NCBI RefSeq assembly: GCF_002920915.1 | Contig: NZ_PQVF01000002.1 | Location: 124,375-188,374, forward strand | Length of the DNA stretch: 64,000 bases | From: Solitalea longa | GTDB taxonomy: Bacteria > Bacteroidota > Bacteroidia > Sphingobacteriales > Sphingobacteriaceae | Direction of reading: 5' to 3' | Shown: piece by piece, positions 1 to 64,000 of the stretch | Numbering within the stretch: position 1 is the first letter of the stretch | Layout of the letters: every line of letters begins with the position of its first letter | The notes under the pieces: model-generated | What the model was told of the DNA's origin: nothing | Database searches by the model: none | Seen by the model: only the letters and a program-made list of their open reading frames with translations | Translations under genes and position numbers: made by a program

Positions 1-56
1 TCACAACCAGTTATTGCAAAGAATAACATTAGTGCAGCGATTAATTTAGATTTCAT
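1..56 (-). CDS. Lipoprotein N-terminus, partial (paralogue 1 of 3)
   Basis: Only the first 18 codons lie in the window; the gene runs off the left edge. The peptide is a lipoprotein signal peptide: basic MKSK start, hydrophobic core, then an ITGC lipobox with Cys18. It closely resembles the signal peptide of the protein ending at 1319 (MKSKLIATVILFF...SC), so this is probably a third member of the tandem family that follows. Function unknown. Confidence 0.6.
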   Translation of the reverse strand, partial: MKSKLIAALMLFFAITGC

Positions 57-238
57 AGTAAACAAATTAGGTTTAGTAGAAGAATTAAAATTCGTTTATT
101 AAGGTATAATTAGAGCTGGGCAATGAACAATCAGACAGAAAAATTCCAGCATTAAAATTTAAAATAAACACCTGTATATAAGCATGTTAAACAAAAACAT
201 TGCAGTTTATCTCAAGTCGATTTTATTTTCTAATCTAA

Positions 239-1129
239 TCAGGGTAAACTTTTATATTCAACCGAAAGGGCATCGACAGCGATAAGATGTGGTATATCAT
301 CAGGTATAAGAGTAATATAGGTTGAGATATAAACTGTTCCGATCGATGGATAGCCACATTTATTGTAGCCAAATCTGTATGTTGTTTCATAAATTTCAGT
401 ATCGTTAGGCCAGTATTTAACAAACCTGAAATTATTTTGATTGTTGAAAAGAAAAGTGGAGGAATTGAAATAATAATCCTTGTTTATACTGGTAAATGCC
501 CAATCCATGTATAACACATTTTTAAAGATCCCATTCTTGCCATCATAGTTGTTAAACTCGAACCCCTGCCCTTCTATTATTATCGATTCAATTAACATGT
601 GCAAGTTTCTGCCAGGATGATAGCCAAGTAGTGTATAATTAGTTTCTTCATAAGAATCCTCTAATGCATCAAATTTGTTGATGGTACCATCCGGATTAAA
701 TGTGATAATGAGCTTATTAATCAAGGCATTTTGTGCATTATAAATCGCAGTATTTGCTAACTGGCCGGTTCTGCTTGAATATTTAAATAAATAGTAATGA
801 CTAATAACGTCCTGACCATCTTTAACTGTAATCTTATTTAACCTGTAATTAGCCAAATATTCAAAGAATATTTTCTTAGTGGTATCAATGCCTTCCATAA
901 ATTTAATTGAAGCTATCCGTGCTGAAGTATCATTAGCATAAGTAAAAAAGTATCGCTTGTTTCCAATAATAAGTTTAGTCGGAACCAATCGACAACTTGT
1001 GATTGTTGTTGCAGCTTCTGCACTTTTAGCCTTACTTTCATTTGATGGTGGTTCATCTAAGACCTGGTCTTTTTTGCAGCTGACAATTGCGACAAACAAC
1101 ACCAATACTATTACAAATTTTGCTTTCAT
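239..1129 (-). CDS. Putative lipoprotein, tandem paralogue 2
   Basis: Protein of 296 residues with a lipoprotein signal peptide (MKAKF start, lipobox VSC followed by KK). I chose the internal Met at 1129 rather than the one 15 bases upstream because it starts the signal peptide directly and aligns with the paralogue at 1319-2221. The body is rich in Tyr, Asn and aromatic residues and shares blocks with that paralogue: SHYY-F-YS near residue 110, GTINK-D, FNNQNN and CGYP near the C-terminus. These resemble the beta-rich YD-repeat-like or DUF4595-type lipoproteins of Bacteroidetes, but I cannot name the family firmly. Likely exported and lipid-anchored. Function unknown. Confidence 0.75.
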   Translation of the reverse strand: MKAKFVIVLVLFVAIVSCKKDQVLDEPPSNESKAKSAEAATTITSCRLVPTKLIIGNKRYFFTYANDTSARIASIKFMEGIDTTKKIFFEYLANYRLNKITVKDGQDVISHYYLFKYSSRTGQLANTAIYNAQNALINKLIITFNPDGTINKFDALEDSYEETNYTLLGYHPGRNLHMLIESIIIEGQGFEFNNYDGKNGIFKNVLYMDWAFTSINKDYYFNSSTFLFNNQNNFRFVKYWPNDTEIYETTYRFGYNKCGYPSIGTVYISTYITLIPDDIPHLIAVDALSVEYKSLP

Positions 1130-1276
1130 AATGATTAGATACAATTTGGTTAGTTCAACAATTGACTATCAATCAACACATTGTTAATCAAGGTGATATA
1201 AAAGTATTAAATAATAAAGGTCTAATTATGAGTAGAAATACGGCAAATAGAATAAACCGTTTAAAGTCATTCAAAA

Positions 1277-1304
1277 AAAACACCCGGTAAATTGCCGGGT
1301 GTTT
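1277..1304 (-). terminator. Rho-independent terminator
   Basis: Inverted repeat AAACACCCGG / CCGGGTGTTT with a 7-base loop. Read on the minus strand it is followed by a T-run. It lies 15 bases after the stop of the lipoprotein gene at 1319-2221. Confidence 0.85.
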
Positions 1305-1318
1305 CCGATAAAAAGAAC

Positions 1319-2221
1319 CTATAGTGATTTATATTTTACTGATATATTCCTTATTTCAGCAGGAGGATCATTTTCTGGGTAAGTAGTATTATGAAATTGA
1401 ACTGAAGCTACTCCACTTACAGGATATCCGCAATTGTCATATGTAAAGGAATAACTTGATTCGTACATAATGTTATCATTGAACCAAAAATCTTGTGACA
1501 AAACATTATTTTGGTTATTAAAGATGAAAAAAGGACCATCAACAGCACGTTCATTAATGTTATTACATAACCAGTCTATATATTTTACATGTTTAAAAAT
1601 ACCACTCTTCGTATCATAACTTTCGAAAAAATAGGCCTGATTATCCATATAAGGATCAGTTACCTCCCACATTTGCTCTAGATTAAAATTATTTGCAGCC
1701 TTATAAGTAAATCTTAAGTAATCATCCGAATCATATTGCCCACAATCAGCTGGAGGATCATACTTGTTAATTGTACCATTGGCGTTATAGGTTGTTAATA
1801 GGTTACCAATTAAAGTCCCATTACCTTTATATAATTCTGTTTTTGACAACGCTGGAATAACTGTTGAATAGGTGAATTTATAATAATGGGATAAAACTCC
1901 GGCGCCATCTGTTACATTTATACGGATTGGTTTAAGTGATCTGTTATATTGAAGTGATATAACTCTTTTAATAGTCCCGGCTTTGCTAATGGTCACTTTA
2001 GTCAGAGTGCTAGAGCCGGTTGCATACTCAAAAGCAAAAGTTGCATCTCCATATTTCAACTCGGTGGGTATTTGAGTACAAACTATAGGGAGCGCTTCAA
2101 CGCTTTTTTGATTGGCAGCTTTTGTTGGTTCAACATCCAGTTCACCGGTAAGGGTTTGGCTTTTTTGGCAGCTTGTTACTGTAAAAAATAAAATTACTGT
2201 AGCGATTAATTTAGATTTCAT
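1319..2221 (-). CDS. Putative lipoprotein, tandem paralogue 3
   Basis: Protein of 300 residues with a lipoprotein signal peptide (MKSKL start, lipobox TSC followed by QK). It shares colinear blocks with the gene at 239-1129 (SHYYKFTYS, NGTINKYD, FNNQNN, the C-terminal CGYP and a final VKYKSL), so the two arose by tandem duplication. The bases just before both start codons are also alike (ATCTAATCATT). Followed by a clear terminator. Probably exported to the periplasm or cell surface. Function unknown. Confidence 0.78.
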   Translation of the reverse strand: MKSKLIATVILFFTVTSCQKSQTLTGELDVEPTKAANQKSVEALPIVCTQIPTELKYGDATFAFEYATGSSTLTKVTISKAGTIKRVISLQYNRSLKPIRINVTDGAGVLSHYYKFTYSTVIPALSKTELYKGNGTLIGNLLTTYNANGTINKYDPPADCGQYDSDDYLRFTYKAANNFNLEQMWEVTDPYMDNQAYFFESYDTKSGIFKHVKYIDWLCNNINERAVDGPFFIFNNQNNVLSQDFWFNDNIMYESSYSFTYDNCGYPVSGVASVQFHNTTYPENDPPAEIRNISVKYKSL

Positions 2222-2476
2222 AATGATTAGATAATTAATTTGTTGAGTTAGAATGTTAATGCCTGTTTTTTAAAGGCGAGGTAAAAGTAGAAAAAGGGAA
2301 AAGGGAGCATCAGCGTATAAATACCTAATTAACTATGTATTAACTACTTATAATTAACTACTAATGAAAATCCAGAAACGAAAGAGACAATCGGAGGCGC
2401 CTAGCTAATAAGAAGGGAACAGAAGATAAAAAAGCGTAAAGGTCGGCTATATAATACGTGTTTTAACTGCATAAAA

Positions 2477-2501
2477 AAGGCGATTCTTATAGAATCGCCT
2501 T
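2477..2501 (-). terminator. Rho-independent terminator
   Basis: Perfect 11-bp stem AAGGCGATTCT / AGAATCGCCTT with a 3-base loop, followed by a T-run on the minus strand. It ends the DinB-like gene at 2523-3146. The stretch 2222-2476 upstream of the lipoprotein gene holds no ORF I can support. Confidence 0.9.
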
Positions 2502-2522
2502 GTACGTGTATACAACGATTTT

Positions 2523-3146
2523 TTATAGTTTAGGATACCCTGGAGAGTTCTTCACCTCTTCAATTTGCTTTGTATGACGTGCACTATGGGCGGTTAACAA
2601 AACGAGAAATTGATACGCATCCAGCATTCCTAAAGGACTTTGCCCAATATGTCCGTGCAAATCGTCCTTAGTCTTTTTAATATAATCGATAGTTTTCTGA
2701 CGTTCACCTTCAAATGCTTTAACTGCATCAGCCGGTGTGGCGAAAACATCTTTGGGAACTAACATTTCAGGAGCTTTTGCTTTATGACTGCGATCTTCGA
2801 TCATAGCAGAAATATCTTCCGTTTTAATGGTAACCTTTTTAGCCGGATCAACCGGTTTACTCATTATTGAATCGAGCGCATAACCTCTAATCATTGCTTC
2901 GGCTTTGATGATATGCTCAGCGCATTCGGCTATCGACCAACGGCTCGAATCTGCTTTATAATGCCATTGGGCATCAGACAAGCCTTTAATAGAATTCAGA
3001 AAGTTAGTTTTGGTTTTCTGAAGATAGTTAAGTACATATTCACGCTCATCTTTGCTGATCTGCTGAGCAAAGAGAACCCTTGGCAATAATGATACAAACA
3101 GTACCAGAGCCAAAAAAACGGGTTGTTTTGGGGTCTTAAATTTCAT
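2523..3146 (-). CDS. Secreted DinB-like superfamily protein
   Basis: Protein of 207 residues. Residues 1-28 form a Sec signal peptide ending in FAQ. The rest matches the DinB/YfiT-like four-helix metal-binding fold: LSDAQW near residue 60, RWSIAECAEHI near residue 75, and a C-terminal HSARHTKQI. The His residues in EHI and HSARH are the usual metal ligands. Family members act as metal-dependent thiol transferases or have unknown roles; the export signal is notable because most DinB proteins are cytoplasmic. The next gene upstream is a paralogue with the same layout, separated by its own terminator. Confidence 0.85.
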   Translation of the reverse strand: MKFKTPKQPVFLALVLFVSLLPRVLFAQQISKDEREYVLNYLQKTKTNFLNSIKGLSDAQWHYKADSSRWSIAECAEHIIKAEAMIRGYALDSIMSKPVDPAKKVTIKTEDISAMIEDRSHKAKAPEMLVPKDVFATPADAVKAFEGERQKTIDYIKKTKDDLHGHIGQSPLGMLDAYQFLVLLTAHSARHTKQIEEVKNSPGYPKL

Positions 3147-3270
3147 AGCGAGAGCGATTTAGGAAATCAAGTTAATGAAATTTAGTTAGAAATAATCTAC
3201 CACCGATCTAACAATCCTGTTAGAGAACAATCAAAAAACTCGTGCATGAACCTTGCTATAAACCCATAAA

Positions 3271-3302
3271 AAAGTGGCTGCCTTTGTTTTGACAGCCACT
3301 TT
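3271..3302 (-). terminator. Rho-independent terminator
   Basis: 10-bp stem AAAGTGGCTG / CAGCCACTTT with a 12-base loop and minus-strand T-rich tail. It lies 30 bases after the DinB-like gene at 3333-3959. Confidence 0.85.
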
Positions 3303-3332
3303 GTTTATTCACGGAGTCTTTTATTTAACTCA

Positions 3333-3959
3333 TTATAGTTTAGGATATCCTTTAGAGGATTTTATCTCCATAATTTGCGCGGTATGACGTGAACTATGGG
3401 CTGCTAATAAAACAACCCACTGATAAGCATCCAGGTACCCAAAGACAGGATGTTGCATCAAATGAGTATTCACCTCATTGTTGGCTAACTTCATAAAATC
3501 TATAGTTTTCTGGCGATCTGTTTCAAACTCAGCCATTAGATCTTCCTCGTTTTTCCATCGGTGAGTAGGTTTAAGCATCTCAGGTGCCTTTGCCTTAACC
3601 GACCGGTTCTGAACCATTTTAACCAGATCCTCGGTTTTATATTTCATTTCAGCTCGCATCGCTGAATTTGCCGGATCAGCCATGAGCTTATTCACTAAAC
3701 TCAGCAGTGTTTTTTCGGAAATTGCAATATGTTCGGAACACTCAGCAATTGACCAATGCAGTGAATCTGTCTTATAGTTCCATTGCTCCGGCGTTAGATC
3801 TTCAATTTGAAAAAGAAATTTCTCTTTGGTTGTTTGAAGTAGTTGAAGAGCGTAGTCCTTTTCCTGTTTGCTCAATTCTTGTGCTAAGGAAAAAACAGGC
3901 ATTGCAAAGGCAATACACATCAATGCCAGGGTTTTTCGGATGGCTAGTTTTGCTTTCAT
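3333..3959 (-). CDS. Secreted DinB-like superfamily protein (paralogue)
   Basis: Protein of 208 residues from the Met at 3959. An in-frame Met lies 24 bases upstream, but it would put eight polar residues before the signal peptide, so I prefer the inner start. The signal peptide ends near SLAQ. DinB-like motifs are LTPEQWNYK, HWSIAECSEHI and HSSRHTAQIMEI, with the metal-ligand His residues kept. It shares the KAPEML segment and the GYPKL C-terminus with the gene at 2523-3146, so the pair is a tandem duplication. Each copy has its own terminator, so they are probably transcribed separately. Substrate unknown. Confidence 0.85.
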   Translation of the reverse strand: MKAKLAIRKTLALMCIAFAMPVFSLAQELSKQEKDYALQLLQTTKEKFLFQIEDLTPEQWNYKTDSLHWSIAECSEHIAISEKTLLSLVNKLMADPANSAMRAEMKYKTEDLVKMVQNRSVKAKAPEMLKPTHRWKNEEDLMAEFETDRQKTIDFMKLANNEVNTHLMQHPVFGYLDAYQWVVLLAAHSSRHTAQIMEIKSSKGYPKL

Positions 3960-4060
3960 TTCCACATAAGTTGTTTGTGTCAATTAAAGAAAAATCTTTG
4001 GTTCAAACAAAGAAAAGGATCGATTTGGCGGTCAATCTTTTTCTCTAAGAACTGCAAAGC

Positions 4061-4092
4061 AAAACCCCGATTTATGGATTCACCGGGGTTTT
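4061..4092 (-). terminator. Rho-independent terminator
   Basis: Stem AAAACCCCG / CGGGGTTTT with T-run on both strands. It lies downstream of the minus-strand lipoprotein at 4130-4597 and could also block plus-strand reading. Confidence 0.85.
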
Positions 4093-4129
4093 CTTTTTGA
4101 TATCTTATTATTGACAAACATGTAAATCA

Positions 4130-4597
4130 TCACTTACATTCACTTGGCTTAAGTTCCACTTTGCTATTAAAATTCAACGATTTGTGATCTTTAAACATCA
4201 GCCTGCCATCTTTCTCAACTGTTTCTCCGTAACCTTCCACAAAGTCATCTCCTTTTTTAAGAAACGCCACTTCCCGCACTGACTCAATTCCTTCCGATTG
4301 AAAAATATAATCCAACAATAATGTATCACCTTTTAACATACCTTGCACATTGCCCTTATTACTATCTTTTTCGTAGAAATTATAATTCAACGTTCCAAGA
4401 ATCAGGCTGTCATCCGACATTTTAAACCGTAATAAAACACTGTCTTTATCCTTAATAAATGAATAACAATATTCATTTGATTTGGGTGAATCAGAAGTGC
4501 TTACTGAATCCGTTTGAACCGTTGTTTTATTTGTTTTAGAGTTACAGGCTATTATAAAAACAAACGCCATTACCGAGAGAGCTGTGTTTCTTTTCAT
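4130..4597 (-). CDS. Small hypothetical lipoprotein
   Basis: Protein of 155 residues with a lipoprotein signal peptide (MKRN start, lipobox IIAC, Cys18) followed by a polar Ser/Thr/Lys linker. The remaining ~110 residues alternate charged and hydrophobic positions as in a small beta-barrel or lipocalin-like fold: repeated DSVLLRF, DSLILGTLNY, GDTLLLDY. I do not recognise a named family with certainty. It stands alone, with a terminator after it. Function unknown. Confidence 0.75.
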   Translation of the reverse strand: MKRNTALSVMAFVFIIACNSKTNKTTVQTDSVSTSDSPKSNEYCYSFIKDKDSVLLRFKMSDDSLILGTLNYNFYEKDSNKGNVQGMLKGDTLLLDYIFQSEGIESVREVAFLKKGDDFVEGYGETVEKDGRLMFKDHKSLNFNSKVELKPSECK

Positions 4598-4652
4598 TCT
4601 TTAATAGGTATTTATAATGTATTGTTGATTTTTCGCGAAGTCGACAGGATTA

Positions 4653-4772
4653 TTAATCCAATTGCTCTTTCAGAAAATAAAAGAAATAGAGCCAAATCAG
4701 GCCCTTAACCAAGAAGAACAAAAAGCCAAGAATTCCAATCTTCTTAAAATATGTTTTGATCTTTGAATTCAT
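4653..4772 (-). CDS. Small single-pass membrane protein, 39 aa
   Basis: I translated this short frame by hand. It begins MNSKIKTYFKK, continues with a ~22-residue hydrophobic segment containing GFLFFLVKGLIWL, and ends KEQLD. A basic N-terminus followed by one transmembrane helix suggests an inner-membrane peptide. It begins 48 bases after the stop of the cupin gene, on the same strand, so it may be the last gene of the DUF5655-cupin operon. From memory, peptides with the FLIKGLIWL pattern recur in Bacteroidetes; I cannot check this here. Role unknown. Confidence 0.55.
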   Translation of the reverse strand: MNSKIKTYFKKIGILGFLFFLVKGLIWLYFFYFLKEQLD

Positions 4773-4820
4773 AAATAGCCGAACTAACCTTAATAAGTAC
4801 GCAAAAAATAAATTTTTATT

Positions 4821-5147
4821 TTACTGATCAGCCTTCTCCCCTCCTTTAGGTCCATAAAAAAACACCCAGGTCGAAAAGTCTTCTGTAAAGTTCATAAATC
4901 TGTGTTCAACGCCAGCCGGAACAAATAAAAATTCACCCGCTGTAAAAGGAAAGACTTCCCCGTTCATATAAAAATCACCACTTCCTGCGATCACTACGTA
5001 AATTTCATCACGATCATGTGGCTGCTGATGATCAACCTTTTCGGGTTTGTAAACCTCCACCGATAAAGTACCATGCTTAAATATTTCTGTAAATAATTGC
5101 TTGCTGTCTTTTAATGTTTGTAAAGCTTTTTCTGTAGATAGATTCAT
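4821..5147 (-). CDS. Cupin domain protein
   Basis: Protein of 108 residues forming one cupin barrel. Cupin motif 1 is HDRDEIYVVIAGSGDFYMNG, giving His44 and Glu48; motif 2 is FVPAGVEHRFMNF with His82. These are the usual metal ligands. The first His of a canonical HxH pair is not obvious, since the context is HQQPHDRDE. No signal peptide, so cytoplasmic. It starts 10 bases after the DUF5655 stop, so the two are probably co-transcribed. Substrate cannot be inferred. Confidence 0.85.
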   Translation of the reverse strand: MNLSTEKALQTLKDSKQLFTEIFKHGTLSVEVYKPEKVDHQQPHDRDEIYVVIAGSGDFYMNGEVFPFTAGEFLFVPAGVEHRFMNFTEDFSTWVFFYGPKGGEKADQ

Positions 5148-5157
5148 ATTAAATGTG

Positions 5158-5586
5158 TTATAAGTTTTCCTTCTTTATACCCAAATCATATGCTATTAGC
5201 ATGTATTGTTTAAGTTCATCATTTATGTCATCAGCAGAAAATATCCGGCAATGATGATTGAATGTGTTCGAACCGGGAATTTGTCCCATTTTATGAAAGC
5301 ATAAATTATCTTCATACAGTTGATTCAGATGAAAAACCACATCAATATAATTTTTACCTAAATTAATGATGGAACAAAACCTGATTTTGGCGGCAAAGCC
5401 AATTTTCGATTTCGCCGGATGTAATACAAAATCACCGATCTTGCGATACTCGTCAACAAATCGATTAAATACTTGAGTGGTAATTTCTGATTTCCCCTCG
5501 AGGAAACTTTCCAGTGTTCGATCATTGCATGAATGATTTTGGTTTTGGTGAAGAAACTTCTGCTGGCAAAGCGGGCAAATCCACAT
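5158..5586 (-). CDS. DUF5655 domain protein with N-terminal zinc-finger-like motif
   Basis: Protein of 142 residues. The N-terminus has a CPLC pair (Cys4, Cys7) and an HNHSC-like cluster (His18, Cys20) that could bind zinc. Residues ~40-140 match the DUF5655 pattern: a predicted helix, then FAAKIRFCSIINLGKNYIDV and FHLNQLYEDN. DUF5655 domains often accompany nucleic-acid-related proteins, but the role is unknown. First gene of a likely operon with the cupin gene (10-base gap) and perhaps the 39-aa membrane peptide. Confidence 0.8.
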   Translation of the reverse strand: MWICPLCQQKFLHQNQNHSCNDRTLESFLEGKSEITTQVFNRFVDEYRKIGDFVLHPAKSKIGFAAKIRFCSIINLGKNYIDVVFHLNQLYEDNLCFHKMGQIPGSNTFNHHCRIFSADDINDELKQYMLIAYDLGIKKENL

Positions 5587-5608
5587 AGCTTAATATCTAA
5601 TTAAATCA

Positions 5609-5630
5609 AAGGGAGCCCATAGGCTCCCTT
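5609..5630 (-). terminator. Rho-independent terminator
   Basis: Stem AAGGGAGCC / GGCTCCCTT with a 4-base loop. It lies between the VOC gene (ending at 5657) and the DUF5655 gene. Confidence 0.85.
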
Positions 5631-5656
5631 ATACTTTTTCGGTTTAAAGCTTTTGC

Positions 5657-6100
5657 TTAGCTAGGAGAATTTTTATCAAAACCAACCATCCAGTTAATGC
5701 CAAATTTATCGGTAAACATACCGAAATAAGATCCCCAAAAAGTATCCCCCATCGGCATTGCAACTGTACCTTCTGCAGATAATCCCTTAAACAAACGATC
5801 TGCGCTTTCCTTGCTATCAGCACTTATTGAGATAGTGATATTATTACCTACTGTTACTGGAGGACCAAAACCTTGACATGTATCGCTTCCCATTAACACT
5901 GAACCGCCACCAATGGGCAAAGAAATGTGCATTAATAAATCGTCTGATCCGGCTGGCATTGGAGGCATTCCTTCTTGTGGAGGCATATCTTTAAACCGTC
6001 CGACAAAGGCAAAATCGCCACCAAAAACCGACTTGTAGAAATTAAAAGCTTCTTCACACTTACCTTCAAAAGTAAGATAGGGATTGATTGTAGTTGCCAT
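5657..6100 (-). CDS. VOC family protein (PhnB/glyoxalase-like)
   Basis: Protein of 147 residues starting MATTINPYLTFEGKCEEAFNF, the typical opening of the PhnB-like (3-demethylubiquinone methyltransferase-like) branch of the vicinal oxygen chelate fold. The C-terminal half ends WGSYFGMFTDKFGINWMVGF, also characteristic. These are small cytoplasmic proteins of generally unknown substrate; YP_PhnB-type names are historical and do not imply phosphonate metabolism. Monocistronic, followed by a terminator. Confidence 0.88.
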   Translation of the reverse strand: MATTINPYLTFEGKCEEAFNFYKSVFGGDFAFVGRFKDMPPQEGMPPMPAGSDDLLMHISLPIGGGSVLMGSDTCQGFGPPVTVGNNITISISADSKESADRLFKGLSAEGTVAMPMGDTFWGSYFGMFTDKFGINWMVGFDKNSPS

Positions 6101-6258
6101 TTTAAATTAGTTTTAAAGGTTAATAGACAGATAGGTATTAATTTTTGAAGGATGGAAGTTACAGAAATATACAATTCTACGTATACCCAAAACGTAACTT
6201 ATAGCTTACAGTTTGTTTAGATCTTCTGATAATCAAGCTAAAAATTAAGAAACAAAAA

Positions 6259-6276
6259 AGCCCGATTAATCGGGCT
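6259..6276 (-). terminator. Rho-independent terminator directly after a 33-codon ORF
   Basis: Perfect stem AGCCCGAT / ATCGGGCT around a 2-base loop, with a T-run on the minus strand. It begins 3 bases after the stop codon of the short ORF at 6280-6381. No longer gene on the minus strand is available for it to terminate. Confidence 0.8.
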
Positions 6277-6279
6277 AAA

Positions 6280-6381
6280 TTATTTTTCTTTTTTGCGGCC
6301 AACCTCGCCATCAATGACAAGCAATTTTGTTGGTAACCATTCAAAGTCTTTTTTGCTTTCCAGACAGTTTATCATTTGCAT
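6280..6381 (-). CDS. Candidate small protein, 33 aa
   Basis: Hand-translated frame starting MQMINCLESKKDFEW and ending LLVIDGEVGRKKEK. It sits between a consensus -7 promoter element (6413-6420) and a strong terminator that starts right after its stop, so a short dedicated transcript of about 150 bases is expected. The first Met at 6381 or the one two codons later could start it. The product is soluble and charged. I do not recognise the family. The transcript could instead be a non-coding RNA. Confidence 0.4.
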   Translation of the reverse strand: MQMINCLESKKDFEWLPTKLLVIDGEVGRKKEK

Positions 6382-6412
6382 TAGCTGCTGAATGATTGTA
6401 AAGGTTACGAAG

Positions 6413-6420
6413 CAAAAGTA
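6413..6420 (-). promoter_or_regulatory. -7 promoter element for the 33-aa ORF
   Basis: Reads TACTTTTG on the minus strand, an exact match to the Bacteroidetes TAnnTTTG -7 box, about 30 bases before the ATG at 6381. A clear TTTG -33 box is lacking. Confidence 0.5.
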
Positions 6421-6441
6421 GACGCATTAGGGTAGCTAGGC

Positions 6442-6461
6442 AATACTCATTTATGAGTATT
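6442..6461. promoter_or_regulatory. 20-bp perfect palindrome, operator candidate
   Basis: AATACTCAT-TT-ATGAGTATT, a perfect inverted repeat 21 bp upstream of the -7 element at 6413-6420, so it covers the -33 region of that promoter. It also lies 30 bases after the rlmF stop but lacks a following T-run in that direction, so an operator is the better reading. Confidence 0.45.
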
Positions 6462-6491
6462 TTTATATTCAGATTGACTATTGAAAAAACA

Positions 6492-7439
6492 TTATAAAAT
6501 CCACTTTTCCTGTTCCTCTTTAGTCAGAAAAGTCCAGGCTACAAACCGACTAACCTTATTACCCTGGCTCATTTCCACAGTTTTAAACTCTTGTACATCA
6601 GCACGTTTAAGCAATGTATAAATTCCGTTTAGGTTAACGCTTTTTGAAACCAAGGTAGTAAACCATAAGCATTGCTTCGAAAAAGCTGTGCTTTCATTGA
6701 TCATCTTTCTTATAAATTCAAACTCTCCTCCTTCGCACCAAAGTTCATTATGCTGACCTCCAAAATTAAGTACAGGCTTATGACCTTGTTTTTTACCAAG
6801 GTTAGTTAATTTCCGGTTGGTGCCTGAAGCAGCCTCTGCAGCCGATGAATGAAAAGGTGGGTTGCAAAGTGTTAAATGAAAACGATCTTCAGTCTTTATT
6901 AATCCTTTAAATATCTGATTAGAATGTTTCTGTAAACGAAGTTCAATTTTAGATTGAAGGGTTGGATTTGCCTTAATTATTTTTTCAGCCGATTGAACTG
7001 ATCGAATGTCAATATCAGAGCCAACAAAGTTCCATCCATATTCTGTGGTTCCTATGATGGGATAAATGCAATTAGCCCCCGTTCCAATATCTAAAACCTT
7101 TGCAGTTTGACCTTGTGGCTCCACACCATTATTGGCTTCAGCTAATAAATCGGCCAGGTAATGAATATAATCAGCACGGCCCGGAATAGGCGGACATAGG
7201 TAACCTGCAGGAATGTCCCAATAATCAATTTGATAAAAATTCTTCAGCAATGATTTATTCAGCATTTTTACTGCTGCTGCATTGGCAAAATCAATTGACT
7301 CAATACCAAACTTGTTTTCTGAGACAAAAGCTGAAAGTTCAGGGCAAGCACTGATCAGTTCAGGGAAATTATACCGCCCTCTGTGCTTATTGCGTGGATG
7401 TAAGTTTGTCTTTTCAACCGAATCTTTTTTCAACTGCAT
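6492..7439 (-). CDS. rlmF: 23S rRNA (adenine(1618)-N(6))-methyltransferase
   Basis: Protein of 315 residues that methylates N6 of A1618 in 23S rRNA with S-adenosylmethionine. Family marks are LHPRNKHRGRYNFPEL near residue 13, DYWDIPAGYLCPPIPGRADY near residue 72, SAM-binding motif I LDIGTGANC (116-124), an acidic SDID after the second strand, and the catalytic NPPF tetrad (193-196) of N6-adenine methyltransferases. Length matches the family. Cytoplasmic. It stands 52 bases after the NTF2-like gene, without a visible terminator between. Confidence 0.95.
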   Translation of the reverse strand: MQLKKDSVEKTNLHPRNKHRGRYNFPELISACPELSAFVSENKFGIESIDFANAAAVKMLNKSLLKNFYQIDYWDIPAGYLCPPIPGRADYIHYLADLLAEANNGVEPQGQTAKVLDIGTGANCIYPIIGTTEYGWNFVGSDIDIRSVQSAEKIIKANPTLQSKIELRLQKHSNQIFKGLIKTEDRFHLTLCNPPFHSSAAEAASGTNRKLTNLGKKQGHKPVLNFGGQHNELWCEGGEFEFIRKMINESTAFSKQCLWFTTLVSKSVNLNGIYTLLKRADVQEFKTVEMSQGNKVSRFVAWTFLTKEEQEKWIL

Positions 7440-7491
7440 GCCCTAATTATTTAAAAGGCAAATTTCGTTGAAAGATCGTTCATTATAAAGA

Positions 7492-7989
7492 TTAATTGCT
7501 TGCTGGTTGATGATCATAGCTAATAACCCTTGAAATTCTCCAAACGCCATCTTTAAACATCCACAAATGAGTGAATTTGGCTATTCCTACACGTTTTTCA
7601 GTACCGTCTTTATATACCTCGTAGAAATAATGCTCTCCGTTTTGAACTGCCCCATAATTTCCCATTGGATAAACTTTCATAGTTCCGGGAACTAAAACCC
7701 TCTTCAGTCCAACTTCTCGGTTGGGATCACAAAAGTTCTTTTTCAAGTTAGCGATGAATGCAGCTTTAGAAATGGTTATGCCTCCTTTATCATGGTAAAA
7801 CTCCATATCATCTGTAAAAAACTTCTCTGTAATCTCAGGCTGACAGGTATAAGCCGTTGCAAATAAGCTACTGTCCAACGCAAACAGGACTTTATACAAT
7901 TGCTTTTCATCTGAAGGATAAGCAGTGGAAGTTTGTCCCTTGGAAGTCCATGCAAATAAAACAAAGAGTATTAAAATTCTAGTTTTCAT
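7492..7989 (-). CDS. Exported NTF2-like/SnoaL-like protein
   Basis: Protein of 165 residues with an N-terminal signal peptide (MKTRILILFVLFAWTSKGQ). The body has the nuclear transport factor 2-like cone fold pattern (DUF4440-like): EITEKFFTDDMEFYHDKGG, then YGAVQNGEHYFYEV and a C-terminal LWMFKDGVWRISRVISYDH. Enzymatic function cannot be inferred. Its ATG overlaps the glgB stop in an ATGA arrangement, so translation is probably coupled to glgB, though a link to glycogen metabolism is not obvious. Confidence 0.85.
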   Translation of the reverse strand: MKTRILILFVLFAWTSKGQTSTAYPSDEKQLYKVLFALDSSLFATAYTCQPEITEKFFTDDMEFYHDKGGITISKAAFIANLKKNFCDPNREVGLKRVLVPGTMKVYPMGNYGAVQNGEHYFYEVYKDGTEKRVGIAKFTHLWMFKDGVWRISRVISYDHQPASN

Positions 7990-10166
7990 TTTGGTGATGC
8001 TTTTTTTGATTTACCATTTCCATTTTTAGGCTCAGTGAATTCCGTCTTTTCCGCATTTACTCCATTAGACTTAACCGACTTCTCTTTTTGTGTTGTCGTC
8101 TTCGTATTTTCAGCTGATATATCTTGAGCTTTCCCCGAATTTTCTGATGGCGTTGCTGTTTCCTTCTTTTCCTCTTTTACGCCATTTGACTTAGCCGGTT
8201 TTTCCTTCGAAGCACCTGTTTCTGTTTTTTCAATGTGTTCTCTAAACGAAGGATGATCCTTTAGCTTCCAAATAGTAACACCTAATGGAGGCAGGCTAAT
8301 TGAAATAGACTGTGCTTTGCCGTGTTGCGGTTGCATTTCAGCTTCTAGCGGATAAGGATTCACCACTCCACTACCCCAGTAATCATGTTTATCGGTATTA
8401 AATATCTCCGTCCACACGCCATTGTGAGGTAGACCGATCCTGTAATTATGACGGGCCACCGGTGTTAGGTTGGCCGCTATTACTACATATTCCTGCCAGT
8501 TATGGCCTTTGCGGCAATATAGAAATACAGAATTCTCTGCATCCGATTGATCAAGCCATTCAAAGCCATAACCTGAAAAATTATTTTCAAACAGGGCTGG
8601 CTCATTGCGGTAAAGTTGATTCAGGTCCTTCACTAAATCTTCCATGCCTTTGTGAGGTTCAAATTGGGTTAGATGCCAATCGAGCGAATGGTCGTGGTTC
8701 CATTCGGCAGTTTGAGCAAACTCGCACCCTTGGAACAACAATTTTGTTCCGGGATGAGTAAACATAAAGCCGAATAGCGCTCTTAAATTGGCAAAACGCT
8801 GCCACTCGTCTCCAGGCATTTTACTCACTAATGAACCTTTACCATGTACCACCTCATCATGCGAAAGCGGCAGCATAAAATTCTCGGTAAATGCATAAAC
8901 TGTACTAAAAGTAAGGTCTTGCTGATGATGCTTACGATAAACAGGTTCTTTCGAAAAATATCGTAGCGTATCATTCATCCAGCCCATCATCCATTTCATA
9001 CCAAAACCTAAACCACCTTGCCATGTAGGATGTGAAACACCCGGCCATGAGGTTGATTCTTCAGCTATCATCTGTATATCGCCATAATTTCCGTAAGCCA
9101 CTTCGTTAAGTTCTTTCATAAACGAAACCGCATCCAGATTTTCCCGGCCACCATATTGATTAGGCACCCATTCACCCTCTTTACGTGAATAATCGAGGTA
9201 CAGCATTGAAGCCACGGCATCAACACGTAAACCATCTGCATGATAACGATCGAGCCAGAAAATTGCATTGCTAATTAAAAATGAACGAACCTCATTTCTT
9301 CCGTAGTTAAAAATATAGCTGTTCCAGTCGGGGTGAAAGCCCTGACGAGGATCAGAATGCTCATACAAATGCGAACCATCAAAATTGTATAAACCATGTG
9401 CATCTCCTGGAAAATGCGAAGGAACCCAATCAAGGTAAATTCCAATTCCGGCATTGTGCAGACTTTCAACCAAAAACATAAAATCTTGGGGTGTACCGAA
9501 ACGAGCTGTTGGCGCAAAATAGCCGGTAACCTGATAACCCCATGATCCCGAGAATGGATGCTCCATAATCGGCATAAACTCCACATGGGTAAAGCCCATA
9601 TGGGTTACATATTCAACCAGTTGATGGGCCAGCTCCTGATAAGAAAGAAAACGATCGGGGTTGGAAGGATCGCGGCGCCAAGAAGCCAAATGAACTTCAT
9701 ACACTGAAATCGGCTTATCCAAGGCATTTTTCTGATTCCTTCTATTCATCCATTCCTGGTCATTCCATTCGTACCAGGTATCCCACACTATTGAAGCTGT
9801 ACGAGGAGGCTCTTCCCAAAATAAAGCATAGGGATCACCTCTTTCAAAGTAGCCATTTTCGTGTGTTCTGATAAAATATTTATATGCTTCGCCTTTACCA
9901 ATATTCGGAATGAAACCTTCCCAGATCCCTGACGAGTCCCATCGGGCATTTAAAATATGTGCATCACTATTCCATCCATTAAAATTACCAATAACCGAAA
10001 CCCCAGTGGCATTAGGCGCCCAAACGGCAAAATAAGTCCCGGTTACACCATCGTGTTCTACCACATGTGAACCAAGTTTTTCATATAATCTAAAATGTTT
10101 ACCGGCTTTAAATAGACTGATATCGAAATCGGAGAATCGACTATAAGATTGTACGGAAGAAGTCAT
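7986..10166 (-). CDS. glgB: 1,4-alpha-glucan branching enzyme with disordered C-terminal tail
   Basis: GH13 enzyme of 726 residues making alpha-1,6 branches in glycogen. A CBM48-like domain spans about residues 25-120. The catalytic barrel has DGLRVD with nucleophile Asp316, IAEES with acid Glu369, and PLSHDEVVHGKGS. The C-terminal beta domain ends near WKLKDHPSF. Beyond it lies an unusual ~85-residue tail (about 642-726) rich in Lys, Glu, Ser, Asn and Thr, with a repeated KSNGV unit flanked by EK, and predicted disordered. Usual branching enzymes are about 630-640 residues, so this tail is an addition. It overlaps the next gene by 4 bases. Confidence 0.95.
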   Translation of the reverse strand: MTSSVQSYSRFSDFDISLFKAGKHFRLYEKLGSHVVEHDGVTGTYFAVWAPNATGVSVIGNFNGWNSDAHILNARWDSSGIWEGFIPNIGKGEAYKYFIRTHENGYFERGDPYALFWEEPPRTASIVWDTWYEWNDQEWMNRRNQKNALDKPISVYEVHLASWRRDPSNPDRFLSYQELAHQLVEYVTHMGFTHVEFMPIMEHPFSGSWGYQVTGYFAPTARFGTPQDFMFLVESLHNAGIGIYLDWVPSHFPGDAHGLYNFDGSHLYEHSDPRQGFHPDWNSYIFNYGRNEVRSFLISNAIFWLDRYHADGLRVDAVASMLYLDYSRKEGEWVPNQYGGRENLDAVSFMKELNEVAYGNYGDIQMIAEESTSWPGVSHPTWQGGLGFGMKWMMGWMNDTLRYFSKEPVYRKHHQQDLTFSTVYAFTENFMLPLSHDEVVHGKGSLVSKMPGDEWQRFANLRALFGFMFTHPGTKLLFQGCEFAQTAEWNHDHSLDWHLTQFEPHKGMEDLVKDLNQLYRNEPALFENNFSGYGFEWLDQSDAENSVFLYCRKGHNWQEYVVIAANLTPVARHNYRIGLPHNGVWTEIFNTDKHDYWGSGVVNPYPLEAEMQPQHGKAQSISISLPPLGVTIWKLKDHPSFREHIEKTETGASKEKPAKSNGVKEEKKETATPSENSGKAQDISAENTKTTTQKEKSVKSNGVNAEKTEFTEPKNGNGKSKKASPK

Positions 10167-10337
10167 AGAGTTTGATGGATGTTATATCGCGTTAATAAGC
10201 CTAAATATCGGAAAAAGAAGGATAGAAACGTTAGGTTTTTTAAGCGAAGGTAAAATTGAACCACAGAGGTCATAGAGTGACACTGCGTATTTGGATAAAC
10301 TAAGTGTTTTAGCGTGAAACCCGGTGGTTTTATTCAT

Positions 10338-12305
10338 CTAAAATCTCATCCGCTGAATTCTTATTGCATTTAGAATAGCCAGCATGGCTACGCCTACATC
10401 TGCAAAAACAGCTTCCCACATAGTAGCAAGCCCTCCCGCGCCTAAAATTAAAACAGCTGCTTTTACCACGAATGCCAGTCCAATATTTTGCCAAACAACG
10501 GTCTTGGTAGCTCGTCCAATTTTAATGGCAGTAGCTATTTTCGAGGGTTGGTCGGTTTGAATCACCACATCGGCTGTTTCAATAGCTGCATCGCTACCCA
10601 AGGCACCCATTGCAATACCTACATCGGCCAATGCCAAAACCGGTGCATCATTTATTCCATCTCCTACAAATGCCACTACTCCCGGTTTACCTTTCTTAAT
10701 TTCTTCAAGCTTTTTAACCTTATGCTCTGGCAATAGATCACCAAAAGCCTGATCAATACCCAAAAAGCGGGCAACCTTATGTGTAATGGAAGTTTTATCG
10801 CCCGAAAGCAATACCGTTTGGCGAACTCCATTAATATGCAATTCTTCAATTGCTTCTTTGGCATCCGGTTTAACCTGGTCGGCAATAAGAACATACCCTG
10901 CAAATTTGCCGTCAACAGCCATCATAACAGTTGTTTCAGCGATTCCTTTTAAATCCGAATTATAAATAATATCGAATCTATCCATCAACTTACTGTTTCC
11001 CGCCAGCAGCTGTTTTCCTTGCCACTCCCCTTTCAATCCTAAACCGGCAAGCTCTTCAACATTTGTTATTGCTAACTGTTCAACTCCATTCTTCGAATAA
11101 TCAGCAATGGCATTGGCAATAGGATGCGTGGATTTACTTTCGAGAGCACCCAACATTTTTATGAATTCTTTTTCATCATATCCGTTAGAATTCACTTTTT
11201 GAACATTGAAAACCCCTTCGGTTAATGTTCCTGTTTTGTCCATAACAACTGTTTCTACCTTAGCAATAAGATCGAGGTAATTAGAACCTTTAAACAAAAT
11301 TCCATGACGAGAAGCCGCTCCTATACCTCCAAAATATCCTAGTGGAATGGAGATCACCAAAGCACAGGGACATGATATTACCAAGAAGATCAACGCACGA
11401 TATAACCAATCCCCAAATACATAATGTTCAACAAAAAAGAAAGGAAGTATAGTTAAAGCAACTGCAAGGTAAACCACAATCGGGGTGTAGACTTTGGCAA
11501 ACTTTCGGATAAACAGTTCGGTCTTAGCTTTTTTTGCCGTAGCATTTTGAACCAGTTCAAGAATGCGAGCTAAGCTGCTTTCGGAGTATTTACGGTTTAC
11601 TTTTAGTTGGATAACGCGATCGAGATTGAGCATGCCTGCCAACACCTGTTCATTTTTACGGATCGTTTTTGGCTTGCTTTCTCCGGTTAAAGCAGAAGTA
11701 TTAAAACTACTTTGATCAGAAAGCATAATTCCATCCAGCGGTACTTTTTCTCCTACTTTAATCTGAATGGTTTCCTCAACATTCACCTTCTCAGGATTTA
11801 CAGTAATAAAAGAATCGTTCCTTAATACATTAGCACTATCCGGTCTTACATCTAGCAAGGCTTTAATATTTCCTTTTGCTTTGCTAACAGCAGCTTCCTG
11901 AAACAGTTCACCCACCGCATAAAAAAGCATTACAGCAACCCCTTCAGGATATTGACCAAGGGCAAAGGCTCCAATTGTAGCAAGGCCCATCAAAAAAAAC
12001 TCTGTAAACACTTCGCCTTTAGCAATAAGTGCAAATCCTTTTCTAATAACAGGCCAGGCAACCGGAATATAGGCAAGCAAATACCAGACAAAGCGAACTG
12101 TACCGTTGAAAAAACCGGGTTTGATATAATGATCGAATACCAAACCGATCATCAACATTAAAAAACTAAATAGCTCTGATTTATACCTAATGAACCATGA
12201 TTGAGACACTACTTCTGCATGGCTATGTTTATGTTCTGAAGGCGCTGCTTCAACCTCTGCACAATGCTCACACTCCGAATGATAATATTTATGATTGAGT
12301 TTCAC
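10338..12305 (-). CDS. P1B-2-type heavy-metal-exporting ATPase (Zn/Cd/Pb-type)
   Basis: Protein of 655 residues that exports divalent metal across the inner membrane using ATP. The N-terminus lacks a heavy-metal-associated domain and instead has a short His/Cys-rich stretch (Cys12, Cys15, and HKHSH at 25-29). Motifs: TGES actuator (207-210), CPC in the metal-binding helix (312-314), DKTGT phosphorylation site (356-360), the HP pair of the nucleotide domain (394-395), GDGINDAP (548-555), and Lys and Asp in the last helices (VVKAA, ADVG) that mark the P1B-2 Zn/Cd/Pb group. It is the last gene of an operon with a TonB receptor and a DUF6660 protein, a combination suggesting metal homeostasis. 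Confidence 0.93.
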   Translation of the reverse strand: MKLNHKYYHSECEHCAEVEAAPSEHKHSHAEVVSQSWFIRYKSELFSFLMLMIGLVFDHYIKPGFFNGTVRFVWYLLAYIPVAWPVIRKGFALIAKGEVFTEFFLMGLATIGAFALGQYPEGVAVMLFYAVGELFQEAAVSKAKGNIKALLDVRPDSANVLRNDSFITVNPEKVNVEETIQIKVGEKVPLDGIMLSDQSSFNTSALTGESKPKTIRKNEQVLAGMLNLDRVIQLKVNRKYSESSLARILELVQNATAKKAKTELFIRKFAKVYTPIVVYLAVALTILPFFFVEHYVFGDWLYRALIFLVISCPCALVISIPLGYFGGIGAASRHGILFKGSNYLDLIAKVETVVMDKTGTLTEGVFNVQKVNSNGYDEKEFIKMLGALESKSTHPIANAIADYSKNGVEQLAITNVEELAGLGLKGEWQGKQLLAGNSKLMDRFDIIYNSDLKGIAETTVMMAVDGKFAGYVLIADQVKPDAKEAIEELHINGVRQTVLLSGDKTSITHKVARFLGIDQAFGDLLPEHKVKKLEEIKKGKPGVVAFVGDGINDAPVLALADVGIAMGALGSDAAIETADVVIQTDQPSKIATAIKIGRATKTVVWQNIGLAFVVKAAVLILGAGGLATMWEAVFADVGVAMLAILNAIRIQRMRF

Positions 12306-12345
12306 TGTTTGCTTATTAAACGAATTTAAGGTTAATTCATTTAGT

Positions 12346-12406
12346 ATTACGAGTTACGGACCAAGTTTGAATGAATAACATTTCCCAGCAACCCGTAACT
12401 CGTAAT
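12346..12406. repeat. 14-bp inverted repeat between ATPase and TonB receptor genes
   Basis: ATTACGAGTTACGG (12346-12359) recurs inverted as CCGTAACTCGTAAT (12393-12406), with a further partial copy AACCCGTAAC at 12411-12420. The long loop and absence of a T-run argue against a simple terminator. It may be an intergenic repeat element of this genome or a processing hairpin within the operon. Confidence 0.5.
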
Positions 12407-12430
12407 TAGTAACCCGTAACTTATAATCAA

Positions 12431-14605
12431 TTACAGTCTCAACTTCAAACCTCCGTTAACAACAAACCCATCCAGAGGCGCATATAGATCTTTAAATACC
12501 GGATTAGTAATCGGTCCTGTGTAAATGCTGCCATATTTAGTTTGACGAACATCCAAAAAGTTTTCAAAATTGATGAATAATGAAAAACGCTCCCATAAAC
12601 GTTCGGCCATAAAACCGGTGATCCAATAATTTTGACTTCGGGTACCATCTGACAATAGTTGAGGACTAAAATAATAAGCCTCTAAACCTAACTTCCATTT
12701 ATCATGCAGCTCATACATTAAAACTGAATTTAAACGATGCTTGGCTGTCAGCGTATTTTCTTTCACCAAGCCCTGATAGTGGTTTTCGGCATCGGTATAC
12801 GTATATCCCAAAAACAATTTAAAATCATCATAGGTAATTTTTGCATTGGTTTCAGAACCTTTACTATCACCATAACCATCAATGTTTTCAAACTTGTAAA
12901 CACCGTTTGACTCATTCTGCAATACCAATGGATTATTTAAATAAGTATAAAAGAAAAGCTGATTGATCGATAATCCAACTGTATTGTTGAATAGAGAAGT
13001 GCTAAAGTTAACATCCCAATTAACGCCATAGCTGCGTTCCAGAATGTTCTCATCAGTATTAATTGGCAACACGCCCTTGTACTGCAGGCGCTCACTTTCT
13101 TCAGTAAAAATAGTTGGGGTTTTGTAGCCCAAACCGCCACCCATTCGGGTATTAAAATGGTTATTTAATTTAACCAAAACCGATAAACGGGGAAGGAATG
13201 CAAAGCCATAATCCCTAACATAATCTGTCCGCAATCCGGTTTCAACGTTAATTCTTCCCGTCGCTGTCCAGTTATTTTGAATAAAGCCGCCAACTGTAAG
13301 CAGATCATAATTTCTTAGTGGAAAACTATTGTATTGCTGTTCAGTAAACTTATCCGTTAGGAGATTAAGCCCTCCTACCCATTCCATTTTTTCGCCGTTT
13401 GCAGCATAATTTAATTCTGAAAAAGAGCCGAGCTGTTGGCCATTAAATTCATAACCAGGAGTAGTTAGTTCTCTCTTAAATGAGTTGAAACTACTTTTAA
13501 ATGTGAGTTTACCAATCTTCCCCGTATTCCATTCCAATGATCCCTGTCCCGAAACCCGATTCGAATTATTATTTTCAAAATAGCTGTGGTTAGTATCTCC
13601 TTTACCATCAATATAATGCAGATCTCCACCTATCCGGTCTTCAAAGCCCATATTAACCCCAACGTTCAACTTTAAGTTTTTATTAAAATCAACAAATAGT
13701 TTAGGATTGATGGTATAACGCTCGAACTTCGGAATTGCGGTTAGGTCAATATCCGAGGGATCATAAGGTTTATTACTATTGCGTGCCGCATAAAGCGTAA
13801 GGCCTATTTTATTGAACTTTTGGGCAAAAAACCCATTTAAATCTAAACCTCCCGCCGATGTTCCGTTTAAGAAAAAATTGAGCTCGCGGTTTGGAGTTGG
13901 CGTTTTACTGATCAGGTTTACCAATCCGGCAATAGCTCCACCACCGTACAAGGTTGATGCAGAACCCTTCACTACTTCCACTTGCTTCAAATCTAAAGGG
14001 GGAGTTTGTAATAACCCCAATCCTCCTGAAAACCCTTCATAGAGTGGCATTCCGTCTTTTAGAATTTGTGTATAGCGACCATCTAATCCTTGAATCCGGA
14101 TAGAAGCATTCGCTGTTGTTGCTGAAGTTTGCTGAACCTGAATTCCGGTACTTTCACTCAGCACCATTCTGATGTCGCCCGGTTTCATATTGGCTTTTTC
14201 GTCCAATTCCTCACCTGCTATAAACTCAACACGGGTAGGTATATTTTTTATGGTTCTTGAGCTACGGGTTGATTGGACAACAACTTCATCCATTTCCTCT
14301 TCTTCAGGCTGCAAACTGATCAATAAGGTATCGGTAGTGTTTCGAGGAAACACGATTTCGGTTTTATTTTCTTCAAAACCCAAAAACCTTACTATGATTT
14401 GTTGCTTACCATTAGGAATATTTTGAAGGACGGCCAACCCATACGCATTGACTTTAGTTGCCATTTTCAGGCCCTCAACCATAACCGTTGCTCCGGCTAA
14501 TGATTCATTGTCTTCTGCATTTTTTACAGAAACAACTAATTTATTTTGACTGAAAGCAGTCGAAGAAAAAAATAAAGTAATTATAAATAGAAAGATAAAT
14601 CTCAT
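12431..14605 (-). CDS. TonB-dependent outer-membrane receptor (metal operon)
   Basis: Protein of 724 residues. Signal peptide 1-19 (ends AFSQ), a carboxypeptidase-regulatory-like domain (about 20-105), a plug domain (about 110-225: IRIQGLDGRYTQILKDGMPL, VEVVKGSASTLYGGGAIAGLVNLISK), and a 22-strand barrel ending in KLRL. It uses TonB energy to import a ligand across the outer membrane. The size and the FeCT/BtuB-like plug fit a metal or metal-chelate ligand, and it is flanked by a DUF6660 protein and a P1B-2 ATPase, so I infer a role in zinc or related metal balance. Its start codon is 69 bases after the DUF6660 stop. Confidence 0.9.
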   Translation of the reverse strand: MRFIFLFIITLFFSSTAFSQNKLVVSVKNAEDNESLAGATVMVEGLKMATKVNAYGLAVLQNIPNGKQQIIVRFLGFEENKTEIVFPRNTTDTLLISLQPEEEEMDEVVVQSTRSSRTIKNIPTRVEFIAGEELDEKANMKPGDIRMVLSESTGIQVQQTSATTANASIRIQGLDGRYTQILKDGMPLYEGFSGGLGLLQTPPLDLKQVEVVKGSASTLYGGGAIAGLVNLISKTPTPNRELNFFLNGTSAGGLDLNGFFAQKFNKIGLTLYAARNSNKPYDPSDIDLTAIPKFERYTINPKLFVDFNKNLKLNVGVNMGFEDRIGGDLHYIDGKGDTNHSYFENNNSNRVSGQGSLEWNTGKIGKLTFKSSFNSFKRELTTPGYEFNGQQLGSFSELNYAANGEKMEWVGGLNLLTDKFTEQQYNSFPLRNYDLLTVGGFIQNNWTATGRINVETGLRTDYVRDYGFAFLPRLSVLVKLNNHFNTRMGGGLGYKTPTIFTEESERLQYKGVLPINTDENILERSYGVNWDVNFSTSLFNNTVGLSINQLFFYTYLNNPLVLQNESNGVYKFENIDGYGDSKGSETNAKITYDDFKLFLGYTYTDAENHYQGLVKENTLTAKHRLNSVLMYELHDKWKLGLEAYYFSPQLLSDGTRSQNYWITGFMAERLWERFSLFINFENFLDVRQTKYGSIYTGPITNPVFKDLYAPLDGFVVNGGLKLRL

Positions 14606-14674
14606 TTATGATGAAAAATTAAGCATAAAACATTGTCTGCATAAAGTTTATGCAGCTTAAAACAATAAATAATT

Positions 14675-14980
14675 TTATGCTTGCTTTGGGGGCTGCCAAA
14701 TAGAAAGGTGATAGACCGAAAGGTAGTTATCGGTGTAAAAAGAATAATGAGTAATGATAAGTTTAGGCTTGGTTTCAAATGAAACTATCTGCATTGAAAC
14801 CGTAAAACCACAACAAGCGCTACAACTTGAAAAAGGGGAACACAAACCATCTTTTTCTACCTGCTTTGCAGTTGAGCACTCTTTCTTTACCTCATCCTCA
14901 TTGCAATTATCGAACATACAGCATGGCACCACTGATAACAGCAGCACAAAAAAAGCCAGTATGACGATAAGAGGTTTCAT
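14675..14980 (-). CDS. DUF6660-like Cys-rich exported protein
   Basis: Protein of 101 residues from the Met at 14980. A longer frame starts 72 bases upstream, but its extra residues are not signal-like, while the inner start gives a clean hydrophobic signal (MKPLIVILAFFVLLLSV). After it come many Cys: a PCC pair, DNC, EC, LC, SSC, ACC. The C-terminal half is LIITHYSFYTDNYLSVYHLSIWQPPK. This layout matches the DUF6660 proteins that sit beside metal efflux genes in Bacteroidetes, as I recall. The Cys suggest periplasmic metal binding. First gene of a likely three-gene operon with the TonB receptor and P1B ATPase. Confidence 0.7.
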   Translation of the reverse strand: MKPLIVILAFFVLLLSVVPCCMFDNCNEDEVKKECSTAKQVEKDGLCSPFSSCSACCGFTVSMQIVSFETKPKLIITHYSFYTDNYLSVYHLSIWQPPKQA

Positions 14981-14996
14981 GCACTGCAATAATAAG

Positions 14997-15037
14997 CAAA
15001 ATTGCACTTGACTGATTGTATCAATTTTATTTTGATA
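14997..15037 (-). promoter_or_regulatory. Metal operon promoter with TATCAA-N7-TTGATA operator candidate
   Basis: A perfect 19-bp inverted repeat, TATCAA-N7-TTGATA, lies at 15019-15037. A near-consensus -7 box, CAATTTTG on the minus strand, lies at 14997-15004, so the repeat covers the -33 region. The start codon at 14980 is 16 bases downstream of the -7 box. A dyad at this position is a plausible repressor site (Fur/Zur, MerR or ArsR class); the family cannot be told from the sequence. Confidence 0.5.
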
Positions 15038-15145
15038 AAACTCCCAAATCATAAATCATCTGGTACATTTAGGGAACCTGGTTTTTCCAGAGATTGATTA
15101 CTTTAGACTACTAAATAAAAAACTCTACACTACTTTACTCGACCT

Positions 15146-15673
15146 ATGCTCACACACCCTATCATTGAAAAGGTTATGGAAGAAAATAAATCAGTGATCA
15201 ACGCTGACTTCAACCGATATAGAAATCATGTTTATCGGGTGTTTAATCTGTGTCTTAAGCTTGATAACACTGTTGAGAATATTGACAAATACGCCATAGC
15301 AGCTGTTTTCCATGATTTAGGTATATGGACCCACCATACTTTTGATTACTTGCATCCATCTGTTGCCTTAGCTAATGAATATTTACTACGTATCAATAGA
15401 GTGGATTGGCAAGAGGAAATAACGCTGATGATTGATATGCATCATAAAATAAACCGTTATACCGGTCATTATGAAAACACTGTGGAAACATTCCGGCAAG
15501 CCGATTGGATTGATGTAACCCAAGGAGCGCTGCACTTTAACCTAAGTAAAGCAGTAATTAATGAGATCAAAGCGCTGTTTCCTAATTTAGGATTTCATGC
15601 GTTTCTATTAAAACAATCTTCCCTAAACTTTTTAAAGCATCCTTTTAACCCTTTGCCTATGTTTAAGAGGTAA
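15146..15673 (+). CDS. HD-domain hydrolase-like protein
   Basis: Protein of 175 residues with metal-binding HD residues: His28 in RNHVYRV, the HD pair at His56-Asp57 (AVFHDLGIW), later His in MHHKINRY and Asp in QADWIDV. These fit an HD metal-dependent phosphohydrolase, probably on a nucleotide or small phosphate ester; the substrate is unknown. No signal peptide. It is one of few plus-strand genes and converges on the phosphodiesterase gene with a shared terminator between. Confidence 0.82.
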   Translation: MLTHPIIEKVMEENKSVINADFNRYRNHVYRVFNLCLKLDNTVENIDKYAIAAVFHDLGIWTHHTFDYLHPSVALANEYLLRINRVDWQEEITLMIDMHHKINRYTGHYENTVETFRQADWIDVTQGALHFNLSKAVINEIKALFPNLGFHAFLLKQSSLNFLKHPFNPLPMFKR

Positions 15674-15725
15674 AAGGTGGGCACATGAAACAGAAGATCA
15701 CTTCCCAATAATTATATTTTAACAA

Positions 15726-15760
15726 AAAACGGTGCTGGGAATTACCCTCAGCACCGTTTT
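15726..15760. terminator. Bidirectional terminator
   Basis: 12-bp stem AAAACGGTGCTG / CAGCACCGTTTT, flanked by A-run and T-run, so it can act on both strands. It lies between the convergent HD gene and phosphodiesterase gene. Confidence 0.9.
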
Positions 15761-15786
15761 AAATTTATCAGCTTTTCTTCAATTCG

Positions 15787-17157
15787 TTATAAGCCCTTTT
15801 TAATAAAATCAGCGGGAACCTGACCTTGCATTCCTTTTAGTTCAATTCCAGAGAGTTTTACAATTAAAGGAGCAACATCAACCATATTCATAATCGGAAT
15901 AACAACTCCTTTTTGTAGTCCCGGACCAAAAGCAACAAAACCGGTTTCTATTTGCTTATGATCGGGAAAATAACCATGAGTCCCTCTAACCTTATCAAAC
16001 TTTTCGATAAGAACTGTTGATTTACCGCCAAAGGTAGTTCCATTTAAACCGGTTAATGCCAATGGGCTATTCGGATCTGCACCAATAGCATCCATTTTGT
16101 CTTTATCAACTAGGGCAAAATAGTTTTTAACTGAATCAGGTACATTTTGCAAAATGGTTTTCACTTTTGCCAGCGTGGCTTTATCGTTAGGATCTTTTAA
16201 TTGTAAGAAAGCCGAACCTCCCGAAGTATGAAACTGCGCTTTCCAATCACCTTTTTTAGCATCGTTAATCAATCCATTTTGCTTCAATAAATAATTAGGA
16301 TTGAAACTTCGATAAATATTCTCGAAACCATGATCGCCCAATATTACAATCAGGGTACTATCGGCAATTCCGGCACGGTTTATACCTTCCATTAATGTTT
16401 TAATGTTTCTATCAGCACCGGCAACAGCGGCTCGAACCATGTATGACTCACGGCCTTCGGCATGTTCATAATGATCAGTACATGCTAGATGGAGCGCTAT
16501 AAAATTAGGTTTGTACTTACGAATGATATAGCTTGAGATACGGGCCACATTCTCATCACCTATCAATTCATTATTTTCTGCACCTAAATCATTCGCTTCT
16601 AAAACACCGGTTGCATTGTCTTGTACTTCCTTCCATAAACCTGCCGGGGCTGTTGCTGCGGAAGTATACGGACGAGCGTCGCTCATGTCTTTATGATTCC
16701 AATACTCCGGAATACGATAATCAATAGGTGCATTTACCGTAACCGGCCAACGTACACAAGCTGTTTTACGACCAGCCTTATGCATGGCGTCCCAAAGCGT
16801 TTCCACTTTAATAGTTTGATAATCCCAATACCATTTACCGCTTTGACCTTCGGCCTCGAACGGAGTATTGTAATAAACACCGTGTTTGGCTGGAGTTACC
16901 CCGGTAACCATTGTTGTATGGTCAGGATAGGTAACTGATGGAAATACCGGATTTAATCCTTGCGCTGCCACACCATTTTTCATTAACTCTCTTACCGTAG
17001 GCATAGCATAAGTACTATCAAGGTAAAACTCAGGTCTGAAACCATCTATCGTAACCAAAACAACATACTTTGCCTGTGCATTTTGAGCCGATACCTTTGA
17101 AGTAAATGCGGCAATAACTGCCAATATCAGCGCACTTGTTATAATTAGTTTTTTCAT
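15787..17157 (-). CDS. Exported NPP-type nucleotide pyrophosphatase/phosphodiesterase
   Basis: Alkaline phosphatase superfamily protein of 456 residues. Signal peptide 1-24 (VSAQ). Metal-site and catalytic residues fit the NPP branch: Asp38 in TIDGF, nucleophile Thr76 in FPSVTYPDH, Asp228 and His232 in TDHYEH, Asp275-His276 in LGDHG, and a late His in GTHGYFPD. NPP enzymes cleave phosphodiester or pyrophosphate bonds outside the cytoplasm with two zinc ions. Second gene of an operon, 19 bases after the Oar-like TonB receptor, under a promoter with 11-bp TTAA-type repeats. A role in phosphate scavenging is an inference. Confidence 0.9.
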   Translation of the reverse strand: MKKLIITSALILAVIAAFTSKVSAQNAQAKYVVLVTIDGFRPEFYLDSTYAMPTVRELMKNGVAAQGLNPVFPSVTYPDHTTMVTGVTPAKHGVYYNTPFEAEGQSGKWYWDYQTIKVETLWDAMHKAGRKTACVRWPVTVNAPIDYRIPEYWNHKDMSDARPYTSAATAPAGLWKEVQDNATGVLEANDLGAENNELIGDENVARISSYIIRKYKPNFIALHLACTDHYEHAEGRESYMVRAAVAGADRNIKTLMEGINRAGIADSTLIVILGDHGFENIYRSFNPNYLLKQNGLINDAKKGDWKAQFHTSGGSAFLQLKDPNDKATLAKVKTILQNVPDSVKNYFALVDKDKMDAIGADPNSPLALTGLNGTTFGGKSTVLIEKFDKVRGTHGYFPDHKQIETGFVAFGPGLQKGVVIPIMNMVDVAPLIVKLSGIELKGMQGQVPADFIKKGL

Positions 17158-17176
17158 GTTAACTTATTTTGAATAA

Positions 17177-20100
17177 TTAAAAACCGTATCGCACTCCTAA
17201 TTGAATTTGGTACGGATTCCCGCTTAAGTTTGAAACTCCGGCATTGGTATTTACACTGTACTTGTAAGTAAGTGCATTCTGATCAAAACCTTTAATAGTA
17301 TAAATACTTGTGGTTCCAACGTTATGATTTACTCCCCATGATTTATTCAGCAAATTGGCAATATTGAATAAGTCGGCAGAAACTTCAACAAACTGGCTTT
17401 TATAGGTTTTCACCTTTTTCATTAATCGAAGATCGAAAACACCATAGAATGGATTCTCTCCACCATTTCTTTCTGCTATTTTACCAAAATTGCTTCTGAT
17501 ATAATCTTTAGTGCTTTTTTCCACATTCGGATTACTTAATATGGCATTGATACCATCTTTCAAATACTGAGGAGTGTTGGGATTATTCGGATCATAGATA
17601 TATGCTAGGTCGTTGGATGCCACAAAGTCGCCATTTACGTTTCCATTAACAGTTAAAGAATAACGGGTTCCTGAAATTCCAGAGAAACGAAGACCAACAC
17701 TTACACCCCAAAACGTTGGCGCGGTACCAAAGAATACTACTTTATTGCGGAATTGATTATCCGAATAACTCATTGAACTAAGGTTACGTGGATCATCTTT
17801 AATGTATTGTACAAGCGTAGCTGTATTGGCTACGTTACCGTTATATGAGGTATTGTCTTTTGATTGATTCCAGGTGTATGATACTGAAACCTCTCCATCT
17901 TTATAATAACGATACGTTCCGTCAAGTACAAATGCAATCTGATTCACTTTTCCTTTGCTTTCTAATTGTAATACCCGACCTACATCAGTTGTTTTGCGCC
18001 CTTTTGTCCAATCGGCGGCACCATTTGAAGTATTGATCGTATTAGCTGGTACATAAACACCACGGTTATCTTCGGCTGCAATACGGAAGTATGGCTCATC
18101 CGCCATATTTCTATCTAAATAAGTATAGTTATTACGCCCCATTGTTAAATAACCGTTAATGCTCATTCTAAAATTCTGGTTAAAAAAGTGAGAATAAGAG
18201 GCATTTGTTTTATACACAGTTGGAACCTTGGCATCCTTTCCGTTCATATTGATAGTAGCCATCTTAGGAACTGAAGGATTGTTGATCAGATCAAGTCCCG
18301 GAGCTGTTGATGGATCCTGACGATAGGAAATGAAGTTAGGAGTAGGTACTGCACTACCACTTAAGTCAACACTCATAATGTGTGAACCATCAAACAACAT
18401 ATTATTAATCATTGAGTAAGGGTTAAGCGCTGAGCCTAAGATACCTCCCCCAAGTCGAATGATATCTTTACCATTTTGAGCAAGATCCCATGTTATTTGA
18501 GCGCGAGGTTGAACCTGGAGTGTGGCCAATTTATTGGCGGTATTCAATCCTAAAGTGTTATAAACTGTTTCGTTGAAGTTAGCCTGATCTAAATAAGTGG
18601 TATAATCCACCCTCACACCTACAGTTACGTCAAAACCAGGGAATGCACTCGTTTGAACCTGTCCGTAAAGGTTTGGAGTTAAAATATTGAATTTAATATT
18701 TTGATCACCCGACAAATAGATCTCACGTGCAAAGCGATACGGAGTTTGGTTATTAAAGTTCTCTAAACCCGTAAAATAAAAGCGCCCGTTGATCTCGCTT
18801 CCGTAAATAGAATTCTGGTTGGTGAAAGATAAGCCACCACCAAAAGTGAAATTGAACTTCCCTTTATTCCAATACAGGTTATCTACAACTTGGATCACGT
18901 TATTATTAAAATAGTCGCCACCATAACGCTGCCCACCAAGTTGTATTGCCGTGGTATAGGTAGAATTATCAGCAGCTACTGAGGTGATATTTTGCACGAT
19001 GGCTCTTGGAATATTGTCTTCAGGCAACTGATCATTGGCAAACAGCTTATTATATTCCCAATAATGCTGCAATTTCAGTTCGTTGGTCAAATTTGAGTTT
19101 AGCGTCGAACGCAATGAGGCCATCAAACTGTTATTCAAACTTCTACGAGAGCTATACACCTCGTAAATATTAATAGCTGTATTATCTCCATCCGATTGAT
19201 TATCCATATCATAGATAAAATTATTTCGAACGGTAAGTAAGCTTTTACCTATTTGCCAGTCTACACGACCAAAAACAGCATTGGTACCCTTGGTTTTATC
19301 GAACTCACCAAATTGTGAAGAGTTAGCTACTCCATATTTGTTTCTGGCAATTAGCAGGTAGTTATCTAAAGTAGCCTGGGTAACATTGTAACGTTTTTCA
19401 TCCGCGGCATTTTGGATTTTAGCAATAATCAATGGACGAGCATCAGCCTGATGATCGAAAGCCAAAAAGAAATGAGCTTTATCCTTGATAATTGGACCCG
19501 ACAGTGAAAAACCATATTGATAGGTTGAAAAGTCCTGATCTCTTTTTAAACCGTTTAATCCATAAGGGCTTGATAAACGATTATTCCGAGCATAGGTAAA
19601 CGCACTTCCTGAAAAGGTATTGGTTCCTGATTTGGTAACGGTACTTATTGTTCCGCCCCCGGCATTACCAAAAGTAACATCATACTGGTTGGTCACTACC
19701 TGAAACTCGCGAACGGCTTCCATCGTAATTGAATAAGCCCCTGTAGGCAATCCTCCGGAAATAGTACCTCTGGCCGCCATACCATCAATGGTATAGTTAG
19801 TTGATGATGGCAACTGCCCTGAAAGACTACTACCTGTACTTAATGGAGATAGATCTGTTAGAGAGGTGAAGTTTCTACCATTTACTGGCAGTTTAGAAAT
19901 ATCTTTAGCCTTAATAGCCGTTGATGATCCAATGTTCTCTATTTTATTTCTTATCGAACCGGCAACAACAACAACTACATCCAATTCTGCAGTTTTCTCC
20001 TTCATTATAAAGGTTACTTGCAATCGATCACCTTGGTTTAATGTAAAGTTGGTTTGTTTCTCGGTGGACATACCTGCCATTTCAACGGTAATTGAGTAAG

Positions 20101-20335
20101 GAGAACCTAATGGCAATTCTTTAAACTGAAACTCACCTTTGTCATTTGAGATCCCTTTGGCAATAAAGCCTGTCGACTCATTTTTCACAGTGATGGATGC
20201 CCTGCTGAGCATTGCTCCTTCAGGCACCTTTATTTTACCGGATATACCGGCAAAATTGGCCTGAGCCATACTGTATAAACTTACAAAGCACAAGAGAATG
20301 CAGAGTAAGAATGATTTTTTGTAATTTTTTTGCAT
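17177..20335 (-). CDS. Oar-like TonB-dependent receptor
   Basis: Protein of 1052 residues. Signal peptide 1-24 (YSMAQ), carboxypeptidase-regulatory-like domain (about 28-110), plug (about 115-230), then a large barrel with the SGTNTFSGSAFTYARNN segment typical of the Oar family, ending in a Phe (VRYGF). Oar proteins are outer-membrane TonB receptors that in Myxococcus and others are tied to adhesion, signal export or protease transport. First gene of an operon with an NPP-type phosphodiesterase; its promoter has phased TTAATT/TTAAAC/GTAACA units. The ligand is unknown; a phosphorylated compound is a guess from context. Confidence 0.92.
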   Translation of the reverse strand: MQKNYKKSFLLCILLCFVSLYSMAQANFAGISGKIKVPEGAMLSRASITVKNESTGFIAKGISNDKGEFQFKELPLGSPYSITVEMAGMSTEKQTNFTLNQGDRLQVTFIMKEKTAELDVVVVVAGSIRNKIENIGSSTAIKAKDISKLPVNGRNFTSLTDLSPLSTGSSLSGQLPSSTNYTIDGMAARGTISGGLPTGAYSITMEAVREFQVVTNQYDVTFGNAGGGTISTVTKSGTNTFSGSAFTYARNNRLSSPYGLNGLKRDQDFSTYQYGFSLSGPIIKDKAHFFLAFDHQADARPLIIAKIQNAADEKRYNVTQATLDNYLLIARNKYGVANSSQFGEFDKTKGTNAVFGRVDWQIGKSLLTVRNNFIYDMDNQSDGDNTAINIYEVYSSRRSLNNSLMASLRSTLNSNLTNELKLQHYWEYNKLFANDQLPEDNIPRAIVQNITSVAADNSTYTTAIQLGGQRYGGDYFNNNVIQVVDNLYWNKGKFNFTFGGGLSFTNQNSIYGSEINGRFYFTGLENFNNQTPYRFAREIYLSGDQNIKFNILTPNLYGQVQTSAFPGFDVTVGVRVDYTTYLDQANFNETVYNTLGLNTANKLATLQVQPRAQITWDLAQNGKDIIRLGGGILGSALNPYSMINNMLFDGSHIMSVDLSGSAVPTPNFISYRQDPSTAPGLDLINNPSVPKMATINMNGKDAKVPTVYKTNASYSHFFNQNFRMSINGYLTMGRNNYTYLDRNMADEPYFRIAAEDNRGVYVPANTINTSNGAADWTKGRKTTDVGRVLQLESKGKVNQIAFVLDGTYRYYKDGEVSVSYTWNQSKDNTSYNGNVANTATLVQYIKDDPRNLSSMSYSDNQFRNKVVFFGTAPTFWGVSVGLRFSGISGTRYSLTVNGNVNGDFVASNDLAYIYDPNNPNTPQYLKDGINAILSNPNVEKSTKDYIRSNFGKIAERNGGENPFYGVFDLRLMKKVKTYKSQFVEVSADLFNIANLLNKSWGVNHNVGTTSIYTIKGFDQNALTYKYSVNTNAGVSNLSGNPYQIQLGVRYGF

Positions 20336-20361
20336 AGTGAAAGTTGTTTTTTGAATAGCTC

Positions 20362-20406
20362 AAAAATGCTTTCACTATGTTACCGGGAGTTTAACTAACA
20401 ATTAAT
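20362..20406 (-). promoter_or_regulatory. Promoter with 11-bp direct repeats (Pho-box-like)
   Basis: On the minus strand three units lie in phase: TTAATT (20406-20401), TTAAAC (20395-20390) and GTAACA (20384-20379), each 11 bp from the last. After a 9-bp gap follows a -7-like box CATTTTTG (20369-20362), one base off TAnnTTTG. The receptor start codon is 26 bases further on. The same unit, period and 9-bp gap occur before the genes at 56587-57951 and 58144-60957. Phased direct repeats next to a weak promoter are the hallmark of OmpR/PhoB-family activator sites. Confidence 0.6.
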
Positions 20407-20558
20407 TTGCAATCACATTGATTATCAGAATATTATCTTATTATTTCATTTAAATAAAAACTTATATTAATAGTTAAAGGAGGGTTAACAATTAGCCATT
20501 AAAGAGGTTGTTTAAATTCATAAAAAGTATTAATTAGATACAATAGCCCTAAATAACA

Positions 20559-20581
20559 AAAGGCACCTATAGGGTGCCTTT
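20559..20581 (-). terminator. Rho-independent terminator
   Basis: 9-bp stem AAAGGCACC / GGTGCCTTT with a 5-base loop, downstream of the GH31 gene. Confidence 0.85.
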
Positions 20582-20612
20582 CAATATCATCAGAAATAAA
20601 TAACCTTTTCAA

Positions 20613-23075
20613 TTAGGCCAATATCTCAATCTTTTTAAACTGTTTGGTAGTAGTAAAAGAAAGAACATTTGTTGCATCAACACTATATTTTTTCATTTCC
20701 TTCCCATCAACCACCACTTTTTTCACTTTAAACGGAAGGCCATAAACAATATGCTCATACTTCTCGTAACGAGGAGTATACATACCAAACATTGTTTGCT
20801 CCATCACAAATGAACCATTGGTTCCTCTTACAGTAATTGTTTTTTCGAGATAAATATCAAGTTTATAGGCAAAGTTTTCACCGTGGTCTTCATAAATGAT
20901 CGACTTTTCTTCCATTTCTGAATACCAGGTTTTTAATGTTAAAAACTCAAGCTCTACTTCATTAACATACTGCATTACAGGATATTCAGGAACTGAGGCA
21001 CCAGCCTTTACAAAAATCGGCATACTATCTAAAGGAGTATTGATCACAAACTCCTTACCTCCCTTATACTTTTGATTATTCCAATAGTCGTACCAGGTAC
21101 CTTTTGGTAAATAAACTTTACGATTGGTTATGCCCGGTTGTAAAACAGGGCAAATCAGTATGCTATCGCCAAAACTAAATTCATCCTCCCGGTAATGATT
21201 GATCTGCTCATTAGGCTCGAGCATTATCACCGGACGTAAAACCGGCATATGATATTTATAATGTTGCCAGAATGCTGAATACAAATAAGGAAGCAACTTA
21301 TAACGCAACTCAATAAATTTTCTACAGATCGATTCAAAAGGCTCACCAAACGACCAAGGCTCACGTTCACGGGTATCACCCGCCGAATGTGCCCTCATTA
21401 ATGGTGTAAATACGCCCAACTGGATCCAACGAGTAAACAATTCTCCATCAGGTTCACCTGTAAAACCGCCAATATCGGTTCCACAGAAAGAAATACCTGA
21501 AATACTCAAACGCTGACACATTACATTCGCCAGTTTCAAGTGTTCCCAGCTAGCAACATTATCGCCTGTCCAAACGGACGAATATCGTTGAACTCCCGAA
21601 TATCCTGCTCTGGTAATGGTAAAAGGCCGTTTATTTTTTTGAAGCTTTTGTAATCCTTCATAAGTAGCTCTTACCATTTGCATTCCGTAAACGTTATGTG
21701 CTTTACGATGTGAACCACGATGATGATCAAAATTATGGCGTACATCGTCAGGGAATGAACCCGAACCAAAAACCGCAGGTTCGTTCATATCGTTCCAAAC
21801 ACCGTCCACACCGGCATCAAGTAATCCCTGGAATAGGCCACCCCACCATTCACGTACTTTCGGGTTGGTAAAATCAGGAAACTGGCATCGACCCGGCCAA
21901 ACGTTACCTTCCATAAAGTAATCGTCACATCGGCGACAGAAATAGTTATTTGCCTTACCTTCCTTAAACACCCAATAATTATCATCTACCTTAATTCCAG
22001 GGTCGATAATTACAACAGTTTTAAATCCAATTTCATCCAGTTCTGTTAACAGCTGTTTGGGATCAGGAAAATATCGGTCATTCCAGGTGAAACACCTGTA
22101 GCCATTCATATAATCAATATCTAGATAAATGGCATCACAAGGAATTTTCTTTTCCCTGAAGGTATTGGCTATTTGTTTTACTTTTTTATCAGGATAATAA
22201 CTCCATCGGCACTGGTGAAAACCCAAAGCCCACATCGGTGGCATTTGATGAGTTCCGGTTAACATGGAATAGCGTTTAACCACATCAACCATTTGAGGCC
22301 CATGAATGTAATAGTAGTTCAGTTCACCACCATCTGACCAAAAGCTTGTACAATCATGGCTCTCAACCGCAAAATCATAATGAGTTTTAAAGGTATTATC
22401 ATAAAAGATACCATAGCAATAGCCTTTGTTCAAACTCATGTAAAAGGGAATGCTCCTATATAAAGGATCCTGATTTTTGGCAAAAGCGTAAGTATCCGTA
22501 TTCCACAACACCTGTCGCTTGCCTCTTAAATTAAATTCAGTAGCCTTATCACCTAAAGCATAAAAATCCTCAGTAGCCTGACAGGTTTTACTGCAGTAAA
22601 CATAGTAACCGCCAAACTGAACATTTTCTTCATAATGCATTGGTTTGGCATCTGAACTCATCAGATTTCCGTTGCGGTCAATAAATGAGATCAGGAAATC
22701 GGCTTTTGTAACTGCGCAGGTTACTTTAGGAGTGGCAATCAGGTATTGGAGTTCAGTTTCGGTGAATTTAACTTCCGTTATAATGTGATCGTACGGATTA
22801 ATAGCGTAAGAAAAATCGGCCAGGAAGGTTCCCTGCGGAGCCATGCGTACCCTGATGATCTCATCACTGATTACCGAAATTTGAACTTTTGAGGCACCGT
22901 CTGAAAATACAAAACGGTTGCCATCAGTTATATAGTTTTTAACCGACTTTAAATATTGCTTGGTAATGGGGCCAAGCGTTACGATGGGATTGTTTAAGAA
23001 CTTTTCCTCATTATTTTCGTCTGGAACTTTTAAAGCCGGGTCAATCATAAGATCGAGGTTTGTTAAATTTTCCAT
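20613..23075 (-). CDS. GH31 alpha-glucosidase family protein
   Basis: Protein of 820 residues without a signal peptide, so probably cytoplasmic. An N-terminal beta-sandwich (about 40-260) precedes a TIM barrel. Substrate residues are in YLDIDYMNGYRCFTWN; the nucleophile is Asp429 in VWNDMNEP; the acid/base is Asp505 in WTGDNVASW. C-terminal beta domains follow. The enzyme hydrolyses terminal alpha-linked glucose from oligosaccharides; some GH31 members cleave alpha-xylosides. Downstream of beta-phosphoglucomutase on the same strand (145-base gap), consistent with use of maltose-type sugars or glycogen breakdown products. Confidence 0.93.
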   Translation of the reverse strand: MENLTNLDLMIDPALKVPDENNEEKFLNNPIVTLGPITKQYLKSVKNYITDGNRFVFSDGASKVQISVISDEIIRVRMAPQGTFLADFSYAINPYDHIITEVKFTETELQYLIATPKVTCAVTKADFLISFIDRNGNLMSSDAKPMHYEENVQFGGYYVYCSKTCQATEDFYALGDKATEFNLRGKRQVLWNTDTYAFAKNQDPLYRSIPFYMSLNKGYCYGIFYDNTFKTHYDFAVESHDCTSFWSDGGELNYYYIHGPQMVDVVKRYSMLTGTHQMPPMWALGFHQCRWSYYPDKKVKQIANTFREKKIPCDAIYLDIDYMNGYRCFTWNDRYFPDPKQLLTELDEIGFKTVVIIDPGIKVDDNYWVFKEGKANNYFCRRCDDYFMEGNVWPGRCQFPDFTNPKVREWWGGLFQGLLDAGVDGVWNDMNEPAVFGSGSFPDDVRHNFDHHRGSHRKAHNVYGMQMVRATYEGLQKLQKNKRPFTITRAGYSGVQRYSSVWTGDNVASWEHLKLANVMCQRLSISGISFCGTDIGGFTGEPDGELFTRWIQLGVFTPLMRAHSAGDTREREPWSFGEPFESICRKFIELRYKLLPYLYSAFWQHYKYHMPVLRPVIMLEPNEQINHYREDEFSFGDSILICPVLQPGITNRKVYLPKGTWYDYWNNQKYKGGKEFVINTPLDSMPIFVKAGASVPEYPVMQYVNEVELEFLTLKTWYSEMEEKSIIYEDHGENFAYKLDIYLEKTITVRGTNGSFVMEQTMFGMYTPRYEKYEHIVYGLPFKVKKVVVDGKEMKKYSVDATNVLSFTTTKQFKKIEILA

Positions 23076-23094
23076 AATTGTTCGGGATTGCTGT

Positions 23095-23116
23095 AAAACT
23101 AACTGAGCTTAGTTTT
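23095..23116 (-). promoter_or_regulatory. 22-bp dyad over the GH31 promoter, operator candidate
   Basis: Perfect inverted repeat AAAACTAA-N6-TTAGTTTT. Its proximal arm contains TAGTTTTA on the minus strand, one base off the TAnnTTTG -7 box, about 18 bases before the GH31 start. A dyad over the promoter suggests a LacI- or GntR-type sugar regulator; the regulator is not in the window. Confidence 0.45.
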
Positions 23117-23220
23117 AATGTCTATTAGTGTAAATATAACACTTTGAGATATTAAAAACCGACTTAGAGAAAAATTAGTGTTTAAACAGTTTCTTCGGAC
23201 AATTAAAAAATGATTGTGAA

Positions 23221-23883
23221 CTACGCGAAGTTTTCAAGTGAAAACAGGTCTTCTAAGCTCATTGCTCCCAAAGAGGGAACCACGAAATGAGCATTTTTAA
23301 GTGCATCTTCAGAACCAATACCTACTGATCGCATACCGGCATTATTGGCCGCTTGAATACCTGATATTGCATCTTCAAAAACAATACAACTATCCGGGTC
23401 AATACCTAATTCACGGGCCGATCGCAAAAATATTTCGGGGTTTGGTTTGCTTTTATTTACAAGGTTTCCATCTACAAGTACAGGAAACTTATTCCTCAGT
23501 TTTACTTTCTCCAATATGATTCCGGCATTTTTACTGGCAGAGGCAATGGCCACTTTTAATCCGGCATTTTGAACTGCTTCAATAAATTCAGCAGCACCAG
23601 TAATCACATCCTTCTCGGTCATAGTGTTGATATGCTCAACATACCAGCGATTTTTCATTTCTGCCAAATCATATAGTTTATCTGCAGAAGTGGAAACACC
23701 TCCAATACTCAAAATAATCCGCAGGCATTCCATGCGGCTTACTCCTTTCAGTTGTTCATTATCTTCTTCGGTTATATCAAATCCCAGTTCATTAGATAAG
23801 CGTTTCCAAGCCAAATAATGAAAATGAGTGGTATCAACAATAACCCCGTCAAGGTCGAATATACAGGCTTTGATGGGCGACAT
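23221..23883 (-). CDS. pgmB: Beta-phosphoglucomutase
   Basis: HAD-superfamily protein of 220 residues. The first motif is CIFDLDGVIVDT with nucleophile Asp10 and acid/base Asp12, followed by THFHYLAWKRL, the cap-domain pattern that distinguishes beta-PGM from other HAD phosphatases. KNAGIILEKV and SKPNPEIFLRSARELG supply the Ser/Lys motifs, and VFEDAISGIQAA the acidic motif. It interconverts beta-glucose-1-phosphate and glucose-6-phosphate, usually after a maltose or trehalose phosphorylase; no phosphorylase is present here. Upstream of the GH31 gene on the same strand. Confidence 0.92.
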   Translation of the reverse strand: MSPIKACIFDLDGVIVDTTHFHYLAWKRLSNELGFDITEEDNEQLKGVSRMECLRIILSIGGVSTSADKLYDLAEMKNRWYVEHINTMTEKDVITGAAEFIEAVQNAGLKVAIASASKNAGIILEKVKLRNKFPVLVDGNLVNKSKPNPEIFLRSARELGIDPDSCIVFEDAISGIQAANNAGMRSVGIGSEDALKNAHFVVPSLGAMSLEDLFSLENFA

Positions 23884-23953
23884 AATAGGTTAATTTAAGA
23901 AGTTGGCAATATCGGTAAGATATGCCTGATTTACAAACTGATTAATTAAACAA

Positions 23954-23983
23954 ATGGCATTACTAATTTCTTAGTAATGCCAT
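23954..23983 (-). terminator. Terminator hairpin of TonB receptor
   Basis: Perfect 13-bp stem ATGGCATTACTAA / TTAGTAATGCCAT with a 4-base loop, 25 bases downstream of the TonB receptor stop. Confidence 0.85.
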
Positions 23984-24008
23984 CAATGTTTTTCTATAAG
24001 AAAATACC

Positions 24009-26915
24009 TTACAAATTATATCCAATAGAAATATAACCAGTAGTTCCTACCATTGGGTTCCCCCAAGCTTGTCGGTATGACTGGTTTGTTAAATTTGATG
24101 CACCTAACTTGATGATTGTTTTATTTTTAGGAAATGCTTTAGAAACTTGAGCATCTAAACTACCATATGCAGGAATTACTGCTCCATTAGATGCCTGAAG
24201 ATTAACTCCGACAAATGATGATTGCCAGATGAATTCTTGTTGCCATCTGTAAGTAAGGTTAAATCCGAAATCTGTTTTAGCAATATTACGGTTACCTACA
24301 TTTACATTGAAACGATATTCAGGAGTATTGAACTGAGCATACATTCCATCTAAATCTTTTTCATTAGTAAGTTTATTGAAAGATACGTTACCACCCACAA
24401 CAAAGTTTAAAGGCAATGAGTAATCCATTCCTAATGCCCATCCCCAAGTATTAATAGTTTTTGTGCTATTTACTGGTAATGAATAAATATTTTGTTGAGT
24501 TTGACTTACAGGTTGAACGAGAACTTGCTCTCCCATAAAGTTATTGTAGTCACTTTTATAAACGTAAGCGTCAATTAAAAGCTTTCTATTCACTAATGCT
24601 TTATAACCCAACTCATAAGAAACTACTTTTTCAGGCTTGAAATCAGTAAATTGATACTGTTGAGGATTCCCAGCTTGTACAGACTCTAATGAATATACCG
24701 GACCAGATAATAATCCATAACGTTCACGTAAAAATGGTAAGCCTCCGATTAGATGTGCTTGTGGGGTTACCAAATCAATATATTGGTCTTGTGTAGTTGG
24801 GATACGGAAACCTGTTTGATAAGAGGCTCTGAAATTATGATCTTTTGCAACTGTTAATACAGCAGAAAGGCGTGGTGAGAATTGACCTTCAAAGTTCATA
24901 TTTTTATCATAACGTAATGACCCTGAAAGTTTCAACTGGTCATCAAATAATTTTTTACCTAATTGAATATAAGCACCCCACTCTTTGATATTAAACTCGC
25001 CACCATTTTCGTCAAGAGCAAATAAGGTTTTCTCTGAGTTCAAATCATAGATGCGGTAGTTACCTCCAACTAACATTTCCATGAACTTAATTTCATTCAT
25101 GAAATTGTACATACCTTCAACTTGGTAAAGATTGGTTTTATCGGCAAAACGGGCTCCTACGCCATTTGCATCGCCTGGAATTGATTTTTCACGGACTGTT
25201 TTAGCGGCAGCATCAAATTCAGCAGTACCTGGCATTAATCTACCTTGATCTGCAGTGGTGCGTGCCTGAGTATTAAAATTGCCAAATCCTCCTTTTGCAG
25301 CAGCAGTGGCAGCCGCAACTGCTTCAGTAAATGCAACAGGTTGAGGTTTTCCGGCTAACATTCCTTCTTGATATTTAGCTTGAAATGTACTCGAATAGGT
25401 TGTTAATGCACCGGTAGCATAGGTACCGAAGTACTGCTGAAACCAAGTCTGGCTGGGTTTCCAGGCCTCATTTATACCTGCACCTAACGTACCTGAAGCA
25501 TAGCTATCACCTGCGTCTTCTTGAGTAGTATATGCGCGAACATAAAAATTACTTCCTTTTACTTCTGCCTTGTATTGGCCCATATTGAAGTTTTTGATTG
25601 AATAACGATCAGCACCTGTATACACCGTTGTTCCGTAGCCATAGCTACCTTGTACAAAAGCTTCAACATTTTCGTTAATACGATAATGAAATGCGCCATT
25701 AAACTTCAAATTTTTGGTATTATAATCAGTAAGGTCACGCTCATTATATCCTGTACGGGATACATAAGTGTTATCTTTTGATGGCATCATTCCATCAAAA
25801 ATAGCCTGAGGTGTAAGAACTCCACCTGTTGCATCTGATAATTGCTTAATTCCATTGCCCAAAGGATTTCCTGGAGTTAAAGCAGCAGGTAATAACCTTT
25901 CGTACATATTTAAATTCAACTCATCTCCATAAGTATTTACCCCGTTATAAGCTGGATTCGTAAACTGAGCACCATTATTTAAATTAAACCCATTTAACAA
26001 GCTTTGATCACGCATATCACTAGCTTGCCAATCATCTGCACCTAACATTTCAAAATTAAGTTTAAAGGCAAACTTGTTATTAAATGCCTTAGCGTATCGT
26101 AAAGCTACATCGTAATAAGGAGTGTTTGTTTTACTACGATTTGATTCACTTAACATACCACCTTTTATTAAGGCGCTAAAACCTTGATAGTTGAAAGGAC
26201 TTTTACTGTTTAACAAAACAATTCCAGTAATAGCGTTAGGTCCGTAAAGTGCCGAAGCTGCTCCAGGAAGCAATTCTGCATTCTCCATATCAAGTTCAGT
26301 GATACCAACAATATTTCCCACTGAAAAGTTCAAACCTGGAGCCTGATTATCCATACCATCAATGAGCTGAACCATTCGGGTATTACCATTGGCATTGAAT
26401 CCTCTTGTACTCACTGACTTAAATGTTAAAGATTGAGTACTCATTTCCACTCCTTTTAAATTAGCCAATGCATCATAAAATGAAGGAGCAGGAGATGATT
26501 TGATTGCTTGAACGCCCATACGTTCAATTGATACCGGTGACTCAAGAATTTTTTCTTCCACCCTTGATGCGGCAACAACAACTTCCTGACCAAGTACGGC
26601 CTCGGTTTCAAGTTGAATAGCCAAATCGGTGGTATTTCCGGTAACATTAACTTCAAAAGGTTTAAATCCAATTGAACTCACAATAAGTACAAATGGAACA
26701 GGTGTGGTGGTTTTTAATGTAAAGTGGCCTTTCGCATCAGTAGCCGTACCTGTTTTCTTGCCCTTAATAGTTACACTTACTGCCGGTAATTCCTCTCCCG
26801 TTGCTTTGTCTTTAACAGTTCCACTTACAGTCACAGCATTTTGAGCAAACGCAACAACCTGTAGCAACAGAAAAAAAGCCATTAATAGCCAAAATCTCTG
26901 GTAATTGTGTTTCAT
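24009..26915 (-). CDS. TonB-dependent outer-membrane receptor
   Basis: Protein of 968 residues. Signal peptide 1-24 (VAFAQ), carboxypeptidase-regulatory-like domain (about 28-110: SGTVKDKATGEELPAVSVTI), plug (about 115-230: VVVAASRVEEKILESPVSIERM, ending AALYGPNAITGIVLL), then a long barrel with C-terminal TGYISIGYNL. It imports an unidentified ligand across the outer membrane. It is divergent from a penicillin-acylase-family gene whose promoter region shares a 13-bp motif with its own leader, so the two may be co-regulated and handle the same amide-containing compound. Confidence 0.92.
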   Translation of the reverse strand: MKHNYQRFWLLMAFFLLLQVVAFAQNAVTVSGTVKDKATGEELPAVSVTIKGKKTGTATDAKGHFTLKTTTPVPFVLIVSSIGFKPFEVNVTGNTTDLAIQLETEAVLGQEVVVAASRVEEKILESPVSIERMGVQAIKSSPAPSFYDALANLKGVEMSTQSLTFKSVSTRGFNANGNTRMVQLIDGMDNQAPGLNFSVGNIVGITELDMENAELLPGAASALYGPNAITGIVLLNSKSPFNYQGFSALIKGGMLSESNRSKTNTPYYDVALRYAKAFNNKFAFKLNFEMLGADDWQASDMRDQSLLNGFNLNNGAQFTNPAYNGVNTYGDELNLNMYERLLPAALTPGNPLGNGIKQLSDATGGVLTPQAIFDGMMPSKDNTYVSRTGYNERDLTDYNTKNLKFNGAFHYRINENVEAFVQGSYGYGTTVYTGADRYSIKNFNMGQYKAEVKGSNFYVRAYTTQEDAGDSYASGTLGAGINEAWKPSQTWFQQYFGTYATGALTTYSSTFQAKYQEGMLAGKPQPVAFTEAVAAATAAAKGGFGNFNTQARTTADQGRLMPGTAEFDAAAKTVREKSIPGDANGVGARFADKTNLYQVEGMYNFMNEIKFMEMLVGGNYRIYDLNSEKTLFALDENGGEFNIKEWGAYIQLGKKLFDDQLKLSGSLRYDKNMNFEGQFSPRLSAVLTVAKDHNFRASYQTGFRIPTTQDQYIDLVTPQAHLIGGLPFLRERYGLLSGPVYSLESVQAGNPQQYQFTDFKPEKVVSYELGYKALVNRKLLIDAYVYKSDYNNFMGEQVLVQPVSQTQQNIYSLPVNSTKTINTWGWALGMDYSLPLNFVVGGNVSFNKLTNEKDLDGMYAQFNTPEYRFNVNVGNRNIAKTDFGFNLTYRWQQEFIWQSSFVGVNLQASNGAVIPAYGSLDAQVSKAFPKNKTIIKLGASNLTNQSYRQAWGNPMVGTTGYISIGYNL

Positions 26916-26928
26916 AAATTTTAAGTAA

Positions 26929-26950
26929 TTAGGTTCCTAAATTGGTTATA
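26929..26950 (-). promoter_or_regulatory. Motif block upstream of TonB receptor (shared 13-mer plus dyad)
   Basis: On the minus strand TATAACCAATTTA (26950-26938) runs into the dyad TTAGG-AA-CCTAA (26940-26929), 14 to 35 bases before the start codon. The 13-mer recurs exactly at 27083-27095 facing the other way. A variant half of the dyad (AGGCTCCTAAA) lies at 26951-26961. Confidence 0.5.
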
Positions 26951-27082
26951 AGGCTCCTAAAATATTAAAAAAAGGGGAATAACAAATTTTTTTATGCTTG
27001 CAGAAGAATATTTTTTTTCAACATCTATAATATTCTCAACATATTGTTTTGTTTCTTGAAATTAGTTCCTAATATTATTTCA

Positions 27083-27095
27083 TATAACCAATTTA
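27083..27095 (+). promoter_or_regulatory. Shared 13-mer upstream of penicillin-acylase gene
   Basis: TATAACCAATTTA ends 9 bases before the ATG at 27105. It is identical to the motif before the divergent TonB receptor gene (26950-26938, minus strand). A related TTAG-TTCCTAA element lies at 27062-27072. Confidence 0.5.
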
Positions 27096-27104
27096 AAACA
27101 AACA

Positions 27105-29534
27105 ATGAAGATTTTTAAAGCCATTGCGCTACTGGTGGTTTCAGGAGCACTGTTTTACCTAATGGACAATAAAACAGGCCCGATACCTCCTCTAGGGCGA
27201 TTTTTGAGTCCATATATGGGTTTTTGGCAAAACGCTGAAGTAAAAAAAACTGAAAAAGAACAAAGCTTTTCATTACCGGGGGTAAAAGAAGAGGTGAGCA
27301 TTTTGTACGATGAAAATCGCATACCGCATATTTTTGCAAAAAATGATTACGATGCTTATTTCGCGCAGGGGTATGTTACTGCAAAGGACCGTTTATGGCA
27401 AATGGATTTCCAGACACGTTTTGCTGCCGGAAGAATCGCTGAAGTTATAGGCGATAAAGCCATTGAACTGGATAAATATAAACGTCGTAGCGGAATGGTG
27501 TATGGTGCCGAACAGTCATTAAAAGGTATGATGGAAAATCCTGCCAGCCGTATGGTTGTTGAAGCTTATACGGCAGGCATAAATGCATACATCGCTTCAT
27601 TATCTCCTAAAGAATATCCTATTGAATTTAAAATTCTGGATTATAAACCCGAGGCTTGGACCCCTTTAAAATGTGCCTTGTTACTAAAGCAGATGACCTC
27701 TACTTTAGCCGGAGGTTCTGACGATTTCTATTTAACCAATATTTTAAAACAATATGGCCCTTCGGTGGTCAAGGACCTTTTTCCTGATTATCCATTTCGC
27801 GAAGACCCTATCATTCCTGTGGGAACTAAATGGGCATTTAATCCATTAAAAGCTCCAGAAACGCCTTCGAGCTTCATTGCCATGATGACCGATTCAATTC
27901 ATCCCCAGGAAAAAATTGAAGGTATTGGCAGTAATAACTGGGCTGTTTCGGGTTCAAAAACCGCCAGCGGATTGCCAATTTTGTCCAATGACCCTCACCT
28001 CGATTTAACCTTACCTAGTATCTGGTATCAAATTCAAATCGTAACCCCTACCATGAATGTTTACGGTGTATCATTACCGGGTTCGCCACATGTAATAATT
28101 GGTTTTAATAAAGATGTAAGCTGGGGAGTAACTAATGTTGATGCCGATGTTTTGGACTGGTATCAGGTTAAATTTAAAGACAATAATAAAGATGAATATT
28201 GGTGGAACAATAAATGGAACAAAACCACCAAACGAACAGAAACTATTGGCGTACGAAACGGAACATCAATTACTGATACGGTTATTTACACTCATCAGGG
28301 ACCTGTGGTTTATGATAGTCCACAAGAACCATTTAAAGACTTTGTTCCTGTTGGTACCGCAATGCGGTGGATCGCTCACGATAAATCAGATGAACTTGCA
28401 ACGTTCTATAAATTAAATCGGGCGAAAAACTATAACGATTATCGAGAAGCATTAAGAAGCTACGTGGCTCCTGCTCAAAACTTTGTATTTGCCGACAATC
28501 AAAATGATATCGCCATTACTCCTAATGGAAAATATCCGTTGAAATGGAAAGAACAGGGAAAATTTGTTCTCGACGGAACTGACCCTAAAAACGATTGGCA
28601 GGGTTGGATTCCTGCTGAGCAGAATCCTACGGTTAAAAATCCTGAAAGGGGTTTTGTTAGCTCAGCTAACCAATCAAGTACTGATCCAAGCTACCCTTAT
28701 TATTTAAACTGGGAGTTTGCACCATATGAGCGTGGTACGCGGATCAATCGTCGTTTGGCACAAATGAACCACATTACCGTTGATTCAATTCGTAGCTTAC
28801 AAAACGATAATTATAGCATTCATGCCGAAAATGTTAAAACAATAATGATCTCTTTGATCGATCAAGGTGATCTAAGAAAGAAAGAAGAAGTTGAAGGCTA
28901 TCGATTATTAAATAACTGGAACGACTACTATAACGCCAATGAAATAGCCGCAACCATTTTTGATGAATGGTACAGTTTGTTAAGACAGGCCATTTGGGCA
29001 GATGATTTTAGCGGAAAAGGCAGTATTATGCGTTTCCCTTCTAGAGATCGTACGGCACAAATAATTCTGCACGAGCAAAATTCGAAATGGGTGGACAATA
29101 TAAAAACTCCTCAAAAAGAAACATTAGCGGAATTGGTAACCCAAACTTATAGCGCTGCCATTGACAGTTTAACGCAAGCACATGGGCCAATGGGCGAAAA
29201 ATGGCAGTGGGGTTATGTAAAAGACACCTTTGTTCCGCATCTTGCCAAAATCCCAGGATTTAACAGTAAGCATTTGTTCAACGGTGGTAGTAAAGGTTCG
29301 GTAAATGCATTAAGCCAGCACAATGGCCCATCGTGGAGAATGATTGTTGAATTGGGGGAAAGTGTAAAGGCTTATGGAGTTTACCCCGGAGGTCAGTCGG
29401 GTAATCCAGGCAGTTGGTATTATGATAATATGGTTGATACCTGGTCTGAAGGTAAACTTAATGAATTGGTTTATTTACTTAGTCCAACCGCAAAAGACAA
29501 ACGAATTATCTCTGTAGTTAAATTAAATAAATAA
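27105..29534 (+). CDS. Penicillin acylase family (Ntn-hydrolase) amidase
   Basis: Protein of 809 residues with an N-terminal hydrophobic segment (residues 6-20) for export or anchoring. The precursor of this family cuts itself before a Ser that becomes the N-terminal nucleophile; here GIGSNNWAVSG gives Ser276, followed by SNDPHLDLTLPSIWYQ, the usual continuation. Alpha chain is about 25-275 and beta chain 276-809. Members hydrolyse penicillins, N-acyl-homoserine lactones or other amides. Substrate cannot be told; the divergent TonB receptor with a shared motif hints that an imported N-acyl compound is the target. A small membrane protein gene follows after 4 bases. Confidence 0.93.
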   Translation: MKIFKAIALLVVSGALFYLMDNKTGPIPPLGRFLSPYMGFWQNAEVKKTEKEQSFSLPGVKEEVSILYDENRIPHIFAKNDYDAYFAQGYVTAKDRLWQMDFQTRFAAGRIAEVIGDKAIELDKYKRRSGMVYGAEQSLKGMMENPASRMVVEAYTAGINAYIASLSPKEYPIEFKILDYKPEAWTPLKCALLLKQMTSTLAGGSDDFYLTNILKQYGPSVVKDLFPDYPFREDPIIPVGTKWAFNPLKAPETPSSFIAMMTDSIHPQEKIEGIGSNNWAVSGSKTASGLPILSNDPHLDLTLPSIWYQIQIVTPTMNVYGVSLPGSPHVIIGFNKDVSWGVTNVDADVLDWYQVKFKDNNKDEYWWNNKWNKTTKRTETIGVRNGTSITDTVIYTHQGPVVYDSPQEPFKDFVPVGTAMRWIAHDKSDELATFYKLNRAKNYNDYREALRSYVAPAQNFVFADNQNDIAITPNGKYPLKWKEQGKFVLDGTDPKNDWQGWIPAEQNPTVKNPERGFVSSANQSSTDPSYPYYLNWEFAPYERGTRINRRLAQMNHITVDSIRSLQNDNYSIHAENVKTIMISLIDQGDLRKKEEVEGYRLLNNWNDYYNANEIAATIFDEWYSLLRQAIWADDFSGKGSIMRFPSRDRTAQIILHEQNSKWVDNIKTPQKETLAELVTQTYSAAIDSLTQAHGPMGEKWQWGYVKDTFVPHLAKIPGFNSKHLFNGGSKGSVNALSQHNGPSWRMIVELGESVKAYGVYPGGQSGNPGSWYYDNMVDTWSEGKLNELVYLLSPTAKDKRIISVVKLNK

Positions 29535-29538
29535 TAAT

Positions 29539-29877
29539 ATGCTATTTTTCTTAATATTTATCATATGTGCTATATTGCAAATAATGCTTCCGTGGTGGAT
29601 CATCATGGTGATTCCATTCATTTTAGCATTATGGAAAAGTGAAAAAGGTTCAAAGACATTTATTTCGGCGTTTGGAGCTATTTTCCTGAATTGGTTTTTA
29701 TATGCATTTTTTGTTCATTTTAAAACCGAAGGAATTTTAACCGTCAAAGTTGCTGAAATGCTAACTGTAAAATCGCCTGTGGTATTAATATTTATAACCG
29801 GAATTATTGGAGGTTTGGCAGCAGGAATAACGGCTATAACAGGTCATTACTGCAAAAATCTGATAAAAAAACAATAG
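29539..29877 (+). CDS. Small multi-pass membrane protein
   Basis: Protein of 112 residues with three or four hydrophobic helices (MLFFLIFIICAILQIMLPWWIIMVIPFILALW, then FLNWFLYAFFVHF, then VVLIFITGIIGGLAAGITAITG). Its ATG lies 4 bases after the penicillin-acylase stop, so the two are co-transcribed. I do not recognise a family. Inner-membrane location is likely; function unknown. Confidence 0.75.
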   Translation: MLFFLIFIICAILQIMLPWWIIMVIPFILALWKSEKGSKTFISAFGAIFLNWFLYAFFVHFKTEGILTVKVAEMLTVKSPVVLIFITGIIGGLAAGITAITGHYCKNLIKKQ

Positions 29878-29933
29878 AGTAAATACTCTTAAAGATAAAC
29901 GATTGTTAAATAACTTAGTCGTTTCTTTACCCT

Positions 29934-29964
29934 AGCCTCTGTTTCAACCACAGAGGCTTTTTTT
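29934..29964 (+). terminator. Rho-independent terminator
   Basis: 9-bp stem AGCCTCTGT / ACAGAGGCT with a 7-base loop followed by a run of T on the plus strand. Ends the acylase operon. Confidence 0.9.
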
Positions 29965-29981
29965 ATGCGATACAGGTTGAT

Positions 29982-29989
29982 TACTTTTG
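29982..29989 (+). promoter_or_regulatory. -7 box for a possibly leaderless GTG gene
   Basis: TACTTTTG is an exact TAnnTTTG match and ends only 4 bases before the GTG at 29994. Transcription would begin at or next to the start codon. It follows the terminator of the preceding operon, so the gene needs a promoter here. Confidence 0.5.
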
Positions 29990-29993
29990 CACC

Positions 29994-30980
29994 GTGAACA
30001 AACCAACTTCCCAAGAGATCTTCTCCATTAACAACGAGCAAACTTTTAATGAGTTTTGTCTTCGGGTTTTTAGGTATCAGGCCCAAACAAACCCGGTTTA
30101 TAAAGAATATTTGAAGCTTATTAAGGCAGACCCTCAATCTGTTAACACTATTTCCGCAATTCCTTTTTTGCCGATCAGTTTTTTTAAAACTCACGATGTT
30201 ATTACTGAAAATCAGCATTCGTCAATTATTTTCAGTAGCTCCGGAACCACCGGTATGATCCAAAGCCGGCATATGGTAGCCAATGTTCAGCTTTATATAG
30301 ACAGCTTTACGAAGGGTTTTGAATATTTCTATGGTTCCCCACAAAACTATTGCTTCCTTGCTTTACTCCCTTCTTACCTTGAGAGAGAAGGTTCTTCACT
30401 GATTTTAATGGTGGAAGACTTGATCAAACAATCCGGTCATGCAAAAAGTGGTTTCTTTTTGCACAACCATTCCGAACTGTTTGAAACCCTGAACGAACTT
30501 GAAGTGCAAGGCCAAAAAACCATTTTAATTGGAGTGACTTATGCCCTACTCGATTTTATTGAAAAATATCCGATGAGTTTAAACAATACCATAATTATGG
30601 AAACGGGGGGCATGAAAGGCAAGCGCAAAGAAATGGTTAGAGCGGAGCTGCATGAGGTATTGGAAAAAGGTTTTGGAGTACGGGAAATTCACTCGGAATA
30701 CGGCATGACAGAACTGTTGTCTCAGGCTTATTCTAAAGGAAAGGGAATTTTTGAATGTCCACCATGGATGAAAATATTAACCCGTGATACTAATGACCCA
30801 CTAAGCTTAACTAATTTAAACCAGTCGGGAGGCATTAACATTATTGATTTGGCTAATCTAAATTCCTGTTCATTTATTGCCACTCAGGATCTTGGTAAAC
30901 TTTACCCCGATAATTCATTTGAAGTGTTGGGCCGCTTTGACAATAGTGATATCCGCGGTTGCAATCTATTGGTTCAATAG
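29994..30980 (+). CDS. LuxE-like acyl-protein synthetase/acyltransferase
   Basis: Protein of 328 residues in the LuxE/PaaK branch of adenylate-forming enzymes. The ATP-binding motif is FSSSGTTG near residue 80, with IPFLPISFFKTH just before it and METGGMKGKR and EYGMTE further on, as in family members. LuxE activates fatty acids and transfers them to an enzyme thiol; stand-alone Bacteroidetes homologues have no confirmed role. The GTG start is right after a promoter element, so a later start cannot be excluded. It converges with the RES toxin gene with no base between the two stop codons. Confidence 0.85.
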   Translation: MNKPTSQEIFSINNEQTFNEFCLRVFRYQAQTNPVYKEYLKLIKADPQSVNTISAIPFLPISFFKTHDVITENQHSSIIFSSSGTTGMIQSRHMVANVQLYIDSFTKGFEYFYGSPQNYCFLALLPSYLEREGSSLILMVEDLIKQSGHAKSGFFLHNHSELFETLNELEVQGQKTILIGVTYALLDFIEKYPMSLNNTIIMETGGMKGKRKEMVRAELHEVLEKGFGVREIHSEYGMTELLSQAYSKGKGIFECPPWMKILTRDTNDPLSLTNLNQSGGINIIDLANLNSCSFIATQDLGKLYPDNSFEVLGRFDNSDIRGCNLLVQ

Positions 30981-31433
30981 TTAAAATAACCGATCGTCAA
31001 AAGCAAAAGGTTTAACCTTTACTATTTCCACCTTTTTCATGTCAGCATGACCTGGATTAATTAGATAGTTAAACTCATCTTCAACAAGAGCCGAGGGAAC
31101 TTTTAATACTAACCCGCCAGATTGACGAACAAAGTCATCACCAAAAAACTTTAAAGAAAAGGGAGATGGAAATTTTTTCCAGTCCAAGGGCAATAGGTGT
31201 AGATCAAGATTTATAACGTGTTCTTCCGGAACACTTAAATGAATAACTGAATAATTAACTGGTAATTGGGTTGCTGGTAGATGAGCAAGTAACTCTAGCA
31301 CACTTAACGCTCTCGTTGATGAAGTATAGATCAAAGATGTTCCTATGCTATTCCAACGGCCTCCAAACAACCTTGATCCAGCCCCACTTAAATCATTTAT
31401 ATACTCATTTCTGGCAATATGGTAAACGTTCAT
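30981..31433 (-). CDS. RES-domain toxin (NAD+-targeting)
   Basis: Protein of 150 residues with the RES fold: VYHIARNEYINDLSGAGSRLFGGRWNSIGTSLIYTSSTRALSVLE in pieces at residues 3-47, keeping the conserved Arg (21 or 26), Tyr36 and Glu47, and a later Ser in VPSALVEDEFNYLINP. Known RES toxins (MbcT, ParT and others) degrade or transfer from NAD+ and stop growth. It overlaps the antitoxin stop by one base (TAATG), a typical toxin-second arrangement that keeps antitoxin in excess. Confidence 0.9.
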   Translation of the reverse strand: MNVYHIARNEYINDLSGAGSRLFGGRWNSIGTSLIYTSSTRALSVLELLAHLPATQLPVNYSVIHLSVPEEHVINLDLHLLPLDWKKFPSPFSLKFFGDDFVRQSGGLVLKVPSALVEDEFNYLINPGHADMKKVEIVKVKPFAFDDRLF

Positions 31434-31921
31434 TAGGCTAACACTCCGTGTTCAATCTTACCTAATTCATTGAGTACAATATTGAACCCCAACGAATTAT
31501 CTAGTAAATTAATGGGGGCTTCTCCACCAAGTATAAAACTGGGTGTTCGCATCCAATTTTTAAAAGTATCCATATTACCAAAAACCTCTTCGCCCCGGGT
31601 ATAAAGTTTTGCAAGCTCAACAGTTTTTTCGGCATATTCAGTTTTCAAAATAGATGAAGAGGTATACCGGTGAAGCGAACGCTCAGAGAGATGCAATACA
31701 GTGGCTATTTCAGCTAGCGAGAATGATATTTTTTTGGCGAGCTCCATAACTGCCTTTTTGGGAATACCGTTACGCGCAATATTCATCCAATCAAACTCTG
31801 ATCGAGGCTGATTAGTGATTTTTAATGCTGTTAACCCTCCCATTAACTGCACTAATTCGGTAGATTCAGATAATTCAACCTTTCCATAAGGAACACCTTT
31901 ATCATGTGCTTCAAAGCTCAT
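31433..31921 (-). CDS. Xre/MbcA/ParS-type antitoxin (DUF2384)
   Basis: Protein of 162 residues. The central part (about 50-95: AVMELAKKISFSLAEIATVLHLSERSLHRYT) is a Xre-like helix-turn-helix, and the C-terminal part (about 100-160: KLYTRGEEVFGNMDTFKNWMRTPSFILGGEAPINLLDNSLG) is the toxin-binding DUF2384 domain. It should neutralise the RES toxin and repress its own promoter. An inverted repeat 10 bases upstream is the likely operator. Translation of the toxin is coupled through the one-base overlap. Confidence 0.92.
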   Translation of the reverse strand: MSFEAHDKGVPYGKVELSESTELVQLMGGLTALKITNQPRSEFDWMNIARNGIPKKAVMELAKKISFSLAEIATVLHLSERSLHRYTSSSILKTEYAEKTVELAKLYTRGEEVFGNMDTFKNWMRTPSFILGGEAPINLLDNSLGFNIVLNELGKIEHGVLA

Positions 31922-31930
31922 ATTGTGAAG

Positions 31931-31953
31931 TTTGTCATAAATTTACAGACAAA
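31931..31953. promoter_or_regulatory. Toxin-antitoxin operator candidate
   Basis: TTTGTC-N11-GACAAA, a perfect inverted repeat starting 10 bases before the antitoxin start codon. Antitoxins of this class commonly bind such a dyad. Confidence 0.5.
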
Positions 31954-31972
31954 TTTCATGAATTTAAAATTT

Positions 31973-33388
31973 TTAAAAGTTTCTGCTAACAAATTCCTGA
32001 ACATTTAGTGACATGAATCGATTCACAATTTGTTCAGCCGCAATCTTATTATGTTCGAGATGAAGATTCTTCATGCCATTATTTTCAAAATTATAGGCAT
32101 GCTTCAATAAGTAATCATCTAAAAACTGAAACTCCTCCGAGGTCCAATAACCATTGATCGGATCAACTATTCCATCATAATCCGACCCTAAGCATTGAAT
32201 ATCCCAGGCGAACAAGCCATTTGCGTCGAGTAAAATCGCAATATGTTCTATTTGGCGCCAAACCAATCTCGACCAATTATAAAGTATCTTTTTTCTCAAT
32301 ATACTGCCTTTGGTATTTTCGAGTTCAGCCTTACTGGCAATTCTACGTTCATCCAGTTGAACGCCAAACAATCCTCTTGATCGGGCTATCAGCAATAATT
32401 CATCATCATAAAAATTAATCTCCTCATCAACAAAAAAATGCCGATCAGTTTCATTTCCACAAACTCCACCATGACTGGCTACTATTGGAATTCGTTCGTT
32501 TGAATATTCAGTCGCCAGCATATCGAAATATTCCAATCTCGATTTCCGGCTCATATGCTTAATATCAATCAATATCCGTTTGCCATTGGTATTATCAAGA
32601 AGTTTTCGGGCAACTGATTTGCCAAGTTCTGTGAACCCTTCACCCAATTTATAACTCTGATCACAAACAGTTCCAACAATGCCTTTTAAACTTTTAGCCT
32701 GACCACATAATTCATTATAAAAATGATGAGCAAAAGTGACAAACAATGGTTTATGAGGCCAGTTTTTAACCTTGTCGAGATTGCTTAATATTAAAGCTTC
32801 CTCACTGGGTTTATTAACCGGATCCATTCCGGTTCCCAAAGCATGACAGCCTTCAAACGTAATAAGGATCGCTATGGTGAAAACCGGATCATTTTCGATC
32901 AATAAAGATTCTACCTCAGCATAACTTTTAACAATAACATACCGATACTTTTGATTATCGATGGTATAGATCTTACCATCCAATTGTTGCAGAAATGCAT
33001 ATTCCTGTTCCAAATCGGTAAAGTAATCTGCTGAGGACTGTATAAAATCAACACGCTTCTTCCCTACTCCGGTGATAAAATTGTTAACCACATCTGAAAT
33101 TTTTCCAGAGCCTAAATGATTATTAAAGAACAATTTTTCAATAGGATATAATGAGGCACAAATCAAACCTACATTACCATAGCCTAATGCTGTTAAATTA
33201 GATTGAGAAAAACGGGTTATTCCTCCAACAAAATTTAAAAGCTTATCCGATAAATTTGGGGGATCATAATACCAGATAGATGAGCGGTCATTAGTTCTTG
33301 AACTGTTTGTTCCTTGCTCTCTGTTAAAACTTTGTCCATAAGATTTCATGGTAGGGTGACAATGAATGTCAGCGAAAACATTTTTCAT
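31973..33388 (-). CDS. Amidohydrolase-superfamily, membrane dipeptidase (M19)-like hydrolase
   Basis: Protein of 471 residues without a signal peptide. Metal-binding pattern of the amidohydrolase fold: DIHCHP at residues 7-12, a central Glu in LITFEGCHALG, HH in TFAHHFYNE, DIKHMS, and IVASHGG, ending with LGSDYDG. HxD/DxH, the bridging acidic residue, two later His and the final GSD-DG are arranged as in M19 renal-dipeptidase-like enzymes, but overall similarity to classic members is loose. It may hydrolyse dipeptides or another amide. Separate from the toxin-antitoxin operon (51-base gap). Confidence 0.75.
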   Translation of the reverse strand: MKNVFADIHCHPTMKSYGQSFNREQGTNSSRTNDRSSIWYYDPPNLSDKLLNFVGGITRFSQSNLTALGYGNVGLICASLYPIEKLFFNNHLGSGKISDVVNNFITGVGKKRVDFIQSSADYFTDLEQEYAFLQQLDGKIYTIDNQKYRYVIVKSYAEVESLLIENDPVFTIAILITFEGCHALGTGMDPVNKPSEEALILSNLDKVKNWPHKPLFVTFAHHFYNELCGQAKSLKGIVGTVCDQSYKLGEGFTELGKSVARKLLDNTNGKRILIDIKHMSRKSRLEYFDMLATEYSNERIPIVASHGGVCGNETDRHFFVDEEINFYDDELLLIARSRGLFGVQLDERRIASKAELENTKGSILRKKILYNWSRLVWRQIEHIAILLDANGLFAWDIQCLGSDYDGIVDPINGYWTSEEFQFLDDYLLKHAYNFENNGMKNLHLEHNKIAAEQIVNRFMSLNVQEFVSRNF

Positions 33389-33458
33389 AGTATTGATTTT
33401 TAGATACTTAAATATACTAAATCAGCAAATCAAAGTAATCACCCACACTACTAAAAGC

Positions 33459-33485
33459 AAAAAGCTCTGGATATCCAGAGCTTTT
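33459..33485 (-). terminator. Rho-independent terminator
   Basis: Stem AAAAGCTCTGGA / TCCAGAGCTTTT with a 2-base loop, flanked by T-runs. Ends the thioredoxin-fold gene at 33510. Confidence 0.9.
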
Positions 33486-33509
33486 CTAAAACCAAACTAC
33501 TACAGAGAA

Positions 33510-34130
33510 CTACGCTTCTACAGTTTCTTTTAGCATGCTTCCAAACTCGGCTTCTAATGCTTCACCTTTATTTTTTGCATACCATAAATGTATCTCCTTG
33601 GCCATTTCGTCCTTGGACATTCCTAATTCATTTTTCATGTGAAGAACTCTTTCCTGGAGAGCCTCGGGGCGCGGACCCCAAGTGCCTATTTCTTCGAAAG
33701 TTTCGGCGTTAAGGCGTATTAGTTTTGGAATACTCCGGCTGCCGTTTGTTAAATATTGATCCATTAACTCAGTATGTTGATCTCTCAACAGAAAACGAAT
33801 CTCAATATTGGAACTTAAATCAGCGATTTTTTTAATCAGCGGAACATTCTGAGCCGCATCACCGCACCAACCTTCTGTTAACATCAGCCATATTTCCTTT
33901 TGATTATATGAATTAACTATTTCGGTTAATTCTGCAGAAGGGGTATAGGTTTTATCCCAACGATTCATGCGCTGAACATTCATTCGGGCATACTCCAACA
34001 TTTCCGGTGAACTGTTTCCTCCGGTAGTTAAATTATGCGGCAACAGGTCATTTATCAATTCCCTGTAAGATTCGTATGTAATTGATTGTTCGTATTCGGA
34101 TTTTAAGAAAGCATTTTGGCTCATTACCAT
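33510..34130 (-). CDS. Thioredoxin-fold protein with single-Cys WCGD motif
   Basis: Protein of 206 residues. The active-site loop reads EGWCGDAAQNVP (Trp88, Cys89), in place of the usual WCxxC, so the second redox Cys is missing and dithiol oxidoreductase action is unlikely. The SIPKLIRL segment supplies the cis-Pro. This is the thioredoxin-9-like group common in Bacteroidetes; its role is not established. No signal peptide. Met1 or Met3 could be the start. Confidence 0.85.
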   Translation of the reverse strand: MVMSQNAFLKSEYEQSITYESYRELINDLLPHNLTTGGNSSPEMLEYARMNVQRMNRWDKTYTPSAELTEIVNSYNQKEIWLMLTEGWCGDAAQNVPLIKKIADLSSNIEIRFLLRDQHTELMDQYLTNGSRSIPKLIRLNAETFEEIGTWGPRPEALQERVLHMKNELGMSKDEMAKEIHLWYAKNKGEALEAEFGSMLKETVEA

Positions 34131-34244
34131 TTTAGTTTAATGATTCGCCTCAAAAGTGAGAGTTAAATCATTAAACTAAAATGACACAAATCATGATTAT
34201 TTATTTTTACATAATAATGACTTCTTGCCAACACACATGTGAGA

Positions 34245-34556
34245 TTATGCCTGCGCGGTAGGTCCACCAAAATTCATGGGTAAGGCTTGCTGCCCTTCGT
34301 GAGTTTTTATTTTTCCATGAACCATTTCATATTTATGAATATTGTCTTCCAGGGCATTTAGCAAGCGCTTGGCATGCTCTGGGGTTAACACAATACGAGA
34401 TTTAACCTTTGCCTTAGGAACTCCAGGCATAATACGTATAAAGTCGACAACAAATTCGGTTGATGAATGGGTAATAATAGCTAAGTTAGAATAGGTTCCT
34501 TCCGCAATTTCTTCCGACAGTTCTATGTTTAATTGGTTTTCGTTGTTTTCTTCCAT
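34245..34556 (-). CDS. DUF3467 protein
   Basis: Protein of 103 residues: IELSEEIAEGTYSNLAIITHS, then FVVDFIRIMPG and SRIVLTPEHAKRLLNALEDNI. This is the full DUF3467 pattern. Members lie beside rpoC in many Bacteroidetes; here it is separated from rpoC by the DUF2027-Smr gene. Function unknown; the link to RNA polymerase genes is only positional. Confidence 0.9.
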   Translation of the reverse strand: MEENNENQLNIELSEEIAEGTYSNLAIITHSSTEFVVDFIRIMPGVPKAKVKSRIVLTPEHAKRLLNALEDNIHKYEMVHGKIKTHEGQQALPMNFGGPTAQA

Positions 34557-34617
34557 AATAGCAATCTTTATTGTTCAAATATAAGGCTTGATTAATTGAA
34601 AAAATAGAATTGTTGTT

Positions 34618-35565
34618 TTATTTAAGTATGACCTCTGTTGCTCCATAACCAAATTTATCCTTGCCAGCGTCTTTAAAGGTTTTAACATGAGGGTGCTTAC
34701 TTAGCACTTTATACAATTCATGCTTAAGTATTCCGTTACCTATTCCATGAATAAAAACGATGGATGAAAAATGGTGAACTATGGCAGCCTCTAAACATTG
34801 ATGAAACTTATCCAATTGTATTTTCAAAATATCGGACTTGTTTATAAATTGATGATCATCTCTCAGTTGCTCTATATGAAGATCAATTTCCTTGGGGGGT
34901 ACCGCAACTTTAGGTGTTTCAACTTTCACGTTGAAAAAACTCTCTTTCAGCTCATCAATATTAATGATCAATTCCGGTTCATCAATTTGGAACAACCAAC
35001 CGGTATCATTAAGCGCACTAATACTCTTTTTAGAAGAACTAAAATCTTTGGCTTTAAATTTAAACTCCCCTACTAATGCTTGCTCCGGCTTAAAATCACT
35101 AAACGAATGACGCAAAGTTTGAATAATAAGCTTAGGCCAGGCATCTAGTTCTGATAACGAATAGGATGTTATTTTTTGATTTGAATGAGGCTCAATTGTT
35201 CCTGCAAAAATCGACTTAAATTGCTGCTTCGTTTCACCTATAACTGAAACCAGTAGTTGAAATGACGTTTCGTTAATTAAATAAAGATGCACAACCGACT
35301 TAGCTTTAGCATCGCTGACCACTCCCCAATAAATACCATGCTTTACAAAATTGCTGGTGGAAGCAGGCATTAACGATTGTTTTTCCTCCGGTTCATCATC
35401 ATCCAAGTGACTGCCATGAACAAGCGTTATCTTCGAGATCAGTACTGGAATTTCAAAATCATCTTCTCCGGTAACACCTACCGTTTGATGGTTGATTATA
35501 CGAGTGATGTAACCTTCCCTTCGCTCGTCAACAAATCGTACAAAATCGCCCAGTTTATAGTTCAT
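34618..35565 (-). CDS. DUF2027 and Smr domain protein
   Basis: Protein of 315 residues. The N-terminal half (about 1-220) is DUF2027, opening with GDFVRFVDERREGYITRII, an SH3-like start. The C-terminal ~85 residues form an Smr domain with DLH at 227-229 (EIDLHIEQL), FIHGIGNG and the end GYGATEVIL. Smr domains are nucleases or nucleic-acid binders, also found on MutS2 and ribosome-rescue factors. Located between rpoC and DUF3467, after the rpoC terminator. Confidence 0.9.
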   Translation of the reverse strand: MNYKLGDFVRFVDERREGYITRIINHQTVGVTGEDDFEIPVLISKITLVHGSHLDDDEPEEKQSLMPASTSNFVKHGIYWGVVSDAKAKSVVHLYLINETSFQLLVSVIGETKQQFKSIFAGTIEPHSNQKITSYSLSELDAWPKLIIQTLRHSFSDFKPEQALVGEFKFKAKDFSSSKKSISALNDTGWLFQIDEPELIINIDELKESFFNVKVETPKVAVPPKEIDLHIEQLRDDHQFINKSDILKIQLDKFHQCLEAAIVHHFSSIVFIHGIGNGILKHELYKVLSKHPHVKTFKDAGKDKFGYGATEVILK

Positions 35566-35608
35566 TTTAGAATATATTTTTTTATAAAAATCTATTACTG
35601 CTATAAAA

Positions 35609-35645
35609 GCAAACAGGCTACTCGATTAAGGAGCAGCCCGTTTGC
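35609..35645 (-). terminator. rpoC terminator
   Basis: Stem GCAAACAGGCT / AGCCCGTTTGC; the single A/C mismatch becomes a G-U pair in minus-strand RNA. A T-run follows. It lies 40 bases after the rpoC stop. Confidence 0.8.
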
Positions 35646-35685
35646 TTATTATCTGTTAAGATAGTTTGATTGTTAAATCATCAAA

Positions 35686-38600
35686 CTAGTCTTCATCTTC
35701 TTTTGAAGCAAGAAGTTTTTCGTATTCTTCACGAGAACCAACAATCATACGATCATAAGTACGCATACCGGTACCAGAAGGAATTAAGTGACCAACGATC
35801 ACGTTTTCTTTCAAGCCTAACATTAAGTCAGTTTTACCAGCAATCGCAGCTTCGTTAAGTACTTTTGTTGTTTCCTGGAAGGATGCGGCCGAAATCCAGC
35901 TCTTAGTACCTAATGAAGAACGGGTAATACCTTGCAACACCGGACTAGAAGTAGCAGCAACCGCATCGCGAGCCTCTACTAATTTCATATCTCTGCGTTT
36001 AAGGATTGAGTTCTCATCACGTAGTTTACGAACTGTGATAATTTGACCCTTCTTAACCGAAGTTGACTCTCCTGGATCTACAACTACTTTCTTATCAAAC
36101 ATGTTGTCATTCTCATCCATAAAGTCGAGTTTGTCAACAGCTTCTTTTTCTAAGAAACGAGTATCTCCCGGATCTTCGATGAATACTTTTTGCATCATCT
36201 GGTGAACGATAACCTCAAAGTGCTTATCGTTGATTTTCACACCTTGCAGACGGTAAACCTCCTGAACTCCGTTTACAAGATATTCTTGTACGGCACCAGG
36301 ACCTTTAATTGCTAAGATATCGGTTGGACTTATTGATCCGTCAGACAATGGCATACCAGCTTTAACAAAGTCATTATCCTGAACCAGGATATGTTTTGAC
36401 AATGAACACAGGTATTTTTTGATCTCGCCATCTTTTGATTCGATGATGATCTCACGGTTACCACGTTTAACACCACCCAAAGTAACAACACCGTCAATTT
36501 CAGTAACAATTGCAGGGTTTGATGGGTTACGAGCCTCGAATAACTCCGTTACACGAGGAAGACCACCGGTAATATCTCGGGTTTTTCCAGCTGAACGAGG
36601 AATTTTAACAAGAACCTGTCCTGAAGAAACCTTTTCACCTCCCTCAACGGCAATGTGCGCTCCTACCGGAATACTGTAACCTTTTTCACCATCCTTACTT
36701 ACAATGCGGATAATTGGGTTTTTGGTTTTATCACGGCTGTCGATAATAACTTTCTCTTTGTGACCAGTTTGCTCATCTGATTCTTCACGGAAGGTAACAC
36801 CCTCAAGAATTGCTTCAAATTCAACTTTACCGGTATATTCAGAAACGATAACAGCGTTATATGGATCCCAGCTACAAATTGCAGCACCTTTTTCCACTTT
36901 TTGGCCATCCTGTACAAACAGGTGAGCACCATAAGGAATGTTATTGGTCATAATAACCTTGCCTGAGTTCTCTTCGATTAAACGAATCTCACCTGAACGG
37001 CCTAAAACAACTTCGATGTTTGCATCATCAGTTTTTAAAGTAACCGTACGGATGTTTTCGAATTCAAGCTTACCAGGGAACTTAGCAATAATTTGTGATT
37101 CGGCAGCAATGTTTGATGCAGTACCACCGACGTGGAAGGTACGAAGTGTAAGCTGTGTACCTGGCTCACCGATAGATTGTGCAGCAATAACACCTACAGC
37201 TTCACCGATTTGAACCATTTTACCGGTTGCAAGGTTACGGCCATAACATTTAGCACATGTTCCGCGTTTTGATTCACAAGTTAATACCGAGCGAATCTCC
37301 ACTGCTTCAACGGCTGAATCTTCAATACGCTGAGCAACATCTTCATTAATCTCTTCACCCGCAACAGCTAAAACCTCACCCGACATTGGATCGATAACAT
37401 CATTTAATGATACACGACCAAGAATACGATCATACAATGGCTCAACAACTTCTTCATTATCTTTCAATGCTGAAGTTAATACACCACGTAAGGTACCACA
37501 ATCTGGTTCAGATACTACCATGTCTTGAGCTACGTCATGTAAACGACGAGTTAAGTAACCAGCATCGGCAGTTTTTAACGCCGTATCGGCCAAACCTTTA
37601 CGAGCACCGTGGGTAGAGATAAAGTACTCTAGTACCGACAATCCTTCTTTGAAGTTTGAAAGAATCGGGTTTTCGATAATCTCACCCCCTGAACCTGATT
37701 TCTGCGGTTTTGCCATCAGACCCCTCATTCCACAAAGCTGACGAATCTGCTCTTTAGAACCACGGGCTCCTGAATCCAACATCATATAAACTGAGTTGAA
37801 ACCTTGGTTGTCTGAAGCAAGTTGCTTCATCAAGTGATCAGTTAACCGTGAGTTAATACGAGTCCAAATATCAATGATCTGGTTGTAACGCTCATTATTA
37901 GTAATGAAACCCATGTTATAGTTGTTCATTACCTCGTCTACTTCCTCTTGAGCCTGTTTCAACAAAATGGCTTTTTCTTCCGGAATAGTTACGTCTTTCA
38001 AGTTGAAGGATAAACCACCTTTAAATGCCATCTGGAAACCAAGTTCTTTAATATCATCAAGGAACCTAGCAGCACGAGCCATACCGGTAATTTTTACGAT
38101 GTTACCAATAATATCACGTAATGATTTTTTGGTTAACAGTTCATTAATATATCCGGTTTCAGAAGGAGAAAATTCGTTTACAATTACACGACCAACAGTA
38201 GTTTCGATCAATTTATTTACAGGTTCGCCATTTTCGTCAATGGTGTTTACCTTAACCTTAATCCAGGCATGTAAATCAATACGATTTTCATTTAACGCGA
38301 TACGAACTTCCTCAGGGCTGTAGAATATCGAACCTTCACCACGAACAATACGATCTGGCGTAGACTTCCGACCTTTGGTGATATAGTACAGACCCAACAC
38401 CATGTCTTGCGATGGTACAGTGATAGGAGTACCGTTAGCAGGGTTCAGGATGTTGTGAGCAGCCAACATTAAAATTTGGGCTTCCAAAACTGCTGCATTA
38501 CCTAATGGTAAGTGAACAGCCATCTGGTCACCGTCAAAGTCGGCGTTGAACGCGGTACACACTAATGGGTGTAACTGAATTGCTTTACCCTCTACTAATT

Positions 38601-39960
38601 TAGGTTGGAAAGCTTGAATACCTAAACGGTGAAGTGTAGGAGCACGGTTTAGAAGAACAGGATGTCCTTTTAATACGTTTTCAAGAATATCCCAAACTAA
38701 AGGATCTTTGCGGTCAACAATTTTCTTAGCTGATTTTACTGTTTTAACAACACCACGCTCAATCATTTTACGAATGATAAATGGTTTGAACAGCTCAGCA
38801 GCCATATCTTTAGGTAAACCACATTCGTGTAATTTTAAGGTAGGACCTACAACAATTACCGAACGAGCTGAATAGTCAACACGTTTACCTAACAAGTTTT
38901 GACGGAAACGACCCTGTTTACCTTTCAGGATGTCTGAAAGTGATTTCAAGGCACGGTTACCTTCAGTTTTAACAGCATTTACTTTACGTGAGTTATCGAA
39001 TAACGAGTCAACAGCTTCCTGTAACATACGTTTTTCGTTACGTAAAATCACTTCAGGAGCTTTGATCTCGATCAAACGTTTTAAACGGTTGTTACGGATG
39101 ATCACACGACGATATAAATCGTTCAAATCTGAAGTTGCAAAACGACCACCATCCAAAGGAACTAACGGACGTAATTCTGGTGGAATTACCGGAACGATCT
39201 TAACGATCATCCACTCCGGACGGTTCTCAATATTGGCTTGAGCGCCACGGAAAGCTTCAACAACCTGAAGGCGTTTTAAAGCCTCATTTTTACGTTGTTG
39301 TGAAGTTTCGTTAGCAGCCTGGTGACGTAAATCATATGATAACTGATCCAATTGTAAACGACCTAATAAGTCCTGAAGAGCATCAGCACCCATTTTAGCC
39401 ACAAATTTATTAGGATCCTTATCATCTAAATATTGATTCTCTTTAGGAAGAGTATCTAAAATATCTAAGTATTCTTCTTCTGTTAAGAAATCAAGGTATT
39501 GGATACCATCCTGAGCTTTAATACCCGCTTGGATAACCACATAACGCTCATAGTAGATAATTAAATCAAGTTTTTTAGTAGGAAGACCTAACAAATAACC
39601 GATTTTATTTGGCAATGAACGGAAGTACCAAATATGAGCAACAGGCACAACTAAGTTGATATGGCCCATACGCTCGCGACGTACTTTCTTCTCGGTAACT
39701 TCAACACCACAACGGTCGCACACAATGCCTTTATAACGGATACGCTTGTATTTACCGCAGGCGCACTCATAGTCCTTAACCGGACCGAAAATACGCTCGC
39801 AGAATAAACCATCACGCTCCGGTTTATAGGTACGGTAGTTGATCGTTTCTGGCTTTAATACCTCACCACTTGAACGTTCAAGAATGTTCTCAGGTGAAGC
39901 AAGGCTGATCGTAATTTTGGTAAAATTACTTTTGATCTTATTTTCTTTTTTGTACGACAT
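35686..39960 (-). CDS. rpoC: RNA polymerase subunit beta-prime
   Basis: Protein of 1424 residues, normal for Bacteroidetes. The N-terminal zinc site is [20 protein letters not shown] (within residues 65-85); the catalytic magnesium triad is [12 protein letters not shown]; the second zinc site is [13 protein letters not shown]. The trigger-loop region and [15 protein letters not shown] are present. It forms the active centre of RNA polymerase with RpoB. 80 bases separate it from rpoB, including a hairpin. The acidic C-terminal end (KEDED) is common. Confidence 0.99.
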
Positions 39961-39995
39961 ATTCTTTTTTTGAATGAGAGAATGAGTGAATTAGA

Positions 39996-40028
39996 GAATG
40001 ACAGAATGGATTTTCCATCCTATCATTC
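39996..40028 (-). other. Hairpin in the rpoB-rpoC spacer
   Basis: 15-bp stem GAATGACAGAATGGA / TCCATCCTATCATTC with a 3-base loop; its two mismatches are G-U pairs in minus-strand RNA. Around it the 80-base spacer is built of repeated GAATGA and ATTC units. No T-run follows directly, so it may be a processing or stability element rather than a terminator. Confidence 0.5.
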
Positions 40029-40040
40029 ATTCATTCAAAA

Positions 40041-43847
<3,807 letters not shown>

Positions 43848-43958
43848 GGGAATAAAGTTTGAGAGTGAAAACTATTATAAGGTTTCAAACATCGATTAAA
43901 ACATTGATAACTCATTCATTATCAATGGATTCGCGTAAATTTTATTAAACTTATAAAA

Positions 43959-43999
43959 ACAGGAATAGACTCCCCCTTTTGGGAAGAGTCTCATCCTGT
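43959..43999 (-). terminator. Attenuator-like hairpin between rplL and rpoB
   Basis: Long imperfect stem, ACAGGA...GACTC paired with GAGTC...TCCTGT, then CCC/GGG around an AAAA loop; a TTTTT tail follows on the minus strand. It lies 18 bases after the rplL stop. E. coli has a partial terminator at the same place that sets the ratio of ribosomal protein to RNA polymerase subunits; the same role is inferred here. Confidence 0.75.
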
Positions 44000-44017
44000 A
44001 ATATGTGAATTAAGTAA

Positions 44018-44395
44018 TTACTTAATTTCAACTTTAGCTCCAGCTTCTTCTAATTGCTTTTTCAAAGCTTCAGCTTCGTCTTTAGCAACACCTTCTTTTA
44101 AAGGTTTAGGAGCACCGTCTACTAAATCTTTAGCTTCTTTCAAGCCTAAGCCAGTTAAATCTTTAACTAATTTAACAACTGCTAATTTTTGACCTCCTGC
44201 GTCAACAAGAATTACGTCAAAAGCAGTTTTTTCTTCTTCAACAGCAGCAGCTGCACCAGCGCCACCTGCAACCATTACTGGTGCAGCAGCAGCAGGCTCA
44301 ATACCGTACTCGTCTTTTAAAATTTGAGCAAGCTCGTTAACTTCTTTAACTGTTAAGTTTACTAGTTGTTCAGCAAACGCTTTCAAATCTGCCAT
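44018..44395 (-). CDS. rplL: 50S ribosomal protein bL12 (L7/L12)
   Basis: Protein of 125 residues. N-terminal dimerisation domain ([22 protein letters not shown]), Ala/Val/Gly-rich hinge (about 35-52), and C-terminal factor-binding domain with [20 protein letters not shown] and [16 protein letters not shown]. Forms the flexible stalk that recruits elongation factors. 63 bases after rplJ. Confidence 0.98.
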
Positions 44396-44458
44396 CTTTA
44401 TAAAAATTTGATAGTTTAAATACTAAGTTAATTACAATATAAGCACTCTAATGGCAGC

Positions 44459-44986
44459 TTATTCGCCTCTTTCTGATAATGTTTTAAGGATACCAGCCAA
44501 TTTACCACCTTCTGATTTAAGAGCCGAAATAACGTTCTTAGCAGGAGATTGTAATAAGCCAATGATATCACCAATAAGCTCATGACGAGATTTGATCGCC
44601 GTAAGCGTATCTAACTGATTGTCGCCAACGAAGAAAGCTTGTTCAATTGAAGCACCTTTCAAAATTGGTTTCTCAGCACCTTTTTCACTACGCAATTCTT
44701 TGATCAATTTAGCTGGAATATTTCCTGTATTAGAAAACATTACGCCAGATGTACCTTTTAATGCAGCGAATAATGGGCTGTAATCAACACCTGTAGCTTC
44801 CATCGCCTTACGAATAAGGGAATTTTTAGCTACTTGAAACTTAATGTCTTTTTCAAAACATTTTCTTCTGATCGCGTTAATCTTAGCAACAGTTAGATTT
44901 GAAGTGTCGGTAATGTAAAAATTACCGTACGTTTCCATCTTTTCTTTAAGATCGAGAACGATTACATTTTTTTCTTCTCTGTTCAT
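44459..44986 (-). CDS. rplJ: 50S ribosomal protein uL10
   Basis: Protein of 175 residues. MNREEKNVIVLDLKEKMETY opens it, followed by FYITDTSNLTVAKINAIRRKC and FQVAKNSLIRKAME, as in uL10. The C-terminal helix binds bL12 dimers. It starts 3 bases after the rplA stop. In E. coli the uL10-bL12 complex represses its own mRNA; no leader long enough for this is visible here because rplA is immediately upstream. Confidence 0.98.
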   Translation of the reverse strand: MNREEKNVIVLDLKEKMETYGNFYITDTSNLTVAKINAIRRKCFEKDIKFQVAKNSLIRKAMEATGVDYSPLFAALKGTSGVMFSNTGNIPAKLIKELRSEKGAEKPILKGASIEQAFFVGDNQLDTLTAIKSRHELIGDIIGLLQSPAKNVISALKSEGGKLAGILKTLSERGE

Positions 44987-44989
44987 GTC

Positions 44990-45688
44990 TTAGATTCCCG
45001 CTACAGATTTAGTTTCAACATGAATGCCAGCACTCATTGTGCTTGACAAGTGAATACTTTTGAAATAAGTACCTTTAGCAGCTGAAGGTTTTAAACGAGA
45101 AATAGTTTGAATTACTTCTAACGCATTTTCGTAAAGTTTTTCAGGAGTAAATGATACTTTTCCTACTGAGGTATGAATGATACCGGTTTTATCAACTTTA
45201 AAGTCAATTTTACCACCCTTAACATCAGTTACCGCTTTACCAACTTCGTTAGTTACAGTACCTGATTTTGGGTTTGGCATCAAGTTACGTGGACCTAAAA
45301 CGCGGCCTAACTTACCTACTTTAGCCATACAAGCTGGAGTTGTGATGATGATATCAACATCTGTCCAACCTTGTTCAATCTTAGTAATATAATCATCCAA
45401 GCCTACGTAATCCGCACCGGCTTCTTTAGCTTCCTGTTCTTTGTCTGGAGTACATAATACTAAAACGCGAACAGTTTTACCGGTACCGTGTGGTAACACA
45501 GCGATACCTCTCACCATTTGATTAGCTTTCCGAGGGTCAACACCCAAACGAATATCTAAATCAACAGAAGCGTCGAACTTGGTAGTGGTGATCTGTTTTA
45601 CTAAGGCAGAGGCCTCCTGTAGAGAGTAAGCTTTATCTTTCTCCAGCAGGGATAATACTTTTTTGCGATTTTTTGTTAATCTTGCCAC
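44990..45688 (-). CDS. rplA: 50S ribosomal protein uL1
   Basis: Protein of 232 residues: [21 protein letters not shown] start, [19 protein letters not shown], and [21 protein letters not shown], the RNA-binding signature. Start codon is GTG, 30 bases after rplK. It forms the L1 stalk that moves deacylated tRNA and, in other bacteria, represses the rplK-rplA mRNA. Confidence 0.98.
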
Positions 45689-45718
45689 TGTTTTACCCTT
45701 AATAATTTAATTAATTAA

Positions 45719-46156
45719 TTAATATGGACGCTCACCAGAAACGGTGATACCCATGCTGCGTGCAGTACCAGCAACCATTGACATTGCTGATTCAATTGTA
45801 AACGCGTTTAAGTCAGGCATTTTATCCTCTGCAATGGTACGTACTTGATCCCAAGATACCGATGCAACTTTTTTACGGTTAGACTCAGCCGAACCGCTTT
45901 TAAGTTTTGTAACTTCCAATAACTGAATTGCTACTGGAGGAGTTTTGATGATAAAATCAAACGACTTGTCGGCGTAAACTGTAATTACAACAGGAAGTAC
46001 TTTACCTGGTTTATCCTGGGTTCTAGCATTAAACTGCTTACAGAACTCCATGATATTCACCCCTTTTGCACCTAATGCAGGTCCTACTGGAGGAGAAGGA
46101 TTGGCAGCACCGCCTTTGATTTGTAATTTAACAAGCGCACTAACTACTTTTGCCAT
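45719..46156 (-). CDS. rplK: 50S ribosomal protein uL11
   Basis: Protein of 145 residues with [29 protein letters not shown] at the N-terminus and the C-terminal RNA-binding domain ending [20 protein letters not shown]. Part of the GTPase-associated centre. First gene of the rplK-rplA-rplJ-rplL group, with its own promoter about 90 bases upstream. Confidence 0.98.
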
Positions 46157-46238
46157 GTCTCGTTTGTTAATTAAGAAATGTTAAACAATTGTGGAAGCAA
46201 TAAGTAACATTTAAAATTCACTAATATAAAATTAATGA

Positions 46239-46274
46239 GGCGCAAAAGTAAACCTTTTGCGCCATATTATCAAA
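46239..46274 (-). promoter_or_regulatory. rplK promoter embedded in an inverted repeat
   Basis: On the minus strand TTTG (46274-46271), 20 bases, then TACTTTTG (46250-46243): a consensus Bacteroidetes promoter. The -7 box lies within a 10-bp inverted repeat GGCGCAAAAG / CTTTTGCGCC (46239-46263). No clear T-run follows, so I favour promoter over nusG terminator, though both are possible. Confidence 0.6.
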
Positions 46275-46283
46275 TATTTATGA

Positions 46284-46826
46284 TTATTCTTTTTCTACCT
46301 GCATGTAGTTCAACTCAAGTGGGGTTCTTCTACCGAAAATCTTAACCATCACTTTAAGTTTTTTCTTCTCTTCGTTCACCTCTTCTATTACACCGGTAAA
46401 GCCATTGAATGGCCCATCCATCACTTTCACATTTTCGCCCACATAATATGGAACGCCTGTGGTTTCACCTTGAGCGGTAATTTCGTCAACCGTACCTAAA
46501 ATACGATTCACTTCTGATTGGCGAAGAGGAATCGCAGTTCCGTCTTTATCACCTAAGAAGCCAATAACACTATTAATATTTTTAATAACGTGTTCGAGCT
46601 CGCCATCGAGTTGAGCCTCAATAAGTACATAACCTGGGAAAAAGTTGCGTTCTTTGGCTATTTTCTTACCATTACGCATTTGGTAAACCTTTTCCATAGG
46701 AATAAGCACCTGTGGAACAAGATGATTGATGCCTAAACGATTAATTTCGGCCTCAAGATATTGCTTTACCTTTTTCTCTTTTCCACTAACGGCTCTTACT
46801 ACGTACCATTTTAATTGATCACTCAT
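46284..46826 (-). CDS. nusG: Transcription antitermination factor NusG
   Basis: Protein of 180 residues. NGN domain at the N-terminus ([20 protein letters not shown] ... [13 protein letters not shown]) and a KOW domain (about 125-175: [23 protein letters not shown]). Binds RNA polymerase and couples it to the ribosome or Rho. It has a strong GGAGG ribosome binding site, rare in this genome, 6 bases before the ATG and inside the 15-base gap from secE. Confidence 0.97.
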
Positions 46827-46838
46827 CCCTATCCTCCT
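46827..46838 (-). promoter_or_regulatory. Strong Shine-Dalgarno site of nusG
   Basis: AGGAGG ends 6 bases before the nusG ATG on the minus strand (core GGAGG at 46833-46837). Only three genes in the window have such a site. Confidence 0.8.
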
Positions 46839-46841
46839 AAA

Positions 46842-47039
46842 TTATGCGAACAAATTATAAAAAGATCCGAGTATGCCCTGTCCGAAAGCTTCGTCCATTG
46901 CAAACACCACAAGTGCTAAAATTCCTGATGCTACAAGAACTACCATTGCACTGTTGAACAATTCAGAAGCTGTTGGCCATGTTACGTTATTCACCAACTC
47001 GTTTTTAGATTCTTTGATGTATTCTACTACCTTGCTCAT
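46842..47039 (-). CDS. secE: Preprotein translocase subunit SecE
   Basis: Protein of 65 residues with one transmembrane helix (about 28-50: AMVVLVASGILALVVFAMDEAF) after an amphipathic helix containing ESKNELVNNVTWPT, the SecE signature. Clamps SecY in the translocon. Directly upstream of nusG, as in most bacteria. Confidence 0.96.
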   Translation of the reverse strand: MSKVVEYIKESKNELVNNVTWPTASELFNSAMVVLVASGILALVVFAMDEAFGQGILGSFYNLFA

Positions 47040-47140
47040 TTAACTACGTTATTAGATACAATAAATGGTTAATAGAATTTTTACCGGTTTCCTTCAGAAT
47101 TTTCGAGAAACCAATAGAAAACTATTAACCTATTATCTTG

Positions 47141-47211
47141 CACGGGTGGAGAGATTCGAACTCCCATCAACGGTTTTGGAGACCGCTATTCTACCCTTGA
47201 ACTACACCCGT
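47141..47211 (-). tRNA. tRNA-Trp (CCA)
   Basis: 71 bases. Acceptor stem ACGGGTG / CACCCGT, anticodon stem GCGGT / ACCGT around loop CTCCAAA giving anticodon CCA, and a GTTCGAATC T-loop. The terminal CCA is not encoded. Located between tuf and secE, as is usual in this phylum. Confidence 0.97.
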
Positions 47212-47217
47212 TTAAAA

Positions 47218-47250
47218 AACAACAGCGATTAGCGAACTAACGCTGTTGTT
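47218..47250 (-). terminator. tuf terminator
   Basis: Perfect 10-bp stem AACAACAGCG / CGCTGTTGTT followed by TTTTTT on the minus strand, 16 bases after the tuf stop and 6 bases before tRNA-Trp. Confidence 0.9.
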
Positions 47251-47266
47251 TTATATTGTATGTTAA

Positions 47267-48454
47267 TTACTTAACAATTTCAGTTACCTGACCAGCACCT
47301 ACAGTACGACCACCTTCGCGGATAGCGAAACGAAGACCTTTTTCCATAGCGATTGCGCTGATTAATTTAACGTTGATTGTAACGTTATCACCTGGCATTA
47401 CCATTTCTACTCCTGGCTCAAGTGTAATTTCACCTGTTACGTCAGTTGTACGGAAATAGAATTGAGGACGGTATTTGTTGAAGAATGGAGTGTGACGGCC
47501 ACCTTCAGCTTTGCTCAATACATAGATCTCAGCTTTGAAATCAGCGTGAGGAGTTACTGAATTTGGTTTCACGATAACCATACCACGACGGATATCAGTT
47601 TTCTCAATACCACGTAACAATAAACCTACGTTATCACCAGCCTCACCGTAATCTAAGATTTTACGGAACATCTCAACACCTGTTACAGTTGATTTCAAAT
47701 CTTCTGCACCCATACCAATGATTTGTACTGGGTCACCTGAGTTGATCACACCACGCTCGATACGACCAGTTGCTACAGTACCACGACCAGTGATCGAGAA
47801 TACGTCTTCAACAGGCATCAAGAAAGGAAGATCTTTCAGACGTGGTGGAACTGGAATGAATGTATCTACAGCATTCATTAATTCCATGATGGTAGCTACC
47901 CATTTAGCATCACCGTTCAAACCACCAAGAGCAGAACCGCGAATAACTGGAGTATTGTCACCATCAAATTCGTAGAATGATAATAACTCACGAATTTCCA
48001 TTTCAACTAGGTCTAACAATTCTGGATCGTCAACCATGTCTACTTTGTTCATGAACACAACAATTTTAGGAACTCCTACCTGACGAGCAAGAAGGATGTG
48101 CTCACGAGTTTGTGGCATAGGACCATCAGTAGCAGCTACTACCAAGATAGCACCGTCCATCTGAGCAGCACCAGTAACCATGTTTTTTACATAGTCAGCG
48201 TGACCTGGACAGTCAACGTGCGCATAGTGACGAGTAGCAGTAGAGTACTCAACGTGTGCGGTGTTAATAGTAATACCACGCTCTTTTTCTTCAGGAGCAG
48301 AGTCGATAGAATCGAATGAACGAGCTTCTGACAAACCTGCATCTGCTAATACTTTAGTGATAGCGGCAGTCAAGGTAGTTTTACCGTGGTCAACGTGACC
48401 GATTGTTCCAATGTTCAAGTGTTCTTTGGAACGGTCAAATTTTTCTTTTGCCAT
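47267..48454 (-). CDS. tuf: Elongation factor Tu
   Basis: Protein of 395 residues. GTPase motifs are [15 protein letters not shown] (G1), RGITIN (G2), DCPGHADY (G3), NKVDM (G4) and SAL (G5), then domains 2 and 3 ending in VTEIVK. Delivers aminoacyl-tRNA to the ribosome. It follows four tRNA genes on the same strand, in the order Thr-Tyr-Gly-Thr-tuf, which is also found in E. coli (thrU-tyrU-glyT-thrT-tufB). Confidence 0.99.
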
Positions 48455-48514
48455 TTTATTTTATACTTAATGTAGTTTTATAAATTGATTAAAAATTAGA
48501 CTAAACTAATTCAG

Positions 48515-48586
48515 AGCCTTTGGGGGGAATTGAACCCCCGACCTCATCCTTACCAAGGATGCACTCTACCCCTGAGCTACAAAGGC
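48515..48586 (-). tRNA. tRNA-Thr (GGT)
   Basis: 72 bases. Acceptor GCCTTTG / CAAAGGC, anticodon stem CATCC / GGATG around TTGGTAA, anticodon GGT. No encoded CCA. Last tRNA before tuf, 60 bases upstream of it. Confidence 0.97.
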
Positions 48587-48671
48587 CTCGCCTAACAATC
48601 AAAGGTTAACCGCTAGTGGTATCTTTCATTAAAAAAGAAACTCTAACTGTTAACGATCTTGATTACAAGAG

Positions 48672-48744
48672 AGCGGGAGACGAGGCTCGAACCCGCGACC
48701 TACAGCTTGGAAGGCTGTCGCTCTACCAACTGAGCTACTCCCGC
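48672..48744 (-). tRNA. tRNA-Gly (TCC)
   Basis: 73 bases. Acceptor GCGGGAG / CTCCCGC, anticodon stem ACAGC / GCTGT around CTTCCAA, anticodon TCC. No encoded CCA. Confidence 0.97.
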
Positions 48745-48817
48745 TTGTAATTTTGTTTTTAGAAGCTAAATGGTTGATCCTGACTTGCAAAATCAACCAT
48801 TTACCTAATTGTTAGCG

Positions 48818-48898
48818 TGGGGAGAGAAGGATTCGAACCTTCGAAACCGAAGTAACGGATTTACAGTCCGTCCCATTTGACCGCTCTGGAACCTCCCC
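48818..48898 (-). tRNA. tRNA-Tyr (GTA)
   Basis: 81 bases with the long variable arm of class II tRNAs. Acceptor GGGGAGG / TCTCCCC, anticodon stem ACGGA / TCCGT around CTGTAAA, anticodon GTA. No encoded CCA. Confidence 0.97.
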
Positions 48899-48925
48899 AT
48901 CAGAAACAAAACTTTGCTTCTTTTG

Positions 48926-48998
<73 letters not shown>

Positions 48999-49069
48999 TT
49001 AATTTTGCTATTTAAAAGAACTTTTTTATTTCTTTATCCGCTTAACATTTCTGTTTTGTTAAGGGATTG

Positions 49070-49099
49070 CAAATGTACAAATTTTTAAACTCTGTCAAA
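49070..49099 (-). promoter_or_regulatory. Promoter of the tRNA-tuf cluster
   Basis: TTTG (49099-49096), 18 bases, then TACATTTG (49077-49070) on the minus strand: a good match to the Bacteroidetes housekeeping promoter. It lies 71 bases before the first tRNA. Confidence 0.7.
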
Positions 49100-49372
49100 A
49101 TTTATTTTAAAATTTTTCTTGACCTAGGTTCAGATTAAAAAATGGGGTTGAATAGCCCTTAAATCTGATTTTTGTACCTTCAAAGAACATTGCCGAAGCG
49201 GCTGCAAAAGTAATACTTTAACCCAAATAGCAAGAATATTTTTAGTTTTTTTTCTCCTGTTTCTCCTTTGCATTTGATAGTCAGATAGAAAAGTTTAAAT
49301 CCTGTTTAAAACTTTCTGATAAAATGAATCAGTCTTGGTTTTTTTCAAGCTTAAAACTGATACAAAAAACAA
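49100..49372. other. Intergenic stretch with an unexplained -7 box and hairpin
   Basis: No ORF is supported here. A TACTTTTG box lies on the minus strand at 49212-49205, followed by an imperfect hairpin at 49131-49167 (CAGATT ... GGG / CCC ... AATCTG, minus-strand RNA). A second imperfect inverted repeat lies near 49287-49318. This could be a small RNA or an upstream tRNA promoter. Confidence 0.3.
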
Positions 49373-49394
49373 AGCCGATGAAGGATCATCGGCT
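49373..49394 (-). terminator. hpf terminator
   Basis: 8-bp stem AGCCGATG / CATCGGCT with a 6-base loop and minus-strand T-rich tail, 28 bases after the hpf stop. Confidence 0.85.
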
Positions 49395-49422
49395 CTATTA
49401 TTTGCTTGTTTTATTTCTTATT

Positions 49423-49764
49423 TTAAAACTCCGGCTCCAATTCAACAGGTGAATCTGCTTTGCCCGAATGAGTTTTTAATTTTTCTTTGTGTTTTTTTAA
49501 TTGTTTGGCGAGTGATTCTACAGCAATATCTGTAGCTTCTTCAAACGTTTGGCATTGTTCTTTTACAAATAAATCTTTCCCAGGAATATTAATTTTAATT
49601 TCTACAATCTTGTTCGCATCATCTTCGGCCTTGTCGAGTTTCAAAAAAACATCTCCGTCTATCACATGATCAAAAAATGAATCCAGCTTATCCAGTTTGC
49701 GTTGGATAAAATCAATTAATTTAATGTCTGCATTGAAACGAATGGATTGCACGCGAATTTTCAT
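49423..49764 (-). CDS. hpf: Ribosome hibernation promoting factor (short HPF/YfiA type)
   Basis: Protein of 113 residues: MKIRVQSIRFNADIKLIDFIQRKLDKL, then VFLKLDKAEDDANKIVEIKI and CQTFEEATDIAVESLAKQLKKHKEK, the HPF/YfiA double-stranded-RNA-binding-like fold. Binds the decoding centre and stores inactive ribosomes in stationary phase. No long C-terminal dimerisation domain. It starts 18 bases after xerC with a strong SD site, unusual in this genome. Confidence 0.95.
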   Translation of the reverse strand: MKIRVQSIRFNADIKLIDFIQRKLDKLDSFFDHVIDGDVFLKLDKAEDDANKIVEIKINIPGKDLFVKEQCQTFEEATDIAVESLAKQLKKHKEKLKTHSGKADSPVELEPEF

Positions 49765-49776
49765 AAATCCTCCTTT
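49765..49776 (-). promoter_or_regulatory. Strong Shine-Dalgarno site of hpf
   Basis: AAAAGGAGG ends 4 bases before the hpf ATG (core GGAGG at 49769-49773). One of only three strong SD sites before genes in this window. Confidence 0.8.
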
Positions 49777-49782
49777 TTTTTG

Positions 49783-50664
49783 TTAAGCCCTGGGATGGGC
49801 TTGTTTATAAATAGATTTTAATCGTTCAGTGGTATTATGTGTATACACCTGAGTTGCGGCCAAACTACTATGGCCTAAGAGTTCTTTTATTGCGTTTAAT
49901 TCAGCCCCTTTATTCAACAAATGAGTGGCAAATGAATGCCTTAAAACATGAGGGCTTTTCTTTTTTATCGTTGCTACTTGTGTTAGATAATTATTAACTA
50001 GGTTATAAACATACTTAGGATATAATTCATTTCCTTTATTGGTAACGAATAAACATCCGGTATTGGTATCAAATCCTTCTGATTTTTTAACAATTACGTA
50101 ATCTGAAATTAAACTTCCAAATGATTTAGTAATTGGAATAATTCTTTCCTTATTTCTTTTACCTAATATCTTAATAGTGAGACTAAAAAAATCAACATCT
50201 GTTTGTTTTAAACTTATCAATTCTGCTAATCGAATACCTGTTTGATAAAACATTTCGACAATGAGTTTGTCACGAATACCTGAAAACCCTTCTCCAAAAT
50301 CAACATTATTTAACAAGTGTTCAATGGAAGTTTCATCTACCACTACAGGCAAGCGTTTTTCCTTTTTTGGTGCCTGGGCTTTAAGAACCGGATTAAACTC
50401 TATAAATCCTTCCCGATAAAGAAATTTGAAATAAGTACGAAGTGTTGAAAGTTTGCGATTAATAGTAGCTGCACTTTGCTTATTGTTCATTAAATCCACT
50501 AACCAGGAACGAATAATAGGATGCGTTACTTCAGTTGGACCTATGATCTCATATTGGGTAAGGAATGCAAAAAACTGCTGAATATCATTTTGGTAAGATA
50601 TTATTGTATGAGAAGAGTAACGTTTTTCAAACTCTAGGTAACGGAAGAAACTTTCGAAATGCAT
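49783..50664 (-). CDS. xerC: Tyrosine recombinase XerC-like
   Basis: Protein of 293 residues. I chose the Met at 50664 (MHFESFFRYLEFEKRYSSHT); the open frame extends 39 codons further up through a terminator hairpin and is not protein-like. Catalytic residues: Arg in TGIRLAEL, Lys in LGKRNKER, His and Arg in HVLRHSFATHLL, His in LLGHSS, Tyr in QVYTH. Resolves chromosome dimers at dif. Conserved between rpsU and hpf in Bacteroidetes. The start codon lies directly after the T-run of the rpsU terminator. Confidence 0.92.
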   Translation of the reverse strand: MHFESFFRYLEFEKRYSSHTIISYQNDIQQFFAFLTQYEIIGPTEVTHPIIRSWLVDLMNNKQSAATINRKLSTLRTYFKFLYREGFIEFNPVLKAQAPKKEKRLPVVVDETSIEHLLNNVDFGEGFSGIRDKLIVEMFYQTGIRLAELISLKQTDVDFFSLTIKILGKRNKERIIPITKSFGSLISDYVIVKKSEGFDTNTGCLFVTNKGNELYPKYVYNLVNNYLTQVATIKKKSPHVLRHSFATHLLNKGAELNAIKELLGHSSLAATQVYTHNTTERLKSIYKQAHPRA

Positions 50665-50673
50665 CAAAAAAAA

Positions 50674-50706
50674 ATGGTCGTATATTTCAGTTGAATATAC
50701 GACCAT
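50674..50706 (-). terminator. rpsU terminator
   Basis: Perfect 13-bp stem ATGGTCGTATATT / AATATACGACCAT with a 7-base loop followed by nine T on the minus strand. It lies between the rpsU stop and the xerC start. Confidence 0.9.
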
Positions 50707-50728
50707 TGATATGTAATTGCAAGAAGAA

Positions 50729-50920
50729 TTACAGATTCTCTTGCTGAAGTGTTTGCTTGTAAATAGCTTTCTTAACAACATTACGACGTGCTACAGAATG
50801 CTTTTCAAAGGCTTGGCGGCTTCTAAGTTCGCGTAATACACCAGTCTTTTCAAATTTCTTCTTAAAACGCTTAAGCGCCTTATCGATTGCTTCGTTTTCT
50901 TTTACGTTAATGATAATCAT
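50729..50920 (-). CDS. rpsU: 30S ribosomal protein bS21
   Basis: Protein of 63 residues from the ATG at 50920: MIIINVKENEAIDKALKRFKKKF, then VLRELRSRQAFEKHSVARRN. The frame extends 15 codons upstream across the SD and promoter, so the inner start is clear. In Bacteroidetes bS21 helps to hold the 16S rRNA 3-prime end away from mRNA, which explains why SD sites are little used. The gene itself has a strong SD site and its own promoter and terminator, fitting autoregulation. Confidence 0.97.
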   Translation of the reverse strand: MIIINVKENEAIDKALKRFKKKFEKTGVLRELRSRQAFEKHSVARRNVVKKAIYKQTLQQENL

Positions 50921-50930
50921 ACCCTTGATA

Positions 50931-50940
50931 TACCTCCTTT
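50931..50940 (-). promoter_or_regulatory. Strong Shine-Dalgarno site of rpsU
   Basis: AAAGGAGGTA on the minus strand, 12 bases (from GGAGG) before the ATG at 50920. The match to the anti-SD is extended, which is rare in this phylum. Such a site on rpsU is known to respond to ribosomes lacking bS21. Confidence 0.85.
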
Positions 50941-50951
50941 CAGTGGGACGA

Positions 50952-50982
50952 CAAAGGTAAAACAAATAAGCTGATTATCAAA
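50952..50982 (-). promoter_or_regulatory. rpsU promoter
   Basis: TTTG (50982-50979), 19 bases, TACCTTTG (50959-50952) on the minus strand: a full consensus match. It starts directly after the stop codon of the gene at 50983-51705. Confidence 0.75.
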
Positions 50983-51705
50983 CTATTTTAAAATTACTTT
51001 TTCAACCGATTGTTGTTGTAATTGCAGAGCGGATAAACCTTGCATTATAAAATACTGCGCCAAGCCGTAAGTTATCATAACCATTATACCCAAAGCTGCA
51101 CTGGGAGATACAAATTGATTCACTGCCAATGTAGTATCCGAGATCAAAAAGAGTATTGCTCCTGTGTATATTGAATTGAATACAGATGGCGCTAGGCCAC
51201 CTTGTAAGGCTATAGCAGCAATTGCCATTGTAGAAATAACTATCGCATAAATTACTACAGGTGCCATCATTGGCCCCAAATATGGAATAATTTTAAAGAT
51301 CAGGATACCTCCTACGACTAATACTGGAATCCCAAAAAATAATTTATTCTTATTTACACCTGAAAGCGAAATAGAATTGGCAATTCTCCTAAAAACAAGA
51401 ATATAGCATACATGAGCAATCAAAAAGCTTATTAAGCCACCAATGAAGAAATAAAACCCAGGCGCCTTGGAAGAGTCGTCGGCAAATAGCAAGGCTATAT
51501 CACCTAACCAAGAAAACAAAAAGGCCGAATAAGTCATTGTTCGAATTAGCTGGTTTTGTTCATTAGTATTTAACGAGTAGATCCAAGCCAGAAAAACCAT
51601 TATTAAAGGTTTGGCAATATATCCTAACTCAATAAATTGGAAATAATTGGCGACTATGGTAAGTACTACTGATAAGAAAAATAAAAATGTTAACGCTCTC
51701 TTCAT
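50983..51705 (-). CDS. YhhN family lysoplasmalogenase-like membrane protein
   Basis: Protein of 240 residues with about eight hydrophobic helices. Family marks: AKPLIMVFLAW, SWLGDIALLF and FYFFIGGLISFLIAHVCYI, with acidic and His residues inside helices; YIGAILFLISDTTLAVN-like segment near the C-terminus. TMEM86/YhhN members cleave the vinyl-ether bond of lysoplasmalogens; bacterial substrates are less clear. Directly upstream of the rpsU promoter. Confidence 0.88.
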   Translation of the reverse strand: MKRALTFLFFLSVVLTIVANYFQFIELGYIAKPLIMVFLAWIYSLNTNEQNQLIRTMTYSAFLFSWLGDIALLFADDSSKAPGFYFFIGGLISFLIAHVCYILVFRRIANSISLSGVNKNKLFFGIPVLVVGGILIFKIIPYLGPMMAPVVIYAIVISTMAIAAIALQGGLAPSVFNSIYTGAILFLISDTTLAVNQFVSPSAALGIMVMITYGLAQYFIMQGLSALQLQQQSVEKVILK

Positions 51706-51742
51706 AAATTGATTGATTTAATGGATCTAAAATAAATGAAAA

Positions 51743-51764
51743 AGCCAGACTATCAAGCCTGGCT
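51743..51764 (-). terminator. Rho-independent terminator
   Basis: 6-bp stem AGCCAG / CTGGCT with a 10-base loop and minus-strand TTTTT. It ends the acyl-CoA dehydrogenase operon. Confidence 0.75.
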
Positions 51765-51789
51765 ACCAATGGAATAATTTAAAGTATAG

Positions 51790-52959
51790 TTAGTCGTTTA
51801 ACACTTCACGCGAAATAACAATCTTTTGTATCTCCGAAGTTCCCTCTCCTATTGTACAAAGCTTAGCATCGCGATAATATTTTTCAGCCGGAAAATCTTT
51901 TGTATAGCCGTAGCCTCCAAATATTTGAACTGCTTCATTTGCGGTTCTTACTGCCACTTCTGAAGCATAATACTTAGCCATTGCTGATTGTCGGGTCACT
52001 TTCTCTCCCCTATTCTTTAAGTCTGCGGCCCTGTGAATCAATAGTTCTGCGGCATCAATTTCAGTAGCCATATCAGCTAGTTTAAATGCGATAGCCTGAA
52101 ACTCACAAATTGGTTTACCAAACTGTTGACGTTGTTTCGAATAGTTTTTAGCTGCATTAAATGCTCCCTTTGCAATTCCTAAAGCTAAAGCGGCAATTGA
52201 TATTCGACCTCCGTCTAAGATCTTCATTGCCTGTTTAAACCCATCGCCTTCATTTCCTAGTAAATTATCCTTATGAACACGAACATTATCTAAGATCAAC
52301 TCTGTGGTTTCCGAAGCCCGCATTCCCAGTTTATTCTCTTTTTTACCATGAGAAAAGCCAGAAGTTCCCTTTTCAATTACAAACGCCGATGCTCCATTTG
52401 AATCACCAGAATTACCTGTACGAGCCATTACCACGACTACATTAGATGATTTACCATGAGTGATCCAGTTTTTGCTGCCATTAATAATATAGTAATCTCC
52501 ATCACGTACAGCTGTAGAATTCATGCGAAGAGCATCTGATCCAGTATTGGCTTCAGTTAGTCCCCATGCGCCAATCCATTCGGCTGTAGCAAGTTTAGGC
52601 AACCAGCGTTGTTTTTGTTCCTCGTTACCAAACTGAAGAATGTGACCGGTACAAAGCGAATTATGTGCAGCTACCGACAAACCAATCGAACCACATACTT
52701 TTGCTATTTCTTCTATAATGGCCACATATTCAAAATAACCCAAACCAGCTCCACCGTATTGTTCAGGAACCAACACACCCATTATCCCTAACTCTCCCAT
52801 CTGTTTAAAAAGTTCTACCGGAAAATATTGGCTCTCATCCCAATCCATCACGTGTGGCAAAATTTTCTTTACAGCAAAATCTCTGGCCATTTCTCTTACC
52901 AACCGCAGGTTTTCGGAGGATAGGTTCGTGGTTGAATCAAAAGTTAAATCGGTCATCAT
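51790..52959 (-). CDS. Acyl-CoA dehydrogenase
   Basis: Protein of 389 residues. Flavin and substrate motifs: GAWGLTEANTGSDA and YIINGSKNWITHG in the beta domain; EFQAIAFKLADM and QIFGGYGYTKDFPAEKYYRDAK in the C-terminal helical domain; catalytic Glu in the late GEGTSEIQ. Oxidises short- or branched-chain acyl-CoA with electron transfer flavoprotein. Exact chain length cannot be read. Two Met codons at the start (MMTD). It begins 19 bases after apt. Confidence 0.95.
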   Translation of the reverse strand: MMTDLTFDSTTNLSSENLRLVREMARDFAVKKILPHVMDWDESQYFPVELFKQMGELGIMGVLVPEQYGGAGLGYFEYVAIIEEIAKVCGSIGLSVAAHNSLCTGHILQFGNEEQKQRWLPKLATAEWIGAWGLTEANTGSDALRMNSTAVRDGDYYIINGSKNWITHGKSSNVVVVMARTGNSGDSNGASAFVIEKGTSGFSHGKKENKLGMRASETTELILDNVRVHKDNLLGNEGDGFKQAMKILDGGRISIAALALGIAKGAFNAAKNYSKQRQQFGKPICEFQAIAFKLADMATEIDAAELLIHRAADLKNRGEKVTRQSAMAKYYASEVAVRTANEAVQIFGGYGYTKDFPAEKYYRDAKLCTIGEGTSEIQKIVISREVLND

Positions 52960-52977
52960 AAGGTTATATATAAATGG

Positions 52978-53511
52978 TTATTGATAGTTGACGAGTGATA
53001 TTATCTGGTTAGAATGCGGCAACAATTTTTCCCTTCCTTTTAAAAAATCAAGTTCTACCAAGAAAGAGATTGCTCCCACTTTAGCGCCCAGCTTTTCAAT
53101 AAGTTTCGCAGCTGCATCAATTGTTCCGCCAGTGGCCAGTAAATCATCATGAATCAGCACAATTTTTCCTTCATCGATTGCATCAGCATGAACCTCAAGA
53201 GTGGCCTGGCCATATTCAAGATTATATGACTGCTCAATCGTTTTATAGGGCAGTTTCCCTTTCTTTCTGATTGGCACAAACGGCACATGTAATTTATGTG
53301 CTATCATCATGCCAAATAAAAAACCACGACTTTCAATTGCAGCAACCTCATCAATTTTAACTCCGTCTAACCGTCGCACATATTCATCAGCAATATCATT
53401 GCACAGCTGTGGGTGCTTTAATATTGGAGTAATGTCTTTGAAAACGATCCCTGGCTTTGGAAAATCTTTAACATCTCTTATTACTGCTTTGATTTGTTGT
53501 TCAATTGTCAT
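52978..53511 (-). CDS. apt: Adenine phosphoribosyltransferase
   Basis: Protein of 177 residues. PGIVFKDITPIL and AAIESRGFLFG are typical of APRT; the PRPP-binding loop is VLIHDDLLATGGTIDAAAK. Converts adenine and PRPP to AMP. Cytoplasmic. Likely co-transcribed with the acyl-CoA dehydrogenase gene. Confidence 0.97.
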   Translation of the reverse strand: MTIEQQIKAVIRDVKDFPKPGIVFKDITPILKHPQLCNDIADEYVRRLDGVKIDEVAAIESRGFLFGMMIAHKLHVPFVPIRKKGKLPYKTIEQSYNLEYGQATLEVHADAIDEGKIVLIHDDLLATGGTIDAAAKLIEKLGAKVGAISFLVELDFLKGREKLLPHSNQIISLVNYQ

Positions 53512-53552
53512 GATTTTGATTATTAATTATGATTAGATATCGAATTTACAAA

Positions 53553-53576
53553 AATGCCTGTCATTAGACAGGCATT
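53553..53576 (-). terminator. Rho-independent terminator
   Basis: 10-bp stem AATGCCTGTC / GACAGGCATT with a 4-base loop, downstream of the helix-hairpin-helix gene. Confidence 0.85.
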
Positions 53577-53624
53577 ATATAAATGTATTATGATAAGTTT
53601 AGCCAAGTTTTAAATAAACTCTTT

Positions 53625-54539
53625 TTAATCAAACAACAAATAAGGAGCTACTTTGGTTAATATAGCATCATCAATTACTTCAGTCTTTAGCAGATCTTCA
53701 CTTTTTAAAAACTTGCCATGCTGATTCCTGTAGTTTAATACTGTATTAATTTGCTTGTAACTCCAATAAGGGTACTTTTTTAGTTCATTAAAAGAGGCGC
53801 TATTGATATTCACTTTTTGGATCAGCGAAGAATTAACCGATATTTTCTCTTGTATCGACATATATAAGAGTGAGTCTAACCCATATACATCTTTAAGTTG
53901 TTCCTTCGAGTAGAAACCACCAAGCCTGTTTCTATATTTTAAAATTCGAATGGCAAAAGCTGGTCCAATACCGCGTAGTGCGGTTAGTTCAGCTGAATCT
54001 GCGGTGTTCAGCTCTATTTGTTTCGGTTTGAGAATCGAAAATTTCGGGATGTTATTGACTTTATAGTTAGTTGAAGAAATGGGATCATCTTTATCAATTA
54101 CAATAAAAGGTTCCAATCTTGCATAGTCCTTCTCTGTTATTGAATAGATCTTTTTTAAATCTTCGCTCTTTTTAAACTTCCCCCCTTTACTAACATAATT
54201 AATAATTACCCTTGCTTGCTTTTCAGTTAAGCCCATTTGCAGCCAATCATTTAATTGCAGGGTATTTGGATTAAATGGCTTGAGCTCAACTTTAGCCTGG
54301 CTTATTGATTCATTTGAATTAATTTTCTGGAAGGCCTGCTTATCTGCATACTGCATCTTACTCCTTTCAAATTGATCAATTTCATATTCAAATTCATTAA
54401 AATCAATTGGGGGCTCCCTGAAAACAATTTCCTTGAAAAAGTTTAATCCTATAACAATCAAGCTAATAGAAGCTAAAACCAATAAGCCATTTTGCTCCTT
54501 TTTAGAAAAGGAAATCCATAGATTGTAGATGTTTTTCAT
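53625..54539 (-). CDS. ComEA-like helix-hairpin-helix membrane-anchored protein
   Basis: Protein of 304 residues. One N-terminal transmembrane segment (about 18-36) then three HhH units: LGLTEKQARVIINYVSKGGKF (about 97-117, broken by a charged end), ALRGIGPAFAIRILKYRNRLGGF (about 186-210), and KKYPYWSYKQINTVLNYRNQHGKF near the C-terminus. HhH pairs bind DNA; ComEA is the DNA receptor of natural competence. Presence of three units and a membrane anchor fits periplasmic DNA binding, but competence is not shown by context. Confidence 0.85.
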   Translation of the reverse strand: MKNIYNLWISFSKKEQNGLLVLASISLIVIGLNFFKEIVFREPPIDFNEFEYEIDQFERSKMQYADKQAFQKINSNESISQAKVELKPFNPNTLQLNDWLQMGLTEKQARVIINYVSKGGKFKKSEDLKKIYSITEKDYARLEPFIVIDKDDPISSTNYKVNNIPKFSILKPKQIELNTADSAELTALRGIGPAFAIRILKYRNRLGGFYSKEQLKDVYGLDSLLYMSIQEKISVNSSLIQKVNINSASFNELKKYPYWSYKQINTVLNYRNQHGKFLKSEDLLKTEVIDDAILTKVAPYLLFD

Positions 54540-54658
54540 ACATAAAAATTAAAGTTTAATTCACAATTTTCAAACTTTGAAGAAAGTCACAAATAAGTAT
54601 CTTTAGCGAATAGCAATATTTAAGAACCTAAATCTTATTTTTGCGGATTAAACCTTAA

Positions 54659-56422
54659 ATGGAAAAAATGAAGTTAATCACGAAAAAAGAGTTCGCGAAG
54701 GCAACAAAACTGGATAAGCTGAAAATGCCTGGCCTGGCCGAACTAGTGATGGAATTGACCAAGATTAACAAAGTAAATAGAGTTTTTGCCGAAAATATTG
54801 ATAAACAAGGGCTTGATTTTATCGATGGAGTGCTTGAAGATATTGGCGTTACTATTGAATTTGACGAAGATGACCTAAAAAACATCCCGAAAGAAGGTGG
54901 CTTTATCGCTTTGGCGAATCATCCTTACGGAGGTGTTGAGGGTTTAATTTTGGTAAAACTGCTTTGCATGGTTCGCCCAGAGGCTAAAGTAATGGCTAAT
55001 TTCTTATTAAAGAAAATACCTAATATTTCAGATTACTTTATTGGCGTGAACCCTTTCGAAAACGTTAAAAGCGTTTCGAGTATGGCCGGAATGAAACTAA
55101 CCATGGAACAATTGAAAGAAAATGTTCCTGTGGGTATTTTTCCAGCCGGAGAGGTATCAACCTATGATGCAGAAGCACAAACCATCACTGATAAAAAGTG
55201 GTCACCTATAGTAGGAAAGTTAATTACCAAGGCGCAATTACCGGTTGTCCCTATTTATTTTCACGGAAATAATGGTGTTTTGTTCCATTTGCTTGGCTTA
55301 ATTCATCCTTCCCTTCGAACGGTAAAACTTCCATCGGAACTGTTCAATAAAAAAGGAAACACGATAAAATTAAGAATCGGCAAACCGATAATGCCTGTTG
55401 AATACAATAAGTTTCCTAACCCCGAACGAACCTTAAATTATCTACGAGCCAGAACATACGCTTTAAATTCGAGCTTTGAGGCTGACGTAAACCGCTTCTT
55501 CGTAAAAGATATTTTCACTGTTTTAAAAAAGCCTGAGGACGTAGTTGAGGCTACTTCTCAAGAGTTGTTGGAACAGGATGTTGCTCAAATCAAAGAAGAG
55601 GCATTGGTTTATACCGAAAAAAACTATGAGGTTTATATAGCCAAAACACAACGCATTCCAAATATTATCAGAGAGATCGGGCGTCTGCGTGAAATCACTT
55701 TCCGACAGGTTGGCGAAGGTACCAATAAGAAAATCGATTTGGATGAATTCGATTTATATTACCGCCACTTGTTTATTTGGGATAAGGATGCCAATAAAAT
55801 TGTTGGCGCTTACCGTATTGGACGAGGAAATGATATATTTTATGCCTATGGTAAAAAAGGCTTTTATATCAATACCCTGTTCAATATTAAAGACCAGATG
55901 AACAATGTGCTTAAACATTCGCTTGAATTAGGCCGTTCGTTCATTGTTAAAGAATACCAACAAAAACCACTTCCATTGTTCTTACTTTGGAAAGGTATCA
56001 GCGCTTATGTATTAAAGCACCCCGAGTTCCAGTATCTGATTGGTCCGGTGAGTATCAGTAACAGTTTTTCTAATCTGTCGCAATCATTGATCATTGATTT
56101 TATTACTCAAAACTTTTATGATCATGAACTAGCGAAGCATGTTACCCCTAAAACCAAATTTAAAGTAACACATACCAATGTTGACACGGATGTTTTAATT
56201 GAGCAATTCAATTCGTTAAAATCATTGGATGCATTGATCTCTGAAATTGAAATCAGCAATAGCAAAATCCCAGTACTTTTAAGGCAGTACATTCAACTGA
56301 ATGCTAAAATTATCTGCTTCAATATTGATCCGAAGTTTGAAAATTCGCTGGATGGTTTCCTTGTTTTAAATCTGAAGGATATTCCGGAAGATAAAATGGA
56401 AAAACTTTCACAAGGTGTCTAA
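54659..56422 (+). CDS. Two-domain acyltransferase, OlsF-like amino-acid lipid synthase candidate
   Basis: Protein of 587 residues. The N-terminal half (about 75-270) is a PlsC-like acyltransferase: LANHPYGGVEG, VNPFEN, GIFPAGEVST. The C-terminal half (about 315-560) is a GNAT/OlsB-like N-acyltransferase: IREIGRLREITFRQVGEGTNKK and GAYRIGRG. Fusions of O- and N-acyltransferase domains in this order make ornithine or glycine lipids in OlsF-type enzymes, which are known from Flavobacterium and Serratia. Amino acid preference cannot be read. Cytoplasmic, membrane-associated. Ends in a 48-bp palindromic terminator. Confidence 0.85.
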   Translation: MEKMKLITKKEFAKATKLDKLKMPGLAELVMELTKINKVNRVFAENIDKQGLDFIDGVLEDIGVTIEFDEDDLKNIPKEGGFIALANHPYGGVEGLILVKLLCMVRPEAKVMANFLLKKIPNISDYFIGVNPFENVKSVSSMAGMKLTMEQLKENVPVGIFPAGEVSTYDAEAQTITDKKWSPIVGKLITKAQLPVVPIYFHGNNGVLFHLLGLIHPSLRTVKLPSELFNKKGNTIKLRIGKPIMPVEYNKFPNPERTLNYLRARTYALNSSFEADVNRFFVKDIFTVLKKPEDVVEATSQELLEQDVAQIKEEALVYTEKNYEVYIAKTQRIPNIIREIGRLREITFRQVGEGTNKKIDLDEFDLYYRHLFIWDKDANKIVGAYRIGRGNDIFYAYGKKGFYINTLFNIKDQMNNVLKHSLELGRSFIVKEYQQKPLPLFLLWKGISAYVLKHPEFQYLIGPVSISNSFSNLSQSLIIDFITQNFYDHELAKHVTPKTKFKVTHTNVDTDVLIEQFNSLKSLDALISEIEISNSKIPVLLRQYIQLNAKIICFNIDPKFENSLDGFLVLNLKDIPEDKMEKLSQGV

Positions 56423-56443
56423 CTAGAAAATAACTCAAATATA

Positions 56444-56491
56444 AAAAGTAAGAAGGTGCTCGATATTAATATCGAGCACCTTCTTACTTTT
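56444..56491 (+). terminator. 48-bp perfect palindrome, terminator
   Basis: A perfect palindrome with 24-bp arms and no spacer, centred at 56467/56468 (centre CGATATTAATATCG, outer ends AAAAG and CTTTT). T-runs on both strands make it a strong bidirectional terminator between the convergent acyltransferase and lipoprotein genes. It is much longer than other terminators here. Confidence 0.85.
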
Positions 56492-56533
56492 ACCATACTG
56501 AATAAGACTCCGGTTTTATTTTTTAAAATAAAA

Positions 56534-56559
56534 AAAGTGAAGCCCGAGGGCCTCACTTT
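56534..56559 (-). terminator. Terminator of lipoprotein gene
   Basis: 12-bp stem AAAGTGAAGCCC / GGGCCTCACTTT; the single mismatch becomes a G-U pair in minus-strand RNA. T-run follows. 28 bases after the lipoprotein stop. Confidence 0.8.
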
Positions 56560-56586
56560 CCTTAATCGTATTTTTCAAGGTAACTA

Positions 56587-57951
56587 TTAATAAGTTGTAG
56601 CCTGAGGATTAAAGTTACCCCAGCCTGAAGTCCAATTGGTGGTATCAAAAGCACCTTTATAAGTGACCTGGGTAAAGTAACTATCCAATCCTGTAAAGCT
56701 AGCACCCGTTTTTGCTACAGAAGCTGATTTCAATAGGAAGTTGGGAGCAGTTTGATTAAATGCATCTTCAATTCCTGCATCAGCAGCTGTATTTAAAGCA
56801 CTATTGCCTAAAAGGGTGAATGCTGCATTTAAGGCTGCATCATCAACATAAGTAGCAGCAGTTGTACCTTTTACACCAAAAGGCTTAGCAATACCGTACA
56901 CCAAATTGTCTTTAAATTCAGATGAACCATCTTTTAATGAGGCAGCAGTATTATCGCTTTCAATTAAAACGCCTGCAGTTGCAAAACCGGTAATAATTGA
57001 GTTTCGAACAACTAACTTCGAGCTTCTTCTCCAATGGTTACCAGCTGCATGGTGAGTGTTAGCAGTAGAGTTAACGCCAATCAAAGTCATATTTGAGATC
57101 ACAGGACGAGTGATTGGAGTGTTAGTAGTACCATTTGCATCGTTATCCGATTCGATACCGTTTGATGCTCCGGTACCAGCGTTGTCGGCAAATGCAGGGT
57201 CTTGTTGAGCAATTATAAACTGTAATTTACCGCTAAAACCATTATCAAAGTCGAAGTTATCGTCGGTAGCGTGAACAGATACTAAGTATTTAGCATTTAC
57301 AGTCCCGCCGAAGAACTCGAAACTATCATCACCAGAGAATGAAACCTGAATGTGATCTAACGTAGTTCCTGATCCAACACCACCACAAGTTAATCCGTTG
57401 ATCTCATTGTTTGGTTGGAAAGCGATTCCTGGGTATTCAATACGAACATATTTTAATGAACCTGAATTATCGGCCGGATCATTACCTCCGTATTTACCAT
57501 CACCTGCAGTGTTGTCAACACCACCTTCAATAACACTTTCGCCTCCGGTAACATTGATAGGAGCTTTACCTAACAAAATGATACCACCCCAATCACCAGG
57601 AGCACGTTGACCAGCCGGTTGACCTGAAGTAAATACAACTGGATCTGCTTCAGTTCCATTTGCCACTAATTTACCACCGCGGGTTACAATAATGGTCGCT
57701 TTAGAATCTTTATCACCTTTAATAACTGAACCAGCTTCAAAAGTTACCGTTGCACCATTTTTAATATATACAAAACCTTTTAAAACGTAAGAACCACGTT
57801 TATAAGTTACGCTCTGAGTAATTTCTCCGGTTATTTCTTTGTTAACAATAGGAGGATCAGGAGTAGGATCGTCATTGCTACTGCTACATGAAGCAAATGC
57901 TAATGCTCCAAAACCTAAAGTTAAAATGGCTAATAAATGTTTCTTTTTCAT
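56587..57951 (-). CDS. Surface lipoprotein partner of a TonB receptor (beta-helix-like)
   Basis: Protein of 454 residues from the Met at 57951 (MKKKHLLAIL...SCSSS); an in-frame Met 24 bases upstream would precede the signal peptide with eight polar residues. Lipobox ASC, then an Asp/Pro linker. The body is rich in Gly, Asn, Asp and Val with GGTVNAKYL, DDNFDFDNGFSGKLQF and VRNSIITGF, like a right-handed beta-helix. It lies downstream of the TonB receptor at 58144-60957, with its own promoter carrying phased TTAACA units. Likely outer-membrane facing, perhaps capturing the receptor's ligand. Function unknown. Confidence 0.85.
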   Translation of the reverse strand: MKKKHLLAILTLGFGALAFASCSSSNDDPTPDPPIVNKEITGEITQSVTYKRGSYVLKGFVYIKNGATVTFEAGSVIKGDKDSKATIIVTRGGKLVANGTEADPVVFTSGQPAGQRAPGDWGGIILLGKAPINVTGGESVIEGGVDNTAGDGKYGGNDPADNSGSLKYVRIEYPGIAFQPNNEINGLTCGGVGSGTTLDHIQVSFSGDDSFEFFGGTVNAKYLVSVHATDDNFDFDNGFSGKLQFIIAQQDPAFADNAGTGASNGIESDNDANGTTNTPITRPVISNMTLIGVNSTANTHHAAGNHWRRSSKLVVRNSIITGFATAGVLIESDNTAASLKDGSSEFKDNLVYGIAKPFGVKGTTAATYVDDAALNAAFTLLGNSALNTAADAGIEDAFNQTAPNFLLKSASVAKTGASFTGLDSYFTQVTYKGAFDTTNWTSGWGNFNPQATTY

Positions 57952-57972
57952 TTTGCTTCTTTGAATTTGATA

Positions 57973-58050
57973 CAAACATATCGTCGCATCGTTACCTGAA
58001 TGTTAAGCATTGATTATATGTGAAGCATCATTCTGTTACCATTTTGTTAA
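57973..58050 (-). promoter_or_regulatory. Promoter with 11-bp direct repeats (Pho-box-like)
   Basis: Minus-strand units: TTAACA (58050-58045), GTAACA (58039-58034), a degenerate slot at 58028, ATAATC (58017-58012), TTAACA (58006-58001) and GTAACG (57995-57990). All are on one 11-bp grid. After a 9-bp gap comes TATGTTTG (57980-57973), an exact TAnnTTTG box, 21 bases before the ATG. No TTTG -33 box, so an activator is needed. Confidence 0.65.
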
Positions 58051-58086
58051 GTGATAATTCTAAGCTCAATTCCAATTAATAAAAAA

Positions 58087-58110
58087 GGGAGCTGAAATAA
58101 ATCAGCCCCC
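58087..58110 (-). terminator. Terminator of TonB receptor gene
   Basis: Stem GGGAGCTGA / TCAGCCCCC (with one G-U pair in minus-strand RNA), followed by TTTTTT. It separates the TonB receptor gene from the lipoprotein promoter. Confidence 0.8.
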
Positions 58111-58143
58111 AATTCAATCAAAAATAGTGGGTAAAAGTGATTG

Positions 58144-60957
58144 CTATTTAAATGTATAGGCAAAGGCCAGCGAAAAACTTCTGCCAAAAACCGACGAACC
58201 GATTACATTATCTGAATTATCAAAAGATTTATTCTTATTTATATCCTGATACAATGTAGTTTTTTGGTTCAGTAAGTCTGATGCGGTAAGTTTTAATTCA
58301 GCATTATTCTTAAACAGTTTCTTACTAACCTGAAAATCGATTACATCACGAGAATTTTCATATACATCTTCATACTCACCCGGAACACCCACTTCATTTA
58401 TACGTCTGCCAATTCTATTGTACATCAAACTCATATTTAAAGAGCTTTCTAAAGCACTAAACTGCAAACCTGCATTAACCAAATAAGGTGATTGTCCTTG
58501 CAACGGCCTATCTCCAATAGCTTTTCCTGTAGCATCAAGTACATCCACTTTCGAATTAATAAGAGCCGCATTGGCGAAAACAATAAGGTTACGCGCCCAG
58601 TCAGCTTTTGATATGAACGTTAAATCTTTTCGAACCTCTGCTTCAATACCATAGTTAACCGCCTTGTCAACATTTTCGTAACTACGGGTACGATTTACAC
58701 CACTTAAACCGGGCACCACAATTTGCTCAACCGGATTGTTAAAGCCTTTATAAAAACCTGAAATTGATAATACCTGTCCAGCCGATGGGTACCATTCGTA
58801 TTTCAAATCAACGTTATTAATATTGGTTGAAATAAGATTTGGATTTCCGTAAACAGTGGTGGCAATTGAAAAGTCATAGAATGAGAACGGAGAAGTTTCT
58901 CTAAACTCGGGACGAGAAACGGTTCTCGAATAAGCCACGCGAGCATTCGATTTATCATTTACCTTAAAGGTTAAATTAGCCGATGGCAACAGATCGAATT
59001 TAGAGAAGTCGAAATCCTCTTCCCTTAAATTATCAGGCGTACGGGTTTTTAAATTTTGTGAGTAAGCTTCCGTTCTTAATCCCCAAACCAGGCGTATTTT
59101 TTTTGAAAGATTATTATCGAACATAAAATAAGCCGCATTTAAGTAAGCGACGGCATTATACTTATACGTTCCGTTGTTCAGCTCACCCAACTGAAACCCC
59201 CCCGGACGAATATTCTCATCATTAAAAATCTGGTCTTGAGGAAGCGCTAACAGATCATTCTCAAATTGAAGACTGGTATAATAAGCCAATACGCGAGAAG
59301 AAAAATCCCGTTGCTTATAATAGCCCATATAGCCAAACTTCAATAAGCTTTTCTCTTTTAAAAATGTAAATGGTACAGAAATGAAGCCATTGCCACCATA
59401 AACATTATCTTTTAGGTCTGAATAAAACTTACCACCATAATTTGGAGAAGGAGAACCACCAATACCAGCGGTATAAGGAACAGAAGGGTCATCCACTTTC
59501 TCCAGATCTTTGGAGTAAAGTATTCGACGAAGATCCGGCTCACTACGATTAGCATTCGTGTAGTTTAGGTTCCAATCTAATTTTATACGTTTTTCACCAA
59601 CCAAATGCTCTCCTTCAATTTGTGAGGAAAGGAAGGTCTTCGGCGTGGTATAATCCGAATTAGCAAGCACTGCATTATCCTTACCATCCTTGTTCCATCC
59701 AGAACGATCCGTATGTGAATTATCTAACGTTCTGTTATAAAAGTTTTTGAATGAGATTTTATTGCCTTTGTAGTTGTATGCAAAATTTAAAATACCACCT
59801 AAAGCCGATGAATACTTAAACTGCTGGTCGTCATAAGAAAATACCTGCCCCGTGTTATCATAGTCATCCCTGTGTGTTTCAGTGATATTTTCCTGGTAAC
59901 GGTACGATAATGAAAAGATAGAACCTAAAATGGTATTGTTTTTAAACTTTTTATTGTTACCCAAGGTAAATTGAAGCGCCGAAGTTGGCATTCCTTTTCC
60001 TTGATCCAAAACAGCCCAGTCATTTTGCAAGTCGCGACCAAATTGGTAACGCTGTTCATTGGTGTAATCGGCATAAGTAATTTTTGACGGAATACTTGAA
60101 GGCAAACTTCGTGTACCATCTTCAATAGTTAACCAATCTAACTTTCCTTTTTGTGAGCCTTTAAAAGGCTTGAACGTTGATTGCGAATTAAAGCCTGTGC
60201 CGATATTAAGCGTAATAAAGTTTTCGTCAGGAATGTCTTTGGTTGTAATTTGAACAATACCTCCTGCAAAATCCCCCGGCATATCCGGAGAAGCCGTTTT
60301 ATTGATCATAACGCTTTCAACAAGGTTTGATGGAATAGCATCGAATGAAAACGCTTTGCGATCAGGTTCGGTACTTAACATTAGTGAATTATTAAGGGTA
60401 GTTACATTGTAACGATCATTTAATCCACGTACAATAACGAACTTATTATCCTGAACGCTGGTTCCACTCACCCTTTTTAAAACATCGCTGGTGGTTTTAT
60501 CAGGAGTTTTCTTAATGATCTCTGCAGAAATACCATCTGAAATACTGATGTTGTTTTTTTGCAACGAATAAAGGGCATTAACTGTTTCTTTTTTATATGT
60601 AGAAGAAACAACCACTTCGCCTAACTCTGTGGCAGCATCATCCAACACCACATTCAACTCTGTAACTTTATCGGCCTTTACTTCAACCTCTGAAATGGTT
60701 TTTGTTTTATAACTGATGTATTTGAATTCGAGGGTGTAGGTACCCGGAGCCAAATTAAACTCATAACGGCCATCAACCGAAGTGGGTGCTACTTTTTGTG
60801 AACCTTTAATTATTACCGGTAATCCGGCAATAGGTTCGTTAAATGTTTTATCTGAGACCTTACCAATAATTTTACCGTTTTGCGCCCATGCCGTAACCGC
60901 AGTGAGCAACACTAAAGTCATTGAAAGAAAAATCGTTGAAATGGAGAATTTTTTCAC
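58144..60957 (-). CDS. TonB-dependent receptor paired with a lipoprotein
   Basis: Protein of 937 residues. Signal peptide 1-25 (AWAQ), carboxypeptidase-regulatory-like domain (about 28-115), plug (about 118-240: VVVSSTYKKETVNALYSLQKN, IVRGLNDRYN, DFAGGIVQITTKDIP), and a 22-strand barrel ending SLAFAYTFK. Outer-membrane importer of an unknown ligand. Its promoter carries six phased TTAACA-type units, the longest such array in the window; the downstream lipoprotein has the same. I infer a phosphate-regulated uptake pair. Confidence 0.92.
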   Translation of the reverse strand: MKKFSISTIFLSMTLVLLTAVTAWAQNGKIIGKVSDKTFNEPIAGLPVIIKGSQKVAPTSVDGRYEFNLAPGTYTLEFKYISYKTKTISEVEVKADKVTELNVVLDDAATELGEVVVSSTYKKETVNALYSLQKNNISISDGISAEIIKKTPDKTTSDVLKRVSGTSVQDNKFVIVRGLNDRYNVTTLNNSLMLSTEPDRKAFSFDAIPSNLVESVMINKTASPDMPGDFAGGIVQITTKDIPDENFITLNIGTGFNSQSTFKPFKGSQKGKLDWLTIEDGTRSLPSSIPSKITYADYTNEQRYQFGRDLQNDWAVLDQGKGMPTSALQFTLGNNKKFKNNTILGSIFSLSYRYQENITETHRDDYDNTGQVFSYDDQQFKYSSALGGILNFAYNYKGNKISFKNFYNRTLDNSHTDRSGWNKDGKDNAVLANSDYTTPKTFLSSQIEGEHLVGEKRIKLDWNLNYTNANRSEPDLRRILYSKDLEKVDDPSVPYTAGIGGSPSPNYGGKFYSDLKDNVYGGNGFISVPFTFLKEKSLLKFGYMGYYKQRDFSSRVLAYYTSLQFENDLLALPQDQIFNDENIRPGGFQLGELNNGTYKYNAVAYLNAAYFMFDNNLSKKIRLVWGLRTEAYSQNLKTRTPDNLREEDFDFSKFDLLPSANLTFKVNDKSNARVAYSRTVSRPEFRETSPFSFYDFSIATTVYGNPNLISTNINNVDLKYEWYPSAGQVLSISGFYKGFNNPVEQIVVPGLSGVNRTRSYENVDKAVNYGIEAEVRKDLTFISKADWARNLIVFANAALINSKVDVLDATGKAIGDRPLQGQSPYLVNAGLQFSALESSLNMSLMYNRIGRRINEVGVPGEYEDVYENSRDVIDFQVSKKLFKNNAELKLTASDLLNQKTTLYQDINKNKSFDNSDNVIGSSVFGRSFSLAFAYTFK

Positions 60958-60980
60958 TTTTACCTAATTTTTGTTTGAGG

Positions 60981-61058
60981 CAAAAGTATGTGGGGAACAT
61001 TAAGCTGATGTTAACTATCAATTAACCTTGTTTTACTTATTGGTTACATCTGTGTTAA
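60981..61058 (-). promoter_or_regulatory. Promoter with six phased 11-bp repeats (Pho-box-like)
   Basis: Minus-strand units, each 11 bp apart: TTAACA (61058), GTAACC (61047), GTAAAA (61036), TTAATT (61025), TTAACA (61014), TTAATG (61003), positions being the first base of each. All keep TAA at places 2-4. A 9-bp gap leads to TACTTTTG (60988-60981), an exact -7 box. The start codon is 23 bases further. The last units cover the -33 region. Confidence 0.7.
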
Positions 61059-61324
61059 GCAGAAATTTAAAACCGAATCAAATTATTGATTTTCAGCATT
61101 TTAACTAACATTGAAAAATTAGATAATTATTAAATCAAGTTTTATTTATTGTATTTAACAGTACATTTTAAGTTAACGTTCTAATAAATATCGTTCAGTG
61201 ATGAACAAAGCCGCAAAGGATCAGGAACTTATTAAACAAAAAGGATAATCAGGCTTTAATAATTTATTAAACCTGATTATCCTTCTGTATTTCTTGTGCT
61301 TTTTCTGCTTTACGAAACGTATAA
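61059..61324. other. Intergenic stretch holding the Mpo1-like gene terminator
   Basis: No ORF is supported. A 13-bp stem AAGGATAATCAGG / CCTGATTATCCTT at 61241-61284, with an 18-base loop and minus-strand T-run, terminates the gene at 61325-61819. The rest is A+T-rich sequence upstream of the repeat array. Confidence 0.75.
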
Positions 61325-61819
61325 CTAGTAAGCTATACCCAGTTTTTTAAAGATGAAATGGAGTAACCAAATAGGGCCAATCAATAAAAATTTAACATCA
61401 TCTAAAAACGACGGTTTTTTGCCTTCAATATTATGCCCGATAAATTGAAAGATCCATGCAACAACAAAAATTATTGCACACAAAATGGCCAAACCAGACA
61501 GACCAATGTTTTGCTCAATTAGAACATACAACGCTGAATAAGCACCAATGATCACCACCATTACCAAGGCAAGTGGCTGCGACAAGCGCCAATAATAATA
61601 CAATGAGAACGCTATCAAAAAGCTCGCCCAGTTTAAAAACTTATAGTCCCATGGAACAGGAATACTCCATAATAAACCAATCAAGCTAAACATAATTGCC
61701 GGAACACAGATCCAGTGTATGAGTTTGTTGGTTTTATTCTGATGACTTTCAGCATACTTATCGAAATACTGATCGACTAACTTTGGAGCGTTTGCAGTTG
61801 ATTTTGAGGTTGCGGCCAT
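61325..61819 (-). CDS. Mpo1-like (DUF962) membrane protein
   Basis: Protein of 164 residues. N-terminal VDQYFDKYAESHQNKTNKLIHW holds the His and Asp of the family; four hydrophobic helices follow; then WIFQFIGHNIEGKKPSFLDD, the second signature with His, and GPIWLLHF. Yeast Mpo1 is an iron-dependent dioxygenase that alpha-oxidises 2-hydroxy fatty acids. The metal-site His residues are present, so activity is plausible. Confidence 0.92.
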   Translation of the reverse strand: MAATSKSTANAPKLVDQYFDKYAESHQNKTNKLIHWICVPAIMFSLIGLLWSIPVPWDYKFLNWASFLIAFSLYYYWRLSQPLALVMVVIIGAYSALYVLIEQNIGLSGLAILCAIIFVVAWIFQFIGHNIEGKKPSFLDDVKFLLIGPIWLLHFIFKKLGIAY

Positions 61820-61895
61820 CTTTTAAATTGGTTGTTTTATTAATGATTGGTTAAACATTTAATGCATCCTAATTTAGTATAATTCTGTAAATAAC

Positions 61896-61926
61896 AATAA
61901 GGCCCGACTAATTGCCGGGCCTTATT
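61896..61926 (-). terminator. rny terminator
   Basis: 11-bp stem AATAAGGCCCG / CGGGCCTTATT with a 9-base loop and minus-strand T-rich tail, 30 bases after the rny stop. Confidence 0.9.
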
Positions 61927-61955
61927 ATTATAATTGATTAAACTAAGTCGTGATT

Positions 61956-63515
61956 CTATTTTGCGTATGCCACTGAACGGCTTTCGCGGATAACAGTCAC
62001 TTTGATCTGTCCAGGATAAGTCATCTCTGTTTGAATACGAGTTGACAAATCAAATGCCAGTGTTTCTGCCTGCTGATCAGAGATCTTATCGCAATCAACT
62101 ACTACACGTAATTCACGTCCAGCCTGAATAGCGAATGTTTTTTCAACACCAGGATATGATAATGCAAGATTTTCCAGATCGTGAAGACGCTTAATATAAC
62201 TTTCAACCACTTCACGACGAGCACCAGGACGAGCTCCTGAAATAGCATCACAAACCTGAATAATTGGTGAAATAATGCTGGTCATCTCCACCTCATCGTG
62301 GTGAGCACCAATCGCATTACAAACATCGGGATGTTCTTTAAATTTCTCTGCCAACTGCATACCTAACAAGGCGTGAGGAATCTCCGGATTATCTTCAGGC
62401 ACTTTACCTATATCGTGTAAAAGTCCGGCACGTTTAGCCAACTTAACATTCAAACCTAACTCAGCAGCCATAGTAGCACAAAGGTTAGCCACCTCACGTG
62501 AGTGCTGTAATAAGTTTTGACCATAAGAAGAGCGGTAACGCATACGACCAACCATACGGATCAATTCCGGATGAAGGCCATGGATACCTAAATCAATAAC
62601 AGTACGCTCACCAATTTCCACGATTTCATCTTCAAGCTGTTTTTTGGTTTTGGAAACCACCTCCTCAATACGAGCCGGGTGAATACGACCGTCGGTAACC
62701 AAGCGGTGTAAAGAAAGACGGGCAATTTCGCGGCGAACAGGATCAAAACATGATAAAATAATCGCCTCCGGAGTATCATCAACAATGATCTCAACACCTG
62801 TAGCCGCTTCTAAAGCACGGATATTACGGCCTTCGCGACCAATGATCCGTCCTTTAATTTCATCGCTTTCAATGTTAAAGATCGAAACGGTATTTTCAAT
62901 TGCCGCCTCGGTAGCTGTACGCTGAATTGTTTGAACAACGATCTTTTTAGCCTCTTTGGTAGCGGTAAGCTTGGCATCTTCAATAACATCTTTAATTGAT
63001 GCCATTGCCTGTGACTTTGCTTCTTCTTTAAGCTGTTCTACCAATTGATCCTTGGCTTCAGCAGCAGTTAATCCTGCTACCTTTTCCAACTGGGTAACGT
63101 GCTCATTTTTAAGCTCCTCAACCTCTTTTTTCTTCGTTTCAACGATATCAAGTTGCTTATTCAGATTTTGCTTTACCGCTTCTAACTCCTGGTCTTTACG
63201 GTTAACATTCTCAATTTTCTGATTCAGCGATTGCTCTTTTTGTTTCAAGGAGTTATCTCTTTGAGCGGCAACCTGATTCTTTTGACTAATCTCTTTTTCA
63301 TGCTCGGCCTTTAGCTGAAGAAACTTCTCTTTTGCCTCCAGTAACCTATCCTTTTTAAGGATTTCAGCCTGCGCTTCTGCATCTTTCAGAAACTGCTTAG
63401 CCTTATTTTTGGCCATCACTTCCTGGCTTTTGAACAGTCGACGTAACAAAAACCGGTCTATTCCGATACCTGCTACCAGCGCCAACACTGCATATAAAAT
63501 AATATCTATACTCAT
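61956..63515 (-). CDS. rny: Ribonuclease Y
   Basis: Endoribonuclease of 519 residues. N-terminal transmembrane helix (1-21), long coiled coil (about 30-190, Gln/Lys/Glu-rich), KH domain (about 205-270: [26 protein letters not shown]), and HD domain with [21 protein letters not shown]. Membrane-tethered enzyme that starts mRNA decay. A long inverted repeat lies in its 5-prime leader, between zapA and the start. Confidence 0.98.
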
Positions 63516-63533
63516 TCTACATTATAAATAAAA

Positions 63534-63619
63534 AACCGCAACTATAACTTATATAAACACTTAACAGGCTTTACACCATAACTAAACAAAAAAGTGATTA
63601 TATAAATTTAACTGCGGTT
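63534..63619 (-). promoter_or_regulatory. Long hairpin in the rny leader
   Basis: Minus-strand RNA would fold AACCGCA (63619) with TGCGGTT (63534), then TTATATAA with TTATATAA, then CACTT with AAGTG, leaving a ~27-base loop. TTTTTT follows the outer stem, 9 bases before the rny ATG region. It could be a terminator after zapA or an RNA switch controlling rny. Confidence 0.55.
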
Positions 63620-63644
63620 AAACTTATTTAGTTAACTCTAAAAA

Positions 63645-63938
63645 TTACTGATTTGATAAAAACTGAGAAAGCTGATGGTCGAGTTCAGCGATTTTTTCAG
63701 AAATGCCATTATCTTCAATCAAGCTTTTTCCATCAAATTTCAGTGCAGCAGTCGCATAATGCAACACGCACATTGAAAGTAAATCCTGTTTGTCTTTAAC
63801 CTCATAATTTTGCATCAGCATCTTTATTCGGTCATTGATCTCTTTAGCGGCTTTCCTTACAGTTTCCTCTTCCGAAGCGTTAATTCGCAACGGATACACC
63901 CTATCGGCAATATTTATTTTAATGGAAATTTCTCCCAT
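63645..63938 (-). CDS. zapA: Cell division protein ZapA
   Basis: Protein of 97 residues: ISIKINIADRVYPLRINASEEETVRKAAKEINDRI, then a C-terminal coiled coil. Binds FtsZ and bundles its filaments at mid-cell. Commonly next to rny in Bacteroidetes. The next upstream gene ends 20 bases before it. Confidence 0.92.
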   Translation of the reverse strand: MGEISIKINIADRVYPLRINASEEETVRKAAKEINDRIKMLMQNYEVKDKQDLLSMCVLHYATAALKFDGKSLIEDNGISEKIAELDHQLSQFLSNQ

Positions 63939-63958
63939 TTGAGCATTAAATCACGCGT

Positions 63959-64000
63959 TTACTTAGCTAAAAGTGCAATGCACCTGTCTATTTCTTTCGC
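63959..64000 (-). CDS. Partial CDS, C-terminus of gene upstream of zapA
   Basis: The last 13 codons before a TAA read AKEIDRCIALLAK. The gene runs off the right edge. A short coiled-coil protein with an EIDKCIALL-type ending commonly precedes zapA in this phylum, as far as I recall, which would fit. Too short for a firm call. Confidence 0.5.
   Translation of the reverse strand, partial: AKEIDRCIALLAK

Follow-up and report, generated by a model that had tools for sequence, protein, structure and literature searches.

The window, i.e. the whole 64,000-nucleotide stretch of DNA analyzed here, carries on its minus strand a gene coding for a TonB-dependent receptor (TBDT) and, behind a 192-bp gap, a lipoprotein gene (Table 1). 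The receptor reached 217 bits against TIGR01782, a score under the cut-off of 310. Its promoter region had been described in a first-pass annotation as six TTAACA-type units on an 11-bp grid, each with TAA at positions 2 to 4, followed after 9 bp by the box TACTTTTG. On re-reading, the units, the gap and the box all proved exact. The box is of the TAnnTTTG type, quoted as the Bacteroidota -7 consensus in the accessible text of PMC7366714. The lipoprotein gene carries its own copy of the array in the gap behind the receptor gene, a feature absent from the first-pass annotation. No match to the lipoprotein was found in Pfam, NCBIfam or PDB, and relatives are encoded in 91 of the 101 genomes of the family (own genome included, E<=1e-10). 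A further gene (54659-56422, plus strand), encoding a protein with Acyltransf_2 and Acetyltransf_5 domains (acyltransferase/GNAT), converges on the receptor-lipoprotein pair; we take its product to be OlsF-like and possibly an ornithine-lipid synthase. No array was seen in the upstream bases read for this gene, nor any match to the promoter model R1 described below; in a different genome, the gene of a protein with these two domains (L224) has an R1 match upstream.

Table 1. Features of the two promoters in the window, and candidate small RNAs found behind arrays in relatives (R1, promoter model described in the text).
Feature	Position	Strand	Basis or remark
Array 1, six Pho-box-like units on an 11-bp grid: TTAACA (start 61058), GTAACC (61047), GTAAAA (61036), TTAATT (61025), TTAACA (61014), TTAATG (61003)	60998..61058	-	sequence; R1 42.1 bits, E 3.3e-10
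9-bp gap, last unit of array 1 to -7 box	60989..60997	-	length same in relatives
TACTTTTG, -7 box, Bacteroidota TAnnTTTG type	60981..60988	-	consensus quoted in PMC7366714
TonB-dependent receptor, 937 aa, GTG start at 60957	58144..60957	-	CarboxypepD_reg + Plug + barrel
Terminator-like hairpin and T run, between Mpo1-like gene and array 1	61242..61283	-	read from sequence
Array 2, same 11-bp grid: TTAACA, GTAACA, ATGCTT, ATAATC, TTAACA, GTAACG	57990..58050	-	5/6 units with TAA; R1 31.8 bits, E 6e-7
9-bp gap of array 2	57981..57989	-	sequence
TATGTTTG, -7 box (TAnnTTTG type) of lipoprotein gene	57973..57980	-	sequence
Lipoprotein gene, 454 aa, ATG at 57951	56587..57951	-	gene call
Small RNA candidates	L045:12673-12756, L073:12862-12945, L115:12778-12860, L111:16045-16128		R1 array upstream
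Small RNA candidates	L051:15454-15536, L048:14369-14452, L089:11875-11957, L104:4685-4770		R1 array upstream
Further small RNA copies	L195-L208

Array 1 is the sole six-unit TAA array of the window when periods of 8 to 14 bp are considered on both strands. A four-unit TAA grid at 48491 is located in the leader of an EF-Tu-like gene and is devoid of TTAACA units. As TAA is frequent in the 367-bp intergenic region of the receptor (26 occurrences), a chance periodicity in AT-rich DNA could be invoked. However, a six-unit TAA array appeared in none of 20,000 first-order Markov resamples of this region, and in none of 300 resamples of the whole window. Moreover, a footprint is visible within the genus: across three congeners, the TAA positions of array 1 are invariant at 17 of 18 sites, in comparison with 10 of 18 for the other unit positions, 14 of 30 for the spacers and 7 of 59 for the positions just upstream. 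Taken with the register kept across the phylum (see below), these comparative data already contradict a chance origin, whose probability we regard as negligible.

An alignment of 16 lipoprotein relatives gave 571 confirmed loci, and the best 80 of them (the named loci) have sources as diverse as Pedobacter, Hymenobacter, Parabacteroides and Ignavibacteria. In 68 of these 80, the region upstream of the TBDT gene was usable (a long ORF of TBDT kind just upstream of the lipoprotein gene). Upstream of these 68 TBDT genes, TAAC pairs are found 54, 34, 29, 18 and 10 times at distances of 11, 22, 33, 44 and 55 bp, respectively, against 0.6-0.9 times each after dinucleotide shuffling. Relative to the 41 TAnnTTTG boxes of these regions, TAAC units are located at -15 (18 units), -26 (14), -37 (11), -48 (15), -59 (11) and -70 (10), while off register, back to -91, more than two units occur just at -79 (5) and -68 (4). 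Since the units occupy fixed positions from TAnnTTTG, the 9-bp gap is constant across the sampled phylum. At least three units in register were counted in 29 of the 68 TBDT upstream regions and in 8 of 29 lipoprotein upstream regions; these strict counts are lowered by the use of the longest ORF as uncurated TBDT start, as several such starts fall inside the gene (e.g. L045 and L053). In 21 of the 68 named loci, fewer than 60 bp separate the receptor gene from the lipoprotein gene, a distance that hardly leaves space for a separate promoter array. An alignment of 42 promoters, which drew on sequence further upstream than the strict count, has TAAC units at the -33 position; these promoters were picked for such units and are hence uninformative on a TTTG-type -33 element.

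From this alignment, a sequence-only model, R1, was built on 31 of the 42 named-locus promoters, the 11 lower-scoring ones being dropped. No sequence of the own genome was in the training set, which may include a metagenome-assembled genome (MAG) of the same genus. In the scans, R1 was applied to the best 150 first-look candidates per genome (own genome, 17-genome and seven-genome sets) or to the best 38 (119 genomes of the class), a procedure that misses weak sites. In the own genome, the receptor promoter ranked first, the lipoprotein promoter second and the upstream region of pstS third (18 bits, E 0.013), the remaining nine matches being at chance level (E 0.4-2.9). The pstS match spans the array part of the model, and this promoter comprises four units, the 9-bp gap and a degenerate box, CTCTTTTG; the operon continues with two permease genes (assigned by eye), an ABC ATPase gene and phoU. 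When the genome was searched for KTAAC-N6-KTAAY-N10-TAnnTTTG, the receptor and lipoprotein promoters were the sole sites without mismatch; allowing one mismatch gave two more, and the reversed control pattern gave 1 + 1. The simpler pattern TTAACAN5TTAACA has five matches in the own genome, one of them at pstS and the other four away from recognized phosphate genes. A GDPD-type phosphodiesterase gene on C11 fits the one-mismatch pattern and is suggestive only, given the reversed control and an R1 score of 8.8 bits. A porin-like gene on C7 has the grid and the 9-bp gap (weak grid L141:2867-2926, gene 3035-4306, G000:C7); it ranked eighth with R1 (E 1.26), belongs to no Pfam family and is not claimed as a target. 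Homologs of this porin-like protein are encoded near the receptor-lipoprotein pair in seven loci (L042, L046, L049, L050, L058, L065 and L100).

In a set of 17 genomes, own genome included, R1 gave 33 matches at E<=0.005, 31 of them outside the own genome. Twelve of these 31 precede TonB-type receptors or related barrels (several recognized by eye), three ElpS-like lipoproteins and four DUF47 (PhoU_div) genes, two of the latter assigned by Pfam and the other two 73-78% identical to one of these. The rest consist of two pstS (one from its position), two MetallophosN/C phosphoesterases, one Porin_O_P, one phoB whose product is 79% identical to the own PhoB candidate, and six other genes or sites with no gene. 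The order phoR-[array]-DUF47-PiT was found in two genomes, the kinases sharing 48-52% identity with the own phoR candidate and PiT being assigned by eye. Among the 119 genomes of the class (own genome included), 22 have a match at E<=1e-4 and 97 have none; the 29 matches comprise lipoproteins and receptors, along with pstS, phoB, a Metallophos_2 phosphoesterase, Porin_O_P and PhoX. Five of seven genomes reached via the named loci have a match at E<=0.02, and 15 of the 23 matches were inspected; they include pstS in an Ignavibacteriaceae and CCP_MauG in Chryseobacterium. The latter is of interest since Fjoh_2477 (MauG_like, pf03150), in the PhoX context of F. johnsoniae, is induced by low phosphate according to the available text of PMC8115612. 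At this threshold, Parabacteroides and Bacteroidales bacterium CF, also in this set, gave no R1 match. Some scanned relatives may be genomes that also supplied training loci, a possible overlap that concerns the receptor and lipoprotein matches and none of the other gene types. Further genes also have R1 matches upstream; by eye, they include KUP-like, aquaporin-like and sigma-factor-like ones. In genome G126, SWIB-like and topoisomerase-like genes (L210 and L230) are preceded by near-perfect tandem repeats of 11 bp (GTAATACARTG-like), which fit R1 and look like a different repeat.

As a model-free control, upstream regions with at least three TAA[C/T] units at period 11 were counted. All four pstS upstream regions of the own genus and 9 of 14 from other genera (one of the 14 lying inside the gene) have such units. 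For comparison, the other genes of the named loci provide 727 upstream regions, 10 of which have them; at other periods from 7 to 15, the same count was reached in 0-2 regions. The ten positive control genes include four Metallophos_2 phosphoesterases (two by Pfam, two at least 80% identical to one of them) and one phoB, the other five being two receptor-like genes, a fragment of porin type, a peptidase gene adjacent to a porin gene and one unassigned gene. The array-bearing Metallophos_2 phosphoesterases share their Pfam family with F. johnsoniae PlcP (PMC8115612, as available) and are for this reason called PlcP-like here; they may also be LpxH-like. The grid is thus not a motif scattered at random near unrelated genes, the outcome that the first-pass annotation had named as speaking against its reading. 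The question it raised, whether the grid stands 9 bp before TAnnTTTG at phosphate genes as well, is answered mostly in the affirmative, by the own pstS, with its degenerate box, and by pstS of other genera; among the own phosphatase genes, none gave a convincing match. Extended to relatives, the search also places the array before phoB, DUF47-PiT, PhoX, phosphoesterases and Porin_O_P.

The arrays also precede candidate non-coding genes. In eight loci (seven from named Pedobacter, one from a Sphingobacteriales MAG), an R1 array and the 9-bp gap are followed by a non-coding segment of about 80 nt. At its end is a terminator hairpin that shows compensatory changes and whose GATGGATGTC loop is the same in all eight; GTTAGTATT...AGTTGAT is conserved as well. 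A model of this RNA alone, R2, found 14 copies in 8 of the 101 family genomes, all of one genus and possibly overlapping with the genomes of the eight loci; ten of the 14 copies have at least two of three units in register before a NNNNTTTG box. Rfam gave no match in the four loci scanned, two of them among the eight, and a search of the own genome for the Pedobacter RNA was negative. We regard the segment as a candidate Pho-controlled small RNA. Downstream of three other receptor-lipoprotein loci, arrays stand before a non-coding segment of another kind, with a strong hairpin and a T run at its end (L074:20001-20200, L094:15061-15250 and L069:12567-12750), which may be a second small RNA controlled in the same way.

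Eight genes of the Trans_reg_C (OmpR) family are present in the own genome. Among the seven that were scanned, the product of L133 (G000:C35) has the highest PhoB scores (228.8 bits with TIGR02154, cut-off 296.2; 218.5 bits with NF053854, cut-off 270), both below cut-off, and its gene is directly followed by that of a HisKA/HATPase kinase. In 15 of the 80 named loci, the flanks contain a gene for a regulator of the L133 type (at least 220 bits), and pst genes and porins are found near the receptor-lipoprotein pair in several loci. Arrays precede L133-type phoB genes (60-79% identity) in L099, L188 and L223, while no array was found upstream of L133 itself (R1 6.5 bits); autoregulation is therefore not general. 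Direct repeats of 11 bp are common to many OmpR-family sites, and the spacing could therefore be a family trait, the arrays being bound by another of the eight proteins, for instance the RprY-like one, in response to a signal other than phosphate. The sub-threshold scores of L133 agree with such an assignment, as does the situation in Riemerella anatipestifer, where the PhoP motif was likened to ArcA (PMC9603813) and the regulator may not follow phosphate. Indeed, in the accessible text of PMC5399024, a mutant without "PhoPR" had 8-fold higher pstS mRNA and the authors liken this system to M. tuberculosis PhoPR, which is unresponsive to phosphate; a later paper from the same group cites induction of Riemerella PhoPR in phosphate starvation (PMC9603813, as available), so that the two papers disagree on the phosphate link. 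Against another OmpR-family regulator stand the array targets, which include the canonical pstS, phoB, PhoX and DUF47-PiT, and the genomic linkage: at the same score, six other regulator queries retrieved the RprY-like type in 2 of the 80 loci and the other five in none. We therefore consider it improbable. A near-palindrome, TTAACATCACGTTAACA, occurs in L001 (G000:C1:162731-162747) and L137 upstream of a sensor-kinase-like gene near an RprY-like regulator and is perhaps a site for another OmpR-family protein.

Collectively, the arrays have at least two direct-repeat units at 11-bp period and a fixed place before a -10-type element, and the same element is found at pst and, in relatives, at PhoX and phoB, as in Pho boxes. 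The first-pass annotation had read array 1 as a PhoB/PhoP-type activator site, a reading which gains support from the pstS, phoB and PhoX targets, the fixed geometry and the phoB/phoR linkage. Judged from these genomic data, both arrays of the window are very probably Pho-box operators of a Bacteroidota type, at which a PhoB-type regulator would activate the receptor and lipoprotein genes on phosphate starvation. The phosphorylated regulator, for which L133 is the candidate, would bind the 11-bp direct repeats head-to-tail, each subunit contacting one TTAACA-like unit on the same helix face and neighboring units serving as dimer sites (e.g. TTAACA-N5-GTAACA in array 2). The unit ending 9 bp before TAnnTTTG would take the place of the -33 element and bring in RNA polymerase with the primary sigma factor; this last unit at the -33 position points to class II activation. 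An array of six units could accommodate three dimers and allow cooperative control. Both genes, each from its own promoter, would be switched on, and the TonB receptor and surface lipoprotein would form an outer-membrane capture system; by analogy with known pairs, the transported substrate may be a phosphorus compound. Against this reading count the scores of L133 below cut-off and its array-free promoter, the degenerate box of the own pstS, the strict counts at TBDT and lipoprotein genes (29 of 68 and 8 of 29), the 97 class genomes without an R1 match, the R1 matches at other genes, the Riemerella mutant and the constitutive expression reported for the Caulobacter receptor CC0171 (PMC2996285). 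Alternatively, the arrays might be Pho boxes acting mainly as repressor sites, or inert ones, with the receptor driven by another factor, since several confirmed Pho boxes lie at genes without evident phosphate control (review PMC4415409, as available). The fixed 9 bp to the -7 box, with a unit replacing the -33 element, is by contrast an activator geometry, and E. coli Pho boxes lie about 10 bp before -10 (PMC1906773, as available); a repressor or inert role thus appears very improbable.

Beyond the window, activation by PhoB may well extend into one rigid Pho promoter code shared by the Bacteroidota, Ignavibacteria included, a generalization that we favor with moderate confidence: a grid of TTAACA-like units with 11-bp period that stops exactly 9 bp short of TAnnTTTG. 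Through this code, a single PhoB would drive TonB receptor/lipoprotein capture systems, pst, PiT, phosphatase and lipid-remodeling genes, and the Pedobacter small RNA of about 80 nt. The Bacteroidota have a major part in the recycling of organic phosphorus, and knowledge of the outer-membrane systems that they use at low phosphate comes mainly from Flavobacterium expression data (PMC8115612, as available). With a readable cis code, the Pho regulons of many species of the phylum would become predictable from their sequences, and orphan TonB receptors and lipoproteins would acquire functions linked to phosphate. The arrays would also offer a clean case of OmpR-family activation of a -7-box promoter. 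A literature search covering neither preprints nor most subscription journals found no published description of the array and its fixed -7 spacing. Putative Pho boxes have been reported in plcP clusters of marine bacteria, possibly flavobacteria, and the accessible part of that paper gives no consensus (PMC4796936).

Several systems described in the available text of the literature resemble the one analyzed here. In Flavobacterium johnsoniae, pairs of a TBDT and an abundant surface lipoprotein, the Pus systems with FI-FIII lipoproteins, are induced on phosphate depletion, one of them within the phoBR operon, together with MauG_like, PhoX_like and PlcP proteins (PMC8115612); the likeness is by context, and the cis element is not described, the words "promoter" and "motif" each having 0 occurrences in the main text. 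Likewise by context, Caulobacter ElpS (CC0170) is a phosphate-starvation surface lipoprotein co-occurring with a TonB receptor and said to be conserved in Bacteroides, with the difference that its linked receptor, CC0171, is reported as constitutive (PMC2996285). Closer in phylogeny, the DAP-seq motif of Riemerella PhoP has the core TTTAACA, and a TonB receptor promoter is among its EMSA targets; it differs by its 583 peaks and its ArcA likeness, and the accessible text gives no array geometry or -7-box spacing (PMC9603813). The boxes of E. coli PhoB, B. subtilis PhoP and cyanobacterial SphR are likewise 11-bp direct repeats before phosphate genes, bound head-to-tail (PMC4415409) and, in E. 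coli, just before the -10-type element; the TTAACA unit is very close to the SphR box, CTTAACCT, made of 8 bp and a 3-bp linker (PMC1906773). Unlike these boxes, the arrays reported here reach up to six units, keep a constant 9 bp to TAnnTTTG and have TonB receptor/lipoprotein pairs among their main targets.
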